Shown one piece after another: positions 1-64,000 of a stretch of DNA of 64,000 nt (positions within the stretch are counted from its first letter, which is position 1; the number at the start of each line of letters is the position of its first letter). The stretch covers positions 62,001 through 126,000 of the forward strand of contig NZ_JACNMO010000011.1 of assembly GCF_020622345.1 (NCBI RefSeq), in the 5' to 3' direction. The DNA comes from Roseobacter weihaiensis (GTDB lineage Bacteria > Pseudomonadota > Alphaproteobacteria > Rhodobacterales > Rhodobacteraceae). The translations under genes were made by a program, and so were the position numbers. The notes below the pieces were generated by a model that was given only the letters and a program-made list of their open reading frames with translations, made no database searches and was not told where the DNA came from.

Positions 1-919
1 GCAACCGGATCTTCATCTTTTCAAACGCATGCACCTCAGAGGTCATCGTCGCCCCGACCTTTTCCCATGCCGGGCGGCCTGCGCAAAAGGCGTCTTCGAT
101 GACCCACTGACGATAGTTTTCGTGGGTCACCGGGGCTGCATCCTGAATGCCGAAAGTGCGGGCCAGCGCAATTTCGGACGGGCCCGTCGCCGGCACGATG
201 CAATCCACCATCGCATTGGGAAATGTGCATTCCTGATCGATCCAGGCCGCAAGCTGCGGGTCGGACAGGCGGGCCAGCGACACAATGGTCTGTCGTAATA
301 TGGTGCCATTGCCTTGCAGGTTGTCACAGCTTTGCGCGGTAAACGGTCCGGCACCGGCGGTACGCCGTCGGCGCAACGCTGCAATCATCGCGCCAAAGGC
401 CGTGCGTGGCGTCTCGGGATGCGCGGCGTCATGCGCGATGTCGGGATGCGCGGCATCGAAGCCGCCAGTGGCGGGGTCAAGATAATACCCGCCTTCTGTG
501 ACCGTCAGCGATACAATCCGGATCACAGGGTCGGCCATCTGGGCAATCAGCGCCCCGTTGCCGACCTCTACCGGCAGAAAATCGATCATTGGTCCGCTGA
601 TCTCGACCGATTTTGCAGCCGGGTCCAGCGCGATCAGGGTGGTCAGACAGTCCTGTTCCAGCAGCCGGACACGCTGATCGGCGTCAGCGGCGCGGACCCC
701 GGCACCGATGATCCCCCAATCAAGCGCTTCGCCCTGTTGCATCAGCCGGTGCAGATACCATGCCTGATGCGCGCGATGAAAATTGCCAAGACCAATATGC
801 ACGATGCCGGGTGTGATGGCGCTGCGGTCGTATGTCGGCTGCGCGATGTTGCGGCCTAGACGGCCCAATGCCGCGTTGCTCAGTTTCATAAGCCCGGTCT
901 TTTCTGCCCCATCTGCCAT
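1..919 (-). CDS. mtlK: Mannitol 2-dehydrogenase, N-terminal part (runs off left edge)
   Basis: Polyol NAD-dependent long-chain dehydrogenase that oxidises D-mannitol (and D-arabinitol) to the 2-keto sugar in the cytoplasm. About 306 N-terminal codons are present; the C-terminus lies outside the window. The translation after the ATG at 919 carries the family N-terminal pattern (ITPGIVHIGLGNFHRAHQA) that begins the NAD-binding domain, followed by the YYLDPATGGFD region typical of MtlK/UxaB/UxuB enzymes. The start overlaps the stop of the upstream sorbitol dehydrogenase gene by one base (TGATG), so translation is probably coupled. Gene order smoE-F-G-K-S-mtlK is the same as in the Rhodobacter sphaeroides polyol operon, which supports the name. 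No frameshift is seen. Confidence 0.9.
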   Translation of the reverse strand, partial: MADGAEKTGLMKLSNAALGRLGRNIAQPTYDRSAITPGIVHIGLGNFHRAHQAWYLHRLMQQGEALDWGIIGAGVRAADADQRVRLLEQDCLTTLIALDPAAKSVEISGPMIDFLPVEVGNGALIAQMADPVIRIVSLTVTEGGYYLDPATGGFDAAHPDIAHDAAHPETPRTAFGAMIAALRRRRTAGAGPFTAQSCDNLQGNGTILRQTIVSLARLSDPQLAAWIDQECTFPNAMVDCIVPATGPSEIALARTFGIQDAAPVTHENYRQWVIEDAFCAGRPAWEKVGATMTSEVHAFEKMKIRL

Positions 920-1692
920 CAGCTCATCCACTGTCCGCCATCAACGTTGTAGCATTGCGCGACGATGTAATCCGCCGCATCGCTGGCAAGGAAAACGGCC
1001 ATACCGGTGAGATCCGCGGCCGTGCCCATCCGCCCATAGGGCACGGCAGCTGCCACTTCTTTCTTCTTTTGACCGGGGGCTTTGCCTTCATGTTTGGCAA
1101 AGAACGCATCGACCCCATCCCAGTGTTCGCCGTCGACAACACCCGGGGCAATGGCATTCACGTTGATCCCGTGCTCAATCAGGTTCAGACCTGCCGATTG
1201 CGTCAGGCTGATGACCGCCGCCTTGGTCGCACAGTAGACCGCCACCAGGGGCTCGCCCCGGCGACCGGCCTGACTGGCCATATTGATGATACGTCCCCGT
1301 ATGGAGTTTGCGATCATATGCCGGGCAACCGCCTGCATCGTGAACAGCGTGCCGGCAACATTGATGTCAAACACACGGGCATAGTCGGCGCGATCAATCT
1401 CGACCACAGGGGCAGCCGTGAAGAGCGCTGCATTGTTGATAAGGATGTCAATCGGCCCGAAGGCCTGCACCGTTTCCGCAACCGCGCGGTCAATGCTCGC
1501 CTGGTCGGCCACATCCATTTCAACCGCAAGCGCCATTTCACCGATCTCATGCGCCGCATTGCGCGCGCGCGCGATATCAACGTCGGCGATGGCGACACGG
1601 GCCCCTTCGGCTACATAGGCCTGTGCAAAGGCAAGCCCGATCCCGCGCGCAGCCCCCGTGATGAGCGCTGTTTTCCCCTGCAGACGGTTCAT
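919..1692 (-). CDS. smoS: Sorbitol (D-glucitol) dehydrogenase, SDR family
   Basis: Short-chain dehydrogenase of 257 residues that oxidises D-sorbitol to D-fructose (also galactitol or L-iditol) with NAD. Visible motifs are the N-terminal glycine motif TGAARGIG (residues 12-19), the NNA motif after beta-4, and the catalytic YCATK near residue 153, preceded by the conserved Ser in NMASQ. The length matches SmoS/PolS enzymes (about 256 residues). It overlaps the ATPase gene smoK by four bases (ATGA) at its 5' end and mtlK by one base at its 3' end, so it sits inside one tightly coupled operon with the polyol importer. Sequence alone does not separate sorbitol from galactitol preference; context favours sorbitol. 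Confidence 0.92.
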
Positions 1693-2693
1693 GCGATACG
1701 CAACCCGTCCTGGTCAAAGCGGTGGATCACCTCGTCACGGGGCGTGAGATAAATGGTATCGCCGTGATTGAACCCGACCTCGCCGTCCGCCCGCACGGTG
1801 ATCGTCTCCGCAAGACCTGTCTGGTGGATGTGGAAGAAGGTATCGGAGCCCAGATGCTCTGCAACACCGACAACACCGCGCCATCTGCCTTCACTCTCGG
1901 AGACTGTGATGTGCTCGGGCCGCACCCCGATTGTATGCGCGTTGTGCTTGCCGGCTTCTTCTCCCGACACGAAGTTCATTTTCGGGGACCCGATAAAACC
2001 TGCCACAAAGAGGTTGCGCGGCGCGCGGTAGAGCTCGAGCGGAGAGCCAACCTGTTCGATATGTCCGGCCCGCAGCACCACGATCTTGTCGGCCATCGTC
2101 ATCGCCTCGACCTGATCGTGGGTTACGTAGATCATCGTCGTCTCAAGCCGCTTGTGCAGTTCGGAGATTTCAAGCCGCATGCCCACGCGCAGCGCGGCAT
2201 CGAGGTTCGACAGCGGCTCGTCAAAGAGAAACGCCGAAGGTTCGCGCACGATGGCCCGCCCGATGGCGACGCGCTGACGCTGCCCGCCAGACAGTTGGCC
2301 CGGTTTGCGCTCGATGTAGTCGCTCAGGTTCAGGACACTTGCTGCGCCCTCGACACGACGCTCAATCTCTGCCTGATCCATCTTTGCCATCCGCAGCGGG
2401 AACGCGATATTCTTGCGCACCGACATATGGGGGTAGAGCGCATAGGACTGAAAGACCATCGCCAGCCCTCGTTTTGCCGGAGGCACATTGGTTGCATCGG
2501 TACCATCAATGCGGATTTCACCACTTGTGGTATCCTCCAGCCCCGCAATCAGGCGCAGCAGCGTAGACTTGCCGCACCCGGATGGGCCAACAAAGACGGT
2601 GAACTCTCCGTCATCGATTGTCAGGTCCAACGGCGGGATAACCTGAGTTTCACCGAAGCTTTTGGTTACTTTATCGAGTGTAATGCGTCCCAT
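1689..2693 (-). CDS. smoK: Polyol ABC importer ATP-binding subunit
   Basis: ATPase of a CUT1-type (MalK/UgpC-like) importer, 334 residues. Walker A is GPSGCGKST (about residues 37-45), the Q-loop is FQSYALYPH, the signature is LSGGQRQR, and Walker B is FLFDEP followed by the D-loop SNLDA and the H-loop TH. A C-terminal regulatory OB-like domain follows (about residues 235-334, containing IGVRPEH). It energises the SmoF/SmoG permease pair at the inner membrane. It starts 12 bases after the smoG stop and overlaps smoS by four bases. A MalK-type C-terminal domain raises the possibility of inducer exclusion or maltose-like regulation, but nothing in the sequence proves it. Confidence 0.93.
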
Positions 2694-2704
2694 GTTCTTG
2701 GTCC

Positions 2705-3535
2705 TTATTTTACCGCGCCAAAGGTCAGGCCACGGACAAGTTGTTTCTGGCTGAACCAGCCAAGGATCAGGATCGGCGCGATTGCCATCGTTGAGGCTGC
2801 GCTGAGTTTCGCGAAAAAGAGGCCTTCGGGACTGGAATAGCTGGCAATGAAGGCTGTCAGAGGTGCGGCATTCACCGCTGTCAGGTTGAGCGTCCAGAAG
2901 GCTTCGTTCCAGGCCAGGATGAAGTTGAGCAGGATTGTCGAGGCGATGCCGGGGATCGCCATCGGTGTGAGCACATAGAGGATTTCCTCTTTGAGGCTGG
3001 CCCCGTCCATACGCGCCGCCTCAAGGATTTCACCGGGAATTTCCTTGAAGTAGGTGTAGAGCATCCAGACGATGATCGGCAGATTGATGAGCATCAGCAC
3101 GACGACCAGACCAAAGCGGTTGTCGAGCAGCCCGAACTGAATGAAGATCAGGTAGATCGGGTAGAGGACCCCAACCGCCGGCAACATCTTGGTGGACAGC
3201 ATCCACAGCAGGATGTCCTTGGTCCGCCGGGAGGGCACAAAGGCCATCGACCAGGCGGCGGGGATGGCGATGATGATCCCCAGAATTGTCGAGCCCCCCG
3301 CAATGATCACCGAATTCCACAAAAAGCGCATATAGTTGGAACGCTCCTGGACCACGGCATAGTTCTCCAGCGTCCAGTCGAAGAACAGGAAGACGGGCGG
3401 GTCGCTGATCGCCTGCGCTTCGGTCTTGAAGCTGGTCAGGATCGTCCACAGGATCGGGAAGAAGATCAGCAGCCCGATGGTCCAGGCCACCAGCGTATTG
3501 AGCGCTTTGCGTCGAGATGTAACTGAACGTGCCAT
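2705..3535 (-). CDS. smoG: Polyol ABC importer permease (MalG-like)
   Basis: Inner-membrane permease of 276 residues with about six hydrophobic segments and the EAA loop ([25 protein letters not shown], about residues 170-195) that docks on the ATPase. The second-subunit type is shown by its position after smoF and by its MalG-like C-terminus ending in [11 protein letters not shown]. The start ATG at 3535 follows a GGAGGAGA Shine-Dalgarno, 12 bases after the smoF stop. It works as a heterodimer with SmoF to move sorbitol and mannitol delivered by SmoE. No irregularities. Confidence 0.93.
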
Positions 3536-3547
3536 GATCTCTCCTCC

Positions 3548-4414
3548 TCAGTTGTCCAGGTTCTTGCCGACGATGCGCATCAGGAAAATGGCAACGATGT
3601 TGGCGAGAATAATGGCGTAAACCCCACCGGCAGACCCAAGCCCGACATTCTGGCTTTCAAGCACACGCTGGTAGATCAGGTAGGTCAGTGTCCGGGAGCC
3701 GAAGGACCCTTGTGTGGTCACAAAGATCTCTGCAAAGATCGACAGAAGGAAAATCGTCTGGATCAGGACGACCACCGTGATCGCCCGCGACAGGTGTGGC
3801 AGGATGATGAACCAGAACCGCTTGACCTTCGGGGCACCGTCCATCTCTGCGGCTTCGAGCTGTTCGCTGTCGAGGGACTGCACCGCGGTCAGCAGGATCA
3901 GTGTTGCAAAGGGCAACCACTGCCAGCTGACAATCAGAATGATCGATTCCAGAGAGGCCTGACTGAGCCATTGCACAGGTTCCGCCCCAAAAAACTTCCA
4001 TAAATGGGCAAAAAGACCGTTCACCGGATCCATGAACATGTTTTTCCAAACCAGCGCGGAGACGGTTGGCATCACAAAGAACGGCGCAATCACAAGAATG
4101 CGTACGATACCCTGCCCCCACATCGGCTGGTCAAGCAGCAGCGCCAGCAGTACCCCCAGAACGATAGTGATGAGCAAAACACCCCCGACGATCGTGAGCG
4201 TGGCAACCACAGAAGGCCAGAACGCGCTCGAGCTGACGAACCTGACGTAGTTGTCAAAGCCAACCCACCCAAGATCGCCACCGCGCAGGGGCAGGTACTG
4301 TTTGAACGAAAAGAGCAGCGTCATGGTCAGGGGGACAAGCATCCACCCCAGGAGCAGGATAACGGCAGGTGCCATCATCAGTCTGGCGGCGGATCGGGAA
4401 TGCTGGGTAGCCAT
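3548..4414 (-). CDS. smoF: Polyol ABC importer permease (MalF-like)
   Basis: Inner-membrane permease of 288 residues from the chosen ATG at 4414. An in-frame GTG three codons upstream (4423) would leave no room for a ribosome site, whereas AAAAGG lies eight bases before 4414. About six membrane segments are visible, with the EAA loop ESEQLEAAEMDGAPKVKRF near residue 190. It pairs with SmoG. Between smoE and smoF lies a stem-loop of nine base pairs (4485-4517) followed on the minus strand by TTTTT. This is the usual arrangement that lowers expression of permeases relative to the binding protein. Confidence 0.92.
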   Translation of the reverse strand: MATQHSRSAARLMMAPAVILLLGWMLVPLTMTLLFSFKQYLPLRGGDLGWVGFDNYVRFVSSSAFWPSVVATLTIVGGVLLITIVLGVLLALLLDQPMWGQGIVRILVIAPFFVMPTVSALVWKNMFMDPVNGLFAHLWKFFGAEPVQWLSQASLESIILIVSWQWLPFATLILLTAVQSLDSEQLEAAEMDGAPKVKRFWFIILPHLSRAITVVVLIQTIFLLSIFAEIFVTTQGSFGSRTLTYLIYQRVLESQNVGLGSAGGVYAIILANIVAIFLMRIVGKNLDN

Positions 4415-4484
4415 TGGATGCACCTTTTCCGTTAACGGCAGCGCCGTTTCTGGTTTCAGATTGTTTAAAAAGTATACCAGATAC

Positions 4485-4517
4485 CGAGAGGCGACGGCTT
4501 GTATCTGCCGCCTCTCG
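4485..4517 (-). terminator. Intercistronic stem-loop after smoE
   Basis: Perfect nine-base-pair inverted repeat CGAGAGGCG / CGCCTCTCG with a 15-base loop, in the gap between the binding-protein gene smoE (ends 4532) and smoF. On the minus strand a T5 run follows about 11 bases later. It probably stabilises the smoE message and attenuates read-through into the permease genes. Whether it is a true terminator is uncertain. Confidence 0.55.
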
Positions 4518-4531
4518 ACAGGGAGGCTCGC

Positions 4532-5833
4532 CTAGTAGCCCGCAGCTTCCATCGCGTCCAAGGTGATTGCTTGCGCTTTCGCAAGAGCCTCTTCCGCAGT
4601 TTGCTGGCCCGCCAGGGCGGCAGAGAATTCCTGCCCGACTTCGGTCGCAAAACCTGCAAACTCAGGGATCGCAACAAACTGAACGCCGACATACGGCACC
4701 GGATCCACCGTCGGGTTCAAAGGGTCGGCAGACTGGATGGACTTGAGCGTCATTTCCGCAAAAGGCACTTCCTGGTAGTTGGGGTTCTCGTAGAGCGAAA
4801 CGCGTGCCCCCGGAGGCACGTTTGCCCAGCCTTCTTTTTCGGCAACCAGTTCGATGTATTCCTTCGAAGTCGCCCACTGGATGAACTCTTTGGCTGCTGC
4901 CTCATTCTGGGTTCCCGCCGGAATCGCAAGGGCCCATGCCCACAACCAGTTTCCGCGTTTTCCAAGACCTGTGTCAGGCGCAAGGGCAAAGCCCACCTTG
5001 TCCGCAACGGTAGAATCGTTGGGGTTGGTCACAAAGGACGCCGCAACGGTCGCATCGATCCACATGCCGCACTTGCCTTGCTGAAAGAGCGAGAGGTTCT
5101 CGTTAAAGCCATTTGTCGACGCGCCGGGAGGGCCTGCATCGTTCAACAGATCGATGTAGAAATTCAGCGTGTCGGCCCAGGGCTGTGTATCAAACTGAGG
5201 GGTCCAGTTTTCGTCGAACCAGCGGGCCCCGAATGAGTTCGCGGTGGCGGTAATAAAGGCCGCGTTTTCGCCCCAGCCCGCTTTGCCGCGCAGGCAGATA
5301 CCGTAGATCTCGTTGTCCTTGTCGGTCATTGCGCGGGCCGCTTCGGCGATGAACTCCCACGTGGGCGCTTCCGGCATTTCCAGTCCAGCCGCTTCCATCA
5401 GGTCGGTTCGGTACATCACCATCGAGCTTTCGCCGTAGAATGGTGCCGCATAAAGCGTGCCGTCGTGTGACAGCCCCCCGCGCATCGCCGGCAGGATATC
5501 GTCCACGTCATATTCCGCCGGCAAATCATCGAGCGATACCAACCAGCCATTCGCCGCCCAGATAGGTGTTTCATACATCCCTATGGTCATGATGTCGAAA
5601 GCCCCACCACTCGTTGAGATGTCCGTTGTCACACGCTGGCGCAGGACGTTCTCTTCCAGAGTGACCCACTCGACTTCATGGCCGGTCTTGGCCGTGAAAT
5701 CATCCGTCAGCCCCTGCATCCGGATCATGTCACCGTTGTTGACTGTTGCAATTGTAATGGTATCGGCAAATGCGCCACATGTGGTGATCAAACACACCGC
5801 TGTGGCCGCACGAAGTGCGCTCCTAATAGACAT
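4532..5833 (-). CDS. smoE: Sorbitol/mannitol-binding periplasmic protein
   Basis: Solute-binding protein of a CUT1 ABC importer (SBP_bac_1 type), 433 residues. It has a Sec signal peptide (MSIRSALRAATAVCLITTCGAFA, cut near AFA-DT) and the family pattern TIATVNNGDMIRMQ at the mature N-terminus. It captures sorbitol or mannitol in the periplasm and hands it to SmoF/SmoG. It has a strong Shine-Dalgarno (AAGGGAGG, seven bases before the ATG). It is the first structural gene of the operon. A LacI-type operator lies 70-93 bases upstream, so this is the regulated promoter region. Confidence 0.93.
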   Translation of the reverse strand: MSIRSALRAATAVCLITTCGAFADTITIATVNNGDMIRMQGLTDDFTAKTGHEVEWVTLEENVLRQRVTTDISTSGGAFDIMTIGMYETPIWAANGWLVSLDDLPAEYDVDDILPAMRGGLSHDGTLYAAPFYGESSMVMYRTDLMEAAGLEMPEAPTWEFIAEAARAMTDKDNEIYGICLRGKAGWGENAAFITATANSFGARWFDENWTPQFDTQPWADTLNFYIDLLNDAGPPGASTNGFNENLSLFQQGKCGMWIDATVAASFVTNPNDSTVADKVGFALAPDTGLGKRGNWLWAWALAIPAGTQNEAAAKEFIQWATSKEYIELVAEKEGWANVPPGARVSLYENPNYQEVPFAEMTLKSIQSADPLNPTVDPVPYVGVQFVAIPEFAGFATEVGQEFSAALAGQQTAEEALAKAQAITLDAMEAAGY

Positions 5834-5902
5834 CCGAATCCTCCCTTAAGCTGGATGTTATAAAGGTAAACGCTAGGCTAAAACTGTTATCGGCGTCAAT
5901 AA

Positions 5903-5926
5903 ATAAATTTACGCGCGCAAATTTAT
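5903..5926. promoter_or_regulatory. LacI-type operator between regulator and smoE
   Basis: A 24-base inverted repeat with arms ATAAATTTA / CAAATTTAT around a CGCG-rich centre; 22 of 24 positions are symmetric and the dyad axis falls on a CG step, as in known LacI-family operators. It covers the last codon and stop codon (5923-5925) of the LacI-family gene and lies upstream of smoE. It is the likely site where that regulator controls smoEFGKS-mtlK. Inference from position and symmetry only. Confidence 0.75.
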
Positions 5927-6954
5927 GCACTGTCCCGCATGATGAGTTTCCCTTCAAACAGCACGGTTTCATGCGTGGTGGTTTCGGTTCCGGACTCAAC
6001 CGCATCAAAGAGCGTTCGCACCGCGCGGCGCGACACCGCATCATAATCCTGCGCGATGGTGGTCAGGGGCGGGCAGGTGAACCGCGAGAACGGGTGATCG
6101 TCCAACCCCGCCACCCGAAGCACGCAGCCTTCTGCGCGCCCCACACGCACCTCTTTTTGGTAGCACGCCGCCAGCAGCCCAATGGCAAGACGGTCATTGC
6201 TGCACAGCACTGTCCGGGTGACAAACTGCCCGGTTTCCAGTGCTTTGATGCCCCCTGCCCGCCCGATCTCTTCGAACGCCCAGCCGCGACCTTCCACCTG
6301 CACCATTACAGGCGAATGGCCAAGATGCTCCATCGCGCGCACATAAGCCTGCCTGCGCTTGTTGGCGTTGGGGTTCGCGGGATGTTTCATCTCGAAGAAA
6401 CATGGGGGCTCCCCGGTTCTGCAGAGGTATTCGACAATGAGTTCAGCAAACTGGGGATTATCCGACCCGACAAAGGCCAGGCCGACATCCTGAATATTGC
6501 TGTCGAAAAGTACCGTGGGCACATCGTCGCAGAACACCTCGAGCGCGCGGCGGTCTGTGCCCCGACCAAGCGGCGCAATAAGCGCGCCCGCCGGTTTTAG
6601 CGCGCGCAGGTTGTCGAGGATATCCCGCTCCAGATCGGCGTCCCCGTGCGAGCTGAAGAGCGTGGGACTATAGCCCGCATCAATGCAGCGCTGTTCAATA
6701 TTCCGGGCAATCTCGGCAAAGAACGGATCGGCCAGGTAGGGCACCACGACGCCCACGTTCTTGGTCAGCTTGCGGTTCTGGTTAACCGCATAGATGTTCG
6801 GACGGTAGTCGTACTTCTTCAACGCGGCCTCGATCCGCACGCGCGTGCTGTCGCGCACGCTTTTCGGATCATTGAAGTACTTGGAAACAGTTGGTCGCGA
6901 CAACCCGCTGATCGTCGCAAATTGCTCCATGTTCTTGATTTTGATATCTGTCAT
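5923..6954 (-). CDS. LacI-family regulator of the polyol operon
   Basis: Transcription factor of 343 residues from the ATG at 6954; an upstream in-frame ATG at 7008 would add 18 residues that do not match the family. The N-terminal helix-turn-helix reads MEQFATISGLSRPTVSKYFNDP with the LacI hinge NIYAVNQNRK, then a periplasmic-binding-like sugar domain (VGVVVPYLADPFFAEI onward). It is transcribed in the same direction as smoE, 89 bases upstream of it, with an operator at its 3' end. It probably represses the operon until a polyol binds. The HTH has TVSKYF instead of the commoner TVSRAL, so its operator should differ from that of the second LacI regulator in this window. Confidence 0.88.
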   Translation of the reverse strand: MTDIKIKNMEQFATISGLSRPTVSKYFNDPKSVRDSTRVRIEAALKKYDYRPNIYAVNQNRKLTKNVGVVVPYLADPFFAEIARNIEQRCIDAGYSPTLFSSHGDADLERDILDNLRALKPAGALIAPLGRGTDRRALEVFCDDVPTVLFDSNIQDVGLAFVGSDNPQFAELIVEYLCRTGEPPCFFEMKHPANPNANKRRQAYVRAMEHLGHSPVMVQVEGRGWAFEEIGRAGGIKALETGQFVTRTVLCSNDRLAIGLLAACYQKEVRVGRAEGCVLRVAGLDDHPFSRFTCPPLTTIAQDYDAVSRRAVRTLFDAVESGTETTTHETVLFEGKLIMRDSA

Positions 6955-7168
6955 AGGCCTGCTTCTAATCTCTGTCGCGCACGCAAAGGAGCGCAGCGAT
7001 TGCACCATAAACTTTACGATACCTCATGAAAGTTGTCGCGCGGAAGCTTTTTGTAAATCTTTCTACATCTTTGTGGGAAGAAAGGAATGCTAAAACCTGC
7101 CGAACCGGTCACTTCCAGAAAGCTGGCAGGCCTCAGAGCCCCCGCCACCAACACCGTCCAAGCCACTT

Positions 7169-8014
7169 TCAACAGGCACCATCACGACGCTCAACCGCTA
7201 TCCCCAGCATGGCTGCAATGATCGCCTCTGGGGCGTCTTCCTGAACCAGATGCCCCGCCTCTGGAACGCGAACAAGAGGACGGTCAGAGAGAAGCTTGGC
7301 CAGCCTTTCACCTGTCTCAATTGGAATCCAGCGATCTTGCATACCCCAGAGTACCTGAACAGGACAGTCCAACCTGCTGTACTTCTCTTCGATCTCATCG
7401 GTGTAGCACTGGTCCATCTGCGCAATCTGGCGGTAGAAGGCAGGCTGCCCAACGGGGCCTTGCCATGGCTGCATGTAAACATGAAGCGCGTCATCGGTCA
7501 GCGCCACATGGGCGGCCGTCTGGAGATACGCCTTTAGCAGAGCGTCGTGCATATATGCGGGCATGCCCGCGAATGCGGCTTCATGCTGGCGCACATGTTG
7601 CACAAAGGGCGAGCCCCACGGCGCAAGGGAAACGGCATCGAATAGCGTCAGGGATCGATAGCGCAGCCCGTCCAGAAAGTAGCTGCGCAGAACCGTCGCG
7701 CCCCCAAAATCATGCGCCAGCACGTCGGGCCTTTCTAGATCCCAATGCGCGAGAATGGATGAAAATACGGTGTTCTGAATGCCGAGGGAAACATTCTGAT
7801 CGTTCGCCATCTCGGATTGGCCATAACCAATCAGGTCAAAGTAATAGACTGTCCAAAACCTGGAAAGGCACGGTGCAATGCGGCGCCAGACCTGCGCCGA
7901 AAAGGGCGTGCCGTGCACCAGGACCAGTGGCGGACCGTCGCCCGCGTGCCCCCACCTTACTGCGCCAAAATCCGAATTGAATGTGTTTGGGAGGTTCAGC
8001 ATGAGCATCTTCAT
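7169..8014 (-). CDS. Alpha/beta hydrolase with Asp nucleophile (dehalogenase/epoxide hydrolase-like)
   Basis: Cytoplasmic alpha/beta hydrolase of up to 281 residues. The oxyanion motif is VHGTPFS, the nucleophile elbow is AHDFGG (Asp in place of Ser, as in haloalkane/haloacetate dehalogenases and epoxide hydrolases), the acid is Asp in MQDRW, and the base is His in EAGHLVQ. Starts at 8014, 8008 and 8002 are all in frame. The one at 8014 lies inside the operator shared with arsR, so a downstream start may be used. Divergent from and probably controlled by the ArsR regulator next to it. The substrate is unknown. Confidence 0.8.
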   Translation of the reverse strand: MKMLMLNLPNTFNSDFGAVRWGHAGDGPPLVLVHGTPFSAQVWRRIAPCLSRFWTVYYFDLIGYGQSEMANDQNVSLGIQNTVFSSILAHWDLERPDVLAHDFGGATVLRSYFLDGLRYRSLTLFDAVSLAPWGSPFVQHVRQHEAAFAGMPAYMHDALLKAYLQTAAHVALTDDALHVYMQPWQGPVGQPAFYRQIAQMDQCYTDEIEEKYSRLDCPVQVLWGMQDRWIPIETGERLAKLLSDRPLVRVPEAGHLVQEDAPEAIIAAMLGIAVERRDGAC

Positions 8015-8041
8015 ATTTACATTTAGCTAAATTACTATATG
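8012..8041. promoter_or_regulatory. Divergent ArsR-type operator
   Basis: Perfect 12-base palindrome ATTTAGCTAAAT at 8021-8032, flanked at the same distance by outer arms CATAT and ATATG (8012-8016, 8037-8041); 22 of 30 positions are symmetric. It fills the whole gap between the hydrolase (minus) and the ArsR gene (plus). This is the expected site for ArsR autorepression and joint control of the hydrolase. Confidence 0.65.
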
Positions 8042-8365
8042 TCTGGCCAGATGAATAGGTCAATACAAATCACTGCCGCCGCAAGCGAGACAAGGCTGCA
8101 GATTCTACGCATGCTGAAACACCCCAAAAAGCAATTTGGCACCCAGGTCTCGGCGGACCCGGTGGAGTTTGGGGTCTGCATGACGCTCATTGCCGAGGCT
8201 CTGGGCCTGAGCCAGCCAACCGTCAGTCGGCATCTCGACATCTTAAAACGCGCCCGGTTCATCACAGTCAAAAAGCATCAGAAATGGTCTTACTGCAGGC
8301 GGGATGAGGCCGCGATCGAGGATTACCTGTCATGGCTTCAAGACGACATGGGGCATCGAAAATAG
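8039..8365 (+). CDS. ArsR-family transcriptional regulator
   Basis: Small winged helix-turn-helix protein of 108 residues (or 104 from the second ATG at 8051). The recognition segment IAEALGLSQPTVSRHLDILKRARFI and the wing TVKKHQKWSYCRRDE are typical of ArsR. No CxC metal motif is seen (there is one Cys near residue 46 and one in the wing), so it is more likely to sense an organic ligand than arsenite. It is divergent from the hydrolase at 7169-8014, with a palindrome between the two starts. Confidence 0.85.
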   Translation: MSGQMNRSIQITAAASETRLQILRMLKHPKKQFGTQVSADPVEFGVCMTLIAEALGLSQPTVSRHLDILKRARFITVKKHQKWSYCRRDEAAIEDYLSWLQDDMGHRK

Positions 8366-8547
8366 CTGGGGTATGCACGGGGTACCGGTATGACGATCCT
8401 TGTCGCGCAGAAAAACGACCCGCAGATATCCCCTTTGGCAGGAGGTAGGAGGCACTCTCAATACCGGGGTCATCGCACTTTTTCCGAATGCCTGAGCCGT
8501 TTTGTTGCTATTGCCGCCGCGCGACGGCCAATGTTAGGCAGCCTGCC

Positions 8548-9215
8548 ATGGAGAAAGCGCTCAAATCCCCCGAAAATACGCGGTCCCGTGACCCACAGCG
8601 GACGAAAAATCAGATCATGCAGGCCGCCGTGGAAACATTCGCGGCCCACGGATATCACGGTGCCAAGATCGGAGACATCGCTGGGGCGGCAGAGTGTAAC
8701 GCGCGCCTGATCTACCACTACTACGGCAACAAGGAGAAGCTCTACCTCGCCGCTTTAGAGCACATCTACGCCAAAATCCGCGAGCAGGAGCAGCAGCTCA
8801 AACTCGACCAGCGCGATCCCCTGGCGGCCATCCAGACGCTGGTTGAATTCACCTTTGACTTTTTCGACAGCAATACGACCTTTGTCAAAATAACCCGGAA
8901 TGAAAACCTTTTGGGGGGCGTTTCATTTCCAAGACGCCCGCAATTCAAGAGATGTCGCGCCCTCTGCTGTCCAAAATCGAAGGGGTGCTGGAGCGCGGCT
9001 ACGCCGAGGGCGCGTTCACCCACCGGGTCGACCCGCTTCAGCTTTACGTGACGATTGTGGCGCTGAGTGCCCACCATCTCAACAGCGGGCACACGCTCTC
9101 GGCGACTTTCGGGCAGAATCTGTCGGACGCGCAATGGCGGTCTGACCGGCGCGCCCACGCGGTCAGCATGATCATACAAGCCCTAGGCGTTAGGGAATCA
9201 GGCAAACCAGCCTGA
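8548..9215 (+). pseudogene. TetR-family (RutR-like) regulator with one frameshift
   Basis: Starts with MEKALKSPENTRSRDPQRTKNQIMQAA; the TetR helix-turn-helix (GYHGAKIGDIAGAAECNARLIYHYYGNKEKLYL) is intact. The reading frame breaks at a six-G run (8913-8918). One more G would join NENLLGG to RFISKTPAIQEMSRPLLSKIEGVLERGY and restore a C-terminal domain of the RutR/YcdC type ending at 9215 (about 222 residues in all). RutR-like proteins sense uracil or related compounds, which fits the amidohydrolase further along. Either a real one-base deletion or a homopolymer sequencing error; the damaged neighbours favour real decay. Confidence 0.8.
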
Positions 9216-9370
9216 GAAAAAACGGCATGCATACCTTCGAATACGCCAATTCGTTAACCGATGGCGTTCATTTCCGCTACTAATTTAGGCAGCGCTTCAC
9301 TAATTAATTTTTCATTTACTTAAAGCAGTTCATGCCGGGAGATGGCTTTTGTCTAGAATATTTCAGGGAT

Positions 9371-10218
9371 ATGTCTTTCAAACCGCCCGCGACCGATCTG
9401 AGCACGCCCACCGGTTGCCCCGTACACTCCCGCCCCGCGTTGGAGCTTGACGCAGCCTCCGTCGTTTTTGGCTCGGGCGAGCGGGCTGTCACCGCGCTGT
9501 CCCCCACCACGCTGAAGATGGAAAGCGGCGATTTCCTTGCGCTGGTCGGCCCCTCGGGCTGCGGGAAATCCACGATCCTCAAGCTGGTCAGCAACCTGCT
9601 GCACCCCACCTCCGGCCTGGTTCTGGTTGGCGGTAAGGAGGCCAAGGCGAAAGCGCTGCGGATCGGGATGGCCTTTCAGAACCCGACCACGCTGCCCTGG
9701 CTGACGATCGAACAGAATGTGATGATGCCGCTCAAGATCGTGGCCCCGTTCAAGCAAAGCTTTCGCCAAGACCGGAAAGGGGCGTTTCGGGACCGGGTTC
9801 ATGCGTTGCTGGAACAGGTCGGGCTCAAGGGATTTGCCAACCACTGTCCCTGGCAGTTATCCGGGGGATGCTGCAACGTTCCAACCTGTGCCGGGCGCTG
9901 ATCCATGAGCCGGACCTGCTGTTGCTGGATGAGCCCTTTGGCGCGCTGGATCAGTTCACCCGCGAAGAGCTTTGGCAGATCTTGCAGGATCTCTACCTTG
10001 ACCGCAAACCGACCGTGCTGTTGGTGACACATGACCTGCGCGAAGCGGGGTTTCTGGCCCACCGCATCTGTGTCATGAGCGCGCGCCCCGACCGCATCAT
10101 CTCTGACAAGGCGGTGGAGATCCCGCAGCCCCGTCAGATCGACATGATCTACAGCCCCGAATTCGTCGAAATGACCCAAGGATTGCGCCAGTTGATCGCG
10201 CAAGTCCGCAGCGCCTAG
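9371..10218 (+). pseudogene. NMT1-type ABC importer ATPase with one frameshift
   Basis: SsuB/TauB-like ATPase of about 282 residues if repaired. Walker [10 protein letters not shown], a Q-loop FQNPTTLPW and an LSGG signature are in the first frame. The signature completion MLQRSNLCRAL, Walker B LLLLDEPFGALD and the H-loop VTHD are in the next frame. The break is in a five-G run near 9862-9867; one extra G restores LSGGMLQRSN. It is followed directly by the permease remnant and the binding protein, as in riboflavin/pyrimidine/taurine-type importers. The protein as encoded would lack Walker B and be inactive. Confidence 0.82.
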
Positions 10219-10228
10219 GAGGGTGGTG

Positions 10229-10404
10229 ATGACCGAAGCTACGCGCATTCGCTTTCTGTCCACCTCACTGATCATCGGCTTCTTCATGATGTGGGAGGTT
10301 CTCTGCATCCTGCTGAACGTCTCTGATCTGGTCCTGCCGCGCCCGTCAGAGAGCGCCGCGTGACTGGCTGGGCCACCCGGGGCAACGACATTGCAATGAC
10401 TTGA
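10229..10404 (+). pseudogene. ABC permease remnant with internal deletion
   Basis: An ATG at 10229 after a GGAGGGTGG site begins a 44-residue reading frame ending at 10363. It contains one membrane helix (FLSTSLIIGFFMMWEVLCILL) and stops after LVLPRPSE, the usual N-terminus of SsuC/TauC-type permeases. In the neighbouring frame from 10351 a short segment, ERRVTGWATRGNDIAMT then stop at 10404, looks like the C-terminus of the same family. About 600 bases that should encode the six-helix core are missing. Sequencing error cannot explain this, so the importer is genuinely broken here. Confidence 0.7.
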
Positions 10405-10441
10405 AACCTTCCTCCCAATAGTTAAAAAAAGGAATATTCAC

Positions 10442-11467
10442 ATGAAACACGCATTCTTTGGCGCTGCACTATCACTGCTCTTGGGGGCCGTCCCCGCGCT
10501 GGCGGAAATGACAGATATCCGCTTTACGCTGGGCTGGAAAACCCAAGGCAGCGATGCGCCGTTTCTCCTGGCCCTCAGCAAGGGGTATTTCGAAGAAGAG
10601 GGTCTGAATGTCACCATAGATCAGGGCGAAGGGTCCGCCGCCACTGTAACCCGGATCATGGGCGGGGCCTATGACGCGGGCTTTGGCGATATCAACGCCA
10701 TCATCCAGAACGCCGCCGCCCGGCCCGGCGAGGCACCGGTGATGGTTTATCAGCTTTGGAACCGCCCGCCCTTCGCGATTGTGACGCCCAAGACCTCTGG
10801 GATCGAAACACCCGCTGACTTCGAGGGCAAGACCCTCGGTGGCGCGCAAGGCACCCCCACGACACGGCTCTTTCCGGTCTTTGCCAGCCTCAACGGCGTC
10901 GACCTCGACAAGGTGTCTCAGGAAAACATGGCGCCCAACCTGCAGGAACCGATGATGATCCGCGGCGATATCGACGGGGCCTTCGTCTTTACGATCACAA
11001 GCTGGTTCAACCTGATTGCCAACCGGCAGAACCCCGCAGAAGACTTCAACTGGTTTCAGTTTGAAGACTACGGTATGGATCTCTACTCCAATGGCATGAT
11101 GGTGTCGCGCGACCTGCTGGCCAACAACCCCGACGCAGTGGCAGGCATGGTCCGGGCGGTCAATAAAGCCACCCTGGAGATCGCCAAGGATCAGGATGTC
11201 GCCGTTGAGGCCATCATGGCCTTCGACAATCTGGTGGATCCGGAGTTCGAGCGCGCGCGGCTTGAATTTGCGCTGACAAACCTGATGAACGCGCCTGAGA
11301 CCACCGAGATCGGCATGGGCGATCTGGTGGACGAACGTCTGACCCGGTCCATCGCCATCGTCGCGGAGGGGTATGAGCTGGAAAGACTGCCCGAGGCCTC
11401 CGAGATATTTGACCGGTCTTTCCTGCCCGCCGCCTCCGAGCGCGGGTTCGACGTGACGATCAACTAG
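10442..11467 (+). CDS. NMT1/THI5-like substrate-binding protein
   Basis: Periplasmic binding protein of 341 residues with a Sec signal (MKHAFFGAALSLLLGAVPALA) and the NMT1 pattern IRFTLGWKTQGSDAPFLLALSKGYFEEEGLNVTI. The family binds hydroxymethylpyrimidine, riboflavin, taurine or nucleobase-like ligands. Good Shine-Dalgarno AAGGA before the ATG. This gene is intact although its ATPase and permease are broken, so it may be recently orphaned. A GC-rich inverted repeat (11485-11501, CCCCGTCC/GGACGGGG) follows and may separate it from the next gene. Confidence 0.85.
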   Translation: MKHAFFGAALSLLLGAVPALAEMTDIRFTLGWKTQGSDAPFLLALSKGYFEEEGLNVTIDQGEGSAATVTRIMGGAYDAGFGDINAIIQNAAARPGEAPVMVYQLWNRPPFAIVTPKTSGIETPADFEGKTLGGAQGTPTTRLFPVFASLNGVDLDKVSQENMAPNLQEPMMIRGDIDGAFVFTITSWFNLIANRQNPAEDFNWFQFEDYGMDLYSNGMMVSRDLLANNPDAVAGMVRAVNKATLEIAKDQDVAVEAIMAFDNLVDPEFERARLEFALTNLMNAPETTEIGMGDLVDERLTRSIAIVAEGYELERLPEASEIFDRSFLPAASERGFDVTIN

Positions 11468-11509
11468 GCTGCCGCCCAAAAGCGCCCCGTCCCGGACGGG
11501 GTGTGATTG

Positions 11510-13012
11510 ATGCCGGTGGCTCAGGTTTTCATGCACAAAACATTGATCGGAGGCGGGCTCGTTCTCGTTGACAACGCGCAATTCGCGCAGGTGTCCTTGC
11601 TGATTGAGCAGGGCGTGATCGAGGCAGTGATGCCTGCGGGTGAAGCTGTTGCGGAGGCCCAGAGGCTGGACGCCTCCGGCAGGCTCATCATACCGGGGCT
11701 GGTCAACGGTCACACTCATTCGCACGGTGCACTGGGACGCGGGGGTGTGTCGGACCTCGCCCGGCTTGAGACCTTTCTGGCTGAAAGCTCCTGGCTGAAT
11801 ATGAACCGTCAGACCGATGATCTGCGGCTTTGCGCGGAGCTGTCGGCGGTCGAGCTGATCCGCAAGGGTTGCACCGCCTGTTTCGACATGTTCATCGAGC
11901 TTCCCGGACCCAGCGTCGATGGTATTCACACGGTGGCCGAAGCCTACGATAGCATTGGTCTGCGCGCCGTTGTGGCCCCCATGATTGCGGATCAGACGAT
12001 CTATCAGGCGCTGCCGGGCTTGCTGGACGCTTTCGACGGCCCCTTGGGCGATGCGGTCGGGCAGATGAGGATGCCGAAATGGCAAGACACCCTCCAGGTC
12101 TGCCATGAGGCGCTGCGCCGCTGGCCCGCCGTGAGCGACCGCGTCCGGCCCGGCATCGGGCCAACCATTCCGCTGCATTGCTCGGAGGATTTCCTCAAAG
12201 CCTGCGCGGCGCTGTCGCACGAAGGCTGCCTGCCGCTGCAGACCCACCTTGCCGAAACGCGCCTGCAACAGATCATGGCCCAGCGGAAATTCGGCATGTC
12301 CCTCACCGAACATCTTGACGATCTGGGCATGCTGTCGTCGCATTTCAGCGGCGCGCATGGGGTCTGGCTCGCGGAGACAGAGATGCGCCTTCTGGCGCAG
12401 CAGGGCGCGGGCATCTGTCATAACCCGATGAGCAATCTGCGCCTCGGCTCCGGCATCGCTCCGGTGCGGCGGATGCAGGATGCGGGGATCTGCATGGGCC
12501 TGGGCACAGATGCCAGCAACACCTCTGACGGGCAGAACATGTTCGAGGCGATGCGCCTCGCAGCGACGCTGAGCCGCGCCCAGGACGACGACCCCACACG
12601 CTGGCTGCGCACGGCGGACGCCTTCCGCATGGCGACCGAGGGCAGCGCAAGGCTGCTGGCGCTCAACCGCGTGGGAAAGATTGCACCCGGCTGGGCTGCC
12701 GATCTGGTGTTTCTGGATCTTGGATACTGCCACTACACGCCCTTGCGGTCGCCGCTCGACCAGATCGTTCTGGCCGAAAACGGGGCGGCCCTGCGCGAGG
12801 TCATGATCGCCGGACGGACAGTCTTTGCAGAGGGTCAGGTCCTGACCATCGACGAAACCGCCCTCTCCGCACGGGCACAGGCCGCCGCAGGCCGTCTGGA
12901 TCACGCCAATCAGGACACGAGGTTGATGTGCCAGGCCGCCGCCACTGTGGTTCAGAGCTTTTGTCAAAAGCAATGCGCCCGCAACATGAACCAGCAAAGG
13001 AAAGCCCCATGA
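11510..13012 (+). CDS. Amidohydrolase (deaminase-like, TRZ/ATZ/SsnA type)
   Basis: Cytoplasmic metal-dependent hydrolase, about 500 residues. The first metal motif is NGHTHSH, a His ligand is in QTHLAE, another in GAHGVW, and the Asp ligand is in GTDASNTSDG, all in the order of the 5'-deoxyadenosine/S-adenosylhomocysteine/atrazine amidohydrolase group. Likely deaminates or dechlorinates a heterocyclic amine such as a purine or pyrimidine. Starts at 11510 (ATG, 10 bases after a GGACGGGG stretch) or at 11531. It overlaps the next gene by four bases (ATGA). The C-terminal 40 residues are longer than usual for the family. Confidence 0.8.
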   Translation: MPVAQVFMHKTLIGGGLVLVDNAQFAQVSLLIEQGVIEAVMPAGEAVAEAQRLDASGRLIIPGLVNGHTHSHGALGRGGVSDLARLETFLAESSWLNMNRQTDDLRLCAELSAVELIRKGCTACFDMFIELPGPSVDGIHTVAEAYDSIGLRAVVAPMIADQTIYQALPGLLDAFDGPLGDAVGQMRMPKWQDTLQVCHEALRRWPAVSDRVRPGIGPTIPLHCSEDFLKACAALSHEGCLPLQTHLAETRLQQIMAQRKFGMSLTEHLDDLGMLSSHFSGAHGVWLAETEMRLLAQQGAGICHNPMSNLRLGSGIAPVRRMQDAGICMGLGTDASNTSDGQNMFEAMRLAATLSRAQDDDPTRWLRTADAFRMATEGSARLLALNRVGKIAPGWAADLVFLDLGYCHYTPLRSPLDQIVLAENGAALREVMIAGRTVFAEGQVLTIDETALSARAQAAAGRLDHANQDTRLMCQAAATVVQSFCQKQCARNMNQQRKAP

Positions 13013-13437
13013 CCGCCGAAGACGATCCGACCGCCGAAGCGAAAGCCATTCATTGTCGAGGCCTATCTCGAACGTTCCATGATACCGGACCCCGAAGGCG
13101 CAAGCGCCTATGTCAGTGACGATTTCCAACTGGTCTTTGCCGGCGGGCGCAAGTTTGCCAGCCCCGCCGAAAGTGCCGCCTTCAATGCCAAGCGCTACAC
13201 CTGGGTTAAAAAAGGTTCCTGCGGACGGACGCGACGCTGGACATCGAGACCGGCGACGTACATGTCTACAACACCGGTTATCTTTATGGCGCATGGCACG
13301 ATGGCACCACATTTGAGACCAACCGGTACATGGACAGATTTGTGGTGCGGGACGGCAAGATCATCGGCACGGACGTCTGGAACGACAGTGCGGAGGTTTT
13401 GCTGCACAAGGCCGGTCTGGCCGAAGCGGAGTTGTAG
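13009..13437 (+). pseudogene. SnoaL/NTF2-like small protein with two compensating frameshifts
   Basis: Begins MTAEDDPTAEAKA, then needs removal of one base near 13049-13050 to continue as IVEAYLERSMIPDPEGASAY. It then needs one more base in the A6 run at 13208-13213 to continue as [19 protein letters not shown] and finish at [15 protein letters not shown]. The repaired protein has about 142 residues with the NTF2-like fold pattern ([29 protein letters not shown]). It lies between the amidohydrolase and the deacetylase and was probably part of the same pathway. The scrambled middle segment would spoil the fold. Confidence 0.75.
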
Positions 13438-13440
13438 CAC

Positions 13441-14376
13441 ATGCTGAGAGACCACGGTCGCTACGACTATAGCGCCATCACCGACAGACCCGACTACCAG
13501 TGGCCGGGCGGCAAGCGGTTGGCGGTCTACATCGGTCTGAACCTTGAGCATTTCGCCTTTGGTGAAGGCTTGGGGGCTGAACTGGCGCCGGGGGGGCCAC
13601 CGCCCGATATCCTCAATTACGCCTGGCGGGATTACGGCAACAGGGTCGGGGCCTGGCGCATGCTTGATATGTTCGACAGGCTGGATATGCCGGTCAGTGT
13701 CATCGCCAATAGTGCGATGTATGCCTACGCCCCCGAGCTGATGGCGGCTCACCGCGCGCGCGGGGACGAGATCCTGGGCCATGGCCGCACCAATTCGGAG
13801 CGACAAAGCACGCTCGACAAGCGCGCTGAAACCGACCTGATTGCAGAAGCCACGCGCATTCTGACGGAGGCCGAGGGCAAGGCCCCCAAGGGCTGGCTTT
13901 CACCGTGGATTGCGGAAAGCCTTGAGACGCCGGATCTGCTGACGGGGGCAGGTTACCGCTATACGCTGAACTGGTGCATGGACGACCAACCGATCTGGAT
14001 GCGCACCGAGAACGGGCCCGTGCTGTCGATCCCCTACCCGCAGGAAGCCAATGACATCCCCTCTATCGTGGCGCGCAAGGACGGGGCGGTGTATTTCGCC
14101 GATATGATCATCGATAACTTCGATGAAATGCTTGAGCAATCAGCGGCGCAACCTTTGGTGATGGGCATTGCCCTGCATCCCTACCTGGTGGGCCAGCCTT
14201 ACCGGTTGCGGCATCTGCGCCGCGCGCTGACACATATCAACGCCCACAGGGACCGGATTTGGCTCACCCGCAGCGGCGATATCTTTGACGACTGTGCCGC
14301 CAGAGTTAACGCCACTGCCGAGGCTCAACTGCCAAGGTATAAGGGCGCGGACGAAACCTTTATGGAATGTGGCTAG
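13441..14376 (+). CDS. Polysaccharide deacetylase-family hydrolase (PuuE-like)
   Basis: NodB-fold hydrolase of 311 residues. The pattern RLAVYIGLNLEHF, the metal-binding-like HGRTNSERQ, the segment GWLSPWIAESLETPDLL and the C-terminal MGIALHPYLVGQPYRLRHLRRAL match the purine-related PuuE/allantoinase-like branch rather than chitin deacetylases. The ATG lies three bases after the preceding gene's stop. With the amidohydrolase and RutR-like regulator this suggests ring-opening hydrolysis of a nucleobase-type compound; that assignment is inference. The gene itself looks intact. Confidence 0.8.
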   Translation: MLRDHGRYDYSAITDRPDYQWPGGKRLAVYIGLNLEHFAFGEGLGAELAPGGPPPDILNYAWRDYGNRVGAWRMLDMFDRLDMPVSVIANSAMYAYAPELMAAHRARGDEILGHGRTNSERQSTLDKRAETDLIAEATRILTEAEGKAPKGWLSPWIAESLETPDLLTGAGYRYTLNWCMDDQPIWMRTENGPVLSIPYPQEANDIPSIVARKDGAVYFADMIIDNFDEMLEQSAAQPLVMGIALHPYLVGQPYRLRHLRRALTHINAHRDRIWLTRSGDIFDDCAARVNATAEAQLPRYKGADETFMECG

Positions 14377-14754
14377 AACGCGCTGGTGCTTTCAGGGTAA
14401 ATCGGCAGCAACCATCCAGATAAAAAGACGAATTCCTATCAAAAAGAGGCTGACGACCGGCCGGAGATCGTTTGTTGCCACCTCAGATGCAGCGGCATCA
14501 ATGAACCATTCATTTCAAGGGTCCCGCATCCCGCGAGGCTCTCTTCTGCAAGATAAGGGGGGCCAAATGGGGTGCCTATCTACGCGGTGTCACCCGTCCA
14601 GCGACAGGCAAAGGCGATCCAACTGCGCGGCTCTATGTGAATTTTGGCCTCAGCGAAGGTTTCGCTTGGATTACAGTTTCCTTTGGTGCACATCATGAAC
14701 TTGTACGGACCGCGCGACGAAAGCTTTTTGAACACAAGCAGGGCCTCTCTTTAG
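14377..14754 (+). other. Intergenic stretch before secretion genes
   Basis: No convincing gene on either strand; the short open frames here lack a ribosome site and any family pattern. It must hold the promoter of the type I secretion operon, but no clear -35/-10 pair stands out. Confidence 0.5.
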
Positions 14755-16488
14755 ATGAGTGCAAAAGAGATCACAGGTGTAGCCGAATTGAAAAAGGCCC
14801 GTCGCGCCGGTGTCTGGCTGCTATGGGCGGTATTCCTGTTCAGCATCTTCGTGAACCTTCTGATGCTGACCGGGCCGCTCTTTATGCTGCAGGTCTATGA
14901 CCGGGTGCTGGGGTCGCGGTCCGAGGAAACGCTGCTTGCCCTGTTTTTACTCGTTGCGGCCCTCTACGGTCTGATGATGCTGCTTGAATATGCCCGCGGA
15001 CGGGTTCTGGCGCGGTTTGGTGCACGGTTCCAGGCGCTGCTGGACCACCGGGTTTTTGACGCGGTGCTGAGGCGCGCAATTGTGCCGAAAGAGCGGGCAG
15101 CACCGTCCAGCGGATTGCGCGATCTCGAAACGATCCGGACCCTGTTCACGTCACCCGTTATGACGGCGCTTTTCGATATCCCCTGGACGCCGCTTTTCCT
15201 TGCGGCCATTTTTCTGTTTCACCCTTGGCTTGGATGGCTGGCAGTATCCGGCAGTACCGTGCTGATCCTGCTGACCCTGGTCAACAACTGGCTGACCCAC
15301 GCAAAGACAATGGAAGCGCAGGCCGTGTCCAACAGCGCGCAGGGGTTTGCCGAACAGGCCCGCAGAGCAGCGGAAGTCGTGCGCGCGCAAGGCATGGCCG
15401 CCTCTGTCGCCACCCGCTGGCATCAACTGCGGGATGCAGCGCTTGAGACTTCCGTCACATCCAGTGACCGTACGGGCATTTTCACCGCGATGACCAAGTC
15501 CTTCACGCTATTTTTGCAATCGGCAATGCTGGCGCTGGGGGCATATCTGGTGCTGCAGGGCGAAGTCACCGCCGGCGCGATGATCGCCAGCTCCATCATG
15601 ATGGGACGCGCCCTGGCTCCGGTGCAGCAGGCCCTCGGGCAATGGAGCATGGTTCAACGGGCGCGCGGGGCCTGGTCGGCGCTGGGGGGGCTTCTGGGAA
15701 AGACCCCGCTGCCGGCGCAGACCCATGCTTTGCCCAAACCACACGCCAATATCTCGATGGCGGGGGTGTCGGTGGTGGCACCGGGGGCCAACTTTCCAAC
15801 CCTGAACAATGTCTCCTTCTACCTTGGTGAAGGCGAGGCCCTCGGCGTGATCGGCAAAAGCGGGTCAGGCAAATCGACGCTGGCGAAAACCCTTTTAGGT
15901 CTGACACATGTTGCCGCCGGCGAGGTCCGCTTTGGGGGCGCGACGCTGGATCAGTACGATCCCGATACGCTGGGCACCTACATTGGATATCTCCCTCAGA
16001 ACGTCGTGCTTTTCTCCGGAACAATCGCAGAAAACATCGCCCGGATGTCCACCACCCCGGATGACGCGAAGATTGTCGAAGCCGCCAAACGCGCCAATGC
16101 GCATGAAGTCATCCTTTCGCTGCCAGACGGCTACAAGACCGTTGTGCAGGGGGATGACAGCCAGCTTTCGGGCGGCCAGCGTCAACGTATCGCGCTGGCC
16201 CGCGCCTTTTACGGTGATCCCGTCCTGCTGATCCTCGACGAGCCAAACTCAGCGCTGGACAGTGAAGGATCGGCCGCGCTGAACCTTGCAATGCGCGAAT
16301 TCAAGGCCGCCAATCGTGCGGTCGTTATCATGACCCATCGCCCCTCGGCAATTTCTGAATGCGACCGGCTGATTGTGATCGACGGCGGACGGATCAAGGC
16401 CGACGGGCTCCGGGACGAAGTGCTCAAATCCATGGTAAGCAATGTCGAGAGCATAAAGAAATCTATCGGCCAGGCGAAAACCTCATGA
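14755..16488 (+). CDS. Type I secretion ABC transporter (PrtD family)
   Basis: Inner-membrane ABC exporter of 577 residues: five to six membrane helices in residues 20-300, then a nucleotide-binding domain with Walker A GKSGSGKST, signature LSGGQRQR and Walker B LLILDEPNSALD. The N-terminus (GVWLLWAVFLFSIFVNLLMLTGPLFMLQVYDRVLGSRSEETL) is diagnostic of PrtD/LapB-like type I secretion ATPases. It forms a tripartite system with the HlyD protein encoded next and a TolC-like outer membrane channel elsewhere. No N-terminal C39 or C39-like domain is present. No RTX substrate gene lies nearby, so the exported protein is unknown. Confidence 0.92.
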   Translation: MSAKEITGVAELKKARRAGVWLLWAVFLFSIFVNLLMLTGPLFMLQVYDRVLGSRSEETLLALFLLVAALYGLMMLLEYARGRVLARFGARFQALLDHRVFDAVLRRAIVPKERAAPSSGLRDLETIRTLFTSPVMTALFDIPWTPLFLAAIFLFHPWLGWLAVSGSTVLILLTLVNNWLTHAKTMEAQAVSNSAQGFAEQARRAAEVVRAQGMAASVATRWHQLRDAALETSVTSSDRTGIFTAMTKSFTLFLQSAMLALGAYLVLQGEVTAGAMIASSIMMGRALAPVQQALGQWSMVQRARGAWSALGGLLGKTPLPAQTHALPKPHANISMAGVSVVAPGANFPTLNNVSFYLGEGEALGVIGKSGSGKSTLAKTLLGLTHVAAGEVRFGGATLDQYDPDTLGTYIGYLPQNVVLFSGTIAENIARMSTTPDDAKIVEAAKRANAHEVILSLPDGYKTVVQGDDSQLSGGQRQRIALARAFYGDPVLLILDEPNSALDSEGSAALNLAMREFKAANRAVVIMTHRPSAISECDRLIVIDGGRIKADGLRDEVLKSMVSNVESIKKSIGQAKTS

Positions 16489-17801
16489 CCCACCAGTCCC
16501 CCCCGGAAAGCCGCAAGTGGCACGCGGCAGGACCGCTTTTTATTGGGATGGCGGCACTTGGCGTGCTTGTAGGCGTGCTCGGACTTTGGAGCGTGCAGGC
16601 CCGGATTGCCGGTGCCGTGATCGCCTCAGGCATGATCCAGGTTGAATCCAACCGCCAGGTTATCCAGCATCCGCAAGGGGGCGTTGTCGGGGCCCTCCCG
16701 GTCAAGGACGGGGATCATGTGTCTGCCGGGGACATCGTTTTGCAGTTCGACGATACCCAGATGCGATCAGAGCTCGCGATCATCGAAGGCCAGCTCTTTG
16801 AAGTCATGGCCCGCAAGGCGCGTCTTGAGGCAGAGCGGGACGGTCTTGCGGCGTTGACCCCCTCCGAAGAGCTGCAGGAACTCGCGGCCGCGAACCCGGC
16901 TGTCCAGGCTTTGCTTGACGGGCAGGCGCGGCTTTTTGAGGCGCGGGCGACCTCGCTGCGTCAAAGCGCTGAACAAATCCAAGAACAAATCGCCCAGGCG
17001 GAAAACCAGATCGACGGTGCCACGGCGCAGCTCGCGGCACTTGAGACCCAAAGAGAGCTGATCGAAACCGAACTGGCAGACAGTCAGACCCTGCGCGAAA
17101 AGGGGCTGACCCCTGCGTCTCGCGTGTCGTCGCTGCAGCGCGAACAGGCGCGACTCCTGGGGGAGATCGGAAGCGTCACCGCCAGCATCGCGCAGTTGCG
17201 CGGGCAGATCGCGGCATTCAACATCGAGCGGATCGCGCTGACCACGCGCCTGCGAGAAGAGGCGATTTCGACATTGCGCGACCTTCAGTTCCAGGAGGTC
17301 GAACTGGTCCAGCGGCGGCTCAGCACAAAAGAGACTCTAATGCGGATGGACCTGCGCGCGCCTGTCAGCGGCGTGGTCTACGGATCGCAGGTCTTTGCCT
17401 TGCAATCGGTTGTCTCCCCGGCGGAACCGATCATGTATGTCATCCCGCAGGACCAGCCGATGGTCGTCTCCGCGCGGGTCGATCCGATCCACGTCGATCA
17501 GGTGCATGTGGGTCAGGAAGCAACCCTGCGCTTTGCCGCTTTCGATCAGCGGATGACACCAGAGGTTCTGGGCAGGGTCACCAAGCTCTCGGCGGATGTT
17601 TTCACCGACGACGCCACGGGCATGTCGTTTTATCAGGTGGAGCTCATTCCGGTTGAGGGCGAAATGGAAAAGCTGGGCGGCCAGATTCTGCTGCCCGGTA
17701 TGCCCGTCGAGGCCTTCATCAAAACGGCAGAACGTTCCCCTCTGAACTATCTCGCCAAGCCTCTCACGGATTACTTCACGCGCGCCTTTCGCGAAGGGTA
17801 G
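16485..17801 (+). CDS. HlyD-family membrane fusion protein (PrtE-like)
   Basis: Periplasmic adaptor of 438 residues for the type I exporter. The start ATG at 16485 overlaps the ABC gene stop by four bases (ATGA). One N-terminal membrane helix (PLFIGMAALGVLVGVLGLWSV) is followed by a split lipoyl/barrel-sandwich domain (VIQHPQGGVVGALPVKDGDHVSAGDIVLQFD), a long coiled coil (about residues 110-280, rich in Glu/Gln/Ala/Leu heptads) and a beta-barrel region. It connects the ABC exporter to TolC. It is paired with the upstream gene. Confidence 0.92.
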   Translation: MTHQSPPESRKWHAAGPLFIGMAALGVLVGVLGLWSVQARIAGAVIASGMIQVESNRQVIQHPQGGVVGALPVKDGDHVSAGDIVLQFDDTQMRSELAIIEGQLFEVMARKARLEAERDGLAALTPSEELQELAAANPAVQALLDGQARLFEARATSLRQSAEQIQEQIAQAENQIDGATAQLAALETQRELIETELADSQTLREKGLTPASRVSSLQREQARLLGEIGSVTASIAQLRGQIAAFNIERIALTTRLREEAISTLRDLQFQEVELVQRRLSTKETLMRMDLRAPVSGVVYGSQVFALQSVVSPAEPIMYVIPQDQPMVVSARVDPIHVDQVHVGQEATLRFAAFDQRMTPEVLGRVTKLSADVFTDDATGMSFYQVELIPVEGEMEKLGGQILLPGMPVEAFIKTAERSPLNYLAKPLTDYFTRAFREG

Positions 17802-17863
17802 ATGACCGCAGCGGAGAGGCGCAGGTATCACGCCGCAAAGATGGCAAAAAACGGAAAAACATC

Positions 17864-18808
17864 ATGACCAAGCCCCATCTTCTGATCTTCGAGAGCTGGG
17901 ATGAGTGGGATATCGTACCCATGCAGGAAGCCTACACTCTGGTGCCCATGCCACAGAGCGGCAAGGTCGCGGATTTACCACCCGACACCATCCCGCAGAT
18001 CACCGCCATGGCTTTCCGGGGGCATTCAACGCTCGATGCGGAGATCATCGACGCCCTACCCAACCTCAGGATGATCGCAAACTACGGGGTCGGCTATGAC
18101 ACCATCGACGTGGCCCATGCGACTGCCAAGGGTATCAAAGTCAGCAACACACCGGACGTTCTGACCGAAGATGTCGCCGATCTGGCCGTGGGCATGGTCA
18201 TTGCACAATCGCGTGGCATGGTCGGGGCCTCCGACTGGATCCGCTCAGGCAACTGGGCGCAAGACGGTGCGTTCAGGCTGCAACGCAAGGTCTCCGGCAA
18301 GCGGGTCGGGATCGTCGGCCTGGGACGTATCGGACGAGCCGTTGCAGAGCGTCTGGCCCCGTTTGACTGCGATCTGCACTACTTTGCCCGCGCCCCGAAG
18401 GACACACCCGGCTGGACGCATCACGACGATATCGCAGATCTTGCCAAAGCGGTGGACATTCTGGTGATCTGCTTGTCCGGCGGGTCTGAGACGGCCGGCA
18501 TCATCAGCAGGCAGGTTATCGAAGCGCTTGGGCCTGAGGGGTTGCTGGTCAACGCGTCTCGGGGAACGACGGTGGACGAGGCCGCATTGCTGGACGCATT
18601 GGAATCCGGTGCCTTGGGCGCGGCAGCCTTGGATGTTTTCCTGAACGAGCCGCATATCGACCCGCGGTTTATGGCGTCAGACAATGTGTTGCTGCAGCCG
18701 CATCAGTCCTCGGGCACCATCGAAACCCGGAAGGTCATGGGCGAGTTGCAGCGCGAAAACCTCGCCGCCTTCTTTGCAGGCAAACCGCTGGTGACGCCGG
18801 TAAACTAG
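17864..18808 (+). CDS. D-2-hydroxyacid dehydrogenase (glyoxylate/hydroxypyruvate reductase-like)
   Basis: NAD(P)-dependent dehydrogenase of 314 residues. The Rossmann motif is GIVGLGRIGRAVAERL, the catalytic Arg is in NASRGTTVDE, the Glu is in FLNEPHIDP and the catalytic His is in LQPHQSSGT. All three catalytic residues are present. The best fit is reduction of glyoxylate or hydroxypyruvate. It follows the HlyD gene by 62 bases on the same strand; co-transcription is possible but a functional link to secretion is not obvious. Confidence 0.85.
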   Translation: MTKPHLLIFESWDEWDIVPMQEAYTLVPMPQSGKVADLPPDTIPQITAMAFRGHSTLDAEIIDALPNLRMIANYGVGYDTIDVAHATAKGIKVSNTPDVLTEDVADLAVGMVIAQSRGMVGASDWIRSGNWAQDGAFRLQRKVSGKRVGIVGLGRIGRAVAERLAPFDCDLHYFARAPKDTPGWTHHDDIADLAKAVDILVICLSGGSETAGIISRQVIEALGPEGLLVNASRGTTVDEAALLDALESGALGAAALDVFLNEPHIDPRFMASDNVLLQPHQSSGTIETRKVMGELQRENLAAFFAGKPLVTPVN

Positions 18809-18926
18809 GCGGGCAAACCGCAGGGCGTTTCAAACAGCTTGCCTGAACGCCCACCCGCCGGACCTAAAACCGTTGCGCGGGTCGCGCTGGCTGGGCCGAT
18901 ACAGGTAACGCGATCAGCGTAACGCC

Positions 18927-19976
18927 TCAGGGAACGTTTTTGGCCTGAGAAAACGAAAGAAGTCTTCTGCTCTTCTCATCCCAGAGATGCAGGCGCGCGT
19001 TGGCAAAGCTCTCTCTGATCGTCAGGCGATTGCCCTCTGCGAGGACGGCATGGTCCCTCAAAACCTCGGGCAGGCGGTAAAACGGGATCCGGCTGTAAAG
19101 ATGATGGACATGGTGAATGCCGATATTTGCGCTCAGCCATTGCAGGGCGGAGGGCATCACGTAATGCGAGCTTCCGTGCAGCGCCGAGTGATGCAGGTTC
19201 CAGTCTTCCTCGGCATCCCAATGCGTTGTTTCAAACTGATGCTGGACATAAAACAGCCAGACCCCTGCCGTTGCTGCAAGAAGGGTGGACGGTAAAAAGA
19301 TCAGCAGGATCGGCATTACGCCCCCGAAGTAAAGGATAACCGCCAATACGATCAGAATGGCCGCATTCGTGCACATCGCACTGATCCAGTAGCGGGCTTG
19401 CGCCATCAGCCCCAGTGGTAGCCTGTTCTGCAGGAAAAACAGATATCCCGGCCCGAGCCCAAACAGAATGATCGGGTGGCGATAAAGGCGGTACCCGATC
19501 CGCTTGAGGGGCGACAACGCGCGATACTCAGCTACGGTCAAGGTATGAATATCACCCATGCCGCGCCGCCCAAGGTTGCCGGACGCGCTGTGATGGATGG
19601 AATGAGAGCGCCGCCACACATCGTAAGGTGTCAACGTCATCACGCCAATCACGCGTCCCAGCCAATCGCTGAGCGTGCGGTTGTTGTAAAACGCCCCGTG
19701 CCCACAATCATGTTGAATGGCAAACAGACGCACCAGAAAAGCCGCGTTACACAATGAGATTGCGAGAGTCAGCCAGCCGCTGATCGAAAGCGACCACCAG
19801 GCCAGCCCCCAAAGCAGCAGAAAGGGCCCCAGTGTCACCGCAAGTTCGAAAGAACTGCGCAGGGCGCTCGGCTCTCGATATTTGGAAAGTTTATTTACCC
19901 AATCCCGCGCGTCTTTTGCATCGGTATCGTCTTCAAGAGACTCAGATTTTTGAAACATACGCCTGCTTTTTGTCAT
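18927..19976 (-). CDS. Membrane fatty acid desaturase
   Basis: Di-iron integral-membrane desaturase of about 349 residues from the ATG at 19976; a start 39 bases upstream is possible. The three histidine boxes are HDCGH, HSIHH and HHVHH (the last in IGIHHVHHLYSRIPFYRLP), between four or so membrane helices. This is the acyl-lipid desaturase class that inserts a double bond into fatty acyl chains, usually in response to cold. It stands alone with no reductase or ferredoxin beside it. Confidence 0.88.
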   Translation of the reverse strand: MTKSRRMFQKSESLEDDTDAKDARDWVNKLSKYREPSALRSSFELAVTLGPFLLLWGLAWWSLSISGWLTLAISLCNAAFLVRLFAIQHDCGHGAFYNNRTLSDWLGRVIGVMTLTPYDVWRRSHSIHHSASGNLGRRGMGDIHTLTVAEYRALSPLKRIGYRLYRHPIILFGLGPGYLFFLQNRLPLGLMAQARYWISAMCTNAAILIVLAVILYFGGVMPILLIFLPSTLLAATAGVWLFYVQHQFETTHWDAEEDWNLHHSALHGSSHYVMPSALQWLSANIGIHHVHHLYSRIPFYRLPEVLRDHAVLAEGNRLTIRESFANARLHLWDEKSRRLLSFSQAKNVP

Positions 19977-20246
19977 TGTTGTCGAACTTGATAGACGAAA
20001 GCGCCAGTTGAGCAACGAATAACGCTCATCATCTCAATAAATTGTTCCGAATTTCTTAAGAAAAACGCCAAAACAGCTCTTTAAGTGCGTAAAGCTCCCG
20101 GTTCTGATCCAATTGAGGGGTTGCAATTCTTCAGTCTCTGATTGACCTGACGTAGAAACCACGGCCCGGCCCCAAGCCACCCAACGCCTTGACCGGAACA
20201 GCTTCGAAATGCCCTGCAAGTCGGCTCATACGCCCTGCAAATCGGG

Positions 20247-20639
20247 TCAGATCGTCCTCAAAAGCACCCATGCCGCCAGAATAATATGGCCCAGCGTGGT
20301 CAAAACGGACAGGGTGTGCAAAAGCTTGAACCTGCGCTTGGTCCCGCTGTCCGTTGCGGCGTTTATGGCCGGCATCAGGATTTGCCGTGCCAAAACGGTT
20401 GTGGCGAAGACACCGAACATCACGGCTGCGCTCAGCCAGTCCTTGAACGCGAAAAACACTCCAGAAGCCCCCGACACCCCCAACACAAAAAGATAGAAAT
20501 GTGGAAAGGCCCGGCGTAGCAGCGGGCTTGCTGTCTCCACCGGCAACGCGGAAAAGACAAAGGCCGCAAAACCAAATGAATAGAGTGTCATGCCACCAAA
20601 AAGCAGCGCGGTCAGCAACAAAGCAATACTGTCAATCAT
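20247..20639 (-). CDS. DUF4149-like small membrane protein
   Basis: Protein of 130 residues with four predicted membrane helices. The conserved segment ILMPAINAATDSGTKRRFKLLHTLSVL (Arg/Asn near a helix, then F..LH..S) resembles the DUF4149/TMEM205 group. The function is unknown. The ATG at 20639 lies near the end of the methyltransferase pseudogene upstream on the same strand. Confidence 0.65.
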   Translation of the reverse strand: MIDSIALLLTALLFGGMTLYSFGFAAFVFSALPVETASPLLRRAFPHFYLFVLGVSGASGVFFAFKDWLSAAVMFGVFATTVLARQILMPAINAATDSGTKRRFKLLHTLSVLTTLGHIILAAWVLLRTI

Positions 20640-20668
20640 TCCAATTCTGGCAAACGCGCCATCCCCAT

Positions 20669-21114
20669 TCAGATCTCGGACCCAAGCGGAAGCGGTCCAA
20701 AAATTAAATCTCCGCGCCGGTCGATGCCCCGCGGGCCAAGGGCCGTGAGCGGCTCCGCAACAAACCCTGCTTTCTCAATGCCATCCGGCAACACACCCGG
20801 TTTGATAGACATATCTGGATCATATGTGCCGTTGGGCAAGAGCCTCAGCCTGGCTTCGGCCAGAGTAATGACAACGAAGCGCGCAAATCGGATTCTGATC
20901 GACGGTATCAAAGAGGAACAGGTCCCCGATTTGAGCACCCGTGCCACCTCCGACAGCACGTGTACGAAGTCCTCGACTGTTCCAGCCGACCCCAGCGCAT
21001 CGCCAGGGCGCCGCCCTTCTCCTGCCCCGCATCATGGCGGATCTCCAGCGCGCTGGCGGCCACGTGCCGCCCGACCTTAGATCGCCAGATCGTCTCGTGC
21101 TGGATCAGCCACAT
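20669..21114 (-). pseudogene. UbiG-like SAM methyltransferase remnant, several frameshifts
   Basis: Pieces of one methyltransferase are spread over all three minus-strand frames. From the 5' side they are MWLIQHETIWRSKVGRHVAAS, then EDFVHVLSEVARVLKSG, then GDLFLFDTVDQNPI, then RFARFVVITLAEARLRLLPNGTYDPDMSIKPG and a normal C-terminus (GPRGIDRRGDLIFGPLPLGSEI). The N-terminal SAM-binding half (the glycine-rich GxGxG strand) is missing. At least three frame changes plus 5' truncation make it non-functional, not a sequencing artefact. Confidence 0.75.
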
Positions 21115-21384
21115 TGTCCTCTCATGTGCATTATGAATACTTGAAAACTAATGGAAATATGGCTTTGAGAACAACAAGCCAGTCTCCGGATTTCGCGATC
21201 TATTGCCGTTGATGCTGGACCTCTGCCCAGGGCCTTCTTGAAGACCTTCGTTCCGTTAACCTCACGCCACCGCAGGGGCCAAGACGTGGATGCAAACAAG
21301 GATCACTGACCGACGCGGCATCAGCCGGACTGGGAACGGGCTAGAGGCAATGCGCAAGACGCCCTTTGCACGTCGGACCGGAGC

Positions 21385-22422
21385 CTACAGACGTTCAAGC
21401 ACCATGCTGGCCTGTGCTGCTGTTGCCTCCCATCCGGGTCTTTGAGCGCCAGCGCGCGCAGCCGCGTCAGAGAGACCGTTCCTAAGTTTTGCGTCAAGAA
21501 GGAGGGATGCAATGGCCTCAGAAAGCGCCATGGCATCCCCCTCTGCCACCAGGCGGCGCGCGGCCTTGGGCACGGTCATGGGGACCGCGCCGACATCACA
21601 GCTCACAATCGGCAAGCCGTGCACGAGCGCTTCGTCAAAGACCATGCCGTAGCCTTCATACCGCGTCGCAAGCGCAAAGAGATACGCGCTGCGATAGAGC
21701 ACGTCGAGCTCTGCTCGGGGCACCCTGCCGGCCAGACGGACCTGCGATGACAGCCCGTGTGCGTCCCGCAAAGCAGTGAGCCGCGCGCGCTCTCCGGGGG
21801 CGTGCTCCTTGCCGACGATCACCGCCTGCCAGTCCCGTCCCGGCAGCTGGGCAAGGGCCGCCAAAAGCGTATCATGGCCCTTGCGCGGGTGAAGGATACC
21901 TACCGACAGGATCAAAGGGGGCGACAGCGCGATGGGAGGGCCGGTGGCAGGCGCAACACCGGGGGGGACGATGGTGATACGTTCCGGATCCGCACCGTAG
22001 CGTTCGATCAGCACTGCGCGGGTGTGTGCACTCGGAACAAGCACATGGGCGGCATGGCGCAGATTGGCTTTCTCGGTGTCAAAAAGATGCCGGGCGCGGT
22101 CCTGATCAAGGCCGGTTTCAAGTGCCAGCGGATGGTGGATCATCGCGATGACCGGCGCGGCTGTCTCTGCCAGACCGGTCGGGTCAATGGCACCAAAGAC
22201 AAGCCCGTCCACAATCATCGGACAGGTCGGGTCGAGCGCCTTGAGCTGAGCAACAGCATCGGCCATTTCCGCAGGTGTCGGGTCGGGAAAGCTGTCGGCC
22301 AGCTGCAAATGCTGCACCGGGTGGCCCAGAGCACGCAGCCCGCCCAACAAGTGGCGTTCGTAGATATAGCCCCCGGTCAGCGTGGCGATATCACCTGGGA
22401 TGGCAAAGGCCGCCGGTCGCAT
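21385..22422 (-). CDS. Glycosyltransferase family 4-like protein
   Basis: GT-B glycosyltransferase of 345 residues. The ATG at 22422 shares one base with the stop of the permease gene (TGATG). The N-terminal half has the acceptor-side IPGDIATLTGGYIYERHLLGGLRALGH. The C-terminal half has LILSVGILHPRKGHDTLLAALAQL and the donor-binding RYEGYGMVFDEALVHGLPIVSCDVGAVPM with the E..x7..E type motif. It is the last gene of the NMT1-type ABC operon, an unusual partner. The sugar donor and acceptor are unknown. Confidence 0.85.
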   Translation of the reverse strand: MRPAAFAIPGDIATLTGGYIYERHLLGGLRALGHPVQHLQLADSFPDPTPAEMADAVAQLKALDPTCPMIVDGLVFGAIDPTGLAETAAPVIAMIHHPLALETGLDQDRARHLFDTEKANLRHAAHVLVPSAHTRAVLIERYGADPERITIVPPGVAPATGPPIALSPPLILSVGILHPRKGHDTLLAALAQLPGRDWQAVIVGKEHAPGERARLTALRDAHGLSSQVRLAGRVPRAELDVLYRSAYLFALATRYEGYGMVFDEALVHGLPIVSCDVGAVPMTVPKAARRLVAEGDAMALSEAIASLLLDAKLRNGLSDAAARAGAQRPGWEATAAQASMVLERL

Positions 22423-24020
22423 CACCGCGTGGCCTGTTCCGGGGCAAAAACCGACAGGACCCAGCCTTCGATCACGGAGACGATCCCGTAAAGCATGACG
22501 GAGAGCACCGCGACGCAGACGACCGCGGACCAGAGCATGTTGTAATCCGAAAGCGATGCGGAGAGCGCCATCAAAGCACCGATGCCGCGCCCGGTGGCGA
22601 GCCATTCGACCACCGTCACGGCAAGAACCGCAGCGGGCACGCTCATGCGGGCGGCGGCAAAGAAGGCAGGCAGCATCGTCGGCAACTGCACGTGAACGAG
22701 CCGGGCAAGAGGGCTCGCCGCATAGCTGCGCAAGACATCGACAATCTGGCCGGGGGCCTGACGCATGCCTTGCAGGCAGGCCACAAGGGTCGGGAAAAAC
22801 ACCATGACCGCAACAAGCGTAATCGTGCCTGCAGACCCACGCCCCAAGAGCAGGACACCCAAGGGGGCCGTGGTGACAATCGGGATTGAGCGCAGCGCAA
22901 TGCAAATCGGCATCGCCACGAGGGCCGCCCCCGGCAGCAGTACGATCACAGCGGCCAGACCGACGCCCGCCGCCAGCCCCGCCAGATATCCCGGAACCGC
23001 ATAGCGCGCGGTTTCTGCCAGGGCGGTGGTGAGGGCGGCGCGGGTTTCTGCCGCGTCTGCGTCAAGCACCAGAGCGGCCCAGACATCCCATGGCCGCTTG
23101 GCAAAGAAACCGTTGAGGTCAAAGACCGTCATCGCGGCCCACCAGACAACCAGAGCGATGGCCGCGATCAAAACCGGGGTCAGCACCCGGTCCGGCCAGC
23201 CGCCGGCCCTGCCAGCCGATGCCGCGGTTGAGGCCAGAATGACCGGTGGCGGCGCGCTGGTGCAGAGCCGCGCGACCCAGCCAATACCCACATAAGCCGC
23301 TATCGAGACACCTGCGGCAAGGGTTGCGATGGCCCAACTGGCGTCAACATCCAGGGCCCGGATCGCCCGAACGGTGAGCACCCCCATGCCGCGCTCTGCC
23401 CCGGTAAATTCGCCCACCATCGCACCCAGAAAGGCCGCAGGCGCTGCGATCTGCAATCCGGCAAAGAAATAGGGCAGGCAGGCCATTGTGCGTACATGGA
23501 CCAGCTCGCTCCACCTCTGGCGTCCATAGCTGCGCACCAGATCGAACCACGTCGCAGGGGCTGCACGCAACCCCACCAGCAATGGCACATATGTCGTGTA
23601 ATAGACCGCCAGCGCCGACAGGGTGATCTGCGGACCCTGCCCCGGCCCAAAGAGCACACGCAGGATCGGCCCGGTGGCCACCAGCGGCAGGCAAAACATC
23701 AAAAGCGCCAGCCCGGACACGACCCGTTCACTCCGCGGGGCCAGGATCGCGATGAGCGCCAGCAAGACGGCGGCAAGGTTGCCGTAAACAAAACCAAGTG
23801 CTGCGTTTTGCAGCGTAACCCAAAGCGCACGTGCCATAAGGGTCTGGTTTTCGAAGAGATAGCGCAAAACCTCAACCGGCCCGACGAGAATGAACGCGCC
23901 GTCCAGGGCCCGTGCCGACAGCTCCCACAGCAGGAAAAAGACGGCAAGACCGAGGAGAACGCAGAGCGGGGCCGCTTTGAACATCGCCCCCTGTCGGTCA
24001 AGAGTTGCAGTCGCGGTCAC
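22422..24020 (-). CDS. ABC permease with two fused TauC/SsuC-type domains
   Basis: Inner-membrane protein of 532 residues with two complete BPD_transp_1 permease units in tandem. The first covers about residues 20-260 with loop TWFDLVRSYGRQRWSELVHVRTMACLP; the second covers about residues 280-525 with loop QIVDVLRSYAASPLARLVHVQLPTMLP. The two halves are diverged. Each keeps its docking loop, so one chain would provide both permease subunits for the ATPase dimer. The GTG start at 24020 overlaps the ATPase stop by four bases. Confidence 0.85.
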   Translation of the reverse strand: MTATATLDRQGAMFKAAPLCVLLGLAVFFLLWELSARALDGAFILVGPVEVLRYLFENQTLMARALWVTLQNAALGFVYGNLAAVLLALIAILAPRSERVVSGLALLMFCLPLVATGPILRVLFGPGQGPQITLSALAVYYTTYVPLLVGLRAAPATWFDLVRSYGRQRWSELVHVRTMACLPYFFAGLQIAAPAAFLGAMVGEFTGAERGMGVLTVRAIRALDVDASWAIATLAAGVSIAAYVGIGWVARLCTSAPPPVILASTAASAGRAGGWPDRVLTPVLIAAIALVVWWAAMTVFDLNGFFAKRPWDVWAALVLDADAAETRAALTTALAETARYAVPGYLAGLAAGVGLAAVIVLLPGAALVAMPICIALRSIPIVTTAPLGVLLLGRGSAGTITLVAVMVFFPTLVACLQGMRQAPGQIVDVLRSYAASPLARLVHVQLPTMLPAFFAAARMSVPAAVLAVTVVEWLATGRGIGALMALSASLSDYNMLWSAVVCVAVLSVMLYGIVSVIEGWVLSVFAPEQATR

Positions 24021-24811
24021 TGGGCCGCCAGCGGACGCAGGGAGGCCATCCCCTCGGCCAAGGCTGCCGAGACAGCATCCTTCAGGGCAATAAAATCCGG
24101 GTCCGTCACCAGCCCGGCAAAACGCGGACGCTCCAGCGCCACCTCAATATCGGCCACCACCCGCGCGGGCCGGGCGGAGAAAACGATAACCCGGTCCGAG
24201 AGCATCACCGCTTCGCTCACCGAATGGGTGACGAGCAGTGTTGTTGTATCACGCGCCTCCCACAGACGGGGCAGGTCTTCGGCAAGTTGTTTGCGGGTCA
24301 ACTCGTCCACCGCGCCAAAGGGCTCATCCAGCAGCAAAAGCGCAGGTTTCGTGATCATCGCCCGCGCAATCGCCGCGCGCTGCCGCATGCCGCCGGAAAG
24401 GGCCGCCGGTCGTGTGTCCCCGAACCCCTGCAGCCCCACCAGCGCGATGAGCTCCTCAATCGCGGCTCGATCCACCGGCTGGCGCGCCAGCTTTTGCGCC
24501 AGGGCGATGTTGCTGTGCACGGATCGCCACGGCAACAGCGACGGGTCCTGAAACGCCATCGACAGGCCTGCGCGGCGCAGGATCTTATCTGGCGGTGCCC
24601 CCGCGATGGTGATCTGACCCAGGCTGGGCGTCTCCAACCCTGCGATCATCCGCAAAACCGTGGATTTGCCGCATCCCGACGGACCCACCAGAGCGGTGGT
24701 TTGCCCGGCTGCAAATGTCAGGTCGAGCGGGGCCACCACCTCGGTCGCGCCAAACCGCTTGGCCAGGCCGGAACAGATCACCTCGCAGGAAGCTGGAGCG
24801 TCAGGTGCCAT
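24017..24811 (-). CDS. NMT1-type ABC importer ATPase
   Basis: SsuB/TauB-like ATPase, 264 residues. Walker [11 protein letters not shown]-loop FQDPSLLPW, signature LSGGMRQR, Walker B LLLLDEPFGAVD and H-loop VTHS are all intact. It overlaps the binding-protein gene by 11 bases and the double permease by four. With them it forms an importer for an unknown small organic, possibly a thiamine precursor or nucleobase. Confidence 0.9.
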   Translation of the reverse strand: MAPDAPASCEVICSGLAKRFGATEVVAPLDLTFAAGQTTALVGPSGCGKSTVLRMIAGLETPSLGQITIAGAPPDKILRRAGLSMAFQDPSLLPWRSVHSNIALAQKLARQPVDRAAIEELIALVGLQGFGDTRPAALSGGMRQRAAIARAMITKPALLLLDEPFGAVDELTRKQLAEDLPRLWEARDTTTLLVTHSVSEAVMLSDRVIVFSARPARVVADIEVALERPRFAGLVTDPDFIALKDAVSAALAEGMASLRPLAAQ

Positions 24812-25790
24812 GAACCTCCTCGAGGATGGACCGATCCCACAGATCGGGCGTCACATCGCGACCAAGCAGCGCCAGCGTTTCAATGTTGGCCTGCACTGTT
24901 TCATCCGTCCACCAGCCAAAGCCGGAAGCATCTGTCAGATCCGAAAACATCAGCGGCACCTGCCGGGCGGCCTGCAGCTTCTGGGTTTCGAGATCAAGTC
25001 CGGCGTCGGGGAAACGCGCGACGGTCAGCGCGGCGGCGGCATCAGTGTCCTGCCGGTATGCCTCCCAGCCCGCGACTTCACCGGCAATCAGGCCGACAAT
25101 CTCTGCCCGGCGATTGGCCAGGTTGTCTTCTGTTGCGATGTAGGTTTGCGAATGCACGGCATACCCGTGATCGGCCATCAGCATCGTCCGGCTGTCGATC
25201 CCCTGCACCGCCATGGCCACCGGCAGGTCGGTCTCCCAGCTCAGCAGGCAATCGACGTCCCCGGCCAGAAGCGGCTGGGCCGAATACTGCGTGGGCACGA
25301 TGTCGATCCCTGCCATATCGACCCCGTTCAGCTTGCACAGCGCCTCCAGCACCGGCGTATTGGCGAGCGCCATGCCGATGCGCTTGCCAATCAGATCGGC
25401 AGGCGCATTGACCGGGTTGGCCGGCAGAGAGGTGACCACAAAGGGGTTTTTCTGCATCGCAACGGCAACGATCTTGAAGGGCGCGCCTTCGGCCACCGCA
25501 GCGGCGGTGTAATCCGCCGCGGAAATGCCAACCAGAGCGGTGCCAGAGACCACGGGCGGTTCAACAGGGGCATTTGGGCCGCCCTGCAACAGGGCTACCT
25601 CGAGACCGGATTGTTCCCAAAAACCACGATCCTGCGCAATATAGCTGCCCGCGAACTGAACCGAATGCAGCCAGGAAAGCTGCAAGTTTACCTGCGTCTG
25701 CGCGAAAGCGCGCGGGGCGGTAAGACCGCTGGCAACCGCGCCGAGACCCAAGGCCAGGGCGGTACGGCGATTGAATTGGGTGTGTGTCAT
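24801..25790 (-). CDS. NMT1/THI5-like substrate-binding protein with Tat-type signal
   Basis: Periplasmic binding protein of 329 residues. The signal has a twin-arginine core (NRRTALALGLGAVASGLTAPRAFA). The mature N-terminus VNLQLSWLHSVQFAGSYIAQDRGFWEQSGLEVALLQGG is typical of THI5/NMT1 proteins that bind hydroxymethylpyrimidine. The Tat signal suggests folding before export. No TPP riboswitch is visible upstream, so thiamine-precursor uptake is only one option. First gene of a four-gene operon. Confidence 0.87.
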   Translation of the reverse strand: MTHTQFNRRTALALGLGAVASGLTAPRAFAQTQVNLQLSWLHSVQFAGSYIAQDRGFWEQSGLEVALLQGGPNAPVEPPVVSGTALVGISAADYTAAAVAEGAPFKIVAVAMQKNPFVVTSLPANPVNAPADLIGKRIGMALANTPVLEALCKLNGVDMAGIDIVPTQYSAQPLLAGDVDCLLSWETDLPVAMAVQGIDSRTMLMADHGYAVHSQTYIATEDNLANRRAEIVGLIAGEVAGWEAYRQDTDAAAALTVARFPDAGLDLETQKLQAARQVPLMFSDLTDASGFGWWTDETVQANIETLALLGRDVTPDLWDRSILEEVHGT

Positions 25791-25825
25791 AGTTTTCCCT
25801 TTGATCTTTTATCTTAAATTAAATT

Positions 25826-25859
25826 GCAGCGACAGGCTGCAGATCACCTCAACGGTGAT
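25826..25859 (-). terminator. Two adjacent stem-loops between yceI-like gene and importer
   Basis: GCAGC/GCTGC (25826-25840) and ATCACC/GGTGAT (25843-25859) are two short perfect inverted repeats side by side. On the minus strand they follow the YceI gene and precede the binding protein. A weak terminator or a structured leader is possible; the following bases are AT-rich but not a clean T run. Confidence 0.4.
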
Positions 25860-25930
25860 GCGCGCCCGCGCAACGTGACCCATGCGCCTTGATCGGTTCC
25901 TATGCCTGCAGTTTGTGCCGTGAGCCGCTG

Positions 25931-26518
25931 TCACTCTTGCCGGATTGCCTCGAATTCGAGAACGATCTCGATCTCATCTCCGACCAGCTCCGGCAGGGCG
26001 TAGGTGCTGCCGAAGTCGCTGCGCAGCAGGCTGGTGGTCGCCGAAATCCCCATGGTTTCCTTGCCGTGTCCGAAAGGATAAGGCGCGATCCGGTTCAGCG
26101 TGACATCAAGGGTGACGGGCTGGGTAACGCCGCGGATCGTCAGATCGCCCGTCACCTGACCCGTGGTGTCCGACAGGGTAGTGCCGCCATTTGCGGTGAA
26201 GGTAATCATCGGATGCGCCTCGGCATCCAGAAAATCGGCGGACCGCACATGGTTGTCCCGTTTTTCCAGATCGGTATTCACACTGGCGGTCCCGATTGTC
26301 GCGGTCACTTCGCCCAGCTCCTGCGTTTCAGGGTCGTAGACAAAGCTGCCACTGACATCCGTGAACCGGCCCAGGGTCTTGGCGTAGCCGATGTGCATGA
26401 CCGAAAAGGCAACGGCGACATGCTCGGGGTCGATTTCCCAGATGGCGGGTTCCGCCCGGACCTGTGTCGCGGAGGTGATGGCGGCTGCGGCGCAGATTGC
26501 GGTGGCGATGCGGTGCAT
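25931..26518 (-). CDS. YceI-family periplasmic protein
   Basis: Lipocalin-like YceI protein of 195 residues with a Sec signal (MHRIATAICAAAAITSATQVRA). The family pattern WEIDPEHVAVAFSVMHIGYAKTLGRFTDVSGSF is followed by VTGDLTIRGVTQPVTLDVTLN and a C-terminal beta strand region. YceI proteins bind isoprenoid-like lipids such as polyprenyl quinones in the periplasm; the exact role is unknown. It lies 27 bases downstream of opgH on the same strand and may share its transcript. Confidence 0.9.
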   Translation of the reverse strand: MHRIATAICAAAAITSATQVRAEPAIWEIDPEHVAVAFSVMHIGYAKTLGRFTDVSGSFVYDPETQELGEVTATIGTASVNTDLEKRDNHVRSADFLDAEAHPMITFTANGGTTLSDTTGQVTGDLTIRGVTQPVTLDVTLNRIAPYPFGHGKETMGISATTSLLRSDFGSTYALPELVGDEIEIVLEFEAIRQE

Positions 26519-26545
26519 TGTGAGGACTCCTATGCTGATCCTTGT

Positions 26546-28378
26546 CTACAGGCTGCCATCGGCGGCTTGCAAGGTGGGTGTGGTGGCCGACGCGATGGCT
26601 TCAGGGGAGCATGTCCCGGCACGATCCTCCGGGATATCAAAAAGGCCGCACGCCATGGACCATCGGCTCAGGGCCGGCAGCGTGGAGGCCACGGCAATCG
26701 GAATGGCCAAGATGAACGAAAGCAGGATCGGCGCGCCAAAGGCAAGCGCCCAGGGCGCTGCAACGAAAAGCCACGTCAGAAGCGCAAGACCAACGCCGGT
26801 CTGAAGCCACAGAACCCCCGCCGCCTCGCGCCATAAAAGACGCGCACGGTCGCGCTGCTGCGCGTCCCAGCCGATCCGCCGGCCGAAAAACAACCCGATC
26901 ATAAAGCGGGTCAAGGCCAGCGCCACGATTGGGGCGGTCAGCATGGAAAACAGGATTTCCACCATGCCCCCCAGTACTACGCGACGCCGGCCACCATAGG
27001 CTGCGCTCCGCTCATCCTCTGCCAAAACCTGTGCCATGCCCATCAGCTTCGGCATGAGGTTCAGCGTCATCAGGATCGCAAAAAACCCCAGCCCCATCCA
27101 GACCGGAACCGCCGACATCTGCGCATCATTGCCTGCCATGACTGCCCCCACCAGGATGAAAACCATCCACGCCGGCGCGCTGAGGTACATCTGGATGGCC
27201 AGCAGTAGTTGCAACCGGCTCACCGGTTTCAGTCCGGGCATGCCCAGAAGGCGCAAATACTGCATGTTTCCGTTCATCCAGCGCAGCTCGCGCCGGATAA
27301 AATCGACCAGGCTGGGCGGGTTTTCCTCGCGGCTGTCGCTTTCCTCGGCCATGACCCGCACCTCGTATCCTGCCCGCCGCATCATCGCGGCCTCAAGCTG
27401 GTCGTGGCTCAGGATATGACCCGAAAGGGGGCCGCGACCAGACAGCACCGGCATCATGCAGGTGTCGCGAAACGGCACCATCCGGATCAGCACATTGTGC
27501 CCCCAGTTCGGGCCACAGTCTGCCTGCCACCAGGCCGACCCCAGCGTGTAGGAGCGCATGCCATGCCGCATGCCGAACTGGAACGCGCGGGTGAAAAAGG
27601 TCCGTGACGGCAGCCCCGTCACCAGGCTTTGAAGCATGCCGATCTCGGGGCTGGCCTGCATCACGCGCACCATGCGAAAAACCGTCTCGGCCCCCATCTC
27701 GCTATCGGCATCCAAAGGCAGAAAGAAGTCGAACTCCGCACCACAGCGCTGCACAAACTCTGCAATGTTCCCCGCCTTGTAACCGGCGTTGTCCCGGCGG
27801 CGGCGATACTGCACCCGGGCGTTTGGCCAGGTCGACTGCCACTGTGCAACCAGGGCCTCTTCGCGCTTTGCAATGGCGTCGATGTCCGTGTCGCTGAGCA
27901 GGTGAAAGGCGAACTGCCCCGCCCAGGGGCTTGCGGCGATTTCCCGCTCCAACTTTTGCAGCCGCGCGATCGAGGCATCAGGATCCTCATTCCGCAACGG
28001 CATGACCACCGCGATGCGGGTGCTCAACGGTTCCGACCCCGATGCCCGGCAGAGCGCCGGTGTCACCACCTTTGCAGCATTCTTTTTAAAGCGACGATCA
28101 AGCACGTATCCGATCAGGCTGTTACACAGACCGATGGAGAGCCACGGCAACGTGAGGAAATAGGCGGCCAGCATGACATACTCTGCCGGCAGGAATCCCT
28201 GCACGGAGAGGATCAACCACATGCCGGCAAAGAGAATCCCAACGGTTATGATGTTGAAAAGCAGAACCCAGAAGCGACGCCGGCCAACGGACATCGTCAT
28301 CCAACGCGACCCCGCGTCCAACATCTCAGGTCCCACTGGCCGGGCTGACCAGCTTTCGGCAACGTCCAAATCTTTCAC
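26546..28378 (-). CDS. opgH: Osmoregulated periplasmic glucan glucosyltransferase
   Basis: Inner-membrane family 2 glucosyltransferase of 610 residues that polymerises the beta-glucan backbone from UDP-glucose. Two N-terminal helices are followed by a GT2 domain (VVMPLRNEDPDAS, NAGYKAGNIAEFV, LPLDADSEMG, DQLEAA, RRELRWMNGN) and about six C-terminal helices. Shorter than E. coli OpgH (about 850), as is common in alphaproteobacteria. The predicted start is GTG at 28378 with a poor ribosome site; later starts are possible. No opgG is adjacent. Confidence 0.88.
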   Translation of the reverse strand: MKDLDVAESWSARPVGPEMLDAGSRWMTMSVGRRRFWVLLFNIITVGILFAGMWLILSVQGFLPAEYVMLAAYFLTLPWLSIGLCNSLIGYVLDRRFKKNAAKVVTPALCRASGSEPLSTRIAVVMPLRNEDPDASIARLQKLEREIAASPWAGQFAFHLLSDTDIDAIAKREEALVAQWQSTWPNARVQYRRRRDNAGYKAGNIAEFVQRCGAEFDFFLPLDADSEMGAETVFRMVRVMQASPEIGMLQSLVTGLPSRTFFTRAFQFGMRHGMRSYTLGSAWWQADCGPNWGHNVLIRMVPFRDTCMMPVLSGRGPLSGHILSHDQLEAAMMRRAGYEVRVMAEESDSREENPPSLVDFIRRELRWMNGNMQYLRLLGMPGLKPVSRLQLLLAIQMYLSAPAWMVFILVGAVMAGNDAQMSAVPVWMGLGFFAILMTLNLMPKLMGMAQVLAEDERSAAYGGRRRVVLGGMVEILFSMLTAPIVALALTRFMIGLFFGRRIGWDAQQRDRARLLWREAAGVLWLQTGVGLALLTWLFVAAPWALAFGAPILLSFILAIPIAVASTLPALSRWSMACGLFDIPEDRAGTCSPEAIASATTPTLQAADGSL

Positions 28379-28781
28379 CTAGAAAATACCCCACTTCGTG
28401 GAAAAAGTCATTTAGTTCCCACTTGTTGTGGAGCGATGTACGGTGTTGTCCAATGATTTTTTTGAGAGGTCGCGATTTGAGCGGAGTTCAACAGGCCGGG
28501 TCAGCGTCAAACCGCAGGTTCTGGTAAAACGGTCACAACAGCCTCTTGAGCACGAATGACACCACGCTGCGATGATCCTTGCGCACCGGCAGGCCACCCG
28601 ACTGAGGCGGTTGCCTCGCGGAATCCAAGCGACCTTCAGGCCTGCGCCCGTATTGGCAGAATTCTGCTGCGTCACGTTCTTGTGACATGATCGCTATAGG
28701 CCCGTTACGCAACTCGTCTAACCTGATCCTTAGTTGGACGAGAGTGTTCGACAAGCGCATGAAAACGGAATGGAGACAACT
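28379..28781. other. Intergenic stretch between opgH and phosphoesterase gene
   Basis: Short open frames on the minus strand (28412-28760) match no family I recognise and have no good start site. The stretch must hold promoters for the divergent opgH and phosphoesterase genes. Nothing further seen. Confidence 0.4.
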
Positions 28782-30761
28782 ATGACGACCACGTTCACGG
28801 GCCGCGCGGCATTGCTGGCGGCAGTCTCATTACTCATTGCAACACCCGGCCTGACCCGCACGGGCTACATCGCCGGCGTTGATGTGGTGCAGGGCGGTGA
28901 CAGAACCGGGGAGACAATCACCGGGATGGTGTTCCACGATCTCAGCCGCGACGGTGTCCGGCAGCAGGATGAACCGGGCGTCAATGGCGTGATCGTCTCC
29001 AACGGCCGTGATGTGACCACCAGCGGAGCCGATGGCAGCTACACCTTGCCCGTTTATGAGAACATGACCGTCATGGTTCATGAGCCCGCCGCCTGGGATG
29101 TTCCCACAGATCAGAATGGTGTGCCGCAGTTTTTCTATCATCACCTGCCCGAAGGCACACCCGAGACGCTGCGCTATGGCGGTCTTGAGGCCACCGGCCC
29201 GTTGCCGCAGGCGATCAACTTTCCGATGATCCGCACGGGCACGACCGAAACGTTTTCCTGTGTGATGATGGGCGATGCACAGCCCTATTCGAATACCGAA
29301 GTCGGCTATGTGCGCGACGGTGTGCTCGACAGTCTGCTCGACCGCGATCTGGGCGATTCGGAATGTGTGATCATGCTGGGGGATGTCATGGGCGACGACC
29401 TGTCGCTGTTGCCGCGCTTCATGAATATCTGGTCGGTGCTCGGCCTGCCGCAATACTACGTCCACGGCAATCATGATTTTGACTTTGACGCCACAACCGA
29501 TGAGCATTCGGCCGACAGTTGGCGGCAGATCTACGGCCCGGCGTATTACAGCTTTGACATCGGCCAGGTGACGTTCATCGCGCTCGATAACGTCGTCTAT
29601 CCCTGCGGGCCCGAGGATGATGGCCCGGGCGGGCGCGACGCCTGCGCAGACCCGGACGAGCTCGCCTACAATGGCCGCGTGACCGACCGCCAGATGCAAT
29701 GGCTGGAATCGACATTGGCGGAAATCCCAGAGGATCGCCTGATCGTCATGATGCACCACATCCCTTTCGTGTCCTTTGTGGATTCAAATGAAGGACGGCA
29801 CCAGACTGACAATCTTGCAGAGATACATGCGCTTTTGGCAGGTCGGCCCGCGGTGTCCTTTTCAGGCCATACCCATACCTTCGAATACCTCGCTGCGGGC
29901 GAGTGGTATCAGGGGTGGGAGGAACAGGTCGGCATCACACGCCTGCCCTTTGACCATGTGGTCGGGGGGGCGCCCTCGGGCAACTGGTTCTGGGGCGATC
30001 TCGGCTTTGATGGCACACCGCTGTCCTTTGCCCGCGGCGGCACACCGCCCGGCTATATGATCGTGGCCTTTGACGGCGCTGATTTTACCGTCAACTTCCA
30101 TGCCGCCAATCAGGCCCCCGACAGGCAGATGGCACTGTCGTTCAACACGCCCCAGTTCCGCGACTGGTTCACGACGCTCTATGACTACGCGGACACCCGG
30201 GAAGAGGCCGCAGGCTCCGAGCCGCCGCTGACCGTCAACGACCTGCCCGACCAAAAGCTCTTCACCCCGGAGGAACTGGGCGAGACAATCTGGCTGACGG
30301 CCAACATCTGGGCGGGCACCCGGAACACCGAAGTTGTCGCCACAATCAACGATGACCTTCGCCTGCCGATGACCCGGACCCAACCCGGCGAGGGCGAGGA
30401 TGTCCTGGAAGGGGCGGAATGGGCGGATCCCTTCTCGATCCCGCGGCAGATGACCATCGGGCGCTACGCCTGGACATCCGAGACAGGCGACCCGCGCGCG
30501 CAAGGCTTTGAGGTCTGGCAAGGATCACAATTCGGTCCCGCCAGCCCGCAGCCAGCGGATACCTGGATGATCGCGGATAGCTCCTCCCATCTATGGCGGG
30601 TGGAAATGCCGGATGATCTGCCTGAAGGTGCCCATGTCATCGAGGTCACGGCCGCAATGCAGGACGGGCGGGAATTCCGCGACCGGATCACCTTTGAGGT
30701 CCGGTCAGAGCGGCCGAACCCCTATTGGGATAATTCCCTTTGGGAGGAAACCACCAACTGA
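28782..30761 (+). CDS. Exported metallophosphoesterase with N-terminal Ig-like domain
   Basis: Secreted calcineurin-fold phosphoesterase, 659 residues from the ATG at 28782 (GGAG seven bases upstream). Signal peptide MTTTFTGRAALLAAVSLLIATPGLTRT. Domain order: a SdrD/CarboxypepD-like segment (TGMVFHDLSRDGVRQQDEPGVNGVIVSNG) that often adds a beta-sandwich, the metallophosphoesterase core (GDAQPY, GDVMGDD, HGNHDFDFD, MMHHIPF, SGHTHTFEY), and a C-terminal beta-rich domain. The metal ligands of the GD, GNHD and GHTH motifs are present. The substrate, a periplasmic phosphoester, is not identified. Confidence 0.87.
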   Translation: MTTTFTGRAALLAAVSLLIATPGLTRTGYIAGVDVVQGGDRTGETITGMVFHDLSRDGVRQQDEPGVNGVIVSNGRDVTTSGADGSYTLPVYENMTVMVHEPAAWDVPTDQNGVPQFFYHHLPEGTPETLRYGGLEATGPLPQAINFPMIRTGTTETFSCVMMGDAQPYSNTEVGYVRDGVLDSLLDRDLGDSECVIMLGDVMGDDLSLLPRFMNIWSVLGLPQYYVHGNHDFDFDATTDEHSADSWRQIYGPAYYSFDIGQVTFIALDNVVYPCGPEDDGPGGRDACADPDELAYNGRVTDRQMQWLESTLAEIPEDRLIVMMHHIPFVSFVDSNEGRHQTDNLAEIHALLAGRPAVSFSGHTHTFEYLAAGEWYQGWEEQVGITRLPFDHVVGGAPSGNWFWGDLGFDGTPLSFARGGTPPGYMIVAFDGADFTVNFHAANQAPDRQMALSFNTPQFRDWFTTLYDYADTREEAAGSEPPLTVNDLPDQKLFTPEELGETIWLTANIWAGTRNTEVVATINDDLRLPMTRTQPGEGEDVLEGAEWADPFSIPRQMTIGRYAWTSETGDPRAQGFEVWQGSQFGPASPQPADTWMIADSSSHLWRVEMPDDLPEGAHVIEVTAAMQDGREFRDRITFEVRSERPNPYWDNSLWEETTN

Positions 30762-30783
30762 CCGGTCCGCCGAGAAAAGCGAA

Positions 30784-30807
30784 AAGGGGGGCGCAGAAGC
30801 CCCCCTT
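30784..30807. terminator. Bidirectional terminator between phosphoesterase and dddL
   Basis: Stem of eight base pairs (AAGGGGGG / CCCCCCTT) with an eight-base loop, in the gap between two convergent genes. On the minus strand it is followed by TT and then C, completing a TTTT run; on the plus strand by GTTG. It should stop transcription from at least the dddL side. Confidence 0.7.
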
Positions 30808-30883
30808 GTTGCGCCAACTGACCTTGAACAAGCCGGCCGTACGGCCAGGTGGATTGGGCCGCACACCCCCCGTGATGGGGCAG

Positions 30884-31591
30884 CTACTGCGTCTTTTTGC
30901 GCTTTGGGGACGACATCTTCATCGATGGCTCCTCAAGCCGTGCCGTGGGCCCTGTCCAGGCGTAGGCCAGCAAACAAGGATCCCGGTCGCCGGTGGTGAT
31001 CCGGTGTTCATCGCCGGACCGATTGAGGATCAGCGACCCCGGCGCATAAACAGCGGCATTGTTTTCCGACCACGCCCCGGAGACCGAGATATAGCTTTCC
31101 TCTATTTCCTGATGACTGTGCTGCGGGTACGTCGTGTTCGGGGCAAAGAGCACAAAACCGAGAATGAGCTGGTCGGACTGCACCGGCCCGCGCGGCCCCA
31201 TGACTTCGCAATAGGCGTATTTCGCGACCAGCGACTTGGGCAGCTTGTCGTAGCCATATTCCCATGTCAGCTCGTCCTTGATCTCTCTGAGCGCCCGGGC
31301 CATGCCCTGCATTGCCCCTCGTTCGCCGAGGTCAAGCGCACGCGGCAGATGCGCCGTGACCGGTTTTGTCTCGCACCCACGTGACAGGAACTCCGGGTTC
31401 TTTGCCATGGTCGCGGACAGCCTGTCGCGCACGCGTTTGCGGTGGCTTCTGATCGCAGAGCTGCCGCCCGCTGAGCCATAGCGGTACAGCGCGTCGAACT
31501 CCCGCATCAGGTAAATCCAGTTCGGGTTATCCGCCAACCGCGCGCCCGCCGGCGGCTGGGTGTATGCAGATGAAATGGATGCGTCTTCCAT
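30884..31591 (-). CDS. dddL: DMSP lyase, DddL type (cupin)
   Basis: Cupin enzyme that splits dimethylsulfoniopropionate into acrylate and dimethyl sulfide. Chosen start ATG at 31591 (AAGGA six bases upstream), 235 residues; longer in-frame extensions match nothing. Cupin motif 1 is YPQHSHQEIEESYISVSG, giving His158, His160 and Glu164/165 as metal ligands. Motif 2 is GSLILNRSGDEHRI with His196. The segment KYAYCEVMGPRGPVQSDQLILGFVLFAP is shared with DddL proteins of Rhodobacter and Sulfitobacter. No acrylate-utilisation or regulator gene is adjacent. It is divergent from the hydroxylase/exporter operon across a 475-base gap. Confidence 0.85.
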   Translation of the reverse strand: MEDASISSAYTQPPAGARLADNPNWIYLMREFDALYRYGSAGGSSAIRSHRKRVRDRLSATMAKNPEFLSRGCETKPVTAHLPRALDLGERGAMQGMARALREIKDELTWEYGYDKLPKSLVAKYAYCEVMGPRGPVQSDQLILGFVLFAPNTTYPQHSHQEIEESYISVSGAWSENNAAVYAPGSLILNRSGDEHRITTGDRDPCLLAYAWTGPTARLEEPSMKMSSPKRKKTQ

Positions 31592-31877
31592 ATCTTGTCC
31601 TTCGCGTCTTGTTGACGGGCGCTGCGCGGGGCCCGCAACCCCATCTGACAGAGCGCGAAACATCTGTGCCCACCGCCCGTCATGTTGCCTGAGGCCACGT
31701 GATATGCAATGCCATTTCTCGGCTGGACCGAACAAATTTCGGGCTGCGGCTGACCTGTAATTCAATCTGCAACAAACGCGGGCGTTCACCGGATATCACC
31801 CCAAGACAGACCCATACCGAGCACGAATTGGCTGAGCCGTTCATCCGCCCTGACATACCAAAGGTTCTGTCCTGAAA

Positions 31878-31895
31878 ACCAGATGAATATCTGGT
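31878..31895. promoter_or_regulatory. Candidate operator, perfect inverted repeat
   Basis: Arms ACCAGAT and ATCTGGT are perfectly complementary over seven bases, separated by GAAT. The repeat is centrally placed in the dddL/hydroxylase divergent gap, with no Rho-type T run, so it looks like a protein-binding site. The regulator is unknown. Confidence 0.5.
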
Positions 31896-31983
31896 GAATA
31901 CGCGGTTATCTGAATTTATATTTCGTATTAAATATCAATGTGTTGGTTGATTCTGCCGGTGATTTTGCCATCTTGGATGCAGA

Positions 31984-32016
31984 CCTGCTGAAACCCCTTC
32001 AATCCCGATCAGCAGG
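31984..32016 (+). promoter_or_regulatory. Leader stem-loop upstream of hydroxylase operon
   Basis: Inverted repeat CCTGCTGA / TCAGCAGG, eight base pairs with a 17-base loop, in the 5' leader of the operon that starts at 32067. It lies just before the second hairpin described separately. Role unknown. Confidence 0.4.
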
Positions 32017-32023
32017 TACGGCA

Positions 32024-32045
32024 AAGGCACCTTTGAACGTGGTGC
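32024..32045 (+). promoter_or_regulatory. Shared leader motif and small hairpin, copy 1
   Basis: AAGGCACCTTTGAA followed three bases later by GGTGC; GCACC and GGTGC can pair. The same 14-mer followed four bases later by GGTGC occurs at 40478-40500 upstream of the subtilase gene. It sits 21 bases before the ATG of the hydroxylase gene. A transcript hairpin or a regulator site is possible. Confidence 0.45.
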
Positions 32046-32066
32046 GAAATCTTAAAGGAGATCATC

Positions 32067-32639
32067 ATGAAGTACTTCAAACGCCTTAAATCAGAGATGG
32101 ACCCGACCCCCTTTCTCGAGGAGATCGCACAGGTCGCCACCGCATGGGACGACGCCACCGGACGGCAGAACAAAATCCCCGTTCAGCGCGAAGCGAAGGC
32201 CATCCCGCTTCGGGGTCTGCGCAAATCCGCCATCGGCAACCGGAAAAGACGCGATGTCCACGAAAGCCGCTGGACGACGGGATCAAAGAACTACCCCGTC
32301 GCGCGGGCGTTTCTGGAAAGCTTTGCGCAAGAACAGGACAGTATTCTGGGGCGCGCAAAAATCGTCTGTCTGCCGGCCGGTAAACGGGTCTATCCGCACA
32401 TTGATCGTGGTCTCTATTACCGCGTGCGCAACCGCTACCACTTTGTGCTGAAGTCGACGCATGGGTCCTGGATGAAAGCGGGTGACGAGGAAGTGCGCAT
32501 GCAGCAGGGCGAGCTCTGGTGGTTTGACAACGACCAGATGCACGAGGCCAACAACGATGGCGACCAAGACCGCATTCACGTGATCTTTGACATGCTGCCT
32601 GCCCATCTGGCCGAAGAAGTCTTTGGGGCTGCGGCCTAA
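32067..32639 (+). CDS. Aspartyl/asparaginyl beta-hydroxylase family protein
   Basis: Fe(II)/2-oxoglutarate oxygenase of 190 residues. Putative iron ligands His111 and Asp113 (YPHIDRG) and His159 (DQMHEANN), and the 2-oxoglutarate Arg169 (DRIHVIFD) are visible, with the WWFDND segment typical of the AspH/LpxO group. It probably hydroxylates a peptide aspartyl residue or an acyl chain; the substrate is unknown. Good ribosome site AAAGGAG, nine bases before the ATG. First gene of an operon with a hydrolase and an ABC exporter. Confidence 0.85.
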   Translation: MKYFKRLKSEMDPTPFLEEIAQVATAWDDATGRQNKIPVQREAKAIPLRGLRKSAIGNRKRRDVHESRWTTGSKNYPVARAFLESFAQEQDSILGRAKIVCLPAGKRVYPHIDRGLYYRVRNRYHFVLKSTHGSWMKAGDEEVRMQQGELWWFDNDQMHEANNDGDQDRIHVIFDMLPAHLAEEVFGAAA

Positions 32640-32665
32640 ATCCACTCAAAAACGGGAGCGTCACC

Positions 32666-33580
32666 ATGTGCGTCCTTTCATCCTCCGAGGCATCAACCAA
32701 TGTCACTTATGACGTGCGCTATCGACCCGGCGCAGGCCTGACCGGATTGGCCGCGTGGCTGGCGCTCCCCCCCTACATCGACCCCACCTTGCCGCCGGTT
32801 GTGGCCGTTCACGGCATAAGGCGCGGGGCAGAGCTTCAGGCCCGTCTTTTCGCAAAACGGGCGGCGGCATCGGGTCGTCCCGTGATCGCGCCACTTTTTG
32901 ATGCAGAACGCTGGGGCGGTTACCAGCAGGCAGCCTTGCGCGGTCGTGCCGATCTGGCGTTGATTGATCTGATGGCATCGCTTGCGCGGGAGGGCCTGAT
33001 AGGGGCCAACACGCTCGACCTCTTTGGCTTTTCAGGTGGCGCGCAGTTCGTTCACCGCTTTGCCATGTTGCATCCGACGCGGGTCGCAAAGCTCAGCATT
33101 GCATCGCCGGGGTGGTACACTTTTCCTGACAATGCGCCCTATCCCTATGGCCTGTCTCCCCCCGCAAATCGAGACGCCAACTGGGCCCGACGGCTGCCCG
33201 CCAACATCGGACAGTTCCTTGCCCTGCCGATGAATGTCTGCATCGGCGAGCAGGACTGCGTGGCGGATAAGAACACCCGAAGCGGTGATGCAATTGACGC
33301 CCAACAGGGTCTGCATCGTCACGCGCGCGCGCACCGGTGGAGCGCTGCAATCCGCGCTGCTGCGACGGCGCTGGGGATCAGACCCCGCGTTGCGCTCCAC
33401 GTCCTGAAGAACTGTGGCCATGATTTCGAGGCCTGTGTTCACAAGGGCGAGCTTGACAAGATCGTCATTCCCCGCCCCCAGCGCACCACCTGCCGCGGCA
33501 CCTGTAATCTGCAACAACAGCAAGCCTGCCGCCTGGCAAAGAGCTTTGAGTTGCCCCATGCCCTGGAGACCCCACAATGA
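32666..33580 (+). CDS. Alpha/beta hydrolase (Ser nucleophile)
   Basis: Cytoplasmic alpha/beta hydrolase of 304 residues with the nucleophile elbow GFSGGAQ (Ser123), a candidate acid Asp in GEQDCV (about residue 197) and a base His252 in NCGHDFE. No signal peptide. The oxyanion region is VAVHGIRRG. The C-terminus has a basic, Gln- and Cys-rich stretch (TTCRGTCNLQQQQACR). GGGAG lies before the ATG; its stop overlaps the next ATG by four bases. It could hydrolyse an ester or thioester linked to the hydroxylase product or to the exported molecule. Confidence 0.82.
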   Translation: MCVLSSSEASTNVTYDVRYRPGAGLTGLAAWLALPPYIDPTLPPVVAVHGIRRGAELQARLFAKRAAASGRPVIAPLFDAERWGGYQQAALRGRADLALIDLMASLAREGLIGANTLDLFGFSGGAQFVHRFAMLHPTRVAKLSIASPGWYTFPDNAPYPYGLSPPANRDANWARRLPANIGQFLALPMNVCIGEQDCVADKNTRSGDAIDAQQGLHRHARAHRWSAAIRAAATALGIRPRVALHVLKNCGHDFEACVHKGELDKIVIPRPQRTTCRGTCNLQQQQACRLAKSFELPHALETPQ

Positions 33581-35220
33581 GCACGCTTCCAAAAATCATG
33601 AGCGAAGGTCGCGGTCGACACATTTCTCTGTTGATAGGGCTTGCACTGGGTCAGGCAATTGCAACAGGCATTGCCGCCTTTGCGACCCGCGATGTTTTTG
33701 CAGCCTTCCGCGATACGTCTGACATTCTGCCGCTGCGCGCCCTCGGTCTGGTGGCCTCGGCAGGTCTGTTGATCGGGGCGCTGCGGTTCTACGAACGGGT
33801 GGTGGCTGAAAAGGTGGGGCAGCACTACGCGGCCTCCCTGCGGATCAGGCTCTTCAAGCACATGACGCAGGTGTCGGCACGCGATATCGCGTCCCGCAGA
33901 AACGGGTCGCTGGCTTTGCGGTTTGTGGGCGATCTGTCGGCAGTGCGCGGCTGGGTCAGCCTTGGGCTGGCGCGCCTGATTTCGGCGCTGATTGTCCTGC
34001 CCGTCGCCACCGCCGTGCTGTTTTACATGAACCCGGTGATCGGCCTTGCTGCAAGCCTGCCGATTGCGGTCGGGTTGCTGGCCATGGCCCTGCTCGGGCC
34101 ACGCCTTGGCCCGGTCCACAAGCGCCTGAGGTCCCGGCGCGCGCGGCTGGCAGCCGACATGAGCGAGCGCATTCCCCACGCACCGGAACTGCGTCTTCTG
34201 GGACGCATTCAGATCGAAACCCGCCGGATCAGAGCCAGGACCGACAAACTGGTTGACGCCGCGCTTGAGCGTGCGCGGGGGGCGGCCATCTTACGCGCGA
34301 TACCGGATGCGGTTTCCGGCATTGCTGCGGCAAGTGTGTTTTGGGTTGCCTTGCAAGGCGGGTTGCCGGCGGCAGAGGCGGCGGGGTGCCTTGCTGCGGT
34401 TGGCCTGATGATCCAACCGATGCGGGACCTTGCCGGCGTCTGGGACCGGCATCGGGCCTGGCAGAATGCGAGACGCAAGTGTGCGGAACTGCTCATGATG
34501 CCCAAGCTGGAGAGGGCGCGCATGGCCGAGCGCCCCCTACCGAAAACACCGCCTGCACTGACCTTTGACAACGTTGCCGCAGGGGCCCTTGCCGACATCA
34601 ACGCAACCGCCCTGCCGGGTCGCAAGATCGGCATCATCGGCGGCAACGGCGCAGGCAAATCCACTCTGCTCAGCCTGGCTGCCGGGCTTGAGTTCCCTCA
34701 GAGCGGATCCGTGCTGCTGGGGGACATCCCCCCCACGGCGCTGACCGCACGCGAGCGACGGGAGATGATCGCGCTGATCGGTACGCGCTCGCCCATTCTC
34801 AAAGGCTCTTTGCGGCGCGCGTTGACAATGGGCGTGCAGCACCGGCCTGATGATGATGACATTCTGCAGGAGGCAAACACCTTTGGGCTGGGCAAGGTGA
34901 TTGACCGCTTGGGCGGGCTGGACGGGACAGTCTCAGAAGGCGGGCGCAATCTGTCGGCTGGTGAAATCCGCCGCATCCTGCTGACCCGTGCTGCCCTGTC
35001 CAAGCCGCAGGTCATGTTGCTGGACGAGCCCGACGATGCCTTGGACCGGAAAGGGCCAGAGCTTGTCCGCACCCTGATCGAACGAAGCGATGCCACCACC
35101 CTTCTCATCACGCACAACGTGGACATCGCCATGATGATGGACGAGCTGTGGCTGGTGGAAGACGGTCGCATCGTGGAAACCGGCACACCCGATCATCTGT
35201 TGGTCGGGGGAGATTGCTGA
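33577..35220 (+). CDS. ABC half-transporter with altered NBD motifs
   Basis: Fused membrane and nucleotide-binding exporter of 547 residues. About five to six helices span residues 15-290; the NBD has Walker A GGNGAGKST (about 355-362), signature NLSAGEIRR in place of LSGGQ, Walker B VMLLDEPDDALD and H-loop THN (His513). The position where the Q-loop Gln is expected is occupied by GTRSP. One gene only, so a homodimer is expected. It completes the hydroxylase/hydrolase operon; the changed motifs suggest a distinct exporter subgroup. The substrate is unknown. Confidence 0.85.
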   Translation: MSTLPKIMSEGRGRHISLLIGLALGQAIATGIAAFATRDVFAAFRDTSDILPLRALGLVASAGLLIGALRFYERVVAEKVGQHYAASLRIRLFKHMTQVSARDIASRRNGSLALRFVGDLSAVRGWVSLGLARLISALIVLPVATAVLFYMNPVIGLAASLPIAVGLLAMALLGPRLGPVHKRLRSRRARLAADMSERIPHAPELRLLGRIQIETRRIRARTDKLVDAALERARGAAILRAIPDAVSGIAAASVFWVALQGGLPAAEAAGCLAAVGLMIQPMRDLAGVWDRHRAWQNARRKCAELLMMPKLERARMAERPLPKTPPALTFDNVAAGALADINATALPGRKIGIIGGNGAGKSTLLSLAAGLEFPQSGSVLLGDIPPTALTARERREMIALIGTRSPILKGSLRRALTMGVQHRPDDDDILQEANTFGLGKVIDRLGGLDGTVSEGGRNLSAGEIRRILLTRAALSKPQVMLLDEPDDALDRKGPELVRTLIERSDATTLLITHNVDIAMMMDELWLVEDGRIVETGTPDHLLVGGDC

Positions 35221-35225
35221 AAATG

Positions 35226-35257
35226 AAAAGACCTTGGGCATCGCTCCAAGGTCTTTT
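35226..35257. terminator. Strong Rho-independent terminator
   Basis: Perfect 12-base-pair stem AAAAGACCTTGG / CCAAGGTCTTTT with loop GCATCGCT, ending in TTTT on the plus strand and AAAA-derived T4 on the minus strand. It closes the exporter operon and serves the convergent response-regulator gene too. Confidence 0.9.
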
Positions 35258-35291
35258 GAGGTCCTAAATGGCCCAATGGCCCGTGGCAGGG

Positions 35292-35963
35292 TCAGCCAAA
35301 GCGGTAACCTGCCCCACGCACGGTCTTGATGAGCCCGCTGTAGGGCCCAAGCTTTTTGCGCAGACGACCAATATAGACATCGACAACGTTGGTCATCGGA
35401 TCTTCGTGCGTGCCCCAGACAGAATTCAGAATGCGCTCGCGGCTCAGTGCCTTGCGCTCGCTCGTCATCAGCAGGGAAATCAATTCGCGCTCCTTGGCGG
35501 AGAGGTCAACCACCACATCGTCTACTGTCAGCACCATCGCACTGTAGTCATAGATCAACCCCTCATGCCGAAGCTTGCCATCATCGGCATCATCCGCATA
35601 GCTGGTGTTGCGCCGGTGCAGCGCGTGGAGGCGTGCAATAAGTTCATCGAAGTCAAACGGTTTGGGGAGATAATCATCCGCCCCCAGCCGCAGGCCGGCA
35701 ACCCGTTCGTCAGCGCTGTCCAGGGCTGTCAGCATCAGCACCGGCGTGGTGTTGGAGCGGGCGCGCATCTTCTGGCAGACCCGCTGACCGGTGATGCCCG
35801 GCAGCATTAGATCGAGGATCACGATATCAAAATCCCGGTCCTGCATGATCTCCAGCCCCGTTTCGCCATCGGTTGCATGCTCAACAACCCAGCCTTCGGC
35901 TTTCAGCCCACGCCGGATAAAATCTGCAACCCGTGTTTCATCTTCGATCAAAAGAATGTTCAT
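35292..35963 (-). CDS. OmpR-family response regulator
   Basis: DNA-binding response regulator of 223 residues. The receiver domain has the acidic pair ED at residues 7-8, the phosphoacceptor Asp in VILDLMLPG (about residue 51), Thr in LTALD and Lys in LPKPFDF. The winged-helix effector (about 125-222) ends in RLRKKLG...IKTVRGAGYRF. Encoded 120 bases after the histidine kinase on the same strand. No target gene is evident. Confidence 0.93.
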   Translation of the reverse strand: MNILLIEDETRVADFIRRGLKAEGWVVEHATDGETGLEIMQDRDFDIVILDLMLPGITGQRVCQKMRARSNTTPVLMLTALDSADERVAGLRLGADDYLPKPFDFDELIARLHALHRRNTSYADDADDGKLRHEGLIYDYSAMVLTVDDVVVDLSAKERELISLLMTSERKALSRERILNSVWGTHEDPMTNVVDVYIGRLRKKLGPYSGLIKTVRGAGYRFG

Positions 35964-36083
35964 GATCCTTGCGCCTCTTCGCTAGTCATTGGGCGCAATC
36001 TTCGCACCCTTCAGAAAGGCAAACGGTTCGCGGCGCAACTTATTCCCAAATTCTGACGAGAACCGGATCCTTTGGGAAGAAAT

Positions 36084-37652
36084 TCAGGATTGCGCCACCG
36101 TCCGCAAGGGTGGCGCGGCAGGCAGCTCGAGAACACACGCTAGTCCGCCACCCTCTCGGTCTTTAAGCAGCGCATTTCCGCCGTGAGCGCGTGCAATAGA
36201 CCGCACCACCGGCAGCCCGAGCCCGGCGCCATCCTCATATTGGTCCGCAGCGTTCGATCCGCGGAAGAACCGCTCGAACGCGCGCTCCTTCTCCGCGTCC
36301 GGCACGCCGGGGCCGTTGTCCTCGACACTGATCCGGTAGCCGGTCGGGGATCGCAGCAGCCGCACGCTGATCTCTGGCCCGCCGTACCGCCGCGCGTTTT
36401 GAATCATTGCCGCGATGCATTGGCGGATTCTTGAGACATCCAGTGAAACCACGGCGTCTTCCAAATCGCTTTTTAACGGAATGTCAGGACCGAAAACCGC
36501 GATTGTGTCTTGCAACAACTGCCTCAGATCAACCCGTTCAAGCCGCAGGCGCGTTTGCCCGGCCTCTTCGCGTGAGATAAACAGCAGATCGTTGACCAAG
36601 AGGTTTGTATGCTTTGCGGTCTCTCGCGTGCGGCGCAAAGCCTCGCGGTATTCCTCCGTTGTTTTATCCGCGCCGCGCAAAGCAACATCGCTTTCACCCT
36701 GGATGATGGTGAGCGGTGTCCGCAACTCGTGGCTGACGTCGGCCAGCATCTGGCGGCGTGCCTCCTCGGCCAACTGGTTCTTTTTAAGCAGGTTCTCCAG
36801 ATCAGCGGTCCGCGCCTGAACCGCCTCTTCGAGCGCGGTATTCTGCGTCGTCAGCGAGTTGGTCCGCGCCTCCACCATCGCGGCCATCGTGTCCATAACG
36901 CCCGCAATCTGTGATATCTCGCTGCGGCCCTGCATCGCCATCGGCTTCTCGAACCGGCCGTTGGCCAAGGCTGCCACACCCGTCATCAGCTCCTGCAGGG
37001 GCCGGGCAATCTGACGGGCGTAGATCCACATGGCCCCCCCCGTAGCGCTCAGCGCCAGAAGCACCAGAAAAACAGAGATCTGATTTGCAAGCCGCAGATG
37101 CTGGGCCGCAGCCACACGGGTTTCTTCCACTTCTTCCAGCTCTTCTGCAAGGGCCGCTTCGATCATCGAATGAAAATCGCGGTCAATATCGTCATCCAGC
37201 ATGACCGAAAGCCCTGTCCAGTTCCGGCCGAACTGCTCAACTGCAGTGTCTTTGCGGACTAATTCAAAGCGCACGATCAGGTCGCCTATCTTGCTCTCGA
37301 TCTGAGAGAGCAATTCAAGCTCTTCGATCTCTTCATCGCCAACCAGATCGATCTCCTGCCCGATCAGTTTACGGATGGAGCGGATATTTTCCTGAATCAG
37401 CCGGATCAATTCAGCTTCTCCCCGGCCCTCGTCCCGATCCCCGATCAGCATCGCATCGCCGTACTGCTTGAAAAGCTGGTAGGTGTTGCCGCTCAACTGC
37501 AGATGCGCCTCGTAGGACTTATGCGCCAGGTTGATACGTTCGTTGAAATACGCCGCCCGCTCGGTAGTCCAATACGCCAGCGTCGTACCTCCGAGGGCCA
37601 CGATCAACATAATCGCTGCGAGCCCGCGTAGCAGATTTGCAATCGTCATCAT
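36084..37652 (-). CDS. Sensor histidine kinase with HAMP domain
   Basis: Membrane kinase of 522 residues. Two helices (near residues 10-28 and 200-220) enclose a periplasmic helical sensor domain of about 170 residues. HAMP (about 215-270), a coiled coil, then HisKA with His in ADVSHELRTPL and HATPase (N box MIQNARRYGG, G1 VEDNGPGVPD, G2 GAGLGLPVV). It phosphorylates the OmpR-type regulator encoded next. The signal is unknown. Confidence 0.92.
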   Translation of the reverse strand: MMTIANLLRGLAAIMLIVALGGTTLAYWTTERAAYFNERINLAHKSYEAHLQLSGNTYQLFKQYGDAMLIGDRDEGRGEAELIRLIQENIRSIRKLIGQEIDLVGDEEIEELELLSQIESKIGDLIVRFELVRKDTAVEQFGRNWTGLSVMLDDDIDRDFHSMIEAALAEELEEVEETRVAAAQHLRLANQISVFLVLLALSATGGAMWIYARQIARPLQELMTGVAALANGRFEKPMAMQGRSEISQIAGVMDTMAAMVEARTNSLTTQNTALEEAVQARTADLENLLKKNQLAEEARRQMLADVSHELRTPLTIIQGESDVALRGADKTTEEYREALRRTRETAKHTNLLVNDLLFISREEAGQTRLRLERVDLRQLLQDTIAVFGPDIPLKSDLEDAVVSLDVSRIRQCIAAMIQNARRYGGPEISVRLLRSPTGYRISVEDNGPGVPDAEKERAFERFFRGSNAADQYEDGAGLGLPVVRSIARAHGGNALLKDREGGGLACVLELPAAPPLRTVAQS

Positions 37653-37767
37653 TTAACCTCCATCGTGGCGATCCCGGTAAACGTCGTTGCAGCACGACCA
37701 ACGTCTGACCACGCTACAAAACCGCTGAAACCTTGGCCATGTGTTTCTGCGGAAAGCTGCACGTCAG

Positions 37768-37795
37768 AAGGGGCCGCACAAATGTACGGCCCCTT
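37768..37795. terminator. Terminator-like hairpin after P-loop protein gene
   Basis: Nine-base-pair stem AAGGGGCCG / CGGCCCCTT with a ten-base loop, just past the stop of the gene ending at 37817 on the minus strand. T run is weak (TTCT). Confidence 0.55.
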
Positions 37796-37816
37796 CCCCT
37801 GCTCTGCCTGTTCTAG

Positions 37817-38920
37817 CTACGCTGCCGTCAACGAACCGATCAAAACGGGTTCTGGTTCCATCCTCCGCTGGGGAATACGGAGGATGGAACGCACCACCGC
37901 CATAACCGCCGCGGGGGTACAAAGATCCTCGCGCGACAGTTGCGGGATGCCGGTAGCAATCCTTGCTTCGGCCATGGCCAGAGGGGATTGCGTGAGCTTG
38001 CCTGACATCGCGAAAGGCTTGAGCCCGTGATCTGCCAGGACTTTGGTGCCGCCCACCGCACCGAGGGCATCCGGCGTGGCAAAGAGGATGGCGTCCAACC
38101 GATCCCGGATACTTGATCCGGCGAGGATTTCGCGGGTTTCCTGCTGAAAGACACCATCGGCAATCTCGACAACCGCAATGTCTGCCCCATTCGCCGCTGC
38201 GGTTCCGACAAGGGTCTCAAAACCCTTTTCGATCCGCTCCATCGGCATCCGGTAGGTGGTCGGCATACCCGCATCGGTGAAATCCATCGCGCAGACGCCG
38301 GCATCCTGAAAAGCGTTGTAGTCGCCGAAAGCACCGGTGCCCGTTGCCTTGACACCCGCGACGCTGAAGCCCGCGCGGGAGAGACCGTGCGCAAGGCTGA
38401 CGGCCGCAGTCGTTTTTCCTGCATTCATGGAGGCGCCGAACACGCCGATGACGGTCACATGATCCGGGATCGGCGTCTGCGGCAACCCGTAACGGGCAAT
38501 GTTTATGACCTCGCCTGCGTGATCTGTCAAAAGCCCGATGGGGCGCAGCTTTGTCGGCTCTGCCATCCGGGCATGCGCATTTTCCATCGTGCCGACGACG
38601 CCGCCGCCCGCCAGCAGATCAGCACCGTCCGCCGTGATACGGGCAGCGCCTTCAAACTGATCCGGCGCATAGCGGTCCCCGACGCAGAGCACGACTTTGT
38701 CGCCAAGATAGCTGGTCGCGGCACGCCCGCTGGCAAGTTGTATCTTCTGGTGCTGGTTGATCTCGGTAATCTCGCACAGCACCAGATCACCGGCCACGGC
38801 GAGGGCGACGGTTGGGTCCAGACCAGCCACATCATCATGATTGACGCGGCGCGTTGTAAAAGCCCATTTGGCATTGAGATGCAGCATGGTCAGGTCAAAA
38901 TCGTGGGTGTGAATGGTCAT
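37817..38920 (-). CDS. P-loop NTPase-like protein of unknown function
   Basis: Protein of 367 residues with an N-terminal beta-rich domain (residues 1-145) and a C-terminal P-loop domain with Walker A GASMNAGKTTAA (about residue 160) and DADITDGVF-like acidic segments (VVEIADGVFQQETREIL). It resembles DUF1611/MobB-like GTPase folds, but I do not recognise the exact family. The C-terminus has a small domain (LTQSPLAMAEARIATGIPQL). It lies between the two-component system and the anti-sigma gene, on the same strand as both. Function not assigned. Confidence 0.55.
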   Translation of the reverse strand: MTIHTHDFDLTMLHLNAKWAFTTRRVNHDDVAGLDPTVALAVAGDLVLCEITEINQHQKIQLASGRAATSYLGDKVVLCVGDRYAPDQFEGAARITADGADLLAGGGVVGTMENAHARMAEPTKLRPIGLLTDHAGEVINIARYGLPQTPIPDHVTVIGVFGASMNAGKTTAAVSLAHGLSRAGFSVAGVKATGTGAFGDYNAFQDAGVCAMDFTDAGMPTTYRMPMERIEKGFETLVGTAAANGADIAVVEIADGVFQQETREILAGSSIRDRLDAILFATPDALGAVGGTKVLADHGLKPFAMSGKLTQSPLAMAEARIATGIPQLSREDLCTPAAVMAVVRSILRIPQRRMEPEPVLIGSLTAA

Positions 38921-39065
38921 GTCAGCCGTCCTTTTGAGTTTGTGTGTCTGAGGATCAACCTAGGAAGAATGCGTGTCAGCTTCCTGTTGGCATGATGAAT
39001 GCTCATGTAAGAATTCATGAACAGGAAATGAACACTTAACTAATTGATATAAAACAATATTAATA

Positions 39066-39088
39066 CCCGCCGCATGGTATGCGGCGGG
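39066..39088. terminator. Hairpin after anti-sigma gene
   Basis: Perfect ten-base-pair stem CCCGCCGCAT / ATGCGGCGGG with loop GGT, 27 bases past the stop of the anti-sigma gene. On the minus strand an AT-rich stretch follows. A likely Rho-independent terminator. Confidence 0.75.
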
Positions 39089-39114
39089 TTGGTTCCAGTA
39101 CGGTCGATTTTGGG

Positions 39115-39885
39115 TTATCGAAGCGCCGCCAGAGCCGCTGCTTCTGCCGCCGGGTCTAGCGGATCTCCGGCGCTGCTGGCGCTTAGGTAGGCATCAAGTG
39201 CTTCCAATGATGAGGCCGGCGCGTATCCGGTATCGGTCGCCCCTGCCGCCGCAATTGCAAGTTGCACATCCCACTGCCCTGTCCGTTGGCAGGCCACGGA
39301 AACGACTGTAACGCCATCAGCGCGGTCGAGTTCGAATTCACGGCACAATGTCTGCTCGCCATCAAAGAATGTCGCAATCGGAGCGATCCGCTCACCGGTG
39401 TCAAGCAACACGTCCTCGCCCGAGGGGACCGCGTCCAGTGCAGCGATGATCCGGGCATCGGTCAGGGTTGCAATTTCGATACCGACAGAAGTGCTATCGG
39501 TGGTCGAGAACATCAGCCCGGTACCCAGTCCGACGGCCAGTGCCAGACTTGCCGCCACAGGCAGCTTCCATGTCGAGGACGCAGCGGGTTGTGGTGCCTG
39601 CCGCGTTGGAAAGGAGACCACGGTGTCATCCCCCGCAGCGGTTGACTGCTTCTGAGCCGCCTCCAGCGCGCGGACATGCTGAACGAGATGATCCGGCACG
39701 GGCTGCTGCAACATGGGCTCGAAGGCTTGCTGCGCAATCGTCCGGGTGTCGATGAACAGCGCCAGCCGTTCCGACAGGTCTGCGTCGTTCGCAAGCGCCT
39801 GATCCAGTTCTGACGCGCGTTCTTCTGCCAGCTCGCCGTCGGCGTAGGCCATCAATTCCTGATCTGTAAATTCGGTCTTTTGCAT
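39115..39885 (-). CDS. Membrane anti-sigma factor
   Basis: Zinc-finger-less anti-sigma protein of 256 residues from the ATG at 39885 (GGAG nine bases upstream); an upstream ATG at 39900 overlaps the sigma gene. The N-terminal ELMAYADGELAEERASELDQAL helix pair resembles the ECF anti-sigma domain. One membrane helix (KLPVAASLALAVGLGTGLMF, about 105-125) and a periplasmic beta-rich domain follow. It should hold the ECF sigma factor at the membrane. The periplasmic domain may respond to envelope damage. Confidence 0.85.
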   Translation of the reverse strand: MQKTEFTDQELMAYADGELAEERASELDQALANDADLSERLALFIDTRTIAQQAFEPMLQQPVPDHLVQHVRALEAAQKQSTAAGDDTVVSFPTRQAPQPAASSTWKLPVAASLALAVGLGTGLMFSTTDSTSVGIEIATLTDARIIAALDAVPSGEDVLLDTGERIAPIATFFDGEQTLCREFELDRADGVTVVSVACQRTGQWDVQLAIAAAGATDTGYAPASSLEALDAYLSASSAGDPLDPAAEAAALAALR

Positions 39886-39886
39886 C

Positions 39887-40417
39887 TCAGTTGTCTCCAT
39901 GACTGCTGGGAGAACGCGTGATCTCGCGGTTTATTCCCAACTTTTCTGAAATTGCCAATCTCGCCCGTGCAAGGCGGCTCATGATTGTCCCGACCGGGGT
40001 ATCCAAAACGACGGCAGCCTCTTTATAGCTCATCTCCTCGACACAGATCAGCATGATGACATCACGCTGGTTTTCAGGCAGCGTTTCGATGGCGCGCTGT
40101 GCCGCCCCCAGCATCAGTGCGTCCTCGGTGACTTTTGTCCCATCCACTGTGCTGACATCGGGGGCATCATCTATGTCGATTTGTGTCCCGCGTGTCTTGT
40201 TGCGCCGCACCATGTCGATCCATGCATTGCGCAGGATACGGAAAAGCCAGGCCTCAAGCCGGGAGCTGGGATCGAACTGTTCGCGCGACGCAAACGCGCG
40301 TTCGACGGTGATCTGGACCAAATCGTCCGCCGTGTCGTAAGATCGGCACAGCGAAATCGCAAAGCGCCTTAAGTTCGGCAGAAAAGCGATGATGTCATCT
40401 GCAAACCTGTCTGACAT
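39887..40417 (-). CDS. ECF-type RNA polymerase sigma factor
   Basis: Extracytoplasmic-function sigma factor of 176 residues. Region 2 reads RRFAISLCRSYDTADDLVQITVERAFASREQFDPSSRLEAWLFRILRNAWIDMVRR. Region 4 reads LPENQRDVIMLICVEEMSYKEAAVVLDTPVGTIMSRLARARLAI. Both promoter-binding regions are complete. It is encoded just before its anti-sigma factor and divergent from an exported subtilase. The target promoters are unknown; the subtilase promoter region is the nearest candidate. Confidence 0.93.
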   Translation of the reverse strand: MSDRFADDIIAFLPNLRRFAISLCRSYDTADDLVQITVERAFASREQFDPSSRLEAWLFRILRNAWIDMVRRNKTRGTQIDIDDAPDVSTVDGTKVTEDALMLGAAQRAIETLPENQRDVIMLICVEEMSYKEAAVVLDTPVGTIMSRLARARLAISEKLGINREITRSPSSHGDN

Positions 40418-40477
40418 CTTCGTTCATTTCTTTCGTTGTGGTAAATGGAATAAAGTTCGGTGTGACGCGTCATCATT

Positions 40478-40500
40478 AAGGCACCTTTGAAGCAAGGTGC
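40478..40500 (+). promoter_or_regulatory. Shared leader motif and small hairpin, copy 2
   Basis: AAGGCACCTTTGAA with GGTGC four bases later; GCACCTT and AAGGTGC can form a seven-base-pair hairpin. The 14-mer is identical to the copy at 32024-32037. It lies 60 bases upstream of the subtilase GTG and inside the sigma/subtilase divergent gap. A regulator site or an RNA element is possible. Confidence 0.5.
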
Positions 40501-40560
40501 AACGATATCTGGCCGTTAATGGCCTGAATTTGCAAATTGTAGCCTAGCTGGAGAATCGTC

Positions 40561-42066
40561 GTGCAGAAGCTTCTTTCTCATATTCTACTGACCTTTACGC
40601 TGGTGGTGGTGGTGCCGCTGACCTTGCCGCACCACCTCACGTCGACAGTTGCCTGGGCCGATGATGACGACGGGGACGATGGGGGTGGCGATGACGGGGG
40701 CGGGGATGACGGCGGGGATGACGGTGGCGACGACGACCGTGACGACGACGACCGTGATGATGATGACCGTGACGATGATGACGACCAGCGCGATGGGCGC
40801 AGCACGGGCGAGGGCAACAGCGGAAACCGTGGCACCGGGAGCAACCCGCTGGGTGTCAACCGGATCGGTGACTTTTTCGATCGGTTGTTCGGAGCGCCGC
40901 AGCCTGCCCCCAGACCGACACAACAGGCCGCCCCACAGCCCTTGCCAGAGAGGGCCGCAGCCGAAATCGTTGTCCTTGATCTGTCGCAGGAGGACCTTAC
41001 AACGCTGGCGCTGCGGGGCTACGAAGTAATTCAGACAGCCCAGATCGGAGCCATCGGCGAGACCGTGCGCAGATTGCGGGTTCCGGCCGACATATCGCTC
41101 GCTGCGGCCTTGGAGGAGATCCGCCAGCTTGGTTCCGGTCAATCCTCGGATTTCAACCACTATTACCGGACCAACCAGAGCATTACCGCACCCTGCGAGG
41201 GGCTGCACTGTGCCTCCTTCGATCTGGTGAATTGGACCCCCTCGACCGCAACGGGGAGCAGTTGCGGGACCCCCAGCGCGCGCATTGGCCTGATCGATAC
41301 CGGGATCAATCCCGACCATGAAGCCTTTGTCGGCAGCAAGCTTTCGGTTCTGGATTTCGATCATGGGGAGCGGACGGGCTCCGGCGCGCAACATGGGACC
41401 GCGGTTGCAGCCCTGCTGATCGGGTCGCGCGCGGGGCGGGCGCATGGTCTGCTGCCCGAGGCGCAGCTGGTGGCGATTGACGCATTTCACCGCGCGGGCA
41501 GAGACGAACGCAGCGATGTTTTCGATCTGGTGCAGGCAATGGATCGACTGGCAAATGCGGGTGTCAACGTCATCAACATGAGCCTGGCCGGCCCCCACAA
41601 CACGCTGCTGGAGCGCATGGTCACACGGTTGAGCGAGCAACAGGTTCTGATCGTATCGGCGGCAGGAAATGGCGGCCCGCGTGCAGAACCGGTGTTTCCC
41701 GGTGCTTATGACCCTGTTCTCACCGTCACAGCGGTTGATGCATCCGGCAAGATTTATCGTCGTGCCGGTCGCGGGCCCCATGTTGATCTGGCTGCCCCCG
41801 GTGTAGAGGTCTGGACAGCCGCATCCATCCGCGGCGCCCGCACCAAAACGGGCACGTCTTTTGCGGCACCTTTTGCCACCGCAGCCGCCGCCATTCTGAT
41901 GTCGGGCGAGCAGGAGATGACAATCAAGGAGGTGAAAGCACTCCTGCGCGAGACCGCGCTCGACCTCGGAGAAGAAGGCCCCGACGAGGTTTATGGCGCA
42001 GGCCTTGTGCAATTTGCGCCCCTTTGCGCCGGAACACCCTCCGCAGAACCGGCCCTGTTGGAATAA
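40561..42066 (+). CDS. Exported S8 family serine protease with acidic Asp/Gly repeat
   Basis: Subtilisin-like protease of 501 residues, GTG start with GGAG seven bases upstream. Signal peptide ends near VAWA at residue 33. Residues 34-78 are an almost pure Asp/Gly/Arg repeat (DDDD, GGGDD, DDDRDDDD), then a linker and a segment resembling a prodomain. The catalytic Asp246 (GLIDTGIN), His278 (QHGTAVA), oxyanion Asn370 (AAGN) and Ser433 (GTSFAAPF) are all present. The acidic region may bind calcium or keep the zymogen inactive. Divergent from an ECF sigma/anti-sigma pair, so it may be part of that response. Confidence 0.88.
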   Translation: MQKLLSHILLTFTLVVVVPLTLPHHLTSTVAWADDDDGDDGGGDDGGGDDGGDDGGDDDRDDDDRDDDDRDDDDDQRDGRSTGEGNSGNRGTGSNPLGVNRIGDFFDRLFGAPQPAPRPTQQAAPQPLPERAAAEIVVLDLSQEDLTTLALRGYEVIQTAQIGAIGETVRRLRVPADISLAAALEEIRQLGSGQSSDFNHYYRTNQSITAPCEGLHCASFDLVNWTPSTATGSSCGTPSARIGLIDTGINPDHEAFVGSKLSVLDFDHGERTGSGAQHGTAVAALLIGSRAGRAHGLLPEAQLVAIDAFHRAGRDERSDVFDLVQAMDRLANAGVNVINMSLAGPHNTLLERMVTRLSEQQVLIVSAAGNGGPRAEPVFPGAYDPVLTVTAVDASGKIYRRAGRGPHVDLAAPGVEVWTAASIRGARTKTGTSFAAPFATAAAAILMSGEQEMTIKEVKALLRETALDLGEEGPDEVYGAGLVQFAPLCAGTPSAEPALLE

Positions 42067-42102
42067 AGACACGGGCCCGGCGCTCTCCTTTCAGAAACCG
42101 AA

Positions 42103-42754
42103 TTGGGGAGGTCAGACGTTGTTTCACCGGCCTGCCCGCAGCCTTCGTTTCTTTGCGCACCCGAAGACGATGGCGTGATCGCCCTACCGGTCCCGGCCAG
42201 GAGCCGTTTGCCGGGCGGGTTCCGCAAACTCATCCCCGTCACGCCTGACTGCATGTCTCCGGCCGGCACGCGCCTGCTGCATGCCGTTTCTGGACGCGAC
42301 GACGACAGGCTGGATCATCCCGCCGGCGGCCCCCCTGCGCATTGAGATTTCGGATGGGGGCAACACGGTGGAAACAGGCCGCGACTTTGATCGCCCGCTG
42401 GCGTCCAATCACCGCATGCATCAGGTCAAAGGCAATCCTAAAGGGAGACACCCGCCGTGCAGGTTTCACAACTTCCGGACAATTGTAACGCCACCCGGTT
42501 GGAGCTGTCTTTTTGCCGCCCCGCTCAACCGACCCAATGGCATTTTCGAGATTGTCGCCGGGGTTGTCGACACCGGCACCTATCGCGCCCCGATCCATTT
42601 TCACTTTTTCGCAACAGGACCAGACGGTCTACATATTTTGCAAAAAAGAGTGCCGATCAGCAAGGTTATCCCCCTTCAGGGCAGCAACACCGTCATTGAA
42701 GTCGACATGCGTGCAGAAACACCCACAGAGACGCTGGGCCAAAGTGACACCTAA
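42103..42754 (+). pseudogene. DUF6065-like protein, one frameshift
   Basis: The first frame carries APEDDGVIALPVPARSRLPGGFRKLIPVTPDCMSP. Near 42268-42283 a one-base change is needed to join it to CMPFLDATTTGWIIPPAAPLRIEI in the next frame, which continues through SNHRMHQVKGNPKGRHPPCRFHNF and TPPGWSCLFAAPLNRPNGIFEIVAGVVDT to 42754. The combined protein would be about 217 residues. The C-terminal half resembles the DUF6065 family seen in many phage and bacterial genomes. The start site is unclear (TTG or further upstream). Could be a sequencing error. Confidence 0.55.
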
Positions 42755-42825
42755 CACCCGGTCCGAGACCGGCTATGGGACCAAACCTCCGCGAGGGCCT
42801 GTCGCTGACGCGATACTGACCTGAT

Positions 42826-42862
42826 AAAGAAAACCAACCCGCAACGGCCGGTTTTCTTTTTT
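42826..42862 (+). terminator. Strong Rho-independent terminator
   Basis: Ten-base-pair stem AAAGAAAACC / GGTTTTCTTT with a 14-base loop, followed by TTT. It ends the transcript of the frameshifted gene before the serine hydrolase gene. Confidence 0.85.
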
Positions 42863-43041
42863 GAGCCACCCGCAAAGAAAGGGGGCGCTCTAGCGCAACG
42901 CACGGCCTCGCCGATTATGCCGTCCCTGCGCGACAGACTGCACCTTGTCAGCCCGCCGATCACCCGCACAATCACAAAATCCTGAATGGCAAAGCAAATT
43001 CGCAGCCTTATCTTTGGCCAGCAACGCAAAAAAGGGACCTG

Positions 43042-44052
43042 ATGCCAGATTTGACCCGCCGACAGTTTGCCATCGGTGCAGCGGCCCTGCTCGCCTCACC
43101 CGCGATTGCGCAATCAGATCCCTGGCAGGGGGTGATCGCTCAGGCCCGGACCCTCGACCAATGCCACGCAGTCGTGGTTCAAATCGATGGCCAGCAAGTT
43201 CTGGCGCAGGTCCTGCGCGGCCCGGGCCTCCGCCGCGCGGTGCCAATCAAATCTGTTTCCAAGACCATCGTGGCCGCTCTGACCGGGGCAGCACTTGACC
43301 GGGGCGAGATCCCGTCCATCACATCCACGCTCGGCGATCTGGCCCCGCAATTGATCCCCCCAGAGGCGGACCCCCGTGTCGGCACGCTGACGATGGAGCA
43401 TCTTGTGACCATGCAAGCCGGCTTGGAGAGAACATCGGGGTCAAATTACGGCGGCTGGATCAGCAGCGGCGATTGGGTGGCAGACGCGCTCGGCAGACCT
43501 TTTGTGGCGGAGCCGGGCAGCCGGATGCTCTATTCCACCGGATCGTTCCATGTTCTGAGCGCGGTGCTCTCGGAGGTCTCGGGTCAAAGCCTGCTGAGCC
43601 TTGCGCGCAGCCGTCTGGCGCAACCGCTGGGCATCGACATCCCGGCCTGGACACGTGATCCGCAGGGCCGGTATCTCGGCGGCAATGAAATGGCGCTCAG
43701 CCTGCCGGATATGGTGCGCTTTGGGGAGCTTTACCGCCAGGGTGGCAGATGGGCCGGGACGCAGGTGCTCAGCGAAACATGGGTGACCCAGTCCTTCGCC
43801 CCCAGAACACGCTCGCTTTTTTCCGGGCTGGATTATGGCTACGGATGGTTTCTCGGCCGCGCGGGGCGGGACGGCTATGCGCTCGCCCGTGGCTATGGCG
43901 GACAAATCATCTGCGTCGTGCCAACCCTGCGCTTGACGGTGGCCATCACATCCGACCCGACGCGGCCTGCGCGCAGTGCCGGATACTTCGGCGATCTGAT
44001 GCGCTTGATCGAAGACGACATCCTGCCCGCCGCCCGACGCCAAACCACCTGA
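43042..44052 (+). CDS. Exported serine hydrolase, beta-lactamase/transpeptidase-like (class C fold)
   Basis: Beta-lactamase-fold hydrolase of 336 residues with a Tat-like signal (TRRQFAIGAAALLASPAIA). The SxxK motif is SVSK (Ser71, Lys74), the second motif area is YST in MLYSTGSF instead of the usual YxN, and the third is near GYGGQ. AAGGGA lies before the ATG. Family members are esterases, D-aminopeptidases or carboxypeptidases as often as beta-lactamases, and the altered YxN argues against a classic beta-lactamase. The substrate is unknown. Confidence 0.82.
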   Translation: MPDLTRRQFAIGAAALLASPAIAQSDPWQGVIAQARTLDQCHAVVVQIDGQQVLAQVLRGPGLRRAVPIKSVSKTIVAALTGAALDRGEIPSITSTLGDLAPQLIPPEADPRVGTLTMEHLVTMQAGLERTSGSNYGGWISSGDWVADALGRPFVAEPGSRMLYSTGSFHVLSAVLSEVSGQSLLSLARSRLAQPLGIDIPAWTRDPQGRYLGGNEMALSLPDMVRFGELYRQGGRWAGTQVLSETWVTQSFAPRTRSLFSGLDYGYGWFLGRAGRDGYALARGYGGQIICVVPTLRLTVAITSDPTRPARSAGYFGDLMRLIEDDILPAARRQTT

Positions 44053-44194
44053 AACACGCAGTGCCCAAGCCATATTCCCGCAGAGGAGAAAGCCGCCACA
44101 ATTCCGGGCATCTCGCCGCATATCACGCGACAGTTATCGGCCTTTATGAGGGTGTCGGATTGCCAGACAGAAGAATTTGGGTACCTTAGGATCC

Positions 44195-44914
44195 ATGCGC
44201 CTTTTACGTATTCTGCTTATCTGCCTCTTCGCCACTCAAGCCAGCGCACAGCAACAGCGCGAAGCAGGGCTCGAGCTTGTACTGCTTGCCGACGCATCAG
44301 GGTCCATCGACGCCGAAGAGCTTGCCTTTCAGCGTCAGGGCTATGCCTTGGCGATGACAGATCCGCTTGTCATCGATGCGATTCAAAATTCTATTTACGG
44401 CAATGTTGCCGTGACCTACGTGGAATGGGCCACGAATACAGCCATTGTCGTGGATTGGATGATCGTGGATGGCCCAGAGACCGCCCGCGCCTTCGCCGAT
44501 GCGCTGACTGGCCCGCCCCGGCAAGCCTACGGCAGCAACGCGATCGGCGGCGCGCTGCTGGACGGCAAGCGGCTGATTGAAAGCAATGACATCTTCGCCC
44601 CGCGCGCGGTGATCGACTTTTCCGGTGACAGCATTGGCAATTCTTCGGGGCCGTCCATTCAAGAGGCCCGCGAAGAAGTTCTGGCAGCCGGGATCACGAT
44701 CAATGCGCTGCCGATCCTGCGACCCGAAGACGGCAGGCGGGCGGGGGCCAACCTCGAAGAGGAATACGCCAACCGCATCATCGGCGGGCCCGGCGCTTTC
44801 ATGGTCACAGCCGAAGGACGCGCAACTTTCGCGGAAACCGTGCGGCGCAAACTGTTTCTGGAGATTTCGGGCTTGACGCCCGAGACCTACACCTTTGCCT
44901 CTTGCTGCGACTGA
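44195..44914 (+). CDS. DUF1194 family exported protein (VWFA-like)
   Basis: Secreted protein of 239 residues with Sec signal MRLLRILLICLFATQASA. Contains the DUF1194 pattern LELVLLADASGSIDAEELAFQRQGYA (a MIDAS-like DxSxS site), VEWATN and RAVIDFSGDSIGNSSGPS, and ends in SCCD. The family occurs mainly in Rhodobacteraceae and Rhizobiales; its function is unknown but the VWFA site suggests metal-dependent protein binding. The chosen ATG at 44195 has AGGAT upstream; a start at 44177 is possible. Confidence 0.87.
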   Translation: MRLLRILLICLFATQASAQQQREAGLELVLLADASGSIDAEELAFQRQGYALAMTDPLVIDAIQNSIYGNVAVTYVEWATNTAIVVDWMIVDGPETARAFADALTGPPRQAYGSNAIGGALLDGKRLIESNDIFAPRAVIDFSGDSIGNSSGPSIQEAREEVLAAGITINALPILRPEDGRRAGANLEEEYANRIIGGPGAFMVTAEGRATFAETVRRKLFLEISGLTPETYTFASCCD

Positions 44915-45077
44915 TGCGGGCGAGTAAAATCCCCTACCACAGGACAAATCATTGCTATTCCACGCTTTTACGCCAGTGAACATAAGGCGAGGGCAACTTT
45001 TGCCATGCGCGTGGGAATGCGCAGAGCGCAACCGATAACGCTTGACCGCAAGGCCAGAATCGCCAACAGATAATGGC

Positions 45078-45264
45078 GATGGTTTCTGGAAGGCGACAGT
45101 CTTTCAGGATGAAAAGGGAATACGGTGAGGACGCGCCGCGAGGCACCAAATCCGTAACTGCCCCCGCAACTGTAGGCGGCGAGCGAACCCGATGATCACC
45201 ACTGCACGTCTCGTGCGGGAAGGATCGGGGGAGCGGTGACCCGCAAGTCAGGAGACCTGCCATC
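45078..45264 (+). ncRNA. Cobalamin (B12) riboswitch
   Basis: Contains the conserved elements of the adenosylcobalamin riboswitch in order: GAAAAGGGAA TACGGTG, AAATCCGTAACTGCCCCCGC AACTGTAG, GAACCCGATGATCACCACTG and the B12 box AAGTCAGGAGACCTGCC. P1 can pair 45078-45082 with 45260-45264. It precedes the DUF1636/ABC corrinoid-uptake operon; a small hairpin at about 45298-45315 near the operon start may be part of the expression platform. It should shut the operon off when cobalamin is plentiful. Confidence 0.95.
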
Positions 45265-45401
45265 ACCAGCACCTTTTGAGGGCTGGCTGCAACTCAACCC
45301 GGGCGGGGTGCCCGGTCAGGAGATCATGATGAACAGGCCCGCCGGTCGAAACACCGTGACACATCTGCTGATCGCTCACCGTCAAATTCGCGGAGGGCGA
45401 C

Positions 45402-45809
45402 ATGAAACGGACGTCAAACCACAAAATTACAATCTGCACATCCTGCAAGCACCAAGGCACCAACTGCCGCCCCGGCTATGAGCTGATCGAACGCTTGCGC
45501 AACGCCATAGAGACCGCCGGCGACAGCGTCACCGAAAGCTTCGAGATCAGTGGCGTGGCCTGTATGGCCGGCTGCGGCAGGCCCTGCACGGTGGCCTATC
45601 ACGGCACCCGCAAAGCCACTTATTTGTTTGGCGATATCGATCCCGAAACGGATATCGACGACCTTGTCAGCTTTGCCCGGCAATATGCGCATCTGCATGA
45701 TGGCTGGTGCTCCTCCGTTGATCGGCCGGGCAAGTTGCGTCAAACCACGCTGGCCCGCGTCCCTGCGGCCATCATCGCGATCGAAGACGATCAGGCGCTT
45801 GTGTCGTGA
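45402..45809 (+). CDS. DUF1636 family protein
   Basis: Small protein of 135 residues with a Cys pattern ITICTSCKHQGTNCRPG near the N-terminus and CMAGCGRPC (about residues 52-60), which suggests an iron-sulfur cluster or metal site (2Fe-2S ferredoxin-like fold). The family is often encoded with corrinoid or cobalt uptake genes, as here. Good ribosome site GGAGG before the ATG. It probably handles cobalt or reduces a corrinoid. Stop and next start overlap by four bases (GTGA). Confidence 0.85.
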   Translation: MKRTSNHKITICTSCKHQGTNCRPGYELIERLRNAIETAGDSVTESFEISGVACMAGCGRPCTVAYHGTRKATYLFGDIDPETDIDDLVSFARQYAHLHDGWCSSVDRPGKLRQTTLARVPAAIIAIEDDQALVS

Positions 45810-46603
45810 CGGCTGCGGACGTGGCAGTTCGGGACGTCAGCTGGAACCCCGGTCGGGGGGCCGCGCCCGTGTTGCACCCGACAAGCTTTGACGTTCCTGC
45901 AGGGCGCGTGCTAGGGATCGTCGGCCCGAATGGGGCCGGGAAATCCACCCTTTTGCGCCTGCTCTACCGCTATCTGGCGCCACAGACGGGCTCTATCACG
46001 GTCGCAGGCCGCGATATCTGGTCCCTCCGGCCCAAGGAGGTCGCCCGGATGATCGCAGCCGTTTTGCAGGAACAAACCACGGTTTTTGGCCTGACCGTCC
46101 GCGAGATTGCGATGCTGGGGCGCACCCCCCACCGCTCTGCGGTGACCTCAACAACTGCGGGCGGCAGCAAGATCGTCGACCGGGTGCTGGACCGGCTGGG
46201 ATTGCTCGGCTTTGCCCACCGTGACTTCGGCACCCTGTCGGGCGGCGAACGGCAGCGTGTCATGGTCGCCCGCGCCCTTGTCCAGCAACCCCAGGTGCTG
46301 GTCCTTGATGAGCCGACAAATCACCTCGATATCCGACACCAACTCGAAGTCCTGGCCCTTATTCGCGATCTGGATCTCACGATTGTCGTCTCCTTGCACG
46401 ATCTGAACATGGCAGCAGGCCTTTGTGACGACGTCTTGGTCTTGCAAGATGGCCATCCGCGTGGCTTTGGCCCCCCTGAGGCCCTGCTGAGCGAAGCGTT
46501 GGTCTCAGATACGTTTCAGGTCGAGGCCCGGCGTGAGCATCTGTCGCCCAGCAACATCCCCCATCTCACTTTCCACCTTCGCACCGGAGAACACATCCCA
46601 TGA
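45806..46603 (+). CDS. Corrinoid (BtuD-like) ABC ATPase
   Basis: FepC/BtuD-type ATPase of 265 residues. GTG start. Walker A GPNGAGKST, Q-loop LQEQTTVFG, signature LSGGERQR, Walker B VLVLDEPTNHLD, H-loop SLHD. It energises the permease encoded two genes later. The riboswitch upstream points to cobalamin or cobinamide rather than iron-siderophore uptake, but the substrate is inference. Confidence 0.9.
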   Translation: MTAADVAVRDVSWNPGRGAAPVLHPTSFDVPAGRVLGIVGPNGAGKSTLLRLLYRYLAPQTGSITVAGRDIWSLRPKEVARMIAAVLQEQTTVFGLTVREIAMLGRTPHRSAVTSTTAGGSKIVDRVLDRLGLLGFAHRDFGTLSGGERQRVMVARALVQQPQVLVLDEPTNHLDIRHQLEVLALIRDLDLTIVVSLHDLNMAAGLCDDVLVLQDGHPRGFGPPEALLSEALVSDTFQVEARREHLSPSNIPHLTFHLRTGEHIP

Positions 46604-47535
46604 GACTTCTGGCCCTGACAACTTTCGGCATCCTTTCAAGCAGCGTGGCGATGGCCTCTACGACCGTGCAAAGCTGCAATCGCACCGTGACTTTTGACGC
46701 CCCGCCCCAGGCCGCCATTTCTAACGACGTGAACCTGACCGAGATGATGCTGGTCCTGGGTCTTGCCGACCGCATGGTTGGCTACACTGGTATCTCGGGC
46801 TGGAAGACGCTGGATGAGGAAATGCGCGCCGATGTGGCGCAATTGCCCGAGCTATCCTCGAAATACCCGTCCAAAGAGGTGCTGATCGGGGCGGATGCGG
46901 ATTTCTTTTTTGCCGGGTGGAATTACGGCATGAAGGTCGGCGGCGAGGTGACACCTGAAACCCTCGAACCCTTCGGGATCAAGGTTTATGAGTTGACGGA
47001 AAGCTGTATCCATATCGGTGAAAAGGCCGCCGCCAGCATGGAGGACATGTACAATGATCTGCGCAATCTGGGGGCGATTTTCGATGTCAGTGACACCGCA
47101 GAGGCGCTGATCGCGGGTTATGAGGCTGAGCTTGATGCGTTTCTGGCCACCCAGCCAGCGCTGGAAGGGACACCGCGCGTTTTTGTCTATGACAGCGGTG
47201 AGGACGTACCCTTTACCGCGGGCCGCTATGCCATGCCAAACGCGCTGATCGAGGCAGCAGGTGGCGCGAATATCATGAATGACTTCGAAAAAAGCTGGGC
47301 CACCGTCACTTGGGAAGCCGTGGTCGAACGCAACCCCGAGGTCATCGTCATCGTGAATTACGGCGATGTCACCGCTGCGCAAAAGCGCGATTTTCTGCGG
47401 TCGAACCCGGCCTTTGCAGAGATCGATGCGGTCAAAAACGACCGCTTTGTTACGCTGGAGTATGTCGAGGCCACCCCCGGCCCGCGCAATATCAAAGCGG
47501 TCAAGAAGCTGGCAACGGCCCTGCGCGCCGAGTAA
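46600..47535 (+). CDS. Corrinoid-binding periplasmic protein (BtuF-like)
   Basis: Type III binding protein of 311 residues with Sec signal MRLLALTTFGILSSSVAMA. The peripla_BP_2 pattern includes VNLTEMMLVLGLADRMVGYTGI, a central helix, and GRYAMPNALIEAAGGANIMNDFEKSWATVTWEAVVERNPEVIVIVNYGD. Start overlaps the ATPase stop by four bases. It is the substrate-capturing component of the B12-regulated importer. Confidence 0.9.
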   Translation: MRLLALTTFGILSSSVAMASTTVQSCNRTVTFDAPPQAAISNDVNLTEMMLVLGLADRMVGYTGISGWKTLDEEMRADVAQLPELSSKYPSKEVLIGADADFFFAGWNYGMKVGGEVTPETLEPFGIKVYELTESCIHIGEKAAASMEDMYNDLRNLGAIFDVSDTAEALIAGYEAELDAFLATQPALEGTPRVFVYDSGEDVPFTAGRYAMPNALIEAAGGANIMNDFEKSWATVTWEAVVERNPEVIVIVNYGDVTAAQKRDFLRSNPAFAEIDAVKNDRFVTLEYVEATPGPRNIKAVKKLATALRAE

Positions 47536-47541
47536 CTGATC

Positions 47542-48597
47542 TTGGCAAACCAGCCTGCCCATCCCACACTCCCGCTGTCGCGCAGGCTGCCGCTCTTTGT
47601 GAGCCTGTCGGTGGGTGCTGTCCTGCTGGCTCTATCGATGTCTGCCGCAGTCAGTGTGGGAGCCGTTCAGGTGCCCCTCGCTTCCGTTTGGGGCATCCTC
47701 ATCAACAAGATCGTCCCCGGAAGCATCGCACCGTACTGGTCGGCCGGACGAGAGGCCATTGTCTGGGACATCCGGTTTCCGCGCACAATCCTGGCCGCTT
47801 TTGTCGGGGCGGGGCTGGCCATGGTGGGCGCGAGCCTGCAGGCGGTGACCCGGAACCCATTGGCCGATCCCCACCTGCTGGGCATCTCGGCGGGGGCCGC
47901 TTTCGGGGCGATCCTGGCCTTGCTGCACACGGGCCTCTTTCTGGGGTTGCTGACGGTCCCGCTGTTGGCCTTTGCGGGCGCCCTTGCAGCGACACTTCTG
48001 GTGCTGGCCGTTTCGCAATTCGCGACCGCCACGACTGCTGATAGGCTGGTACTGGCAGGTGTCGCCGTGTCATTCATTGTTATGTCAGCCGCGAACGTGC
48101 TGATCTTTCTGGGCGACCCCAGGGCCACCCATACGGTTGTCTTCTGGATGCTGGGGGGGCTCGGTCTCGCACAATGGGGGCAACTTATCTATCCGCTTGT
48201 CGTTCTGGGCTTCTGCGGTACCTTTCTGTGGCTGAGCGCGAGCCGTCTCAACGCCATGACCGTCGGGGATGAGACCGCAACAACCCTCGGGATCGCGGCC
48301 GCGCGGTTCAGGCTTGTCATCTTTGTTGTCGGGGCGCTGGTGACCGGGGTGATGGTGGCGTTTTCGGGCATGATCGGTTTTGTCGGCCTGATGATCCCGC
48401 ATATCGTCCGCCTGATCGTGGGCGGAGACTATGCCCGCGTTCTGCCCGCCAGTGCCATATGTGGCGCGATTTTCCTGATCTGGGCCGACATTGCGGCGCG
48501 CACCGTCATGGCCCCGGATGACATGCCCATTGGCATTGTGACCGGCCTGATTGGCGGTTTCTTCTTTATCTGGCTGCTGCGGAGACGCGCACCCTGA
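47542..48597 (+). CDS. Corrinoid ABC permease (BtuC-like)
   Basis: FecCD/BtuC-type permease of 351 residues with about ten membrane helices. The family segment GASLQAVTRNPLADPHLLGISAGAAFGAILAL, the ATPase-contact loop GDETATTLGI and GMIGFVGLMIPHIVRLIVGGDYARVLPASAI are present. The start used is TTG at 47542, six bases after the binding protein stop; no good ATG is closer. Completes the importer. Confidence 0.9.
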   Translation: MANQPAHPTLPLSRRLPLFVSLSVGAVLLALSMSAAVSVGAVQVPLASVWGILINKIVPGSIAPYWSAGREAIVWDIRFPRTILAAFVGAGLAMVGASLQAVTRNPLADPHLLGISAGAAFGAILALLHTGLFLGLLTVPLLAFAGALAATLLVLAVSQFATATTADRLVLAGVAVSFIVMSAANVLIFLGDPRATHTVVFWMLGGLGLAQWGQLIYPLVVLGFCGTFLWLSASRLNAMTVGDETATTLGIAAARFRLVIFVVGALVTGVMVAFSGMIGFVGLMIPHIVRLIVGGDYARVLPASAICGAIFLIWADIAARTVMAPDDMPIGIVTGLIGGFFFIWLLRRRAP

Positions 48598-48892
48598 CCG
48601 ACACCAGGCCTCGCACAAAAATCGGCTGCGACCCGTACCGATTTTCCATTCTGTGGAGGTAAAGTGCGTTGCGGCCCATAGTGCAAAACGGACCGCAACG
48701 CTATTCCAGTCGTCCAGACCATTTCTGACCTGAAGTCTTATCCTGGAGGGGAAGATAGGCAAACGAGAGCAGGCTAATTCCGCTTTCAACAACTCGTTAA
48801 TTGGTAGCACACTCGATGTAGCTGTCATTCAACAATCACATCTTGGCAGAACAATGCAATAAACCGGCTGCTGCGTAAATTCGCGTGAATAC
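48598..48892. other. Intergenic stretch between convergent BtuC and FixJ-like genes
   Basis: No gene supported. A long open frame here on the minus strand is the complement of the permease gene. It contains a hairpin at 48618-48645, described separately, and otherwise nothing recognised. Confidence 0.5.
48618..48645 (+). terminator. Terminator after corrinoid uptake operon
   Basis: Eight-base-pair stem AAAATCGG / CCGATTTT with a 12-base loop, 20 bases past the permease stop; the stem ends in TTTT. Likely Rho-independent terminator. Confidence 0.7.
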
Positions 48893-49558
48893 CTAGGTAA
48901 TTCTACCTATGCCGCCGCCCGGCTCGCTTTCAGCAAAAAGCTTGCAGGTGATCGACAAATCCACCAGTTCCGCGACCGAGTTGATGCACATTTTCTCCAG
49001 AATGCGGGCGCGGTGATGGTCAACCGTCCGGGGGCTGATCCCAAGATGGCGCGCGACATCCTTGCTGGAGCTGTTGGCGGGGTTGGAGACGAGAAACTGC
49101 GCAATTTCACGCTCCCGACCGGTCAACCTGTCGAACCGGGCTCTTGTATCTCTGGATTTATCATCGATTAGCCGTGCCTGCGCATCCAGCCTCAACGCGG
49201 TATCAATCCGCTTTATCAGCTTGTCCTGTCGAAATGGCTTTTCCAGAAAATCGACGGCGCCGTATTTCATTGCCTCGACCGCCTCCGGAACGCCGCCGTG
49301 GCCGGTGATAAAGATGATCGGCAATGACCTGCCCCGGTTTACCAGCACCTGTTGCAGTTCAAGACCCGACATTTCGGGCAGGCCGAAATCCAGTATCAAA
49401 CAGCCGGAGCGCTGGGGATCATAGCCCTCAAGAAAAGCCTGCGCCGAGGCAAAAACCTCCGTTTCATAGCCGCGCGTGCGCAGGGCCCGGGACAGGGACG
49501 TGCGGATATCCTCATCGTCGTCAACGATGAATATGGTCGGGTCAGGCGCTGAATTCAT
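48893..49558 (-). CDS. FixJ-family response regulator
   Basis: Response regulator of 221 residues: receiver with phosphoacceptor Asp in CLILDFGLPEMSG (about residue 57), Thr in ITGHGG and Lys in EKPFRQ. The LuxR-type helix-turn-helix has LTGREREIAQFLVSNPANSSSKDVARHLGISPRTVDHHRARILEKM. It overlaps the histidine kinase gene by 17 bases, so the two form one operon. Histidine-rich C-terminus as in FixJ-type regulators of respiration or dicarboxylate use. Confidence 0.92.
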   Translation of the reverse strand: MNSAPDPTIFIVDDDEDIRTSLSRALRTRGYETEVFASAQAFLEGYDPQRSGCLILDFGLPEMSGLELQQVLVNRGRSLPIIFITGHGGVPEAVEAMKYGAVDFLEKPFRQDKLIKRIDTALRLDAQARLIDDKSRDTRARFDRLTGREREIAQFLVSNPANSSSKDVARHLGISPRTVDHHRARILEKMCINSVAELVDLSITCKLFAESEPGGGIGRIT

Positions 49559-51887
49559 CGACCATTTCTTTGTCAGTTTTGGGACCTAGTGCCGGCAGGG
49601 TGAAACAGAATTCAGAGTGGCCGTTCTCATCGCGCTGATACCAGATCTTACCGCGATGCGATTCAACGATTGTGCGGCAAATGGAAAGACCGAGCCCCAT
49701 ACCGTCCTTTTTTGTCGTCTGAAAACGCTCGAACAAATCGACATCATGGGGAAGCCCCGGCCCGCTGTCGGTCACGCAGATCAACACCCCGGACTCGGTG
49801 TTTTTTGCGCTGAGGCGGATCAGCCGTCTGTCTACATCGCCGCAGGCAATCGCCTCTATCGCGTTGCGCAGCAAATTGACCAGAACCTGCGCGATCTGCA
49901 CCCGCGAGCCATAAACCGAATCCAGTTTATCTGCGCTTGTCCTGATGCTGATCCCGTATTCCTTGGCTTCGGGCCGCACCAGGTGCAAGGACTGCTCCAG
50001 CAGCTCCGCGATATCGAACTCTGCCTTCTCGACACCATCTTTTTTGACAAAGCCTCGAAGCGCCTTGATGATGTCACCGGCCCGGTGCGCATGGCGGTCC
50101 GTTTCCTCGAGGATCCCCGACAGCTCCTGCACCTTTTCATTCTGTTTTTTCAGCAGGTAGAGCGCCGTATCCATATTCTGCGAGATTGCCAGGAGTGGCT
50201 GGTTCAGCTCATGCGCCAGACCGGTTGCCATCTGGCCCATCATGTTGACACGCGCCGAATGCGAAAGATCGAGGTTCAATTGCTGGATTTTTCGCTCCGC
50301 AGCCTTTCGGTCGGTGATGTCATCGACCGTGACAACCGCGTGGATCGGTTTGCCGGTGTCATTGCGGATCACGATGACGTTTTCACTGACCCAGATGAAG
50401 GTGCCGTCTTTGCGCATATACCTCTTTTCGTGGACGTATTCGGACCCCGCGTCTGTTTCATTCTGCATGAACACCGCAGCGACCGGGTCTTCGGGATGGG
50501 AGATGTCCTGCGCCGTCAGCTCAAGTATCTCATTTTGCGTGTAGCCGAGCATATCCGCGAATTTTCCGTTGGCGCGGATAACCTTGCCGGTGGCTGCTTG
50601 AATCTGCGCCATGCCACGGGATGCCAGATCGAAGGTCCGACCATATTCCGCCTCGGATTGTTTACGCTCCGCAATCGCCTGCACCAGCGTTTCATTGGCG
50701 CGTGCAAGCTCTTTATAGGTCTTAGGCAGCGGTTCCGACGCGGAGACTTCCCCCTGGGAGACCAGCGACGCCCGCACCGCGAAGGCCCGAACCGGTTTAT
50801 GAATGAAGTTGGCAAGCCATAGGCCAAAGACGCCCGACGCAACTGCGATCATTGCCGCGATCCAGACGTTCTGGGTCCGGTTGTCCCTGATCTCCCCGGT
50901 GAAATCTGCCTCAGGCGCGTAGACGGCAATGGTCCACGGCAATTCTTCACTGATCATCGGCATGATCGTGGACACATAAGGGGCACCCTCAAAATCAAAC
51001 CGTGACACGATTTCTCTGTCAACCGATACTTCTTGACCCGAGACAAACCCTTCAAAGGCTGCATTTGCAACGGGGTCTTCAATTTCGTCGATATGCACAA
51101 AGCGGAAGGTGCCGTCATTGTTGCGTGTTTGGATGATTTCTTTGTTCGGGTGCGCAATCACATCGCCGTTTCTGTTCAGGATCAGCGCGGTCCCGTTATC
51201 ACCGATATTCAAGCGCGACAGGAATTCAGAGATTGCATCGATCTCGATATCCACTCCGACGACGCCCCGCAGCTGCCCATCGGAGTTAAAAACCGGAGAT
51301 GCAGCCGTGATGCCCGGCGTCTGTGAGGTAAAAAAGATGTAGGGGTCGGTCCAGATACCGGACAGCCGGGTTTTGGCAGATTGATACCAGGGGCGCTCTC
51401 TGGGGTCGAACCTATCGCTTGGGTCGGCACGTTGCTCCAGCAATGCATATTGGTCGCTTCGCCAGATCAGATCGGTCGTGCGCGCGTCGCCGTCGCGGGC
51501 GACAATTTTCGACCGGAAGGGGCCGGGGCCTTCACTCCGCATCACATAGACAAAATTCCCGGCCTCATCGCCGTAATAGACGCCCGAGAACTGCGGCGAA
51601 ATCTGCAATTGCTGGAACAGAAGTTTTTCCAGCTGTTCGAAATCATCGCTGGCGATCACCTCGCTTTCGGCCAGACGGGTGGCAAGTTCAGCCGCGCCTT
51701 TTGCCGGTTTCAGAAAACCTCTGGAGTGCTCGATGGTATTGGTGCCGACATCGCTCAACAACTCCCGCGCATGCTCCAGCAGGACTTTCTCGGAGGTTAG
51801 AAAAGATGAGAAAACAACAAATGTGACCGCAACGAATTGCAGGCCGGCAAGGCACAGGGCCAAGATCATCCCAAGCGAAAATTTCAT
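49542..51887 (-). CDS. Sensor histidine kinase with dCache and PAS domains
   Basis: Membrane kinase of 781 residues. An N-terminal helix, a large periplasmic dCache-type sensor (about 35-330, WYQSAKTRLSGIWTDPYIF, TGITAASPVFNSDG), a second helix (about 345-365), a PAS domain (about 430-540, MRKDGTFIWVSENVIVIRND), HisKA with His in MATGLAHELNQPL and HATPase (NLLRNAIEAI, DSGPGLPHDV, GMGLGLSICRTIVESH). The HELNQPL type is shared with DctB/FixL-like kinases. It likely senses an extracellular small ligand. Confidence 0.92.
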   Translation of the reverse strand: MKFSLGMILALCLAGLQFVAVTFVVFSSFLTSEKVLLEHARELLSDVGTNTIEHSRGFLKPAKGAAELATRLAESEVIASDDFEQLEKLLFQQLQISPQFSGVYYGDEAGNFVYVMRSEGPGPFRSKIVARDGDARTTDLIWRSDQYALLEQRADPSDRFDPRERPWYQSAKTRLSGIWTDPYIFFTSQTPGITAASPVFNSDGQLRGVVGVDIEIDAISEFLSRLNIGDNGTALILNRNGDVIAHPNKEIIQTRNNDGTFRFVHIDEIEDPVANAAFEGFVSGQEVSVDREIVSRFDFEGAPYVSTIMPMISEELPWTIAVYAPEADFTGEIRDNRTQNVWIAAMIAVASGVFGLWLANFIHKPVRAFAVRASLVSQGEVSASEPLPKTYKELARANETLVQAIAERKQSEAEYGRTFDLASRGMAQIQAATGKVIRANGKFADMLGYTQNEILELTAQDISHPEDPVAAVFMQNETDAGSEYVHEKRYMRKDGTFIWVSENVIVIRNDTGKPIHAVVTVDDITDRKAAERKIQQLNLDLSHSARVNMMGQMATGLAHELNQPLLAISQNMDTALYLLKKQNEKVQELSGILEETDRHAHRAGDIIKALRGFVKKDGVEKAEFDIAELLEQSLHLVRPEAKEYGISIRTSADKLDSVYGSRVQIAQVLVNLLRNAIEAIACGDVDRRLIRLSAKNTESGVLICVTDSGPGLPHDVDLFERFQTTKKDGMGLGLSICRTIVESHRGKIWYQRDENGHSEFCFTLPALGPKTDKEMVDEFSA

Positions 51888-52020
51888 GACCCGAAACTCT
51901 CCACTAAAATCATCCGACTGTTTGAATCGAATCGAACTGGATTAGCATAGACCTAAGTGATGTTCCTTGCCCAGCAGCGTCCGCGTCAAACGCTTTCAAC
52001 AAGCGGAGCATCACACTCAG

Positions 52021-52950
52021 TCATGGCCTAAGGGGGGATACTCCATTGACATTGAGGAACACGGAATAAAGCGATGTCGTCCCGCAGATGAAAAGCCGGT
52101 TCAGTTTGGCCCCGCCAAAACAGACATTGCCCACCATCTCGGGGATCAGCACCTTGCCGATCAGCTCTCCGCTGGGGGCAAGGCAGTGCACCCCGTCTGC
52201 GGCAGAGCTCCAGATCCGCCCCTCCCGGTCCAGGCGGAACCCGTCAAAGACACCGCTGGTACACTCGGCAAAGACCGCGCCGCCCGACAGCGTTCCGTCC
52301 GCGTGAACACGGTGCTTGCGGATATGGGCCGGTCCGCCGGGCGTGTGGGTCACGCCGGTATCCGCGATATAGAGATGGCTTTCGTCCGGGGAAAACGCCA
52401 AGCCGTTGGGTTTGACGTAGTCGTCAGCGACGCGCGTGATCTCTCCTGACGGGGCGACGCGATAGACATGGCAGGCCCCTATTTCGCTTTCGGCGCGGTC
52501 GCCTTCATAGTCCATCAGAATGCCGTAGGACGGGTCGGTGAACCAGATCGAGCCGTCGGATTTCACCACCACATCGTTGGGCGAATTCAGCCGCTTGCCC
52601 TCGAAGCTGTCGGCGATGACTGTGATCGAGCCGTCAAACTCCGTCCGGGTGACGCGCCGCGTCAGATGTTCACAGGACACCAGTCGGCCCTGCCGGTCGA
52701 CGGTATGGCCATTGGCGTTCTGCGAAGGCTGGCGGAAGGTCGATACCGATCCGTCAGTTTCGTCAAACCGCAGCATCCGGTTGTTGGGGATGTCAGACCA
52801 GAGCAGGTAGCGGCCGGGCGCAAACCACACAGGGCCTTCAGACCAGCGCGCCCCGGTCCACAACCGCTCGACCCTGGCATGACCGATCAGACAGTCGTTG
52901 AACTGCGGATCAAGCGCTTCAAATCCCGTGCCGTCGAGAATGCCGTACAT
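52021..52950 (-). CDS. SMP-30/gluconolactonase-like protein
   Basis: Six-bladed beta-propeller lactonase of 309 residues from the ATG at 52950 (AGGAG seven bases upstream); a longer upstream frame is spurious. Motifs EGPVWFAPGRYLLWSDIPNNRMLRFD, NSPNDVVVKSDGSIWFTDPSYG and PNGLAFSPDESHLYIADTG hold the metal-binding Glu, Asn and Asp. It opens sugar-acid lactones. No signal peptide, so it acts in the cytoplasm. It is the last gene of the CUT1 sugar operon and overlaps the b561 gene by about 32 bases. Confidence 0.88.
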   Translation of the reverse strand: MYGILDGTGFEALDPQFNDCLIGHARVERLWTGARWSEGPVWFAPGRYLLWSDIPNNRMLRFDETDGSVSTFRQPSQNANGHTVDRQGRLVSCEHLTRRVTRTEFDGSITVIADSFEGKRLNSPNDVVVKSDGSIWFTDPSYGILMDYEGDRAESEIGACHVYRVAPSGEITRVADDYVKPNGLAFSPDESHLYIADTGVTHTPGGPAHIRKHRVHADGTLSGGAVFAECTSGVFDGFRLDREGRIWSSAADGVHCLAPSGELIGKVLIPEMVGNVCFGGAKLNRLFICGTTSLYSVFLNVNGVSPLRP

Positions 52951-53665
52951 CTTTTCTCTCCTGTGAAGGTCCATCTCTGCGCACGCCCCACCCCGGATGG
53001 GACAGCCGGTTGCCTGGCAGATCAGGGTCCGGGCCCCAGATCGCCTGATAGGTATCCACCGCCATGCCGCGTCTTTGCAAGCTGATAAAGACAATGACCA
53101 GCGCAGGCCACCAGAGCGCCAGCATCACCCACATCCAGTTGGGCGCGTTCGCTTTCCAGAGACCGAGTAGAATTGTGACCGCAGCCAAAAGCAGCACGCC
53201 GTACCCGATGGCCTTGTGGAGCGCTTCGAACACGCGCCGCCAGAGGGTCATGTCATAGTGATCACCGTGCAGGCTGCCATCCGGTGCCGGAGCGGACGGC
53301 CCGCCTTTGGTGCCGCGAAAAATGCCCAGAAGCACCTGTACGGCCAGCCCGGCCAGCACGCCGTAGCCCAACCCGTTGTGCAGGCTCATCTGCGACAGAT
53401 CAGGAGGCAGCACCAACACCAGACCGATCGCCGACAACACGACGACCAGAACCTGCCCTTTCCAATGCACCTGCCACCAAAGCTGCACATCCAGCACGCG
53501 CGGCCAGTCCTGGCCCGGCAACACCTTGAAGTAACGCGCGATGATAACGGCAAGCGGTGCGATGACGCCCCATGCCAACACCATGGAGCGCGCATGCCAT
53601 GACACCGCAAACCCCACGTCATGTGCGCGTTGGGCGTCGATGGGGGAAAGCAACCACTCCCACAT
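52919..53665 (-). CDS. Cytochrome b561-like membrane protein
   Basis: Inner-membrane protein of 248 residues with about six helices and conserved His in MVLAWGVIAPLAVIIARYFKVLPGQDW, VHWKGQVL, MSLHNGLGYGV and FEALHKAIGYG, as in the DOMON-linked b561 heme proteins. Likely an electron-transfer partner. It lies between the permease genes of the CUT1 importer and the lactonase, which hints that sugar uptake is coupled to oxidation through the respiratory chain. Confidence 0.75.
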   Translation of the reverse strand: MWEWLLSPIDAQRAHDVGFAVSWHARSMVLAWGVIAPLAVIIARYFKVLPGQDWPRVLDVQLWWQVHWKGQVLVVVLSAIGLVLVLPPDLSQMSLHNGLGYGVLAGLAVQVLLGIFRGTKGGPSAPAPDGSLHGDHYDMTLWRRVFEALHKAIGYGVLLLAAVTILLGLWKANAPNWMWVMLALWWPALVIVFISLQRRGMAVDTYQAIWGPDPDLPGNRLSHPGWGVRRDGPSQERKDVRHSRRHGI

Positions 53666-53666
53666 A

Positions 53667-54602
53667 TCAGCCCTTTACCGCACCTGCGGTCATGCCGGTG
53701 ATGATCTGGCGCGAGGCAAACAGGGTAAAGATGATGGGCGGGATGGCCAGCAACATGCCCGTGGCCATGATGACCCCCCATTCGACGTTGAACTCGCTCA
53801 TGTTGTTCACGATCAGAATGGGTACCGTTCTTGTGTTGCGGTCTGAGAGGGCAGAGGCCAGCAGGTATTCGTTCCAAGCAATCCGGAAGGTAAAGATCGC
53901 CGCTGCCGCCAGACCCGGCTTGATGAGCGGCAGGACAACCTTGAAGAACACCTGAAACGGGCCCGCGCCATCGACGCGGGCGGCCTCTTCCAGGCTGCGG
54001 GGCACCTGCACGATAAAGCTCTGCAAGATCCAGATGACAAAGGGCAGGTTCATCGCCACATAGACCAGAATGATGCCGGAATGGGTTCCAGCGAGGCATA
54101 CATCGCCGCGGCCACCAAAGGTGTCACGGATAAAGCCGCCGATGAGGCCGTCGCGGTCCAGGCAGAACTCGTTGTTCCACAGACCAAAGACCGGAACCAA
54201 GAGCACCGCCGGCGGCACCATGCGGACCATCAGCGTGGTCAGCGACACCGTGTCCCGTCCCATGAACCGAAACCGCACCAGCGCGTAGGCGGCCATGCAG
54301 CCGATCACCAATGTCAGCAGCGTTGAGATCAGCGCGATGATCAGCGAGTTGATGAAGGCGCCCCCGAATTTCAAGGCGCAGAAATCCAGATGCTCCGGCT
54401 CGTACCAAAGGATGTCGCAAAGGGCTGTCTCATAGTTCTGGATGGTCGGCAGAAAGATCAGCCCCGTCGTGCCCGAGATGATGTCCACGTCGAGCTTGAA
54501 GCTGTTGACGAACATCAACAGAACCGGCCCCACCGACATGAACACCAAAAGCGCAATGATGGCATAGAAGGCCGGATTTTGCTTTTCATGCGCCTGCGAC
54601 AT
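53667..54602 (-). CDS. CUT1 sugar ABC permease (MalG-like)
   Basis: Permease of 311 residues with about six helices and the docking loop EEAARVDGAGPFQVFFKVVLPLIKPG. The start shares one base with the stop of the preceding permease (TGATG). It ends in ITGMTAGAVKG, like MalG. An inserted segment after about residue 150 (CLDRDGLIGGFIRDTFGGRGDVCLAGTHSG) is longer than usual. Partner of the MalF-like subunit encoded before it. Confidence 0.88.
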   Translation of the reverse strand: MSQAHEKQNPAFYAIIALLVFMSVGPVLLMFVNSFKLDVDIISGTTGLIFLPTIQNYETALCDILWYEPEHLDFCALKFGGAFINSLIIALISTLLTLVIGCMAAYALVRFRFMGRDTVSLTTLMVRMVPPAVLLVPVFGLWNNEFCLDRDGLIGGFIRDTFGGRGDVCLAGTHSGIILVYVAMNLPFVIWILQSFIVQVPRSLEEAARVDGAGPFQVFFKVVLPLIKPGLAAAAIFTFRIAWNEYLLASALSDRNTRTVPILIVNNMSEFNVEWGVIMATGMLLAIPPIIFTLFASRQIITGMTAGAVKG

Positions 54603-55513
54603 CAGCTTTCCTCCTCGACGGCGGCGCGGATGCGGGCGGCGCGTGCTTCCTGAAGGCGGGTAAAGGCAAACATCGCGAGCGTCAGCGCCAGTAGCAGGAT
54701 CAGCAGGTAGTTCGACATCGCCGCCGCCACGCCCAGCTCGCGGAACTCGGTGGCGGTGCGAGAGATGCGCAGGGCGAGGATCTCGGTCGAGAGGCCCGGG
54801 CCGCCTTCGGTCATGACCAGAATAACCTCAAGCACCTTGAACGCGTCGATCAGGCGCAAGAGACCTGTCACGATCAGCACCGGCATCATCAGCGGCAGTT
54901 TGATGTGCCAGATCTGCTGCCAGGCGGTGGCACCGTCAATGCGAGCGGCCTCCAGCGCCGAGCGCGGCAGCGATTGCAGGGCGGCCAGCGCCAGAATGAA
55001 GATAAACGGTGTCCACTGCCAGATGTCGGCGATGATGACGGACATCAGCGCGTGATTGCCCAGCCAATCCACCGTTGGCAGGCCGAGGCTGTCGAGCATG
55101 CGATTGAAGGTGCCGACCGTCGGGTGGTACATGTAGCGCCACATCAGGCCCACCACGACAGGCGCGATCATCATCGGCAGGATGAACAGCGTCCGCAGCA
55201 CGGACATACCGCGAATATTGCGATCCAGCAGCAACGCCAGCCCGACACCGATCAGCATCTCCAGCGTCACCACAAAGAAGGCGAAAGTCAGCGTGACCGA
55301 CAGGCTTTCCCAGAAATTCGGATCGCCCCAGAGTGTGACGTAGTTCTTGAGCCCGACAAACTCGGCCTCGCCGATGGTCTGGCTGGGAGACCAGTCGCGA
55401 AAGCTGCCCCAGATCATGTAGCCCAGCGGGTACATCAGGGCGATGGCCATGATGACGACGGCAGGTGCCATAAAGAGATAAGGGGTCAGGCGGTTGGCCA
55501 CGGCGATGCGCAT
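54602..55513 (-). CDS. CUT1 sugar ABC permease (MalF-like)
   Basis: Permease of 303 residues from the ATG at 55513; the frame is open further upstream but begins with a match-free extension. About six helices; docking loop SALEAARIDGATAWQQIWHIKLPLMMPV. It precedes and is translationally coupled to the MalG-like subunit. GAGAG lies in the upstream ribosome site. Confidence 0.88.
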   Translation of the reverse strand: MRIAVANRLTPYLFMAPAVVIMAIALMYPLGYMIWGSFRDWSPSQTIGEAEFVGLKNYVTLWGDPNFWESLSVTLTFAFFVVTLEMLIGVGLALLLDRNIRGMSVLRTLFILPMMIAPVVVGLMWRYMYHPTVGTFNRMLDSLGLPTVDWLGNHALMSVIIADIWQWTPFIFILALAALQSLPRSALEAARIDGATAWQQIWHIKLPLMMPVLIVTGLLRLIDAFKVLEVILVMTEGGPGLSTEILALRISRTATEFRELGVAAAMSNYLLILLLALTLAMFAFTRLQEARAARIRAAVEEES

Positions 55514-55591
55514 GGGCTCACACTCTCTTTCATTGCTGGACCAGCGAGGGGACCGGGGCACGCACGACGGGTGCCCCGATCAACGGCAGGG

Positions 55592-56920
55592 TTACTGCCA
55601 GGTGTAGTAGCCCGCCTCTTCCATCACGGCGCGGGTCCGGTCTGCCACGCCGTCCAGCGCTTCCTGGATATCGAGGCCCTCGGTCAGCACCTTGGACATG
55701 GTTGTCCCGATGTCCGCGTTGATCTTGCCCCAGACCGGGATGATCGGACGCCAGTCCGGGTCGGCATATTTCAACGCTTCCCCAAAGGTGGCCGAAAAGG
55801 GGAATTTCTCGTTCAGGCCGGCATCCTGATAGGTCGAGAACCGCGAAGGGTTGCCGCCTTCCATCGCCACCATGAGATCACCCTTTTTTGATGTGAGCCA
55901 CTGCATCAGCAGAAAAGCCGCCTCCTTGTTTTCGGCATTCTTGGGAATCGCGATGCCAAAGCCGCCGGTCTGGCTGCCCCGGCGCACGCCCTTGGGGTGC
56001 ATCGCATAACCCACCTTGCCCACCACACTGGACCGGTCCGGGTTCTCGAAACCGGGCATGAAGGCGATGGAATCAAGGAACATCGCCGACTGACCATTTG
56101 AGAAGGACGCCGCCGCCTCTGAGGGGCCAAAGCTCATCGCGCCCTCCGGGCCGCATTCAACGATAGTTTTCAGCGCATTGGCCGCTTCGACACCGGCCTC
56201 ATTGTTGATGATCGGGTTCCAGGCCTCGTCAAAGACACGTCCGCCCAGCGGGGCCAGATGCAGCAGGAATGCGTGGCTGGCCTGATGGCCCGAGGCCGCG
56301 CGCGAGGCCATGCCCCCCATACCGGGCTCAAGCTCGGGGATCTTGCAGGCCGCTTCGAGCAGTTGCTCATAGGTCTCAGGCTCGGCCAGCCCGTGCTTTT
56401 CAAAGATGTCCTTGCGGTAGGCCAGCACCGAGGTCTCCGACCCGAAGGGAATGCCGAAAAGCGACCCCGTGGGTCCCGGCAGGTAGCCTTTCTCGCCCCC
56501 CGCCACGCCGATATTCTGCACATAGCCGTCGATCAGGTCTTCGGCGTCATAATTGGGGTCCGCCAGCTTTGGGTCCATGAAATATCTGGCGAGGTTTTCC
56601 AGCTGGTCGGCAAAGACATAGTCTGCCTTTGAGAACACAACGTAGGAGATCAGGTCATATTCGCCCTCATCCTGCGCCAGCTCAAGCGTCTGACGTTCAC
56701 GCATCTTGAGGTAGGGTAACTGGTCGACCTCTACCTCGATCCCGGTTTCCCTGATAAACTCCGGCAGCACCTTGATGGCCGCATCGTAATGCGGATGCGC
56801 GGGGAAGTTCACAATCAGTGTCGTGCCCTCGTACTCCGCATAAGGATTGGCCAGTGCCGTCCCCGCCATCAGGACGGCTGTGGCACTTGCCAACGCCGTC
56901 ACCTTGAATGATTTAGACAT
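55592..56920 (-). CDS. CUT1 sugar-binding protein
   Basis: Periplasmic solute-binding protein of 442 residues (SBP_bac_1 type) with a Sec signal MSKSFKVTALASATAVLMAGTALA. The mature region has EGTTLIVNFPAHPHYDAAIKVLPEFIRETGIEVEV and NGQSAMFLDSIAFMPGFENPDRSS. The sugar is not identified. Encoded between the ATPase and the permeases, with a strong Shine-Dalgarno GGGAGGAA before the ATG. Confidence 0.9.
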   Translation of the reverse strand: MSKSFKVTALASATAVLMAGTALANPYAEYEGTTLIVNFPAHPHYDAAIKVLPEFIRETGIEVEVDQLPYLKMRERQTLELAQDEGEYDLISYVVFSKADYVFADQLENLARYFMDPKLADPNYDAEDLIDGYVQNIGVAGGEKGYLPGPTGSLFGIPFGSETSVLAYRKDIFEKHGLAEPETYEQLLEAACKIPELEPGMGGMASRAASGHQASHAFLLHLAPLGGRVFDEAWNPIINNEAGVEAANALKTIVECGPEGAMSFGPSEAAASFSNGQSAMFLDSIAFMPGFENPDRSSVVGKVGYAMHPKGVRRGSQTGGFGIAIPKNAENKEAAFLLMQWLTSKKGDLMVAMEGGNPSRFSTYQDAGLNEKFPFSATFGEALKYADPDWRPIIPVWGKINADIGTTMSKVLTEGLDIQEALDGVADRTRAVMEEAGYYTWQ

Positions 56921-56941
56921 GTATTCCTCCCATTGATTGAC

Positions 56942-58039
56942 TTATTTGCTTTGGATCGCGTCTTCGCTTTCGCGATCAAACAGATGCACCCGGTTCGGCG
57001 TGATCCGGAACCGCAAGGTTTGCCCCAGCGCCATTGGTGTCTCGGAGTTCATCTCGACCGTGACTTGATCCGCCCCGCATTGGCACAGCAATACAGATTG
57101 CGCGCCGACGTATTCCGACACCATCACATCGAGGGTCAGCGCCTGATCGCTTGGAGCCTCCGCGTCGAAAACCAAATCCGACGGCCGGACCCCCAAAACA
57201 ACCTCCCGCACGCGATGTGCCTTGGCGGCTTGCGCCTTTTCATCCTGCAACCGCAGGGAAAAACCGTTGCCTTTGACGAAAACGTCACCCGCTTCCTCTT
57301 TGATCTCCCCGTTCAGAAAGTTCATCGGCGGCATGCCCAGAAAGCCTGCGACGAATTTGTTGACCGGCCTTTTGAACAACGCTTCGGGGGAGCCCTGTTG
57401 CTGAATGTACCCGCCGTGCATCACGACAATCCGGTCCGCCAGAGTCATGGCTTCGATCTGGTCATGGGTCACGTAGATCATGTTTTTCTCGACCCGCTGG
57501 CTCATCAACGCAAGCTCTGCCCGCAGTTGACCCCGCAGCTTGGCGTCAAGATTGGAGAGCGGCTCGTCAAAAAGAAAGATGCCGCTGTCCTTTGCCAGCG
57601 CCCGCGCCATGGCGACCCGCTGGCGTTGCCCGCCCGATAAAGCCCCCGGTTTGCGGTGCAGGAAGTCGGTCAGGCCGACCATATCGGCAACCTCTTTGAC
57701 CTTGGCGTGAACCTCCGCCTTGGGACGGCGGGCCAGCCGCAGCGCAAAGGAGATATTCTGCGCCACGTTCATATGCGGATAGAGCGCGTAATCCTGAAAA
57801 ACCATCGCCAGATCACGATCTTTGGGTTCAAGATGGCTGACGGGCTTGCCATCGACGTAAATCTCGCCTTCGGTGACATCTTCCAGTCCCGCGACCATGC
57901 GCAATGTCGTGGATTTCCCGCAACCGGAGGGGCCGACCAGCACGGTGAACTCGTTATCCGCCATCTCAAGCTCAATGCCGTGCAGCACCTCCACCTCACC
58001 GTATCTTTTGATGAGGTTATCCAGCTGAATTGTTGGCAT
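56942..58039 (-). CDS. CUT1 sugar ABC ATPase (UgpC/MalK-like)
   Basis: ATPase of 365 residues from the ATG at 58039; a longer upstream frame begins in the operator region. Walker [11 protein letters not shown]-loop FQDYALYPH, signature LSGGQRQR, Walker B FLFDEP and a C-terminal OB-like domain. First gene of its operon, just downstream of two LacI-type operators. Ribosome site GGGAGG seven bases before the ATG. Confidence 0.9.
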   Translation of the reverse strand: MPTIQLDNLIKRYGEVEVLHGIELEMADNEFTVLVGPSGCGKSTTLRMVAGLEDVTEGEIYVDGKPVSHLEPKDRDLAMVFQDYALYPHMNVAQNISFALRLARRPKAEVHAKVKEVADMVGLTDFLHRKPGALSGGQRQRVAMARALAKDSGIFLFDEPLSNLDAKLRGQLRAELALMSQRVEKNMIYVTHDQIEAMTLADRIVVMHGGYIQQQGSPEALFKRPVNKFVAGFLGMPPMNFLNGEIKEEAGDVFVKGNGFSLRLQDEKAQAAKAHRVREVVLGVRPSDLVFDAEAPSDQALTLDVMVSEYVGAQSVLLCQCGADQVTVEMNSETPMALGQTLRFRITPNRVHLFDRESEDAIQSK

Positions 58040-58058
58040 GGCGGCCTCCCATTCCCCC

Positions 58059-58096
58059 GTGTTACCGGTCACAGTAACATTTGTGACCGGTAACAC
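58059..58096. promoter_or_regulatory. Two LacI-type operators forming a perfect 15-base inverted repeat
   Basis: GTGTTACCGGTCACA (58059-58073) and TGTGACCGGTAACAC (58082-58096) are exact reverse complements separated by eight bases. Each arm is also itself a near-palindrome around CCGG with GTTAC/GTAAC sides. They precede the CUT1 operon and match the operator before the LacI regulator gene. The paired arrangement would let the regulator bind twice. Confidence 0.8.
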
Positions 58097-58137
58097 AAGA
58101 AATATCTCGGGCGTTTATGACGCCCCTAACGGCGCCT

Positions 58138-59160
58138 TTATCGGGTGCTGTCGCGGAAGCTCAGATCGGCATCAACGGTCACATGTCGCGGTTTCAGGCT
58201 GCCCTCCCCTGACAGAAGGTCCGCGATCAGATGCCCTGTCGACTGCCCGATGCGTCGCGGATCCACCTTTACGGTGGTGATGGTCGGGGTGGAAAAGCGC
58301 GACACCTCAAAGTTGCCAAAGCCCGCAACCCCGATATCTTCGGGCACCGATTTGCCCATCGCGCGCAGCGCCGACAGTATGCCGAACGCGGGCGCATCAG
58401 AGACGCAGAAGATGCAATCTGTCTCGGGATACTGTGCCAAAAGCGCCTTGCCCGCCGCGGCACCATCCTCAATGGAGAGCGGCGGCTTGCCGATCTTCAG
58501 CACCCGGTGCGCCGGCAATCCCGCCGCCGCCATCGCCTGAACAAACCCTCGGCGCCGCGCCGCGCCGCGCGTCCAGGCGTCCTCTGCCTCCCCCAGAAAG
58601 GCGATGTTGCGATAGCCTTTGGCAATCAGCGCGCGCGTCATATCCGCTGCCGCTTCGCAGTTGGAAAAGCCGATGGTGTGCCCGATGGGCGTCTCGGGGC
58701 GTTCCCACAGTTCAATGACCGGCACGGCGGCATCCTTGAGCAGCTCGATCGTGCGCGGGGAATGCCCATCGTAAGAGAGCACGATCGCCTCCGGCCTGCG
58801 CCGCAGCATGGTCTCGACCAGGGTTTCTTCACGGGCGGTGGAGTAATCGGTGTAACCGAGCAGGATCTGCTGGCCGATCTTTTCCAGCTCCTCGGTCAGG
58901 GCCTGAACAGTCTCGGCAAAATGCAGATTGTTGAGCGAGGGCACCAGAACGGCGACGAACCCGGACCGCTTGGTGGTCAGGCTGCCCGCCATCTGGTCGG
59001 GCACGTAATTCATGTCGCGCACGACCTTGAGGATGCGGTCGCGGGTTTCCTTTGAAACGGGGCTGTCCTGCCTGAGCGCCCGTGAGACCGTCATACGCGA
59101 CACACCCGCAGCCCGCGCCACGTCGCGCATCGTTACCTGAGGTTTCCGGGTATCGGCCAC
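58138..59160 (-). CDS. LacI-family regulator of the CUT1 sugar operon
   Basis: Regulator of 340 residues. GTG start at 59160 with GGAG five bases upstream; the in-frame extension further upstream runs through the operator and is spurious. HTH TMRDVARAAGVSRMTVSRALR, hinge DQMAGSLTTKRSGF, then the sugar-binding fold (VAVLVPSLNNLHFAETVQAL and FCVSDAPAFGILSALRAMG). It probably represses the CUT1 operon and itself through the three operators nearby. Confidence 0.9.
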   Translation of the reverse strand: MADTRKPQVTMRDVARAAGVSRMTVSRALRQDSPVSKETRDRILKVVRDMNYVPDQMAGSLTTKRSGFVAVLVPSLNNLHFAETVQALTEELEKIGQQILLGYTDYSTAREETLVETMLRRRPEAIVLSYDGHSPRTIELLKDAAVPVIELWERPETPIGHTIGFSNCEAAADMTRALIAKGYRNIAFLGEAEDAWTRGAARRRGFVQAMAAAGLPAHRVLKIGKPPLSIEDGAAAGKALLAQYPETDCIFCVSDAPAFGILSALRAMGKSVPEDIGVAGFGNFEVSRFSTPTITTVKVDPRRIGQSTGHLIADLLSGEGSLKPRHVTVDADLSFRDSTR

Positions 59161-59173
59161 ATATGCTCCAGAA

Positions 59174-59189
59174 GTGTTATCGGTAACAC
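59174..59189. promoter_or_regulatory. LacI-type operator before the regulator gene
   Basis: GTGTTATCGGTAACAC is a 16-base near-palindrome; 14 of 16 positions are symmetric around a central CG. It matches the sites at 58059-58096 and lies just before the regulator start at 59160, so it is the likely autoregulatory site. Confidence 0.75.
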
Positions 59190-59213
59190 CTTGCTGGAAC
59201 CCGAGCGTGTAAT

Positions 59214-59244
59214 CAAGAGGTGCCACGGCGGGTGGCACCTCTTG
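59214..59244. terminator. Terminator after CUT2 binding-protein gene
   Basis: Perfect 13-base-pair stem CAAGAGGTGCCAC / GTGGCACCTCTTG with a five-base loop GGCGG, seven bases past the stop of the binding-protein gene. On the minus strand it is followed by ATT. Strong terminator separating the CUT2 operon from the LacI regulator. Confidence 0.85.
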
Positions 59245-59250
59245 CAGGTT

Positions 59251-60390
59251 TTATCGCGACAACGCGCCGACGCCGGAAAAACGGAAGGCTTCCTGCTCCA
59301 ATGCGTCAATGTCCTCGACACTCATCTGATCGTGGGCCACCGTGATGCGGCCCAGAAAGACCAGCGGCAATTCATCCGCGCGCCCTTCCAGATCCGCCCG
59401 GATCGCCTCGGCCGTGGCCGCGCCCACATCGTCGCCCATCCGCATCGGGGTGGCATTGAGCTCTCCGCGCCGGATGGCCTCAAGCTCCAGCCCGGTGCCG
59501 CCCCAGCCGGTGGAAAAGACGTCCTTTTCCTTGCCCATGGCGATCTGAGCCTCGACAGACCCCATTGCCATAGCTGTGTTGGCGTTGTGGATGATCTCCG
59601 CTTCCGGATAGGCCTGCAGGATCAGCGAGGTCCCTTCAAAGCCACCCTCGCGCTGATACTCGCCATAGTGTTCATAGGCCGTAGTCCAGCCCCCCTTCTC
59701 TTCGATGCAGGTCTTGAAATCCCCCGAGCGCTGGTTGTCCGTGATCCCCGGAATGCCGCGGTTCAGCGCCATGGTCTTACCCTCGCCCAAGCGGTCCAGC
59801 ATGTAGTCGCACATCACCAGCGCGCCCGCAGCAGAGGAGAAGTCAAACCACACATCAGGCTGATTCTCCAGATCCTTGAGCGGGGTGTGAAACGCCCAGA
59901 CATAGGTGGTGAAGCCATCATTGCCCGACAGCTTGTCGATGTTGTCCGCCTGAATTTCCAGCTCCGACGGGCCGAAGATGACATAGTCGTAGAGGTCCGC
60001 GTCCTGCGCCACCTGATTGGCATAGGTCGCCTGCAATGAATGTTCGATCTGCCGAGAGGCAAATTCGGTGGTTTCAAAAGCGATCCCCAACTCCTCCAGC
60101 CGTTTGGTCAGCGCCAGATAATTGCGCGCCCAGAAATCCGACGTATCGGCGGACGGGTAGATCAGGGCGATTTGCAGCGGGTTTTCCAGCGTTCCCGCAT
60201 AGGGCTCGGCCGCCGCGCCGACAACGCTTTGCAGCGCTTCCAGTTTGCCTTCGGCGTTGACTTCATCGGGGACCCAGTAGTTGCGGTCCGCGATGTCAGG
60301 CAGTTCTTTCAGCGGCAGATGCCCGTCGGCAAAGGCGCTGCCGGCCAGCGCAAGGCTTGCGACCAGTCCGGTTGTCATCAGGTATTTCAT
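59251..60390 (-). CDS. CUT2-type sugar-binding protein (TorT/LuxP-like)
   Basis: Periplasmic binding protein of 379 residues with a Sec signal MKYLMTTGLVASLALAGSAFA. Type 1 periplasmic-binding fold with LQIALIYPSADTSDFWARNYLALTKRLEELGIAFE and NANTAMAMGSVEAQIAMGKEKDVFSTGWGG. More like TorT/LuxP than classical RbsB. It is one of two binding proteins flanking the CUT2 permease and ATPase. Good ribosome site GGGAGG. Confidence 0.85.
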   Translation of the reverse strand: MKYLMTTGLVASLALAGSAFADGHLPLKELPDIADRNYWVPDEVNAEGKLEALQSVVGAAAEPYAGTLENPLQIALIYPSADTSDFWARNYLALTKRLEELGIAFETTEFASRQIEHSLQATYANQVAQDADLYDYVIFGPSELEIQADNIDKLSGNDGFTTYVWAFHTPLKDLENQPDVWFDFSSAAGALVMCDYMLDRLGEGKTMALNRGIPGITDNQRSGDFKTCIEEKGGWTTAYEHYGEYQREGGFEGTSLILQAYPEAEIIHNANTAMAMGSVEAQIAMGKEKDVFSTGWGGTGLELEAIRRGELNATPMRMGDDVGAATAEAIRADLEGRADELPLVFLGRITVAHDQMSVEDIDALEQEAFRFSGVGALSR

Positions 60391-60414
60391 GTTAGTTCCT
60401 CCCTTTCAAAAATA

Positions 60415-60463
60415 TGAGGCCACCGGAAAGCGCAGAGCTGAAACGCCCGCTCCGGTGGCCTCA
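60415..60463. terminator. Intercistronic hairpin before CUT2 binding protein
   Basis: Inverted repeat TGAGGCCACCGGA / TCCGGTGGCCTCA, 13 base pairs with a 23-base loop, between the permease stop and the binding-protein start. On the minus strand TATTTTT follows. It probably stabilises or attenuates the transcript, as often seen around highly expressed binding proteins. Confidence 0.6.
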
Positions 60464-60473
60464 CAAAAACCGG

Positions 60474-61592
60474 TCAACCGCTTGGATTGGTCGTTCCGGC
60501 GAACAAGCCCCCCAGTGCCAAAAGGGCAATGAGCAGACCTATGAGTGCCGCACTAAAGCGCATCATCTTCTGGCCATCGGGCGTCTTGAGACCGGCAAGC
60601 CAGCCCCCGGCCCCATCGCGGTCCTTCTTCTGCATCCAGGTATAGAGCGCGACTGAACTGACAATCACCACGCCCGAGGCCACGGACTGCCAGAAAAACT
60701 CGATCCGCAGGGTCACCAGCGCGTTGATCATCATCGACAAGAGCAGCACGCCCGCAAAGGACCCCAGCATCGACGCCCGCCCCCCGAAAAGCGATGTACC
60801 GCCCACCACAACTGCCGCGATGACATGCAGGTTGAAATAGGGGGCCGAAGTGGCCTGAATCGCGTTCAGCTTGCCTGTGAGCAGGATGCCTCCCAGCGCG
60901 GCACAGGCCCCGCAGAGCACATAGGCATAGACTTTGTGGCGCTTGACCGCGATGCCGGTCAGTTCTGCGGCTTCGGGGTTCGAGCCAATCGCAATGGTAT
61001 AGCGCCCGAAATAGGTGCGGGTCAGCAGCACATAGCCTGCGATCATCGTGGCGATCCCGATCAGAACGGGAATGGGGACAAAGCCCGGGATCTGCCCCCG
61101 ACCGATGTCGGTCAGAAAATCCGGGAACCGCGCCAGCACCAGCCCCTTGGCCAGCACCAGCGCGAGCCCGCGATAGACCAGATCCATCGCAAGTGTCCCG
61201 ATGAGATCAGGTACGTTGAAGCGCGTGATGATGAGACCGTTGATAAGCCCCATCAGGGCGCCCAACAGCAGCGCAATGGGCACCGCGACATAGACCGAAA
61301 ACCCGTATTGCTTGATCAGAAAGGCCATCATGATACCCGAGAGCGCGGCAATTGACCCGATGGACAGATCGATGCCGCGCTGGGTGATGACAAAGGTCAT
61401 CGCCATGGCCATGGGCATGTAAAGTGCTGCATCGAGCAGGATCAGGTTCAGGTTGGTGGCCCGGAAATAGCGCGCGGGCTCGGCGACGCCCATAAAGAGC
61501 AGGATCGCAAGGATCATCACCATCGGGCCGATGATGGCGATATAGGGCTCCAGCCGCTCGGTCGTCGTGCGGGTTTGTGTGGTTGTGTTCAT
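60474..61592 (-). CDS. CUT2 sugar ABC permease (RbsC-like)
   Basis: Permease of 372 residues with about ten helices and the family segments RGIDLSIGSIAALSGIMMAFLI, LGALMGLINGLIITRFNVPDLIGTLAM and NPEAAELTGIAVKRHKVYAYVLCGACAALGGIL. Start shares one base with the ATPase stop (TGATG). It forms the membrane channel of the CUT2 importer. Confidence 0.9.
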   Translation of the reverse strand: MNTTTQTRTTTERLEPYIAIIGPMVMILAILLFMGVAEPARYFRATNLNLILLDAALYMPMAMAMTFVITQRGIDLSIGSIAALSGIMMAFLIKQYGFSVYVAVPIALLLGALMGLINGLIITRFNVPDLIGTLAMDLVYRGLALVLAKGLVLARFPDFLTDIGRGQIPGFVPIPVLIGIATMIAGYVLLTRTYFGRYTIAIGSNPEAAELTGIAVKRHKVYAYVLCGACAALGGILLTGKLNAIQATSAPYFNLHVIAAVVVGGTSLFGGRASMLGSFAGVLLLSMMINALVTLRIEFFWQSVASGVVIVSSVALYTWMQKKDRDGAGGWLAGLKTPDGQKMMRFSAALIGLLIALLALGGLFAGTTNPSG

Positions 61593-62347
61593 CAGGCGGC
61601 CTCCTCGGCACCGACAATGAGGCCAAGGACCTCTTGCGTATTGCTGCTGGCGGTCTCCACCACCCCGACCCGCTGGCCGCGTCGCTGGACGTGAATGCGG
61701 TCGGAGACCTCGAAGACATCATCAAGCGAGTGGCTGATCAGGATCACCGCCAGCCCCTGCGCTTTCAGGGTCTGGATGAGTTTGAGGGTGCGGGCGGTCT
61801 CCTGTGGGCCAAGGGCGGCGGTCGGCTCGTCCATGACCAGCACGCGCAACCCCTCATGGTAGACGGCGCGCGCGATAGCGACCGCCTGCCGTTGGCCGCC
61901 CGACAGGCTTTCTGTGGGGGCATCCAGTGACTTGAGCCTCACGCCCAGCCGTTCCATCAGCACCCGCTCGGTCTCGGACCGCATGCGCTTGTTGTCCAGA
62001 AAGGTCATGCCCAGCACCGTGCGGGTCAGTTCATTGCCCAGAAACATATTGGCGGCCGGGTCCAGATGGTCGGCCAGGGCCAGGGTCTGGTAGACCGCAT
62101 CGATCCCCATATCGATGGCGTCGGCATGGCTGGAGAAGGCGACTTTCAGACCGTCAAGAAACATCTCGCCCTCGGTGGGCTGATAGACCCCTGTAAGGAT
62201 TTTTATCAGGGTGGACTTGCCCGCGCCATTGTCCCCGACAATGGCGAGGACTTCGCCTGCATAGGCCTCCAGATCGACGTCTATCAACGCGGTCACGCCC
62301 CCGAAGCGTTTTGTTATGCCGCGCATTTTGACCAATGGCTCGCTCAT
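61592..62347 (-). CDS. CUT2 sugar ABC ATPase, single NBD (FrcA-like)
   Basis: ATPase of 251 residues with one nucleotide-binding domain: Walker A GDNGAGKST, Q-loop VYQTLALADHL, signature LSGGQRQA, Walker B LVMDEPTAALG and H-loop SHS. It has one NBD unlike the fused double RbsA ATPase, so it resembles FrcA. With two binding proteins and two permeases around it, it may serve both. Confidence 0.88.
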   Translation of the reverse strand: MSEPLVKMRGITKRFGGVTALIDVDLEAYAGEVLAIVGDNGAGKSTLIKILTGVYQPTEGEMFLDGLKVAFSSHADAIDMGIDAVYQTLALADHLDPAANMFLGNELTRTVLGMTFLDNKRMRSETERVLMERLGVRLKSLDAPTESLSGGQRQAVAIARAVYHEGLRVLVMDEPTAALGPQETARTLKLIQTLKAQGLAVILISHSLDDVFEVSDRIHVQRRGQRVGVVETASSNTQEVLGLIVGAEEAA

Positions 62348-62419
62348 CGTATCGCCCTTTCAGAATGGTGTTGCCCAAGAGGTCACAATCGCGGCCCACA
62401 AGAGGGACGGATCATGAAA

Positions 62420-62453
62420 CCGGCGGGGGGCGCCAAGATAGCCCTCCCGCCGG
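62420..62453. terminator. GC-rich hairpin between binding-protein and ATPase genes
   Basis: CCGGCGGG / CCCGCCGG stem of eight base pairs with an 18-base loop in the gap between the second binding-protein gene and the ATPase. No T run. Likely a transcript-stabilising or attenuating element. Confidence 0.5.
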
Positions 62454-62469
62454 CCCCTGGGAGGAAGCG

Positions 62470-63513
62470 TTATTTTCCCCAGATCGCCGAATAGGCGGCG
62501 CGGTAGGGGATGTCGGGATCGAATGCGTTGCTCTCGCCCAGCTTTTCCAGCCCGCCAGAGGTCACAAGCGCTGGCGACGTAATATACCCGGAGCAGGGCT
62601 CACCCTGCATCGCGCGGTTCAGCTCATCGACAAGCTGCCAGCCCTGCAGGTTGAGCGGCTCTGCCACGGTGATCGACTGATAGCCGCCGGAGCGGATCCG
62701 CTGAAAGGCGGCCTCGGAGCCGTCTCCGGCGGAGCCCGCTTTCGGCCCCTTGTCGGGCGAGAGGCCAGCGGCCGCAAGCGAGGGCCCCATGAAATCAAAG
62801 TAGAGATCATTGATCGCCAGCGCGTGGGTCCAGCTGTCGCCGTATTTCTGCAACAGGCTTGTCGTCAAAGGCCCCATGCGGGTCGAGGTATCGGCAATCG
62901 GCGTATCCACATATTCAAGGACCTTGCCGCCCGCCGCCTCCACGGTTTCCTTCAGCCGGTCGGCCTTGTCGATGGCAATCTGATAGGTGGAATCGGTAAA
63001 GATCACCACCCCGATATCCTTGCCACCATCCTCAAGCGCCCACTCGGCGGCAACTTCCGAAACGGTCATCGCATCGGTTGAGACATTGGCAAAGATACCT
63101 CCCGGTGCATCGCAGCCGATTTTGGGGCCGGAATGCCAGGCGACCATGGGAATACCCGCGCTCACCACCCCCTCAAGGGCGGCCTGCTGCTCGACCGCGT
63201 CAAAGCCGTTGATCACGATGCCGTCCGCCTGCAAGGCCAGGGCTTGGCCGATGGCCGCCGTGCGCCCCTGGATCGAGCCTGCGCCGTCCAGCACCCGCAA
63301 ATCCCAGCCGATGGTGGCTGCGGCCTCCTCCACGCCCGTGGTAACACCCAGAATACCGCCATTCTTGAGATCGCCCGCCACAACGACGATGGACTTGCCC
63401 TCGGCGGCGGCCGGTCCGGTGGTCGGACCGTCCCAGGCGGTCCCCGCCAGACCCGGTGTGACCGCCAGCGTGGTGCTCGCCAGCAAAGCACCTAGAAATG
63501 TTCGTTTAAGCAT
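62470..63513 (-). CDS. CUT2-type sugar-binding protein, second copy
   Basis: Periplasmic binding protein of 347 residues from the ATG at 63513 (GGGAGGATTCAC upstream); an upstream extension in frame is spurious. Signal MLKRTFLGALLASTTLAVTPGLAG. Type 1 fold: KSIVVVAGDLKNGGILGVTTGVEEAAATIGWDLRVLDG, LQADGIVINGFDAVEQQAALEGVVSAGIPMV, and the acidic DSTYQIAIDKADRL. It belongs to a different binding-protein subtype from the one at 59251, so the importer may take two sugars. Confidence 0.87.
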   Translation of the reverse strand: MLKRTFLGALLASTTLAVTPGLAGTAWDGPTTGPAAAEGKSIVVVAGDLKNGGILGVTTGVEEAAATIGWDLRVLDGAGSIQGRTAAIGQALALQADGIVINGFDAVEQQAALEGVVSAGIPMVAWHSGPKIGCDAPGGIFANVSTDAMTVSEVAAEWALEDGGKDIGVVIFTDSTYQIAIDKADRLKETVEAAGGKVLEYVDTPIADTSTRMGPLTTSLLQKYGDSWTHALAINDLYFDFMGPSLAAAGLSPDKGPKAGSAGDGSEAAFQRIRSGGYQSITVAEPLNLQGWQLVDELNRAMQGEPCSGYITSPALVTSGGLEKLGESNAFDPDIPYRAAYSAIWGK

Positions 63514-63541
63514 GTGAATCCTCCCGTGGATGTAAAATGCG

Positions 63542-64000
63542 TCAGCGCTTTTCAGCGCCTTTTCTGCGTTGGGCGTAGCCTGCGATGCCGATGGCAATCA
63601 GCAAGGTCACCCCGTTGAACAGCGGCTCAACCCAGAACGAGCCGCCAAACTGCTGGATGCCGGAAATCCCCACCGCGAGGATCGCGACACCGACAATGGT
63701 GCCCCAGACATTGACCCGCCCCGGCTTGATCGTGGTGGAGCCCAGAAACGCCCCCACCAGCGCGGGCAGCAGGAATTCCAGACCCACCGACGCCTGCCCG
63801 ATGCGCAGCTTGGCCGCCAGCAAAACCCCGGCCAGCGCCGTCATCGTGCCGGAGGCTACAAAGGCGCCGATCACGAACTTGCGGGTCGGGATTCCATTCA
63901 GTTGCGCTGCCCGCTGGTTCGCACCGATGGCATAGAGGTAGCGACCAACGGGCGTGTATTCCAAAACGATCCACATCATCACGGTGATCGCCATCAGGTA
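63542..64000 (-). CDS. CUT2 sugar ABC permease, C-terminal part (runs off right edge)
   Basis: C-terminal 152 codons of a permease with several membrane helices. The segment AIGANQRAAQLNGIPTRKFVIGAFVASGTMTALAGVLLAAKLRIGQASVGLEFLLPALVGAFLGSTTI matches RbsC-type permeases (NPRAAELSGI-like loop). The start lies outside the window. It is encoded upstream of the binding protein at 62470 and is the second permease of this operon. Confidence 0.88.
   Translation of the reverse strand, partial: YLMAITVMMWIVLEYTPVGRYLYAIGANQRAAQLNGIPTRKFVIGAFVASGTMTALAGVLLAAKLRIGQASVGLEFLLPALVGAFLGSTTIKPGRVNVWGTIVGVAILAVGISGIQQFGGSFWVEPLFNGVTLLIAIGIAGYAQRRKGAEKR

Follow-up and report, generated by a model that had tools for sequence, protein, structure and literature searches.

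A candidate aspartate-centred gene system around a P-loop protein in Roseobacter weihaiensis and related bacteria

What function could unite an iron-dependent hydroxylase, an alpha/beta hydrolase and a lone ABC half-exporter encoded side by side in Roseobacter weihaiensis? A preliminary description of a 64,000-nucleotide window (the whole stretch of DNA analysed here; assembly GCF_020622345.1, contig NZ_JACNMO010000011.1, positions 62,001 to 126,000) assigned the three genes at 32067-35220 to a candidate tailoring-and-export module of an undescribed system. In keeping with the claim of novelty, a description of the gene set was not found in the literature searched. However, these genes are only part of the system, which extends over 32067-42066; the genes at 35292-42066, missed at the time, add a protein designated P, the hallmark of the system, together with a histidine kinase paired with a response regulator, an ECF sigma factor with its probable anti-sigma factor, and a secreted protease of the S8 family. 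The whole is apparently a larger, conserved and recurring set of enzymes and secreted proteins centred on aspartate and linked to the envelope, under the joint control of the ECF sigma factor and the two-component pair. Its features in the window are the following.

32067..32639, + strand: AspH, Asp/Asn beta-hydroxylase-family Fe/2-oxoglutarate oxygenase, 190 aa (PF05118, HxD...H and Arg)
32666..33580, + strand: HYD, alpha/beta hydrolase related to LpqC and to the poly(aspartic acid) hydrolase PahZ1, 304 aa (phmmer)
33577..35220, + strand: ABC, single CydC/D-like ABC half-exporter, 547 aa (PF00664 ABC_membrane, PF00005 ABC_tran)
35292..35963, - strand: RR, OmpR/PhoB-type response regulator (PF00072, PF00486)
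36022..36046, - strand: ECF-type promoter-like site upstream of RR
36084..37652, - strand: HK, sensor histidine kinase (HAMP, HisKA, HATPase_c)
37817..38920, - strand: P, P-loop protein of the SIMIBI class, its N-terminal beta domain without a match among solved folds
39017..39032, - strand: TTCAT-N6-TTCAT direct repeat upstream of P (single match in the window; a match arose in 12 of 100 shuffles)
39115..39900, - strand: ASF, probable anti-sigma factor (NCBIfam antisigma 25.3 bits, cut-off 100; gene position)
39887..40417, - strand: ECF sigma factor (PF04542, PF08281)
39913..39937, - strand: ECF-type promoter-like site upstream of the anti-sigma gene
40447..40471, + strand: ECF-type promoter-like site upstream of S8 (ends CGTC, matches the relaxed pattern only)
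40561..42066, + strand: S8, secreted subtilase with an Asp-rich N-terminal tract (PF00082, 135.7 bits)
40660..40794, + strand: codons of the Asp-rich tract, S8 residues 34-78 (sequence)

The first three open reading frames lie on one strand at the coordinates originally reported, and HYD and ABC share 4 nt, an overlap that had been noted. AspH matches PF05118 (Asp_Arg_Hydrox) with 62 bits against a Pfam cut-off of 22.6, and the residues on which its assignment was based, the iron-binding H111, D113 and H159 and the 2-oxoglutarate-binding R169, do not vary in any of 9 aligned hydroxylases or across an alignment of 28 rows. Hydroxylation of lipid A, an activity also considered at that stage, is not favoured, given that the LpxO equivalog scores 19.4 bits against a cut-off of 500. 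The proposed Ser nucleophile of HYD, S123, and its H252 both belong to the positions conserved at 93% or more in 43 hydrolases. The only Pfam match of HYD is sub-threshold (Abhydrolase_1, 23.1 against 25.8), and phmmer relates it to the solved alpha/beta hydrolases LpqC (3d0k, E = 7.7e-17) and PahZ1 (9o7u, 7.7e-12; 6ve6, 2.9e-11). Despite this homology to PahZ1, HYD is closer to LpqC and shares an operon with ABC and, as a rule, P, and its activity is predicted only. ABC carries the membrane and ATPase domains expected of the fused protein that had been described. CydC and CydD of the CydDC thiol/heme exporter are its best full-length NCBIfam matches, but both equivalogs are missed (186 against 329 and 175 against 435 bits), and, unlike CydDC, the locus contains one half-transporter gene, flanked by HYD and RR rather than by a second half.

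Whether the three genes form a unit of their own was addressed in 81 loci, namely the window and 80 loci chosen by P as the best 80 of at least 541 relatives, so that the counts lean to close relatives; the 80 include several metagenome bins and a few loci whose organism label is questionable. Genes were called with a simple ORF caller, and the counts were repeated on stop-to-stop ORFs, with profiles from those same calls and self-set score cut-offs. Homologues of ABC are present in 75 loci, of HK in 48, HYD in 47, RR in 44, ECF in 27, ASF in 26, S8 in 25 and AspH in 22. AspH, HYD and ABC share one locus in 21 of the 81, so the objection that their homologues are never found together does not apply. 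This much of the module idea stands, but all 21 loci were selected by P and no free-standing three-gene module emerged. The order AspH-HYD-ABC recurs without interruption by P in 8 of the 21 (the window, L090, L091, L092, L123 and L126, and also L096 and L116, where P lies immediately upstream), whereas 12 have AspH-HYD-P-ABC and one has HYD-P-ABC-AspH. The near-constant pair is instead P and ABC (75 of 81 loci); where the two genes are neighbours on one strand, 48 of the 64 pairs share exactly 4 nt.

Among 295 genomes of the family, sampled at nearly one per genus, 22 contain a match to P; two of these matches are weak, at 28-30% identity, and one further P gene has an internal stop. The hydroxylase (at least 68% identity) occurs in 8 genomes, the hydrolase (E<=1e-30) in 11 and ABC (E<=1e-60) in at least 12, four first-look ABC candidates having been scored per genome; at E<=0.001, hydrolase matches are found in 38 genomes and hydroxylase matches in 10. 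All of these 8, 11 and 12 genomes fall within the 22 that have P, and therefore the co-occurrence of the three genes is not due to chance. This result contradicts the view, extremely improbable in our judgment, that unrelated operons happen to be neighbours, the outcome that the preliminary description itself named as its refutation. With kinship ignored, Fisher tests against P in the 295 genomes give p values of 2e-10 for AspH, 2e-14 for HYD and 9e-16 for ABC, and those for S8 in 40 genomes range from 0.02 to 0.003 depending on the cut-off. The variable gene order and the copies located away from P (AspH in G063 and G125; S8-ECF-ASF in G221, G132 and G253) would fit such a chance assembly, but even the unlinked copies occur in genomes with P.

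P itself shares the P-loop fold and Walker A region of dethiobiotin synthetase, CTP synthetase and CobB/CbiA-type enzymes, in which ATP activates a carboxylate or carbamate, although the similarity mostly covers the P-loop region, and P has an extra N-terminal domain and another gene context. The BioD equivalog is missed (15.2 against 83.3 bits). P also differs from the DUF1611 proteins (2g0t, 2obn), of which we take DgcN of D-glutamate catabolism to be one, in scoring 14.9 bits against the PF07755 cut-off of 25 and in its N-terminal domain, which matched no solved fold when searched alone. Distant relatives of P adjoin Arg-biosynthesis-type genes, beta-aspartyl-peptidases or M20 hydrolases. 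Together, the fold class and these contexts suggest that P may be an enzyme, in which case the preliminary description would be wrong in seeing no biosynthetic gene next to the three.

HK and RR belong to large families; of the counted copies, 47 of 48 HK and 43 of 44 RR genes are located no more than 6 kb from P. The other regulatory pair comprises a short protein with Sigma70 regions 2 and 4 and the linked ASF gene, the call of which is sub-threshold. The pattern for the ECF-type sites was refined in the same loci where these sites were later counted. The TTCAT-N6-TTCAT repeat, probably a response-regulator box, precedes 24 of 80 P genes, compared with 2 of 48 HK genes and 2 of 838 non-system genes. 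The two motifs suggest shared control. In place of three commonplace annotations there is now a defined system of some 10 genes, apparently co-regulated, with P as its diagnostic protein.

The aspartate theme is most conspicuous in the secreted proteins. The tract of S8 follows immediately on a probable signal-peptidase site, AWA, as judged by eye, and reaches 18 Asp in 24 residues; a strongly Asp-rich tract lies near the signal peptide in 22 of the 25 linked S8 proteases of the 81 loci. In 12 other loci, a gene directly upstream of P encodes a secreted EF-hand protein (profile built from seven sequences), with an Asp-rich tail in 11. At E<1e-100, the Asp-rich S8 type is found in 6 of 20 genomes with P and 0 of 20 without it (8 against 0 if two weaker matches are included). 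An S8 profile built with tract-bearing proteins gives a score boundary that is tied to the tract. A tract-free query sets the six best matches cleanly apart, and the next two (G083, 1.1e-52; G194, 4.0e-49) stand only narrowly above weaker homologues (2.4e-46 and below). Locus L131 contains a second S8 match, of 129 bits.

From the observed gene content, co-occurrence, promoter-like motifs, Asp-rich partners in some loci and fold class of P, we infer a chemistry for P, AspH, HYD and ABC. The best explanation as a whole, which we favour tentatively and short of considering it probable, is a regulated envelope system acting on an aspartate-type substrate. The nucleotide site of P would activate a carboxylate, as in dethiobiotin synthetase-type enzymes, and P would then form an amide or isopeptide bond on this substrate; AspH, in the subset of loci that encode it, would beta-hydroxylate it, and HYD would be the matching amide or isopeptide hydrolase. 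The half-exporter, mostly translationally coupled to P, would carry a small product over the inner membrane, and the product might work jointly with the secreted proteins bearing a terminal Asp-rich tract, S8 or EF-hand. In this way, secreted proteins that carry long Asp-rich tails are brought into connection with two enzymes, a bacterial hydroxylase of the Asp/Asn type and one resembling poly(aspartic acid) hydrolase. Should the connection prove right, the natural role of both and the purpose of the tails would become open to test. We consider it distinctly unlikely that the tracts themselves are the substrate, with side chains beta-hydroxylated by AspH (where present), isopeptide-decorated by P and cleared by HYD. 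If true, this would amount to a ribosomally templated counterpart of cyanophycin, in the form of tails on a surface protease or EF-hand protein. The likeness to cyanophycin and other poly-Asp polymers consists in the poly-Asp backbone and in the beta-aspartyl-peptidase beside two P relatives, whereas the poly-Asp of the present system is ribosomally encoded.

Other functions have to be weighed against this aspartate-directed envelope system. A possible, if doubtful, alternative is an ordinary small-molecule pathway in which P, AspH and HYD would modify a secondary metabolite, such as a metallophore or a signal, and ABC would export it, the Asp-rich secreted proteins being merely co-regulated and the aspartate theme partly a coincidence. 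A lone ABC half-exporter adjoining enzymes is a usual layout for metabolite export, and on a plasmid of Priestia a relative sharing 25% identity with P belongs to a phosphonate-type cluster that also contains two ATP-grasp genes, transporters and a gene of the PEP mutase family. The patchy spread of P in the family and its plasmid locations, one of them conjugative, point in the same direction, but such a pathway leaves unexplained both the restriction of the Asp-rich S8 type to genomes with P and the EF-hand genes placed directly upstream of P. A further alternative is a calcium or metal homeostasis circuit, with poly-Asp and EF-hand proteins as high-capacity surface buffers for cations and S8 as a calcium-dependent protease; cations would be sensed by the two-component pair, and P would be a metallochaperone-like ATPase of the SIMIBI class instead of a ligase. 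We regard this circuit as unlikely: the conserved positions of P include one His and no Cys, the contexts of its distant relatives are mostly those of amino-acid metabolism, not metal handling, and AspH and HYD are left unexplained.

Still less probable, in our estimate, is a RiPP cluster with an unseen precursor that is matured by AspH and the S8 protease and exported by ABC. Weaker matches of S8 include the RiPP-type protease QhpE (74.6 bits, cut-off 165) and PatA (75 bits), both below cut-off, and an oxygenase pair modifying Asp has been reported from a graspetide cluster (PMC13097080). However, S8 appears to carry its own signal peptide, Pfam recognised no RiPP core enzyme among 14 window proteins, and no family of short conserved ORFs near the core genes is common to more than 4 of the 81 loci, a search that a fast-evolving precursor could escape. 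The maturation genes of quinohemoprotein amine dehydrogenase (qhp) likewise combine a subtilase with a single ABC exporter, but here S8, with its Asp-rich tract, is apparently itself secreted. When five window proteins were scanned with the PADLOC defence models, AspH, HYD and P gave no match, ABC matched mad3 and AriA, and S8 matched subtilase and IetS models.

The window sequence contains the three open reading frames of the preliminary description at the coordinates assigned to them there, and conservation of the catalytic residues proposed for the hydroxylase (His111, Asp113, His159, Arg169) and the hydrolase (Ser123, His252) is confirmed. Comparison of 18 stretches from 15 genomes revealed a common cluster that includes P, a SIMIBI-class P-loop protein that we treat as the hallmark of a system proposed to span 32067-42066:

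32067-32639, + strand: AspH, PF05118 hydroxylase
32666-33580, + strand: HYD, divergent alpha/beta hydrolase
33577-35220, + strand: ABC, ABC exporter subunit, membrane and nucleotide-binding domains fused in one protein
35292-35963, - strand: RR, response regulator
36084-37652, - strand: HK, histidine kinase
37817-38920, - strand: P, P-loop protein
39115-39900, - strand: ASF, probable anti-sigma factor
39887-40417, - strand: ECF sigma factor
40561-42066, + strand: S8, secreted protease

AspH is adjoined by a DMSP lyase gene (30884-31789, - strand; PF16867, 164.8 bits) that is not conserved with the system, a homologue being found in none of the 80 other loci chosen by P. Downstream of the system lies a cobalamin riboswitch (45063-45278, + strand; 135.3 bits).

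We searched 295 genomes of the family, approximately one per genus, with HYD, AspH, ABC and P as queries. P was matched at E<=0.001 in 22 genomes, with two weak matches and one gene containing an internal stop. Every genome with AspH at 68% identity or more (8 of 295), HYD at E<=1e-30 (11 of 295) or ABC at E<=1e-60 (12 of 295) was P-positive. Weaker AspH matches (41% and 37% identity) occurred in two further genomes, both without P, and at the looser threshold of E<=0.001 HYD was matched in 38 of the 295.

Scanning the P alignment against bacterial genomes yielded at least 541 relatives. We retained the best 80 of these loci and analyzed them, together with the window, by profile searches on stop-to-stop open reading frames. 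Among these 81 loci, P was present in 81, ABC in 75, HK in 48, HYD in 47, RR in 44, ECF in 27, the anti-sigma factor in 26, S8 in 25, AspH in 22, a small secreted EF-hand protein in 12 and the lipoprotein-like family c13 in 8; in the first clustering, the families next in frequency were a generic transport ATPase (14 loci) and then one found in 7. The sets most often found beside P were ABC-HK-RR-EF and HYD-ABC-S8 (11 loci each), followed by ABC-HK-RR and HYD-ABC (9 each) and AspH-HYD-ABC-HK-RR-S8 (8). HYD accompanies AspH in 21 of the 22 AspH loci. Where P and ABC are neighbours on one strand (64 pairs), the two genes share exactly 4 nt in 48 cases. Gene order in the 21 loci that combine AspH, HYD and ABC is AspH-HYD-P-ABC (12), AspH-HYD-ABC with P on the opposite strand (6, including the window), P-AspH-HYD-ABC (2) or HYD-P-ABC-AspH (1).

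Two DNA motifs recur upstream of genes of the system. The ECF-type site GGAAT[AT]-N14-16-CGTT has 109 matches in the 1.45 Mb of the 81 loci, compared with totals of 10 and 21 for two control patterns of matching composition; because the pattern was refined in these loci after a looser version had been seen, its enrichment is to be read as descriptive. For 73 of the 109 sites, the first gene to follow within 400 bp belongs to the system (RR 13, S8 12, HYD 12, ECF 11, anti-sigma 9, c13 6, P 5, AspH 5), 17 sites precede other genes and 19 no gene. In the window, GGAATA-N14-18-CGTY occurs exactly three times, ahead of RR, the anti-sigma gene and S8, a number reached in 1 of 100 shuffles; no ECF-type site precedes AspH-HYD-ABC or P there. 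A TTCAT-N5-7-TTCAT repeat, the form of which suits an OmpR/PhoB-type regulator, precedes 24 of 80 P genes, compared with 2 of 48 HK genes and 2 of 838 genes outside the system. Both HK and RR are present in 23 of the 24 loci with the repeat before P, the exception (L167) being on a short contig. Because these sites and repeats recur upstream, the ECF factor, the two-component pair, S8, in many loci the HYD operon, and P appear to form a single circuit. Genes of the c13 family adjoin the system in L130, L136, L139, L153, L159, L161 and L163, and in 6 of these 7 an ECF-type site precedes the c13 gene; the one member scanned had no Pfam match.

Most of the secreted proteins linked to P carry an Asp-rich tract. 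At least 11 Asp per 24 residues are found near the signal peptide in 22 of the 25 linked S8 proteases; those of L129 and L133 carry a less dense tract rich in Gly and Asp, and that of L168, truncated at the contig end, carries Ala-Glu repeats. Across all 1228 proteins predicted in the 81 loci, this score falls into two groups, 0-8 and at least 12, and 22 of the 29 proteins in the upper group are S8. The EF-hand gene lies directly upstream of P in 12 loci that lack S8, no locus of the 81 containing both, and by the same score 11 of the 12 EF-hand proteins have an Asp-rich tail, the twelfth, that of L113, having a shorter one. Both genes are carried by a Paracoccus albus plasmid, and in the family genome G253 an EF-hand/poly-Asp gene adjoins ECF-S8 genes unlinked to P. 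With a tract-free query, S8 was found at E<1e-100 in 6 of 20 P-positive compared with 0 of 20 P-negative genomes, or in 8 of the 20 P-positive genomes when the two next-best matches, only narrowly separated by E-value from weaker homologues, are included. The 8 top homologues have 10-24 Asp per 24 residues and 8 weaker ones 3-5, the profile score that divides them having been trained on tract-bearing proteins. Runs of eight Asp codons, not clearly enriched (13 of 20 P-positive compared with 10 of 20 P-negative genomes), speak against the Asp link. Of four P-negative regions with such runs that were read, two encode proteins that read as PepSY-like and two unrelated ones; proteins that read as PepSY-like are present in three P-positive regions too. 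A second Asp-rich family, of small secreted proteins with Asp-rich C-termini, often paired and several with an apparent PepSY domain, occurs in P-positive and P-negative genomes (L210, L211, L212, L217, L218).

From protein family and gene context, we infer a role for each of four components. P would catalyze ATP-dependent amide formation on a substrate of the aspartate or glutamate type; HYD, which is related to LpqC and poly(aspartic acid) hydrolase, would be its hydrolase counterpart; AspH would add a beta-hydroxyl in some lineages; and the ABC half-exporter would carry the product out. Either the product would act at the Asp-rich secreted proteins or, on the boldest interpretation, these proteins would themselves be the substrate. 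The rival explanations are that the system is an ordinary metabolite pathway or that it is a circuit for cation homeostasis.

The component parts belong to known families. No described system of like composition was found in searches of an open-access library, and we know of none; tests of the identities LpxO for the hydroxylase, CydDC for the exporter, BioD for P and QhpE for S8 failed, as did, by cut-off, membership of P in DUF1611. We therefore rate the gene system as categorically new and its function as a proposal; the novelty would be lower if it were a plain metabolite-export pathway.

On a Sulfitobacter conjugative plasmid (L223), AspH-HYD-P-ABC has PepSY genes and the gene for a TIGR02466 protein in its vicinity; a mobile element can therefore host the system. 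Near P in L099, L105, L106, L110, L112, L114 and L124 are what we take to be genes for a DUF4956-like membrane protein and a VTC-like protein. A beta-aspartyl-peptidase gene directly adjoins a P relative in L231 (7327-9315) and L232 (3043-5018), possibly a separate two-gene system. A phosphonate-type cluster on a Priestia megaterium plasmid (L224, 4781-13469), which may be an undescribed natural-product cluster, includes a P relative together with two ATP-grasp genes, a PEP mutase-family gene and ornithine carbamoyltransferase.
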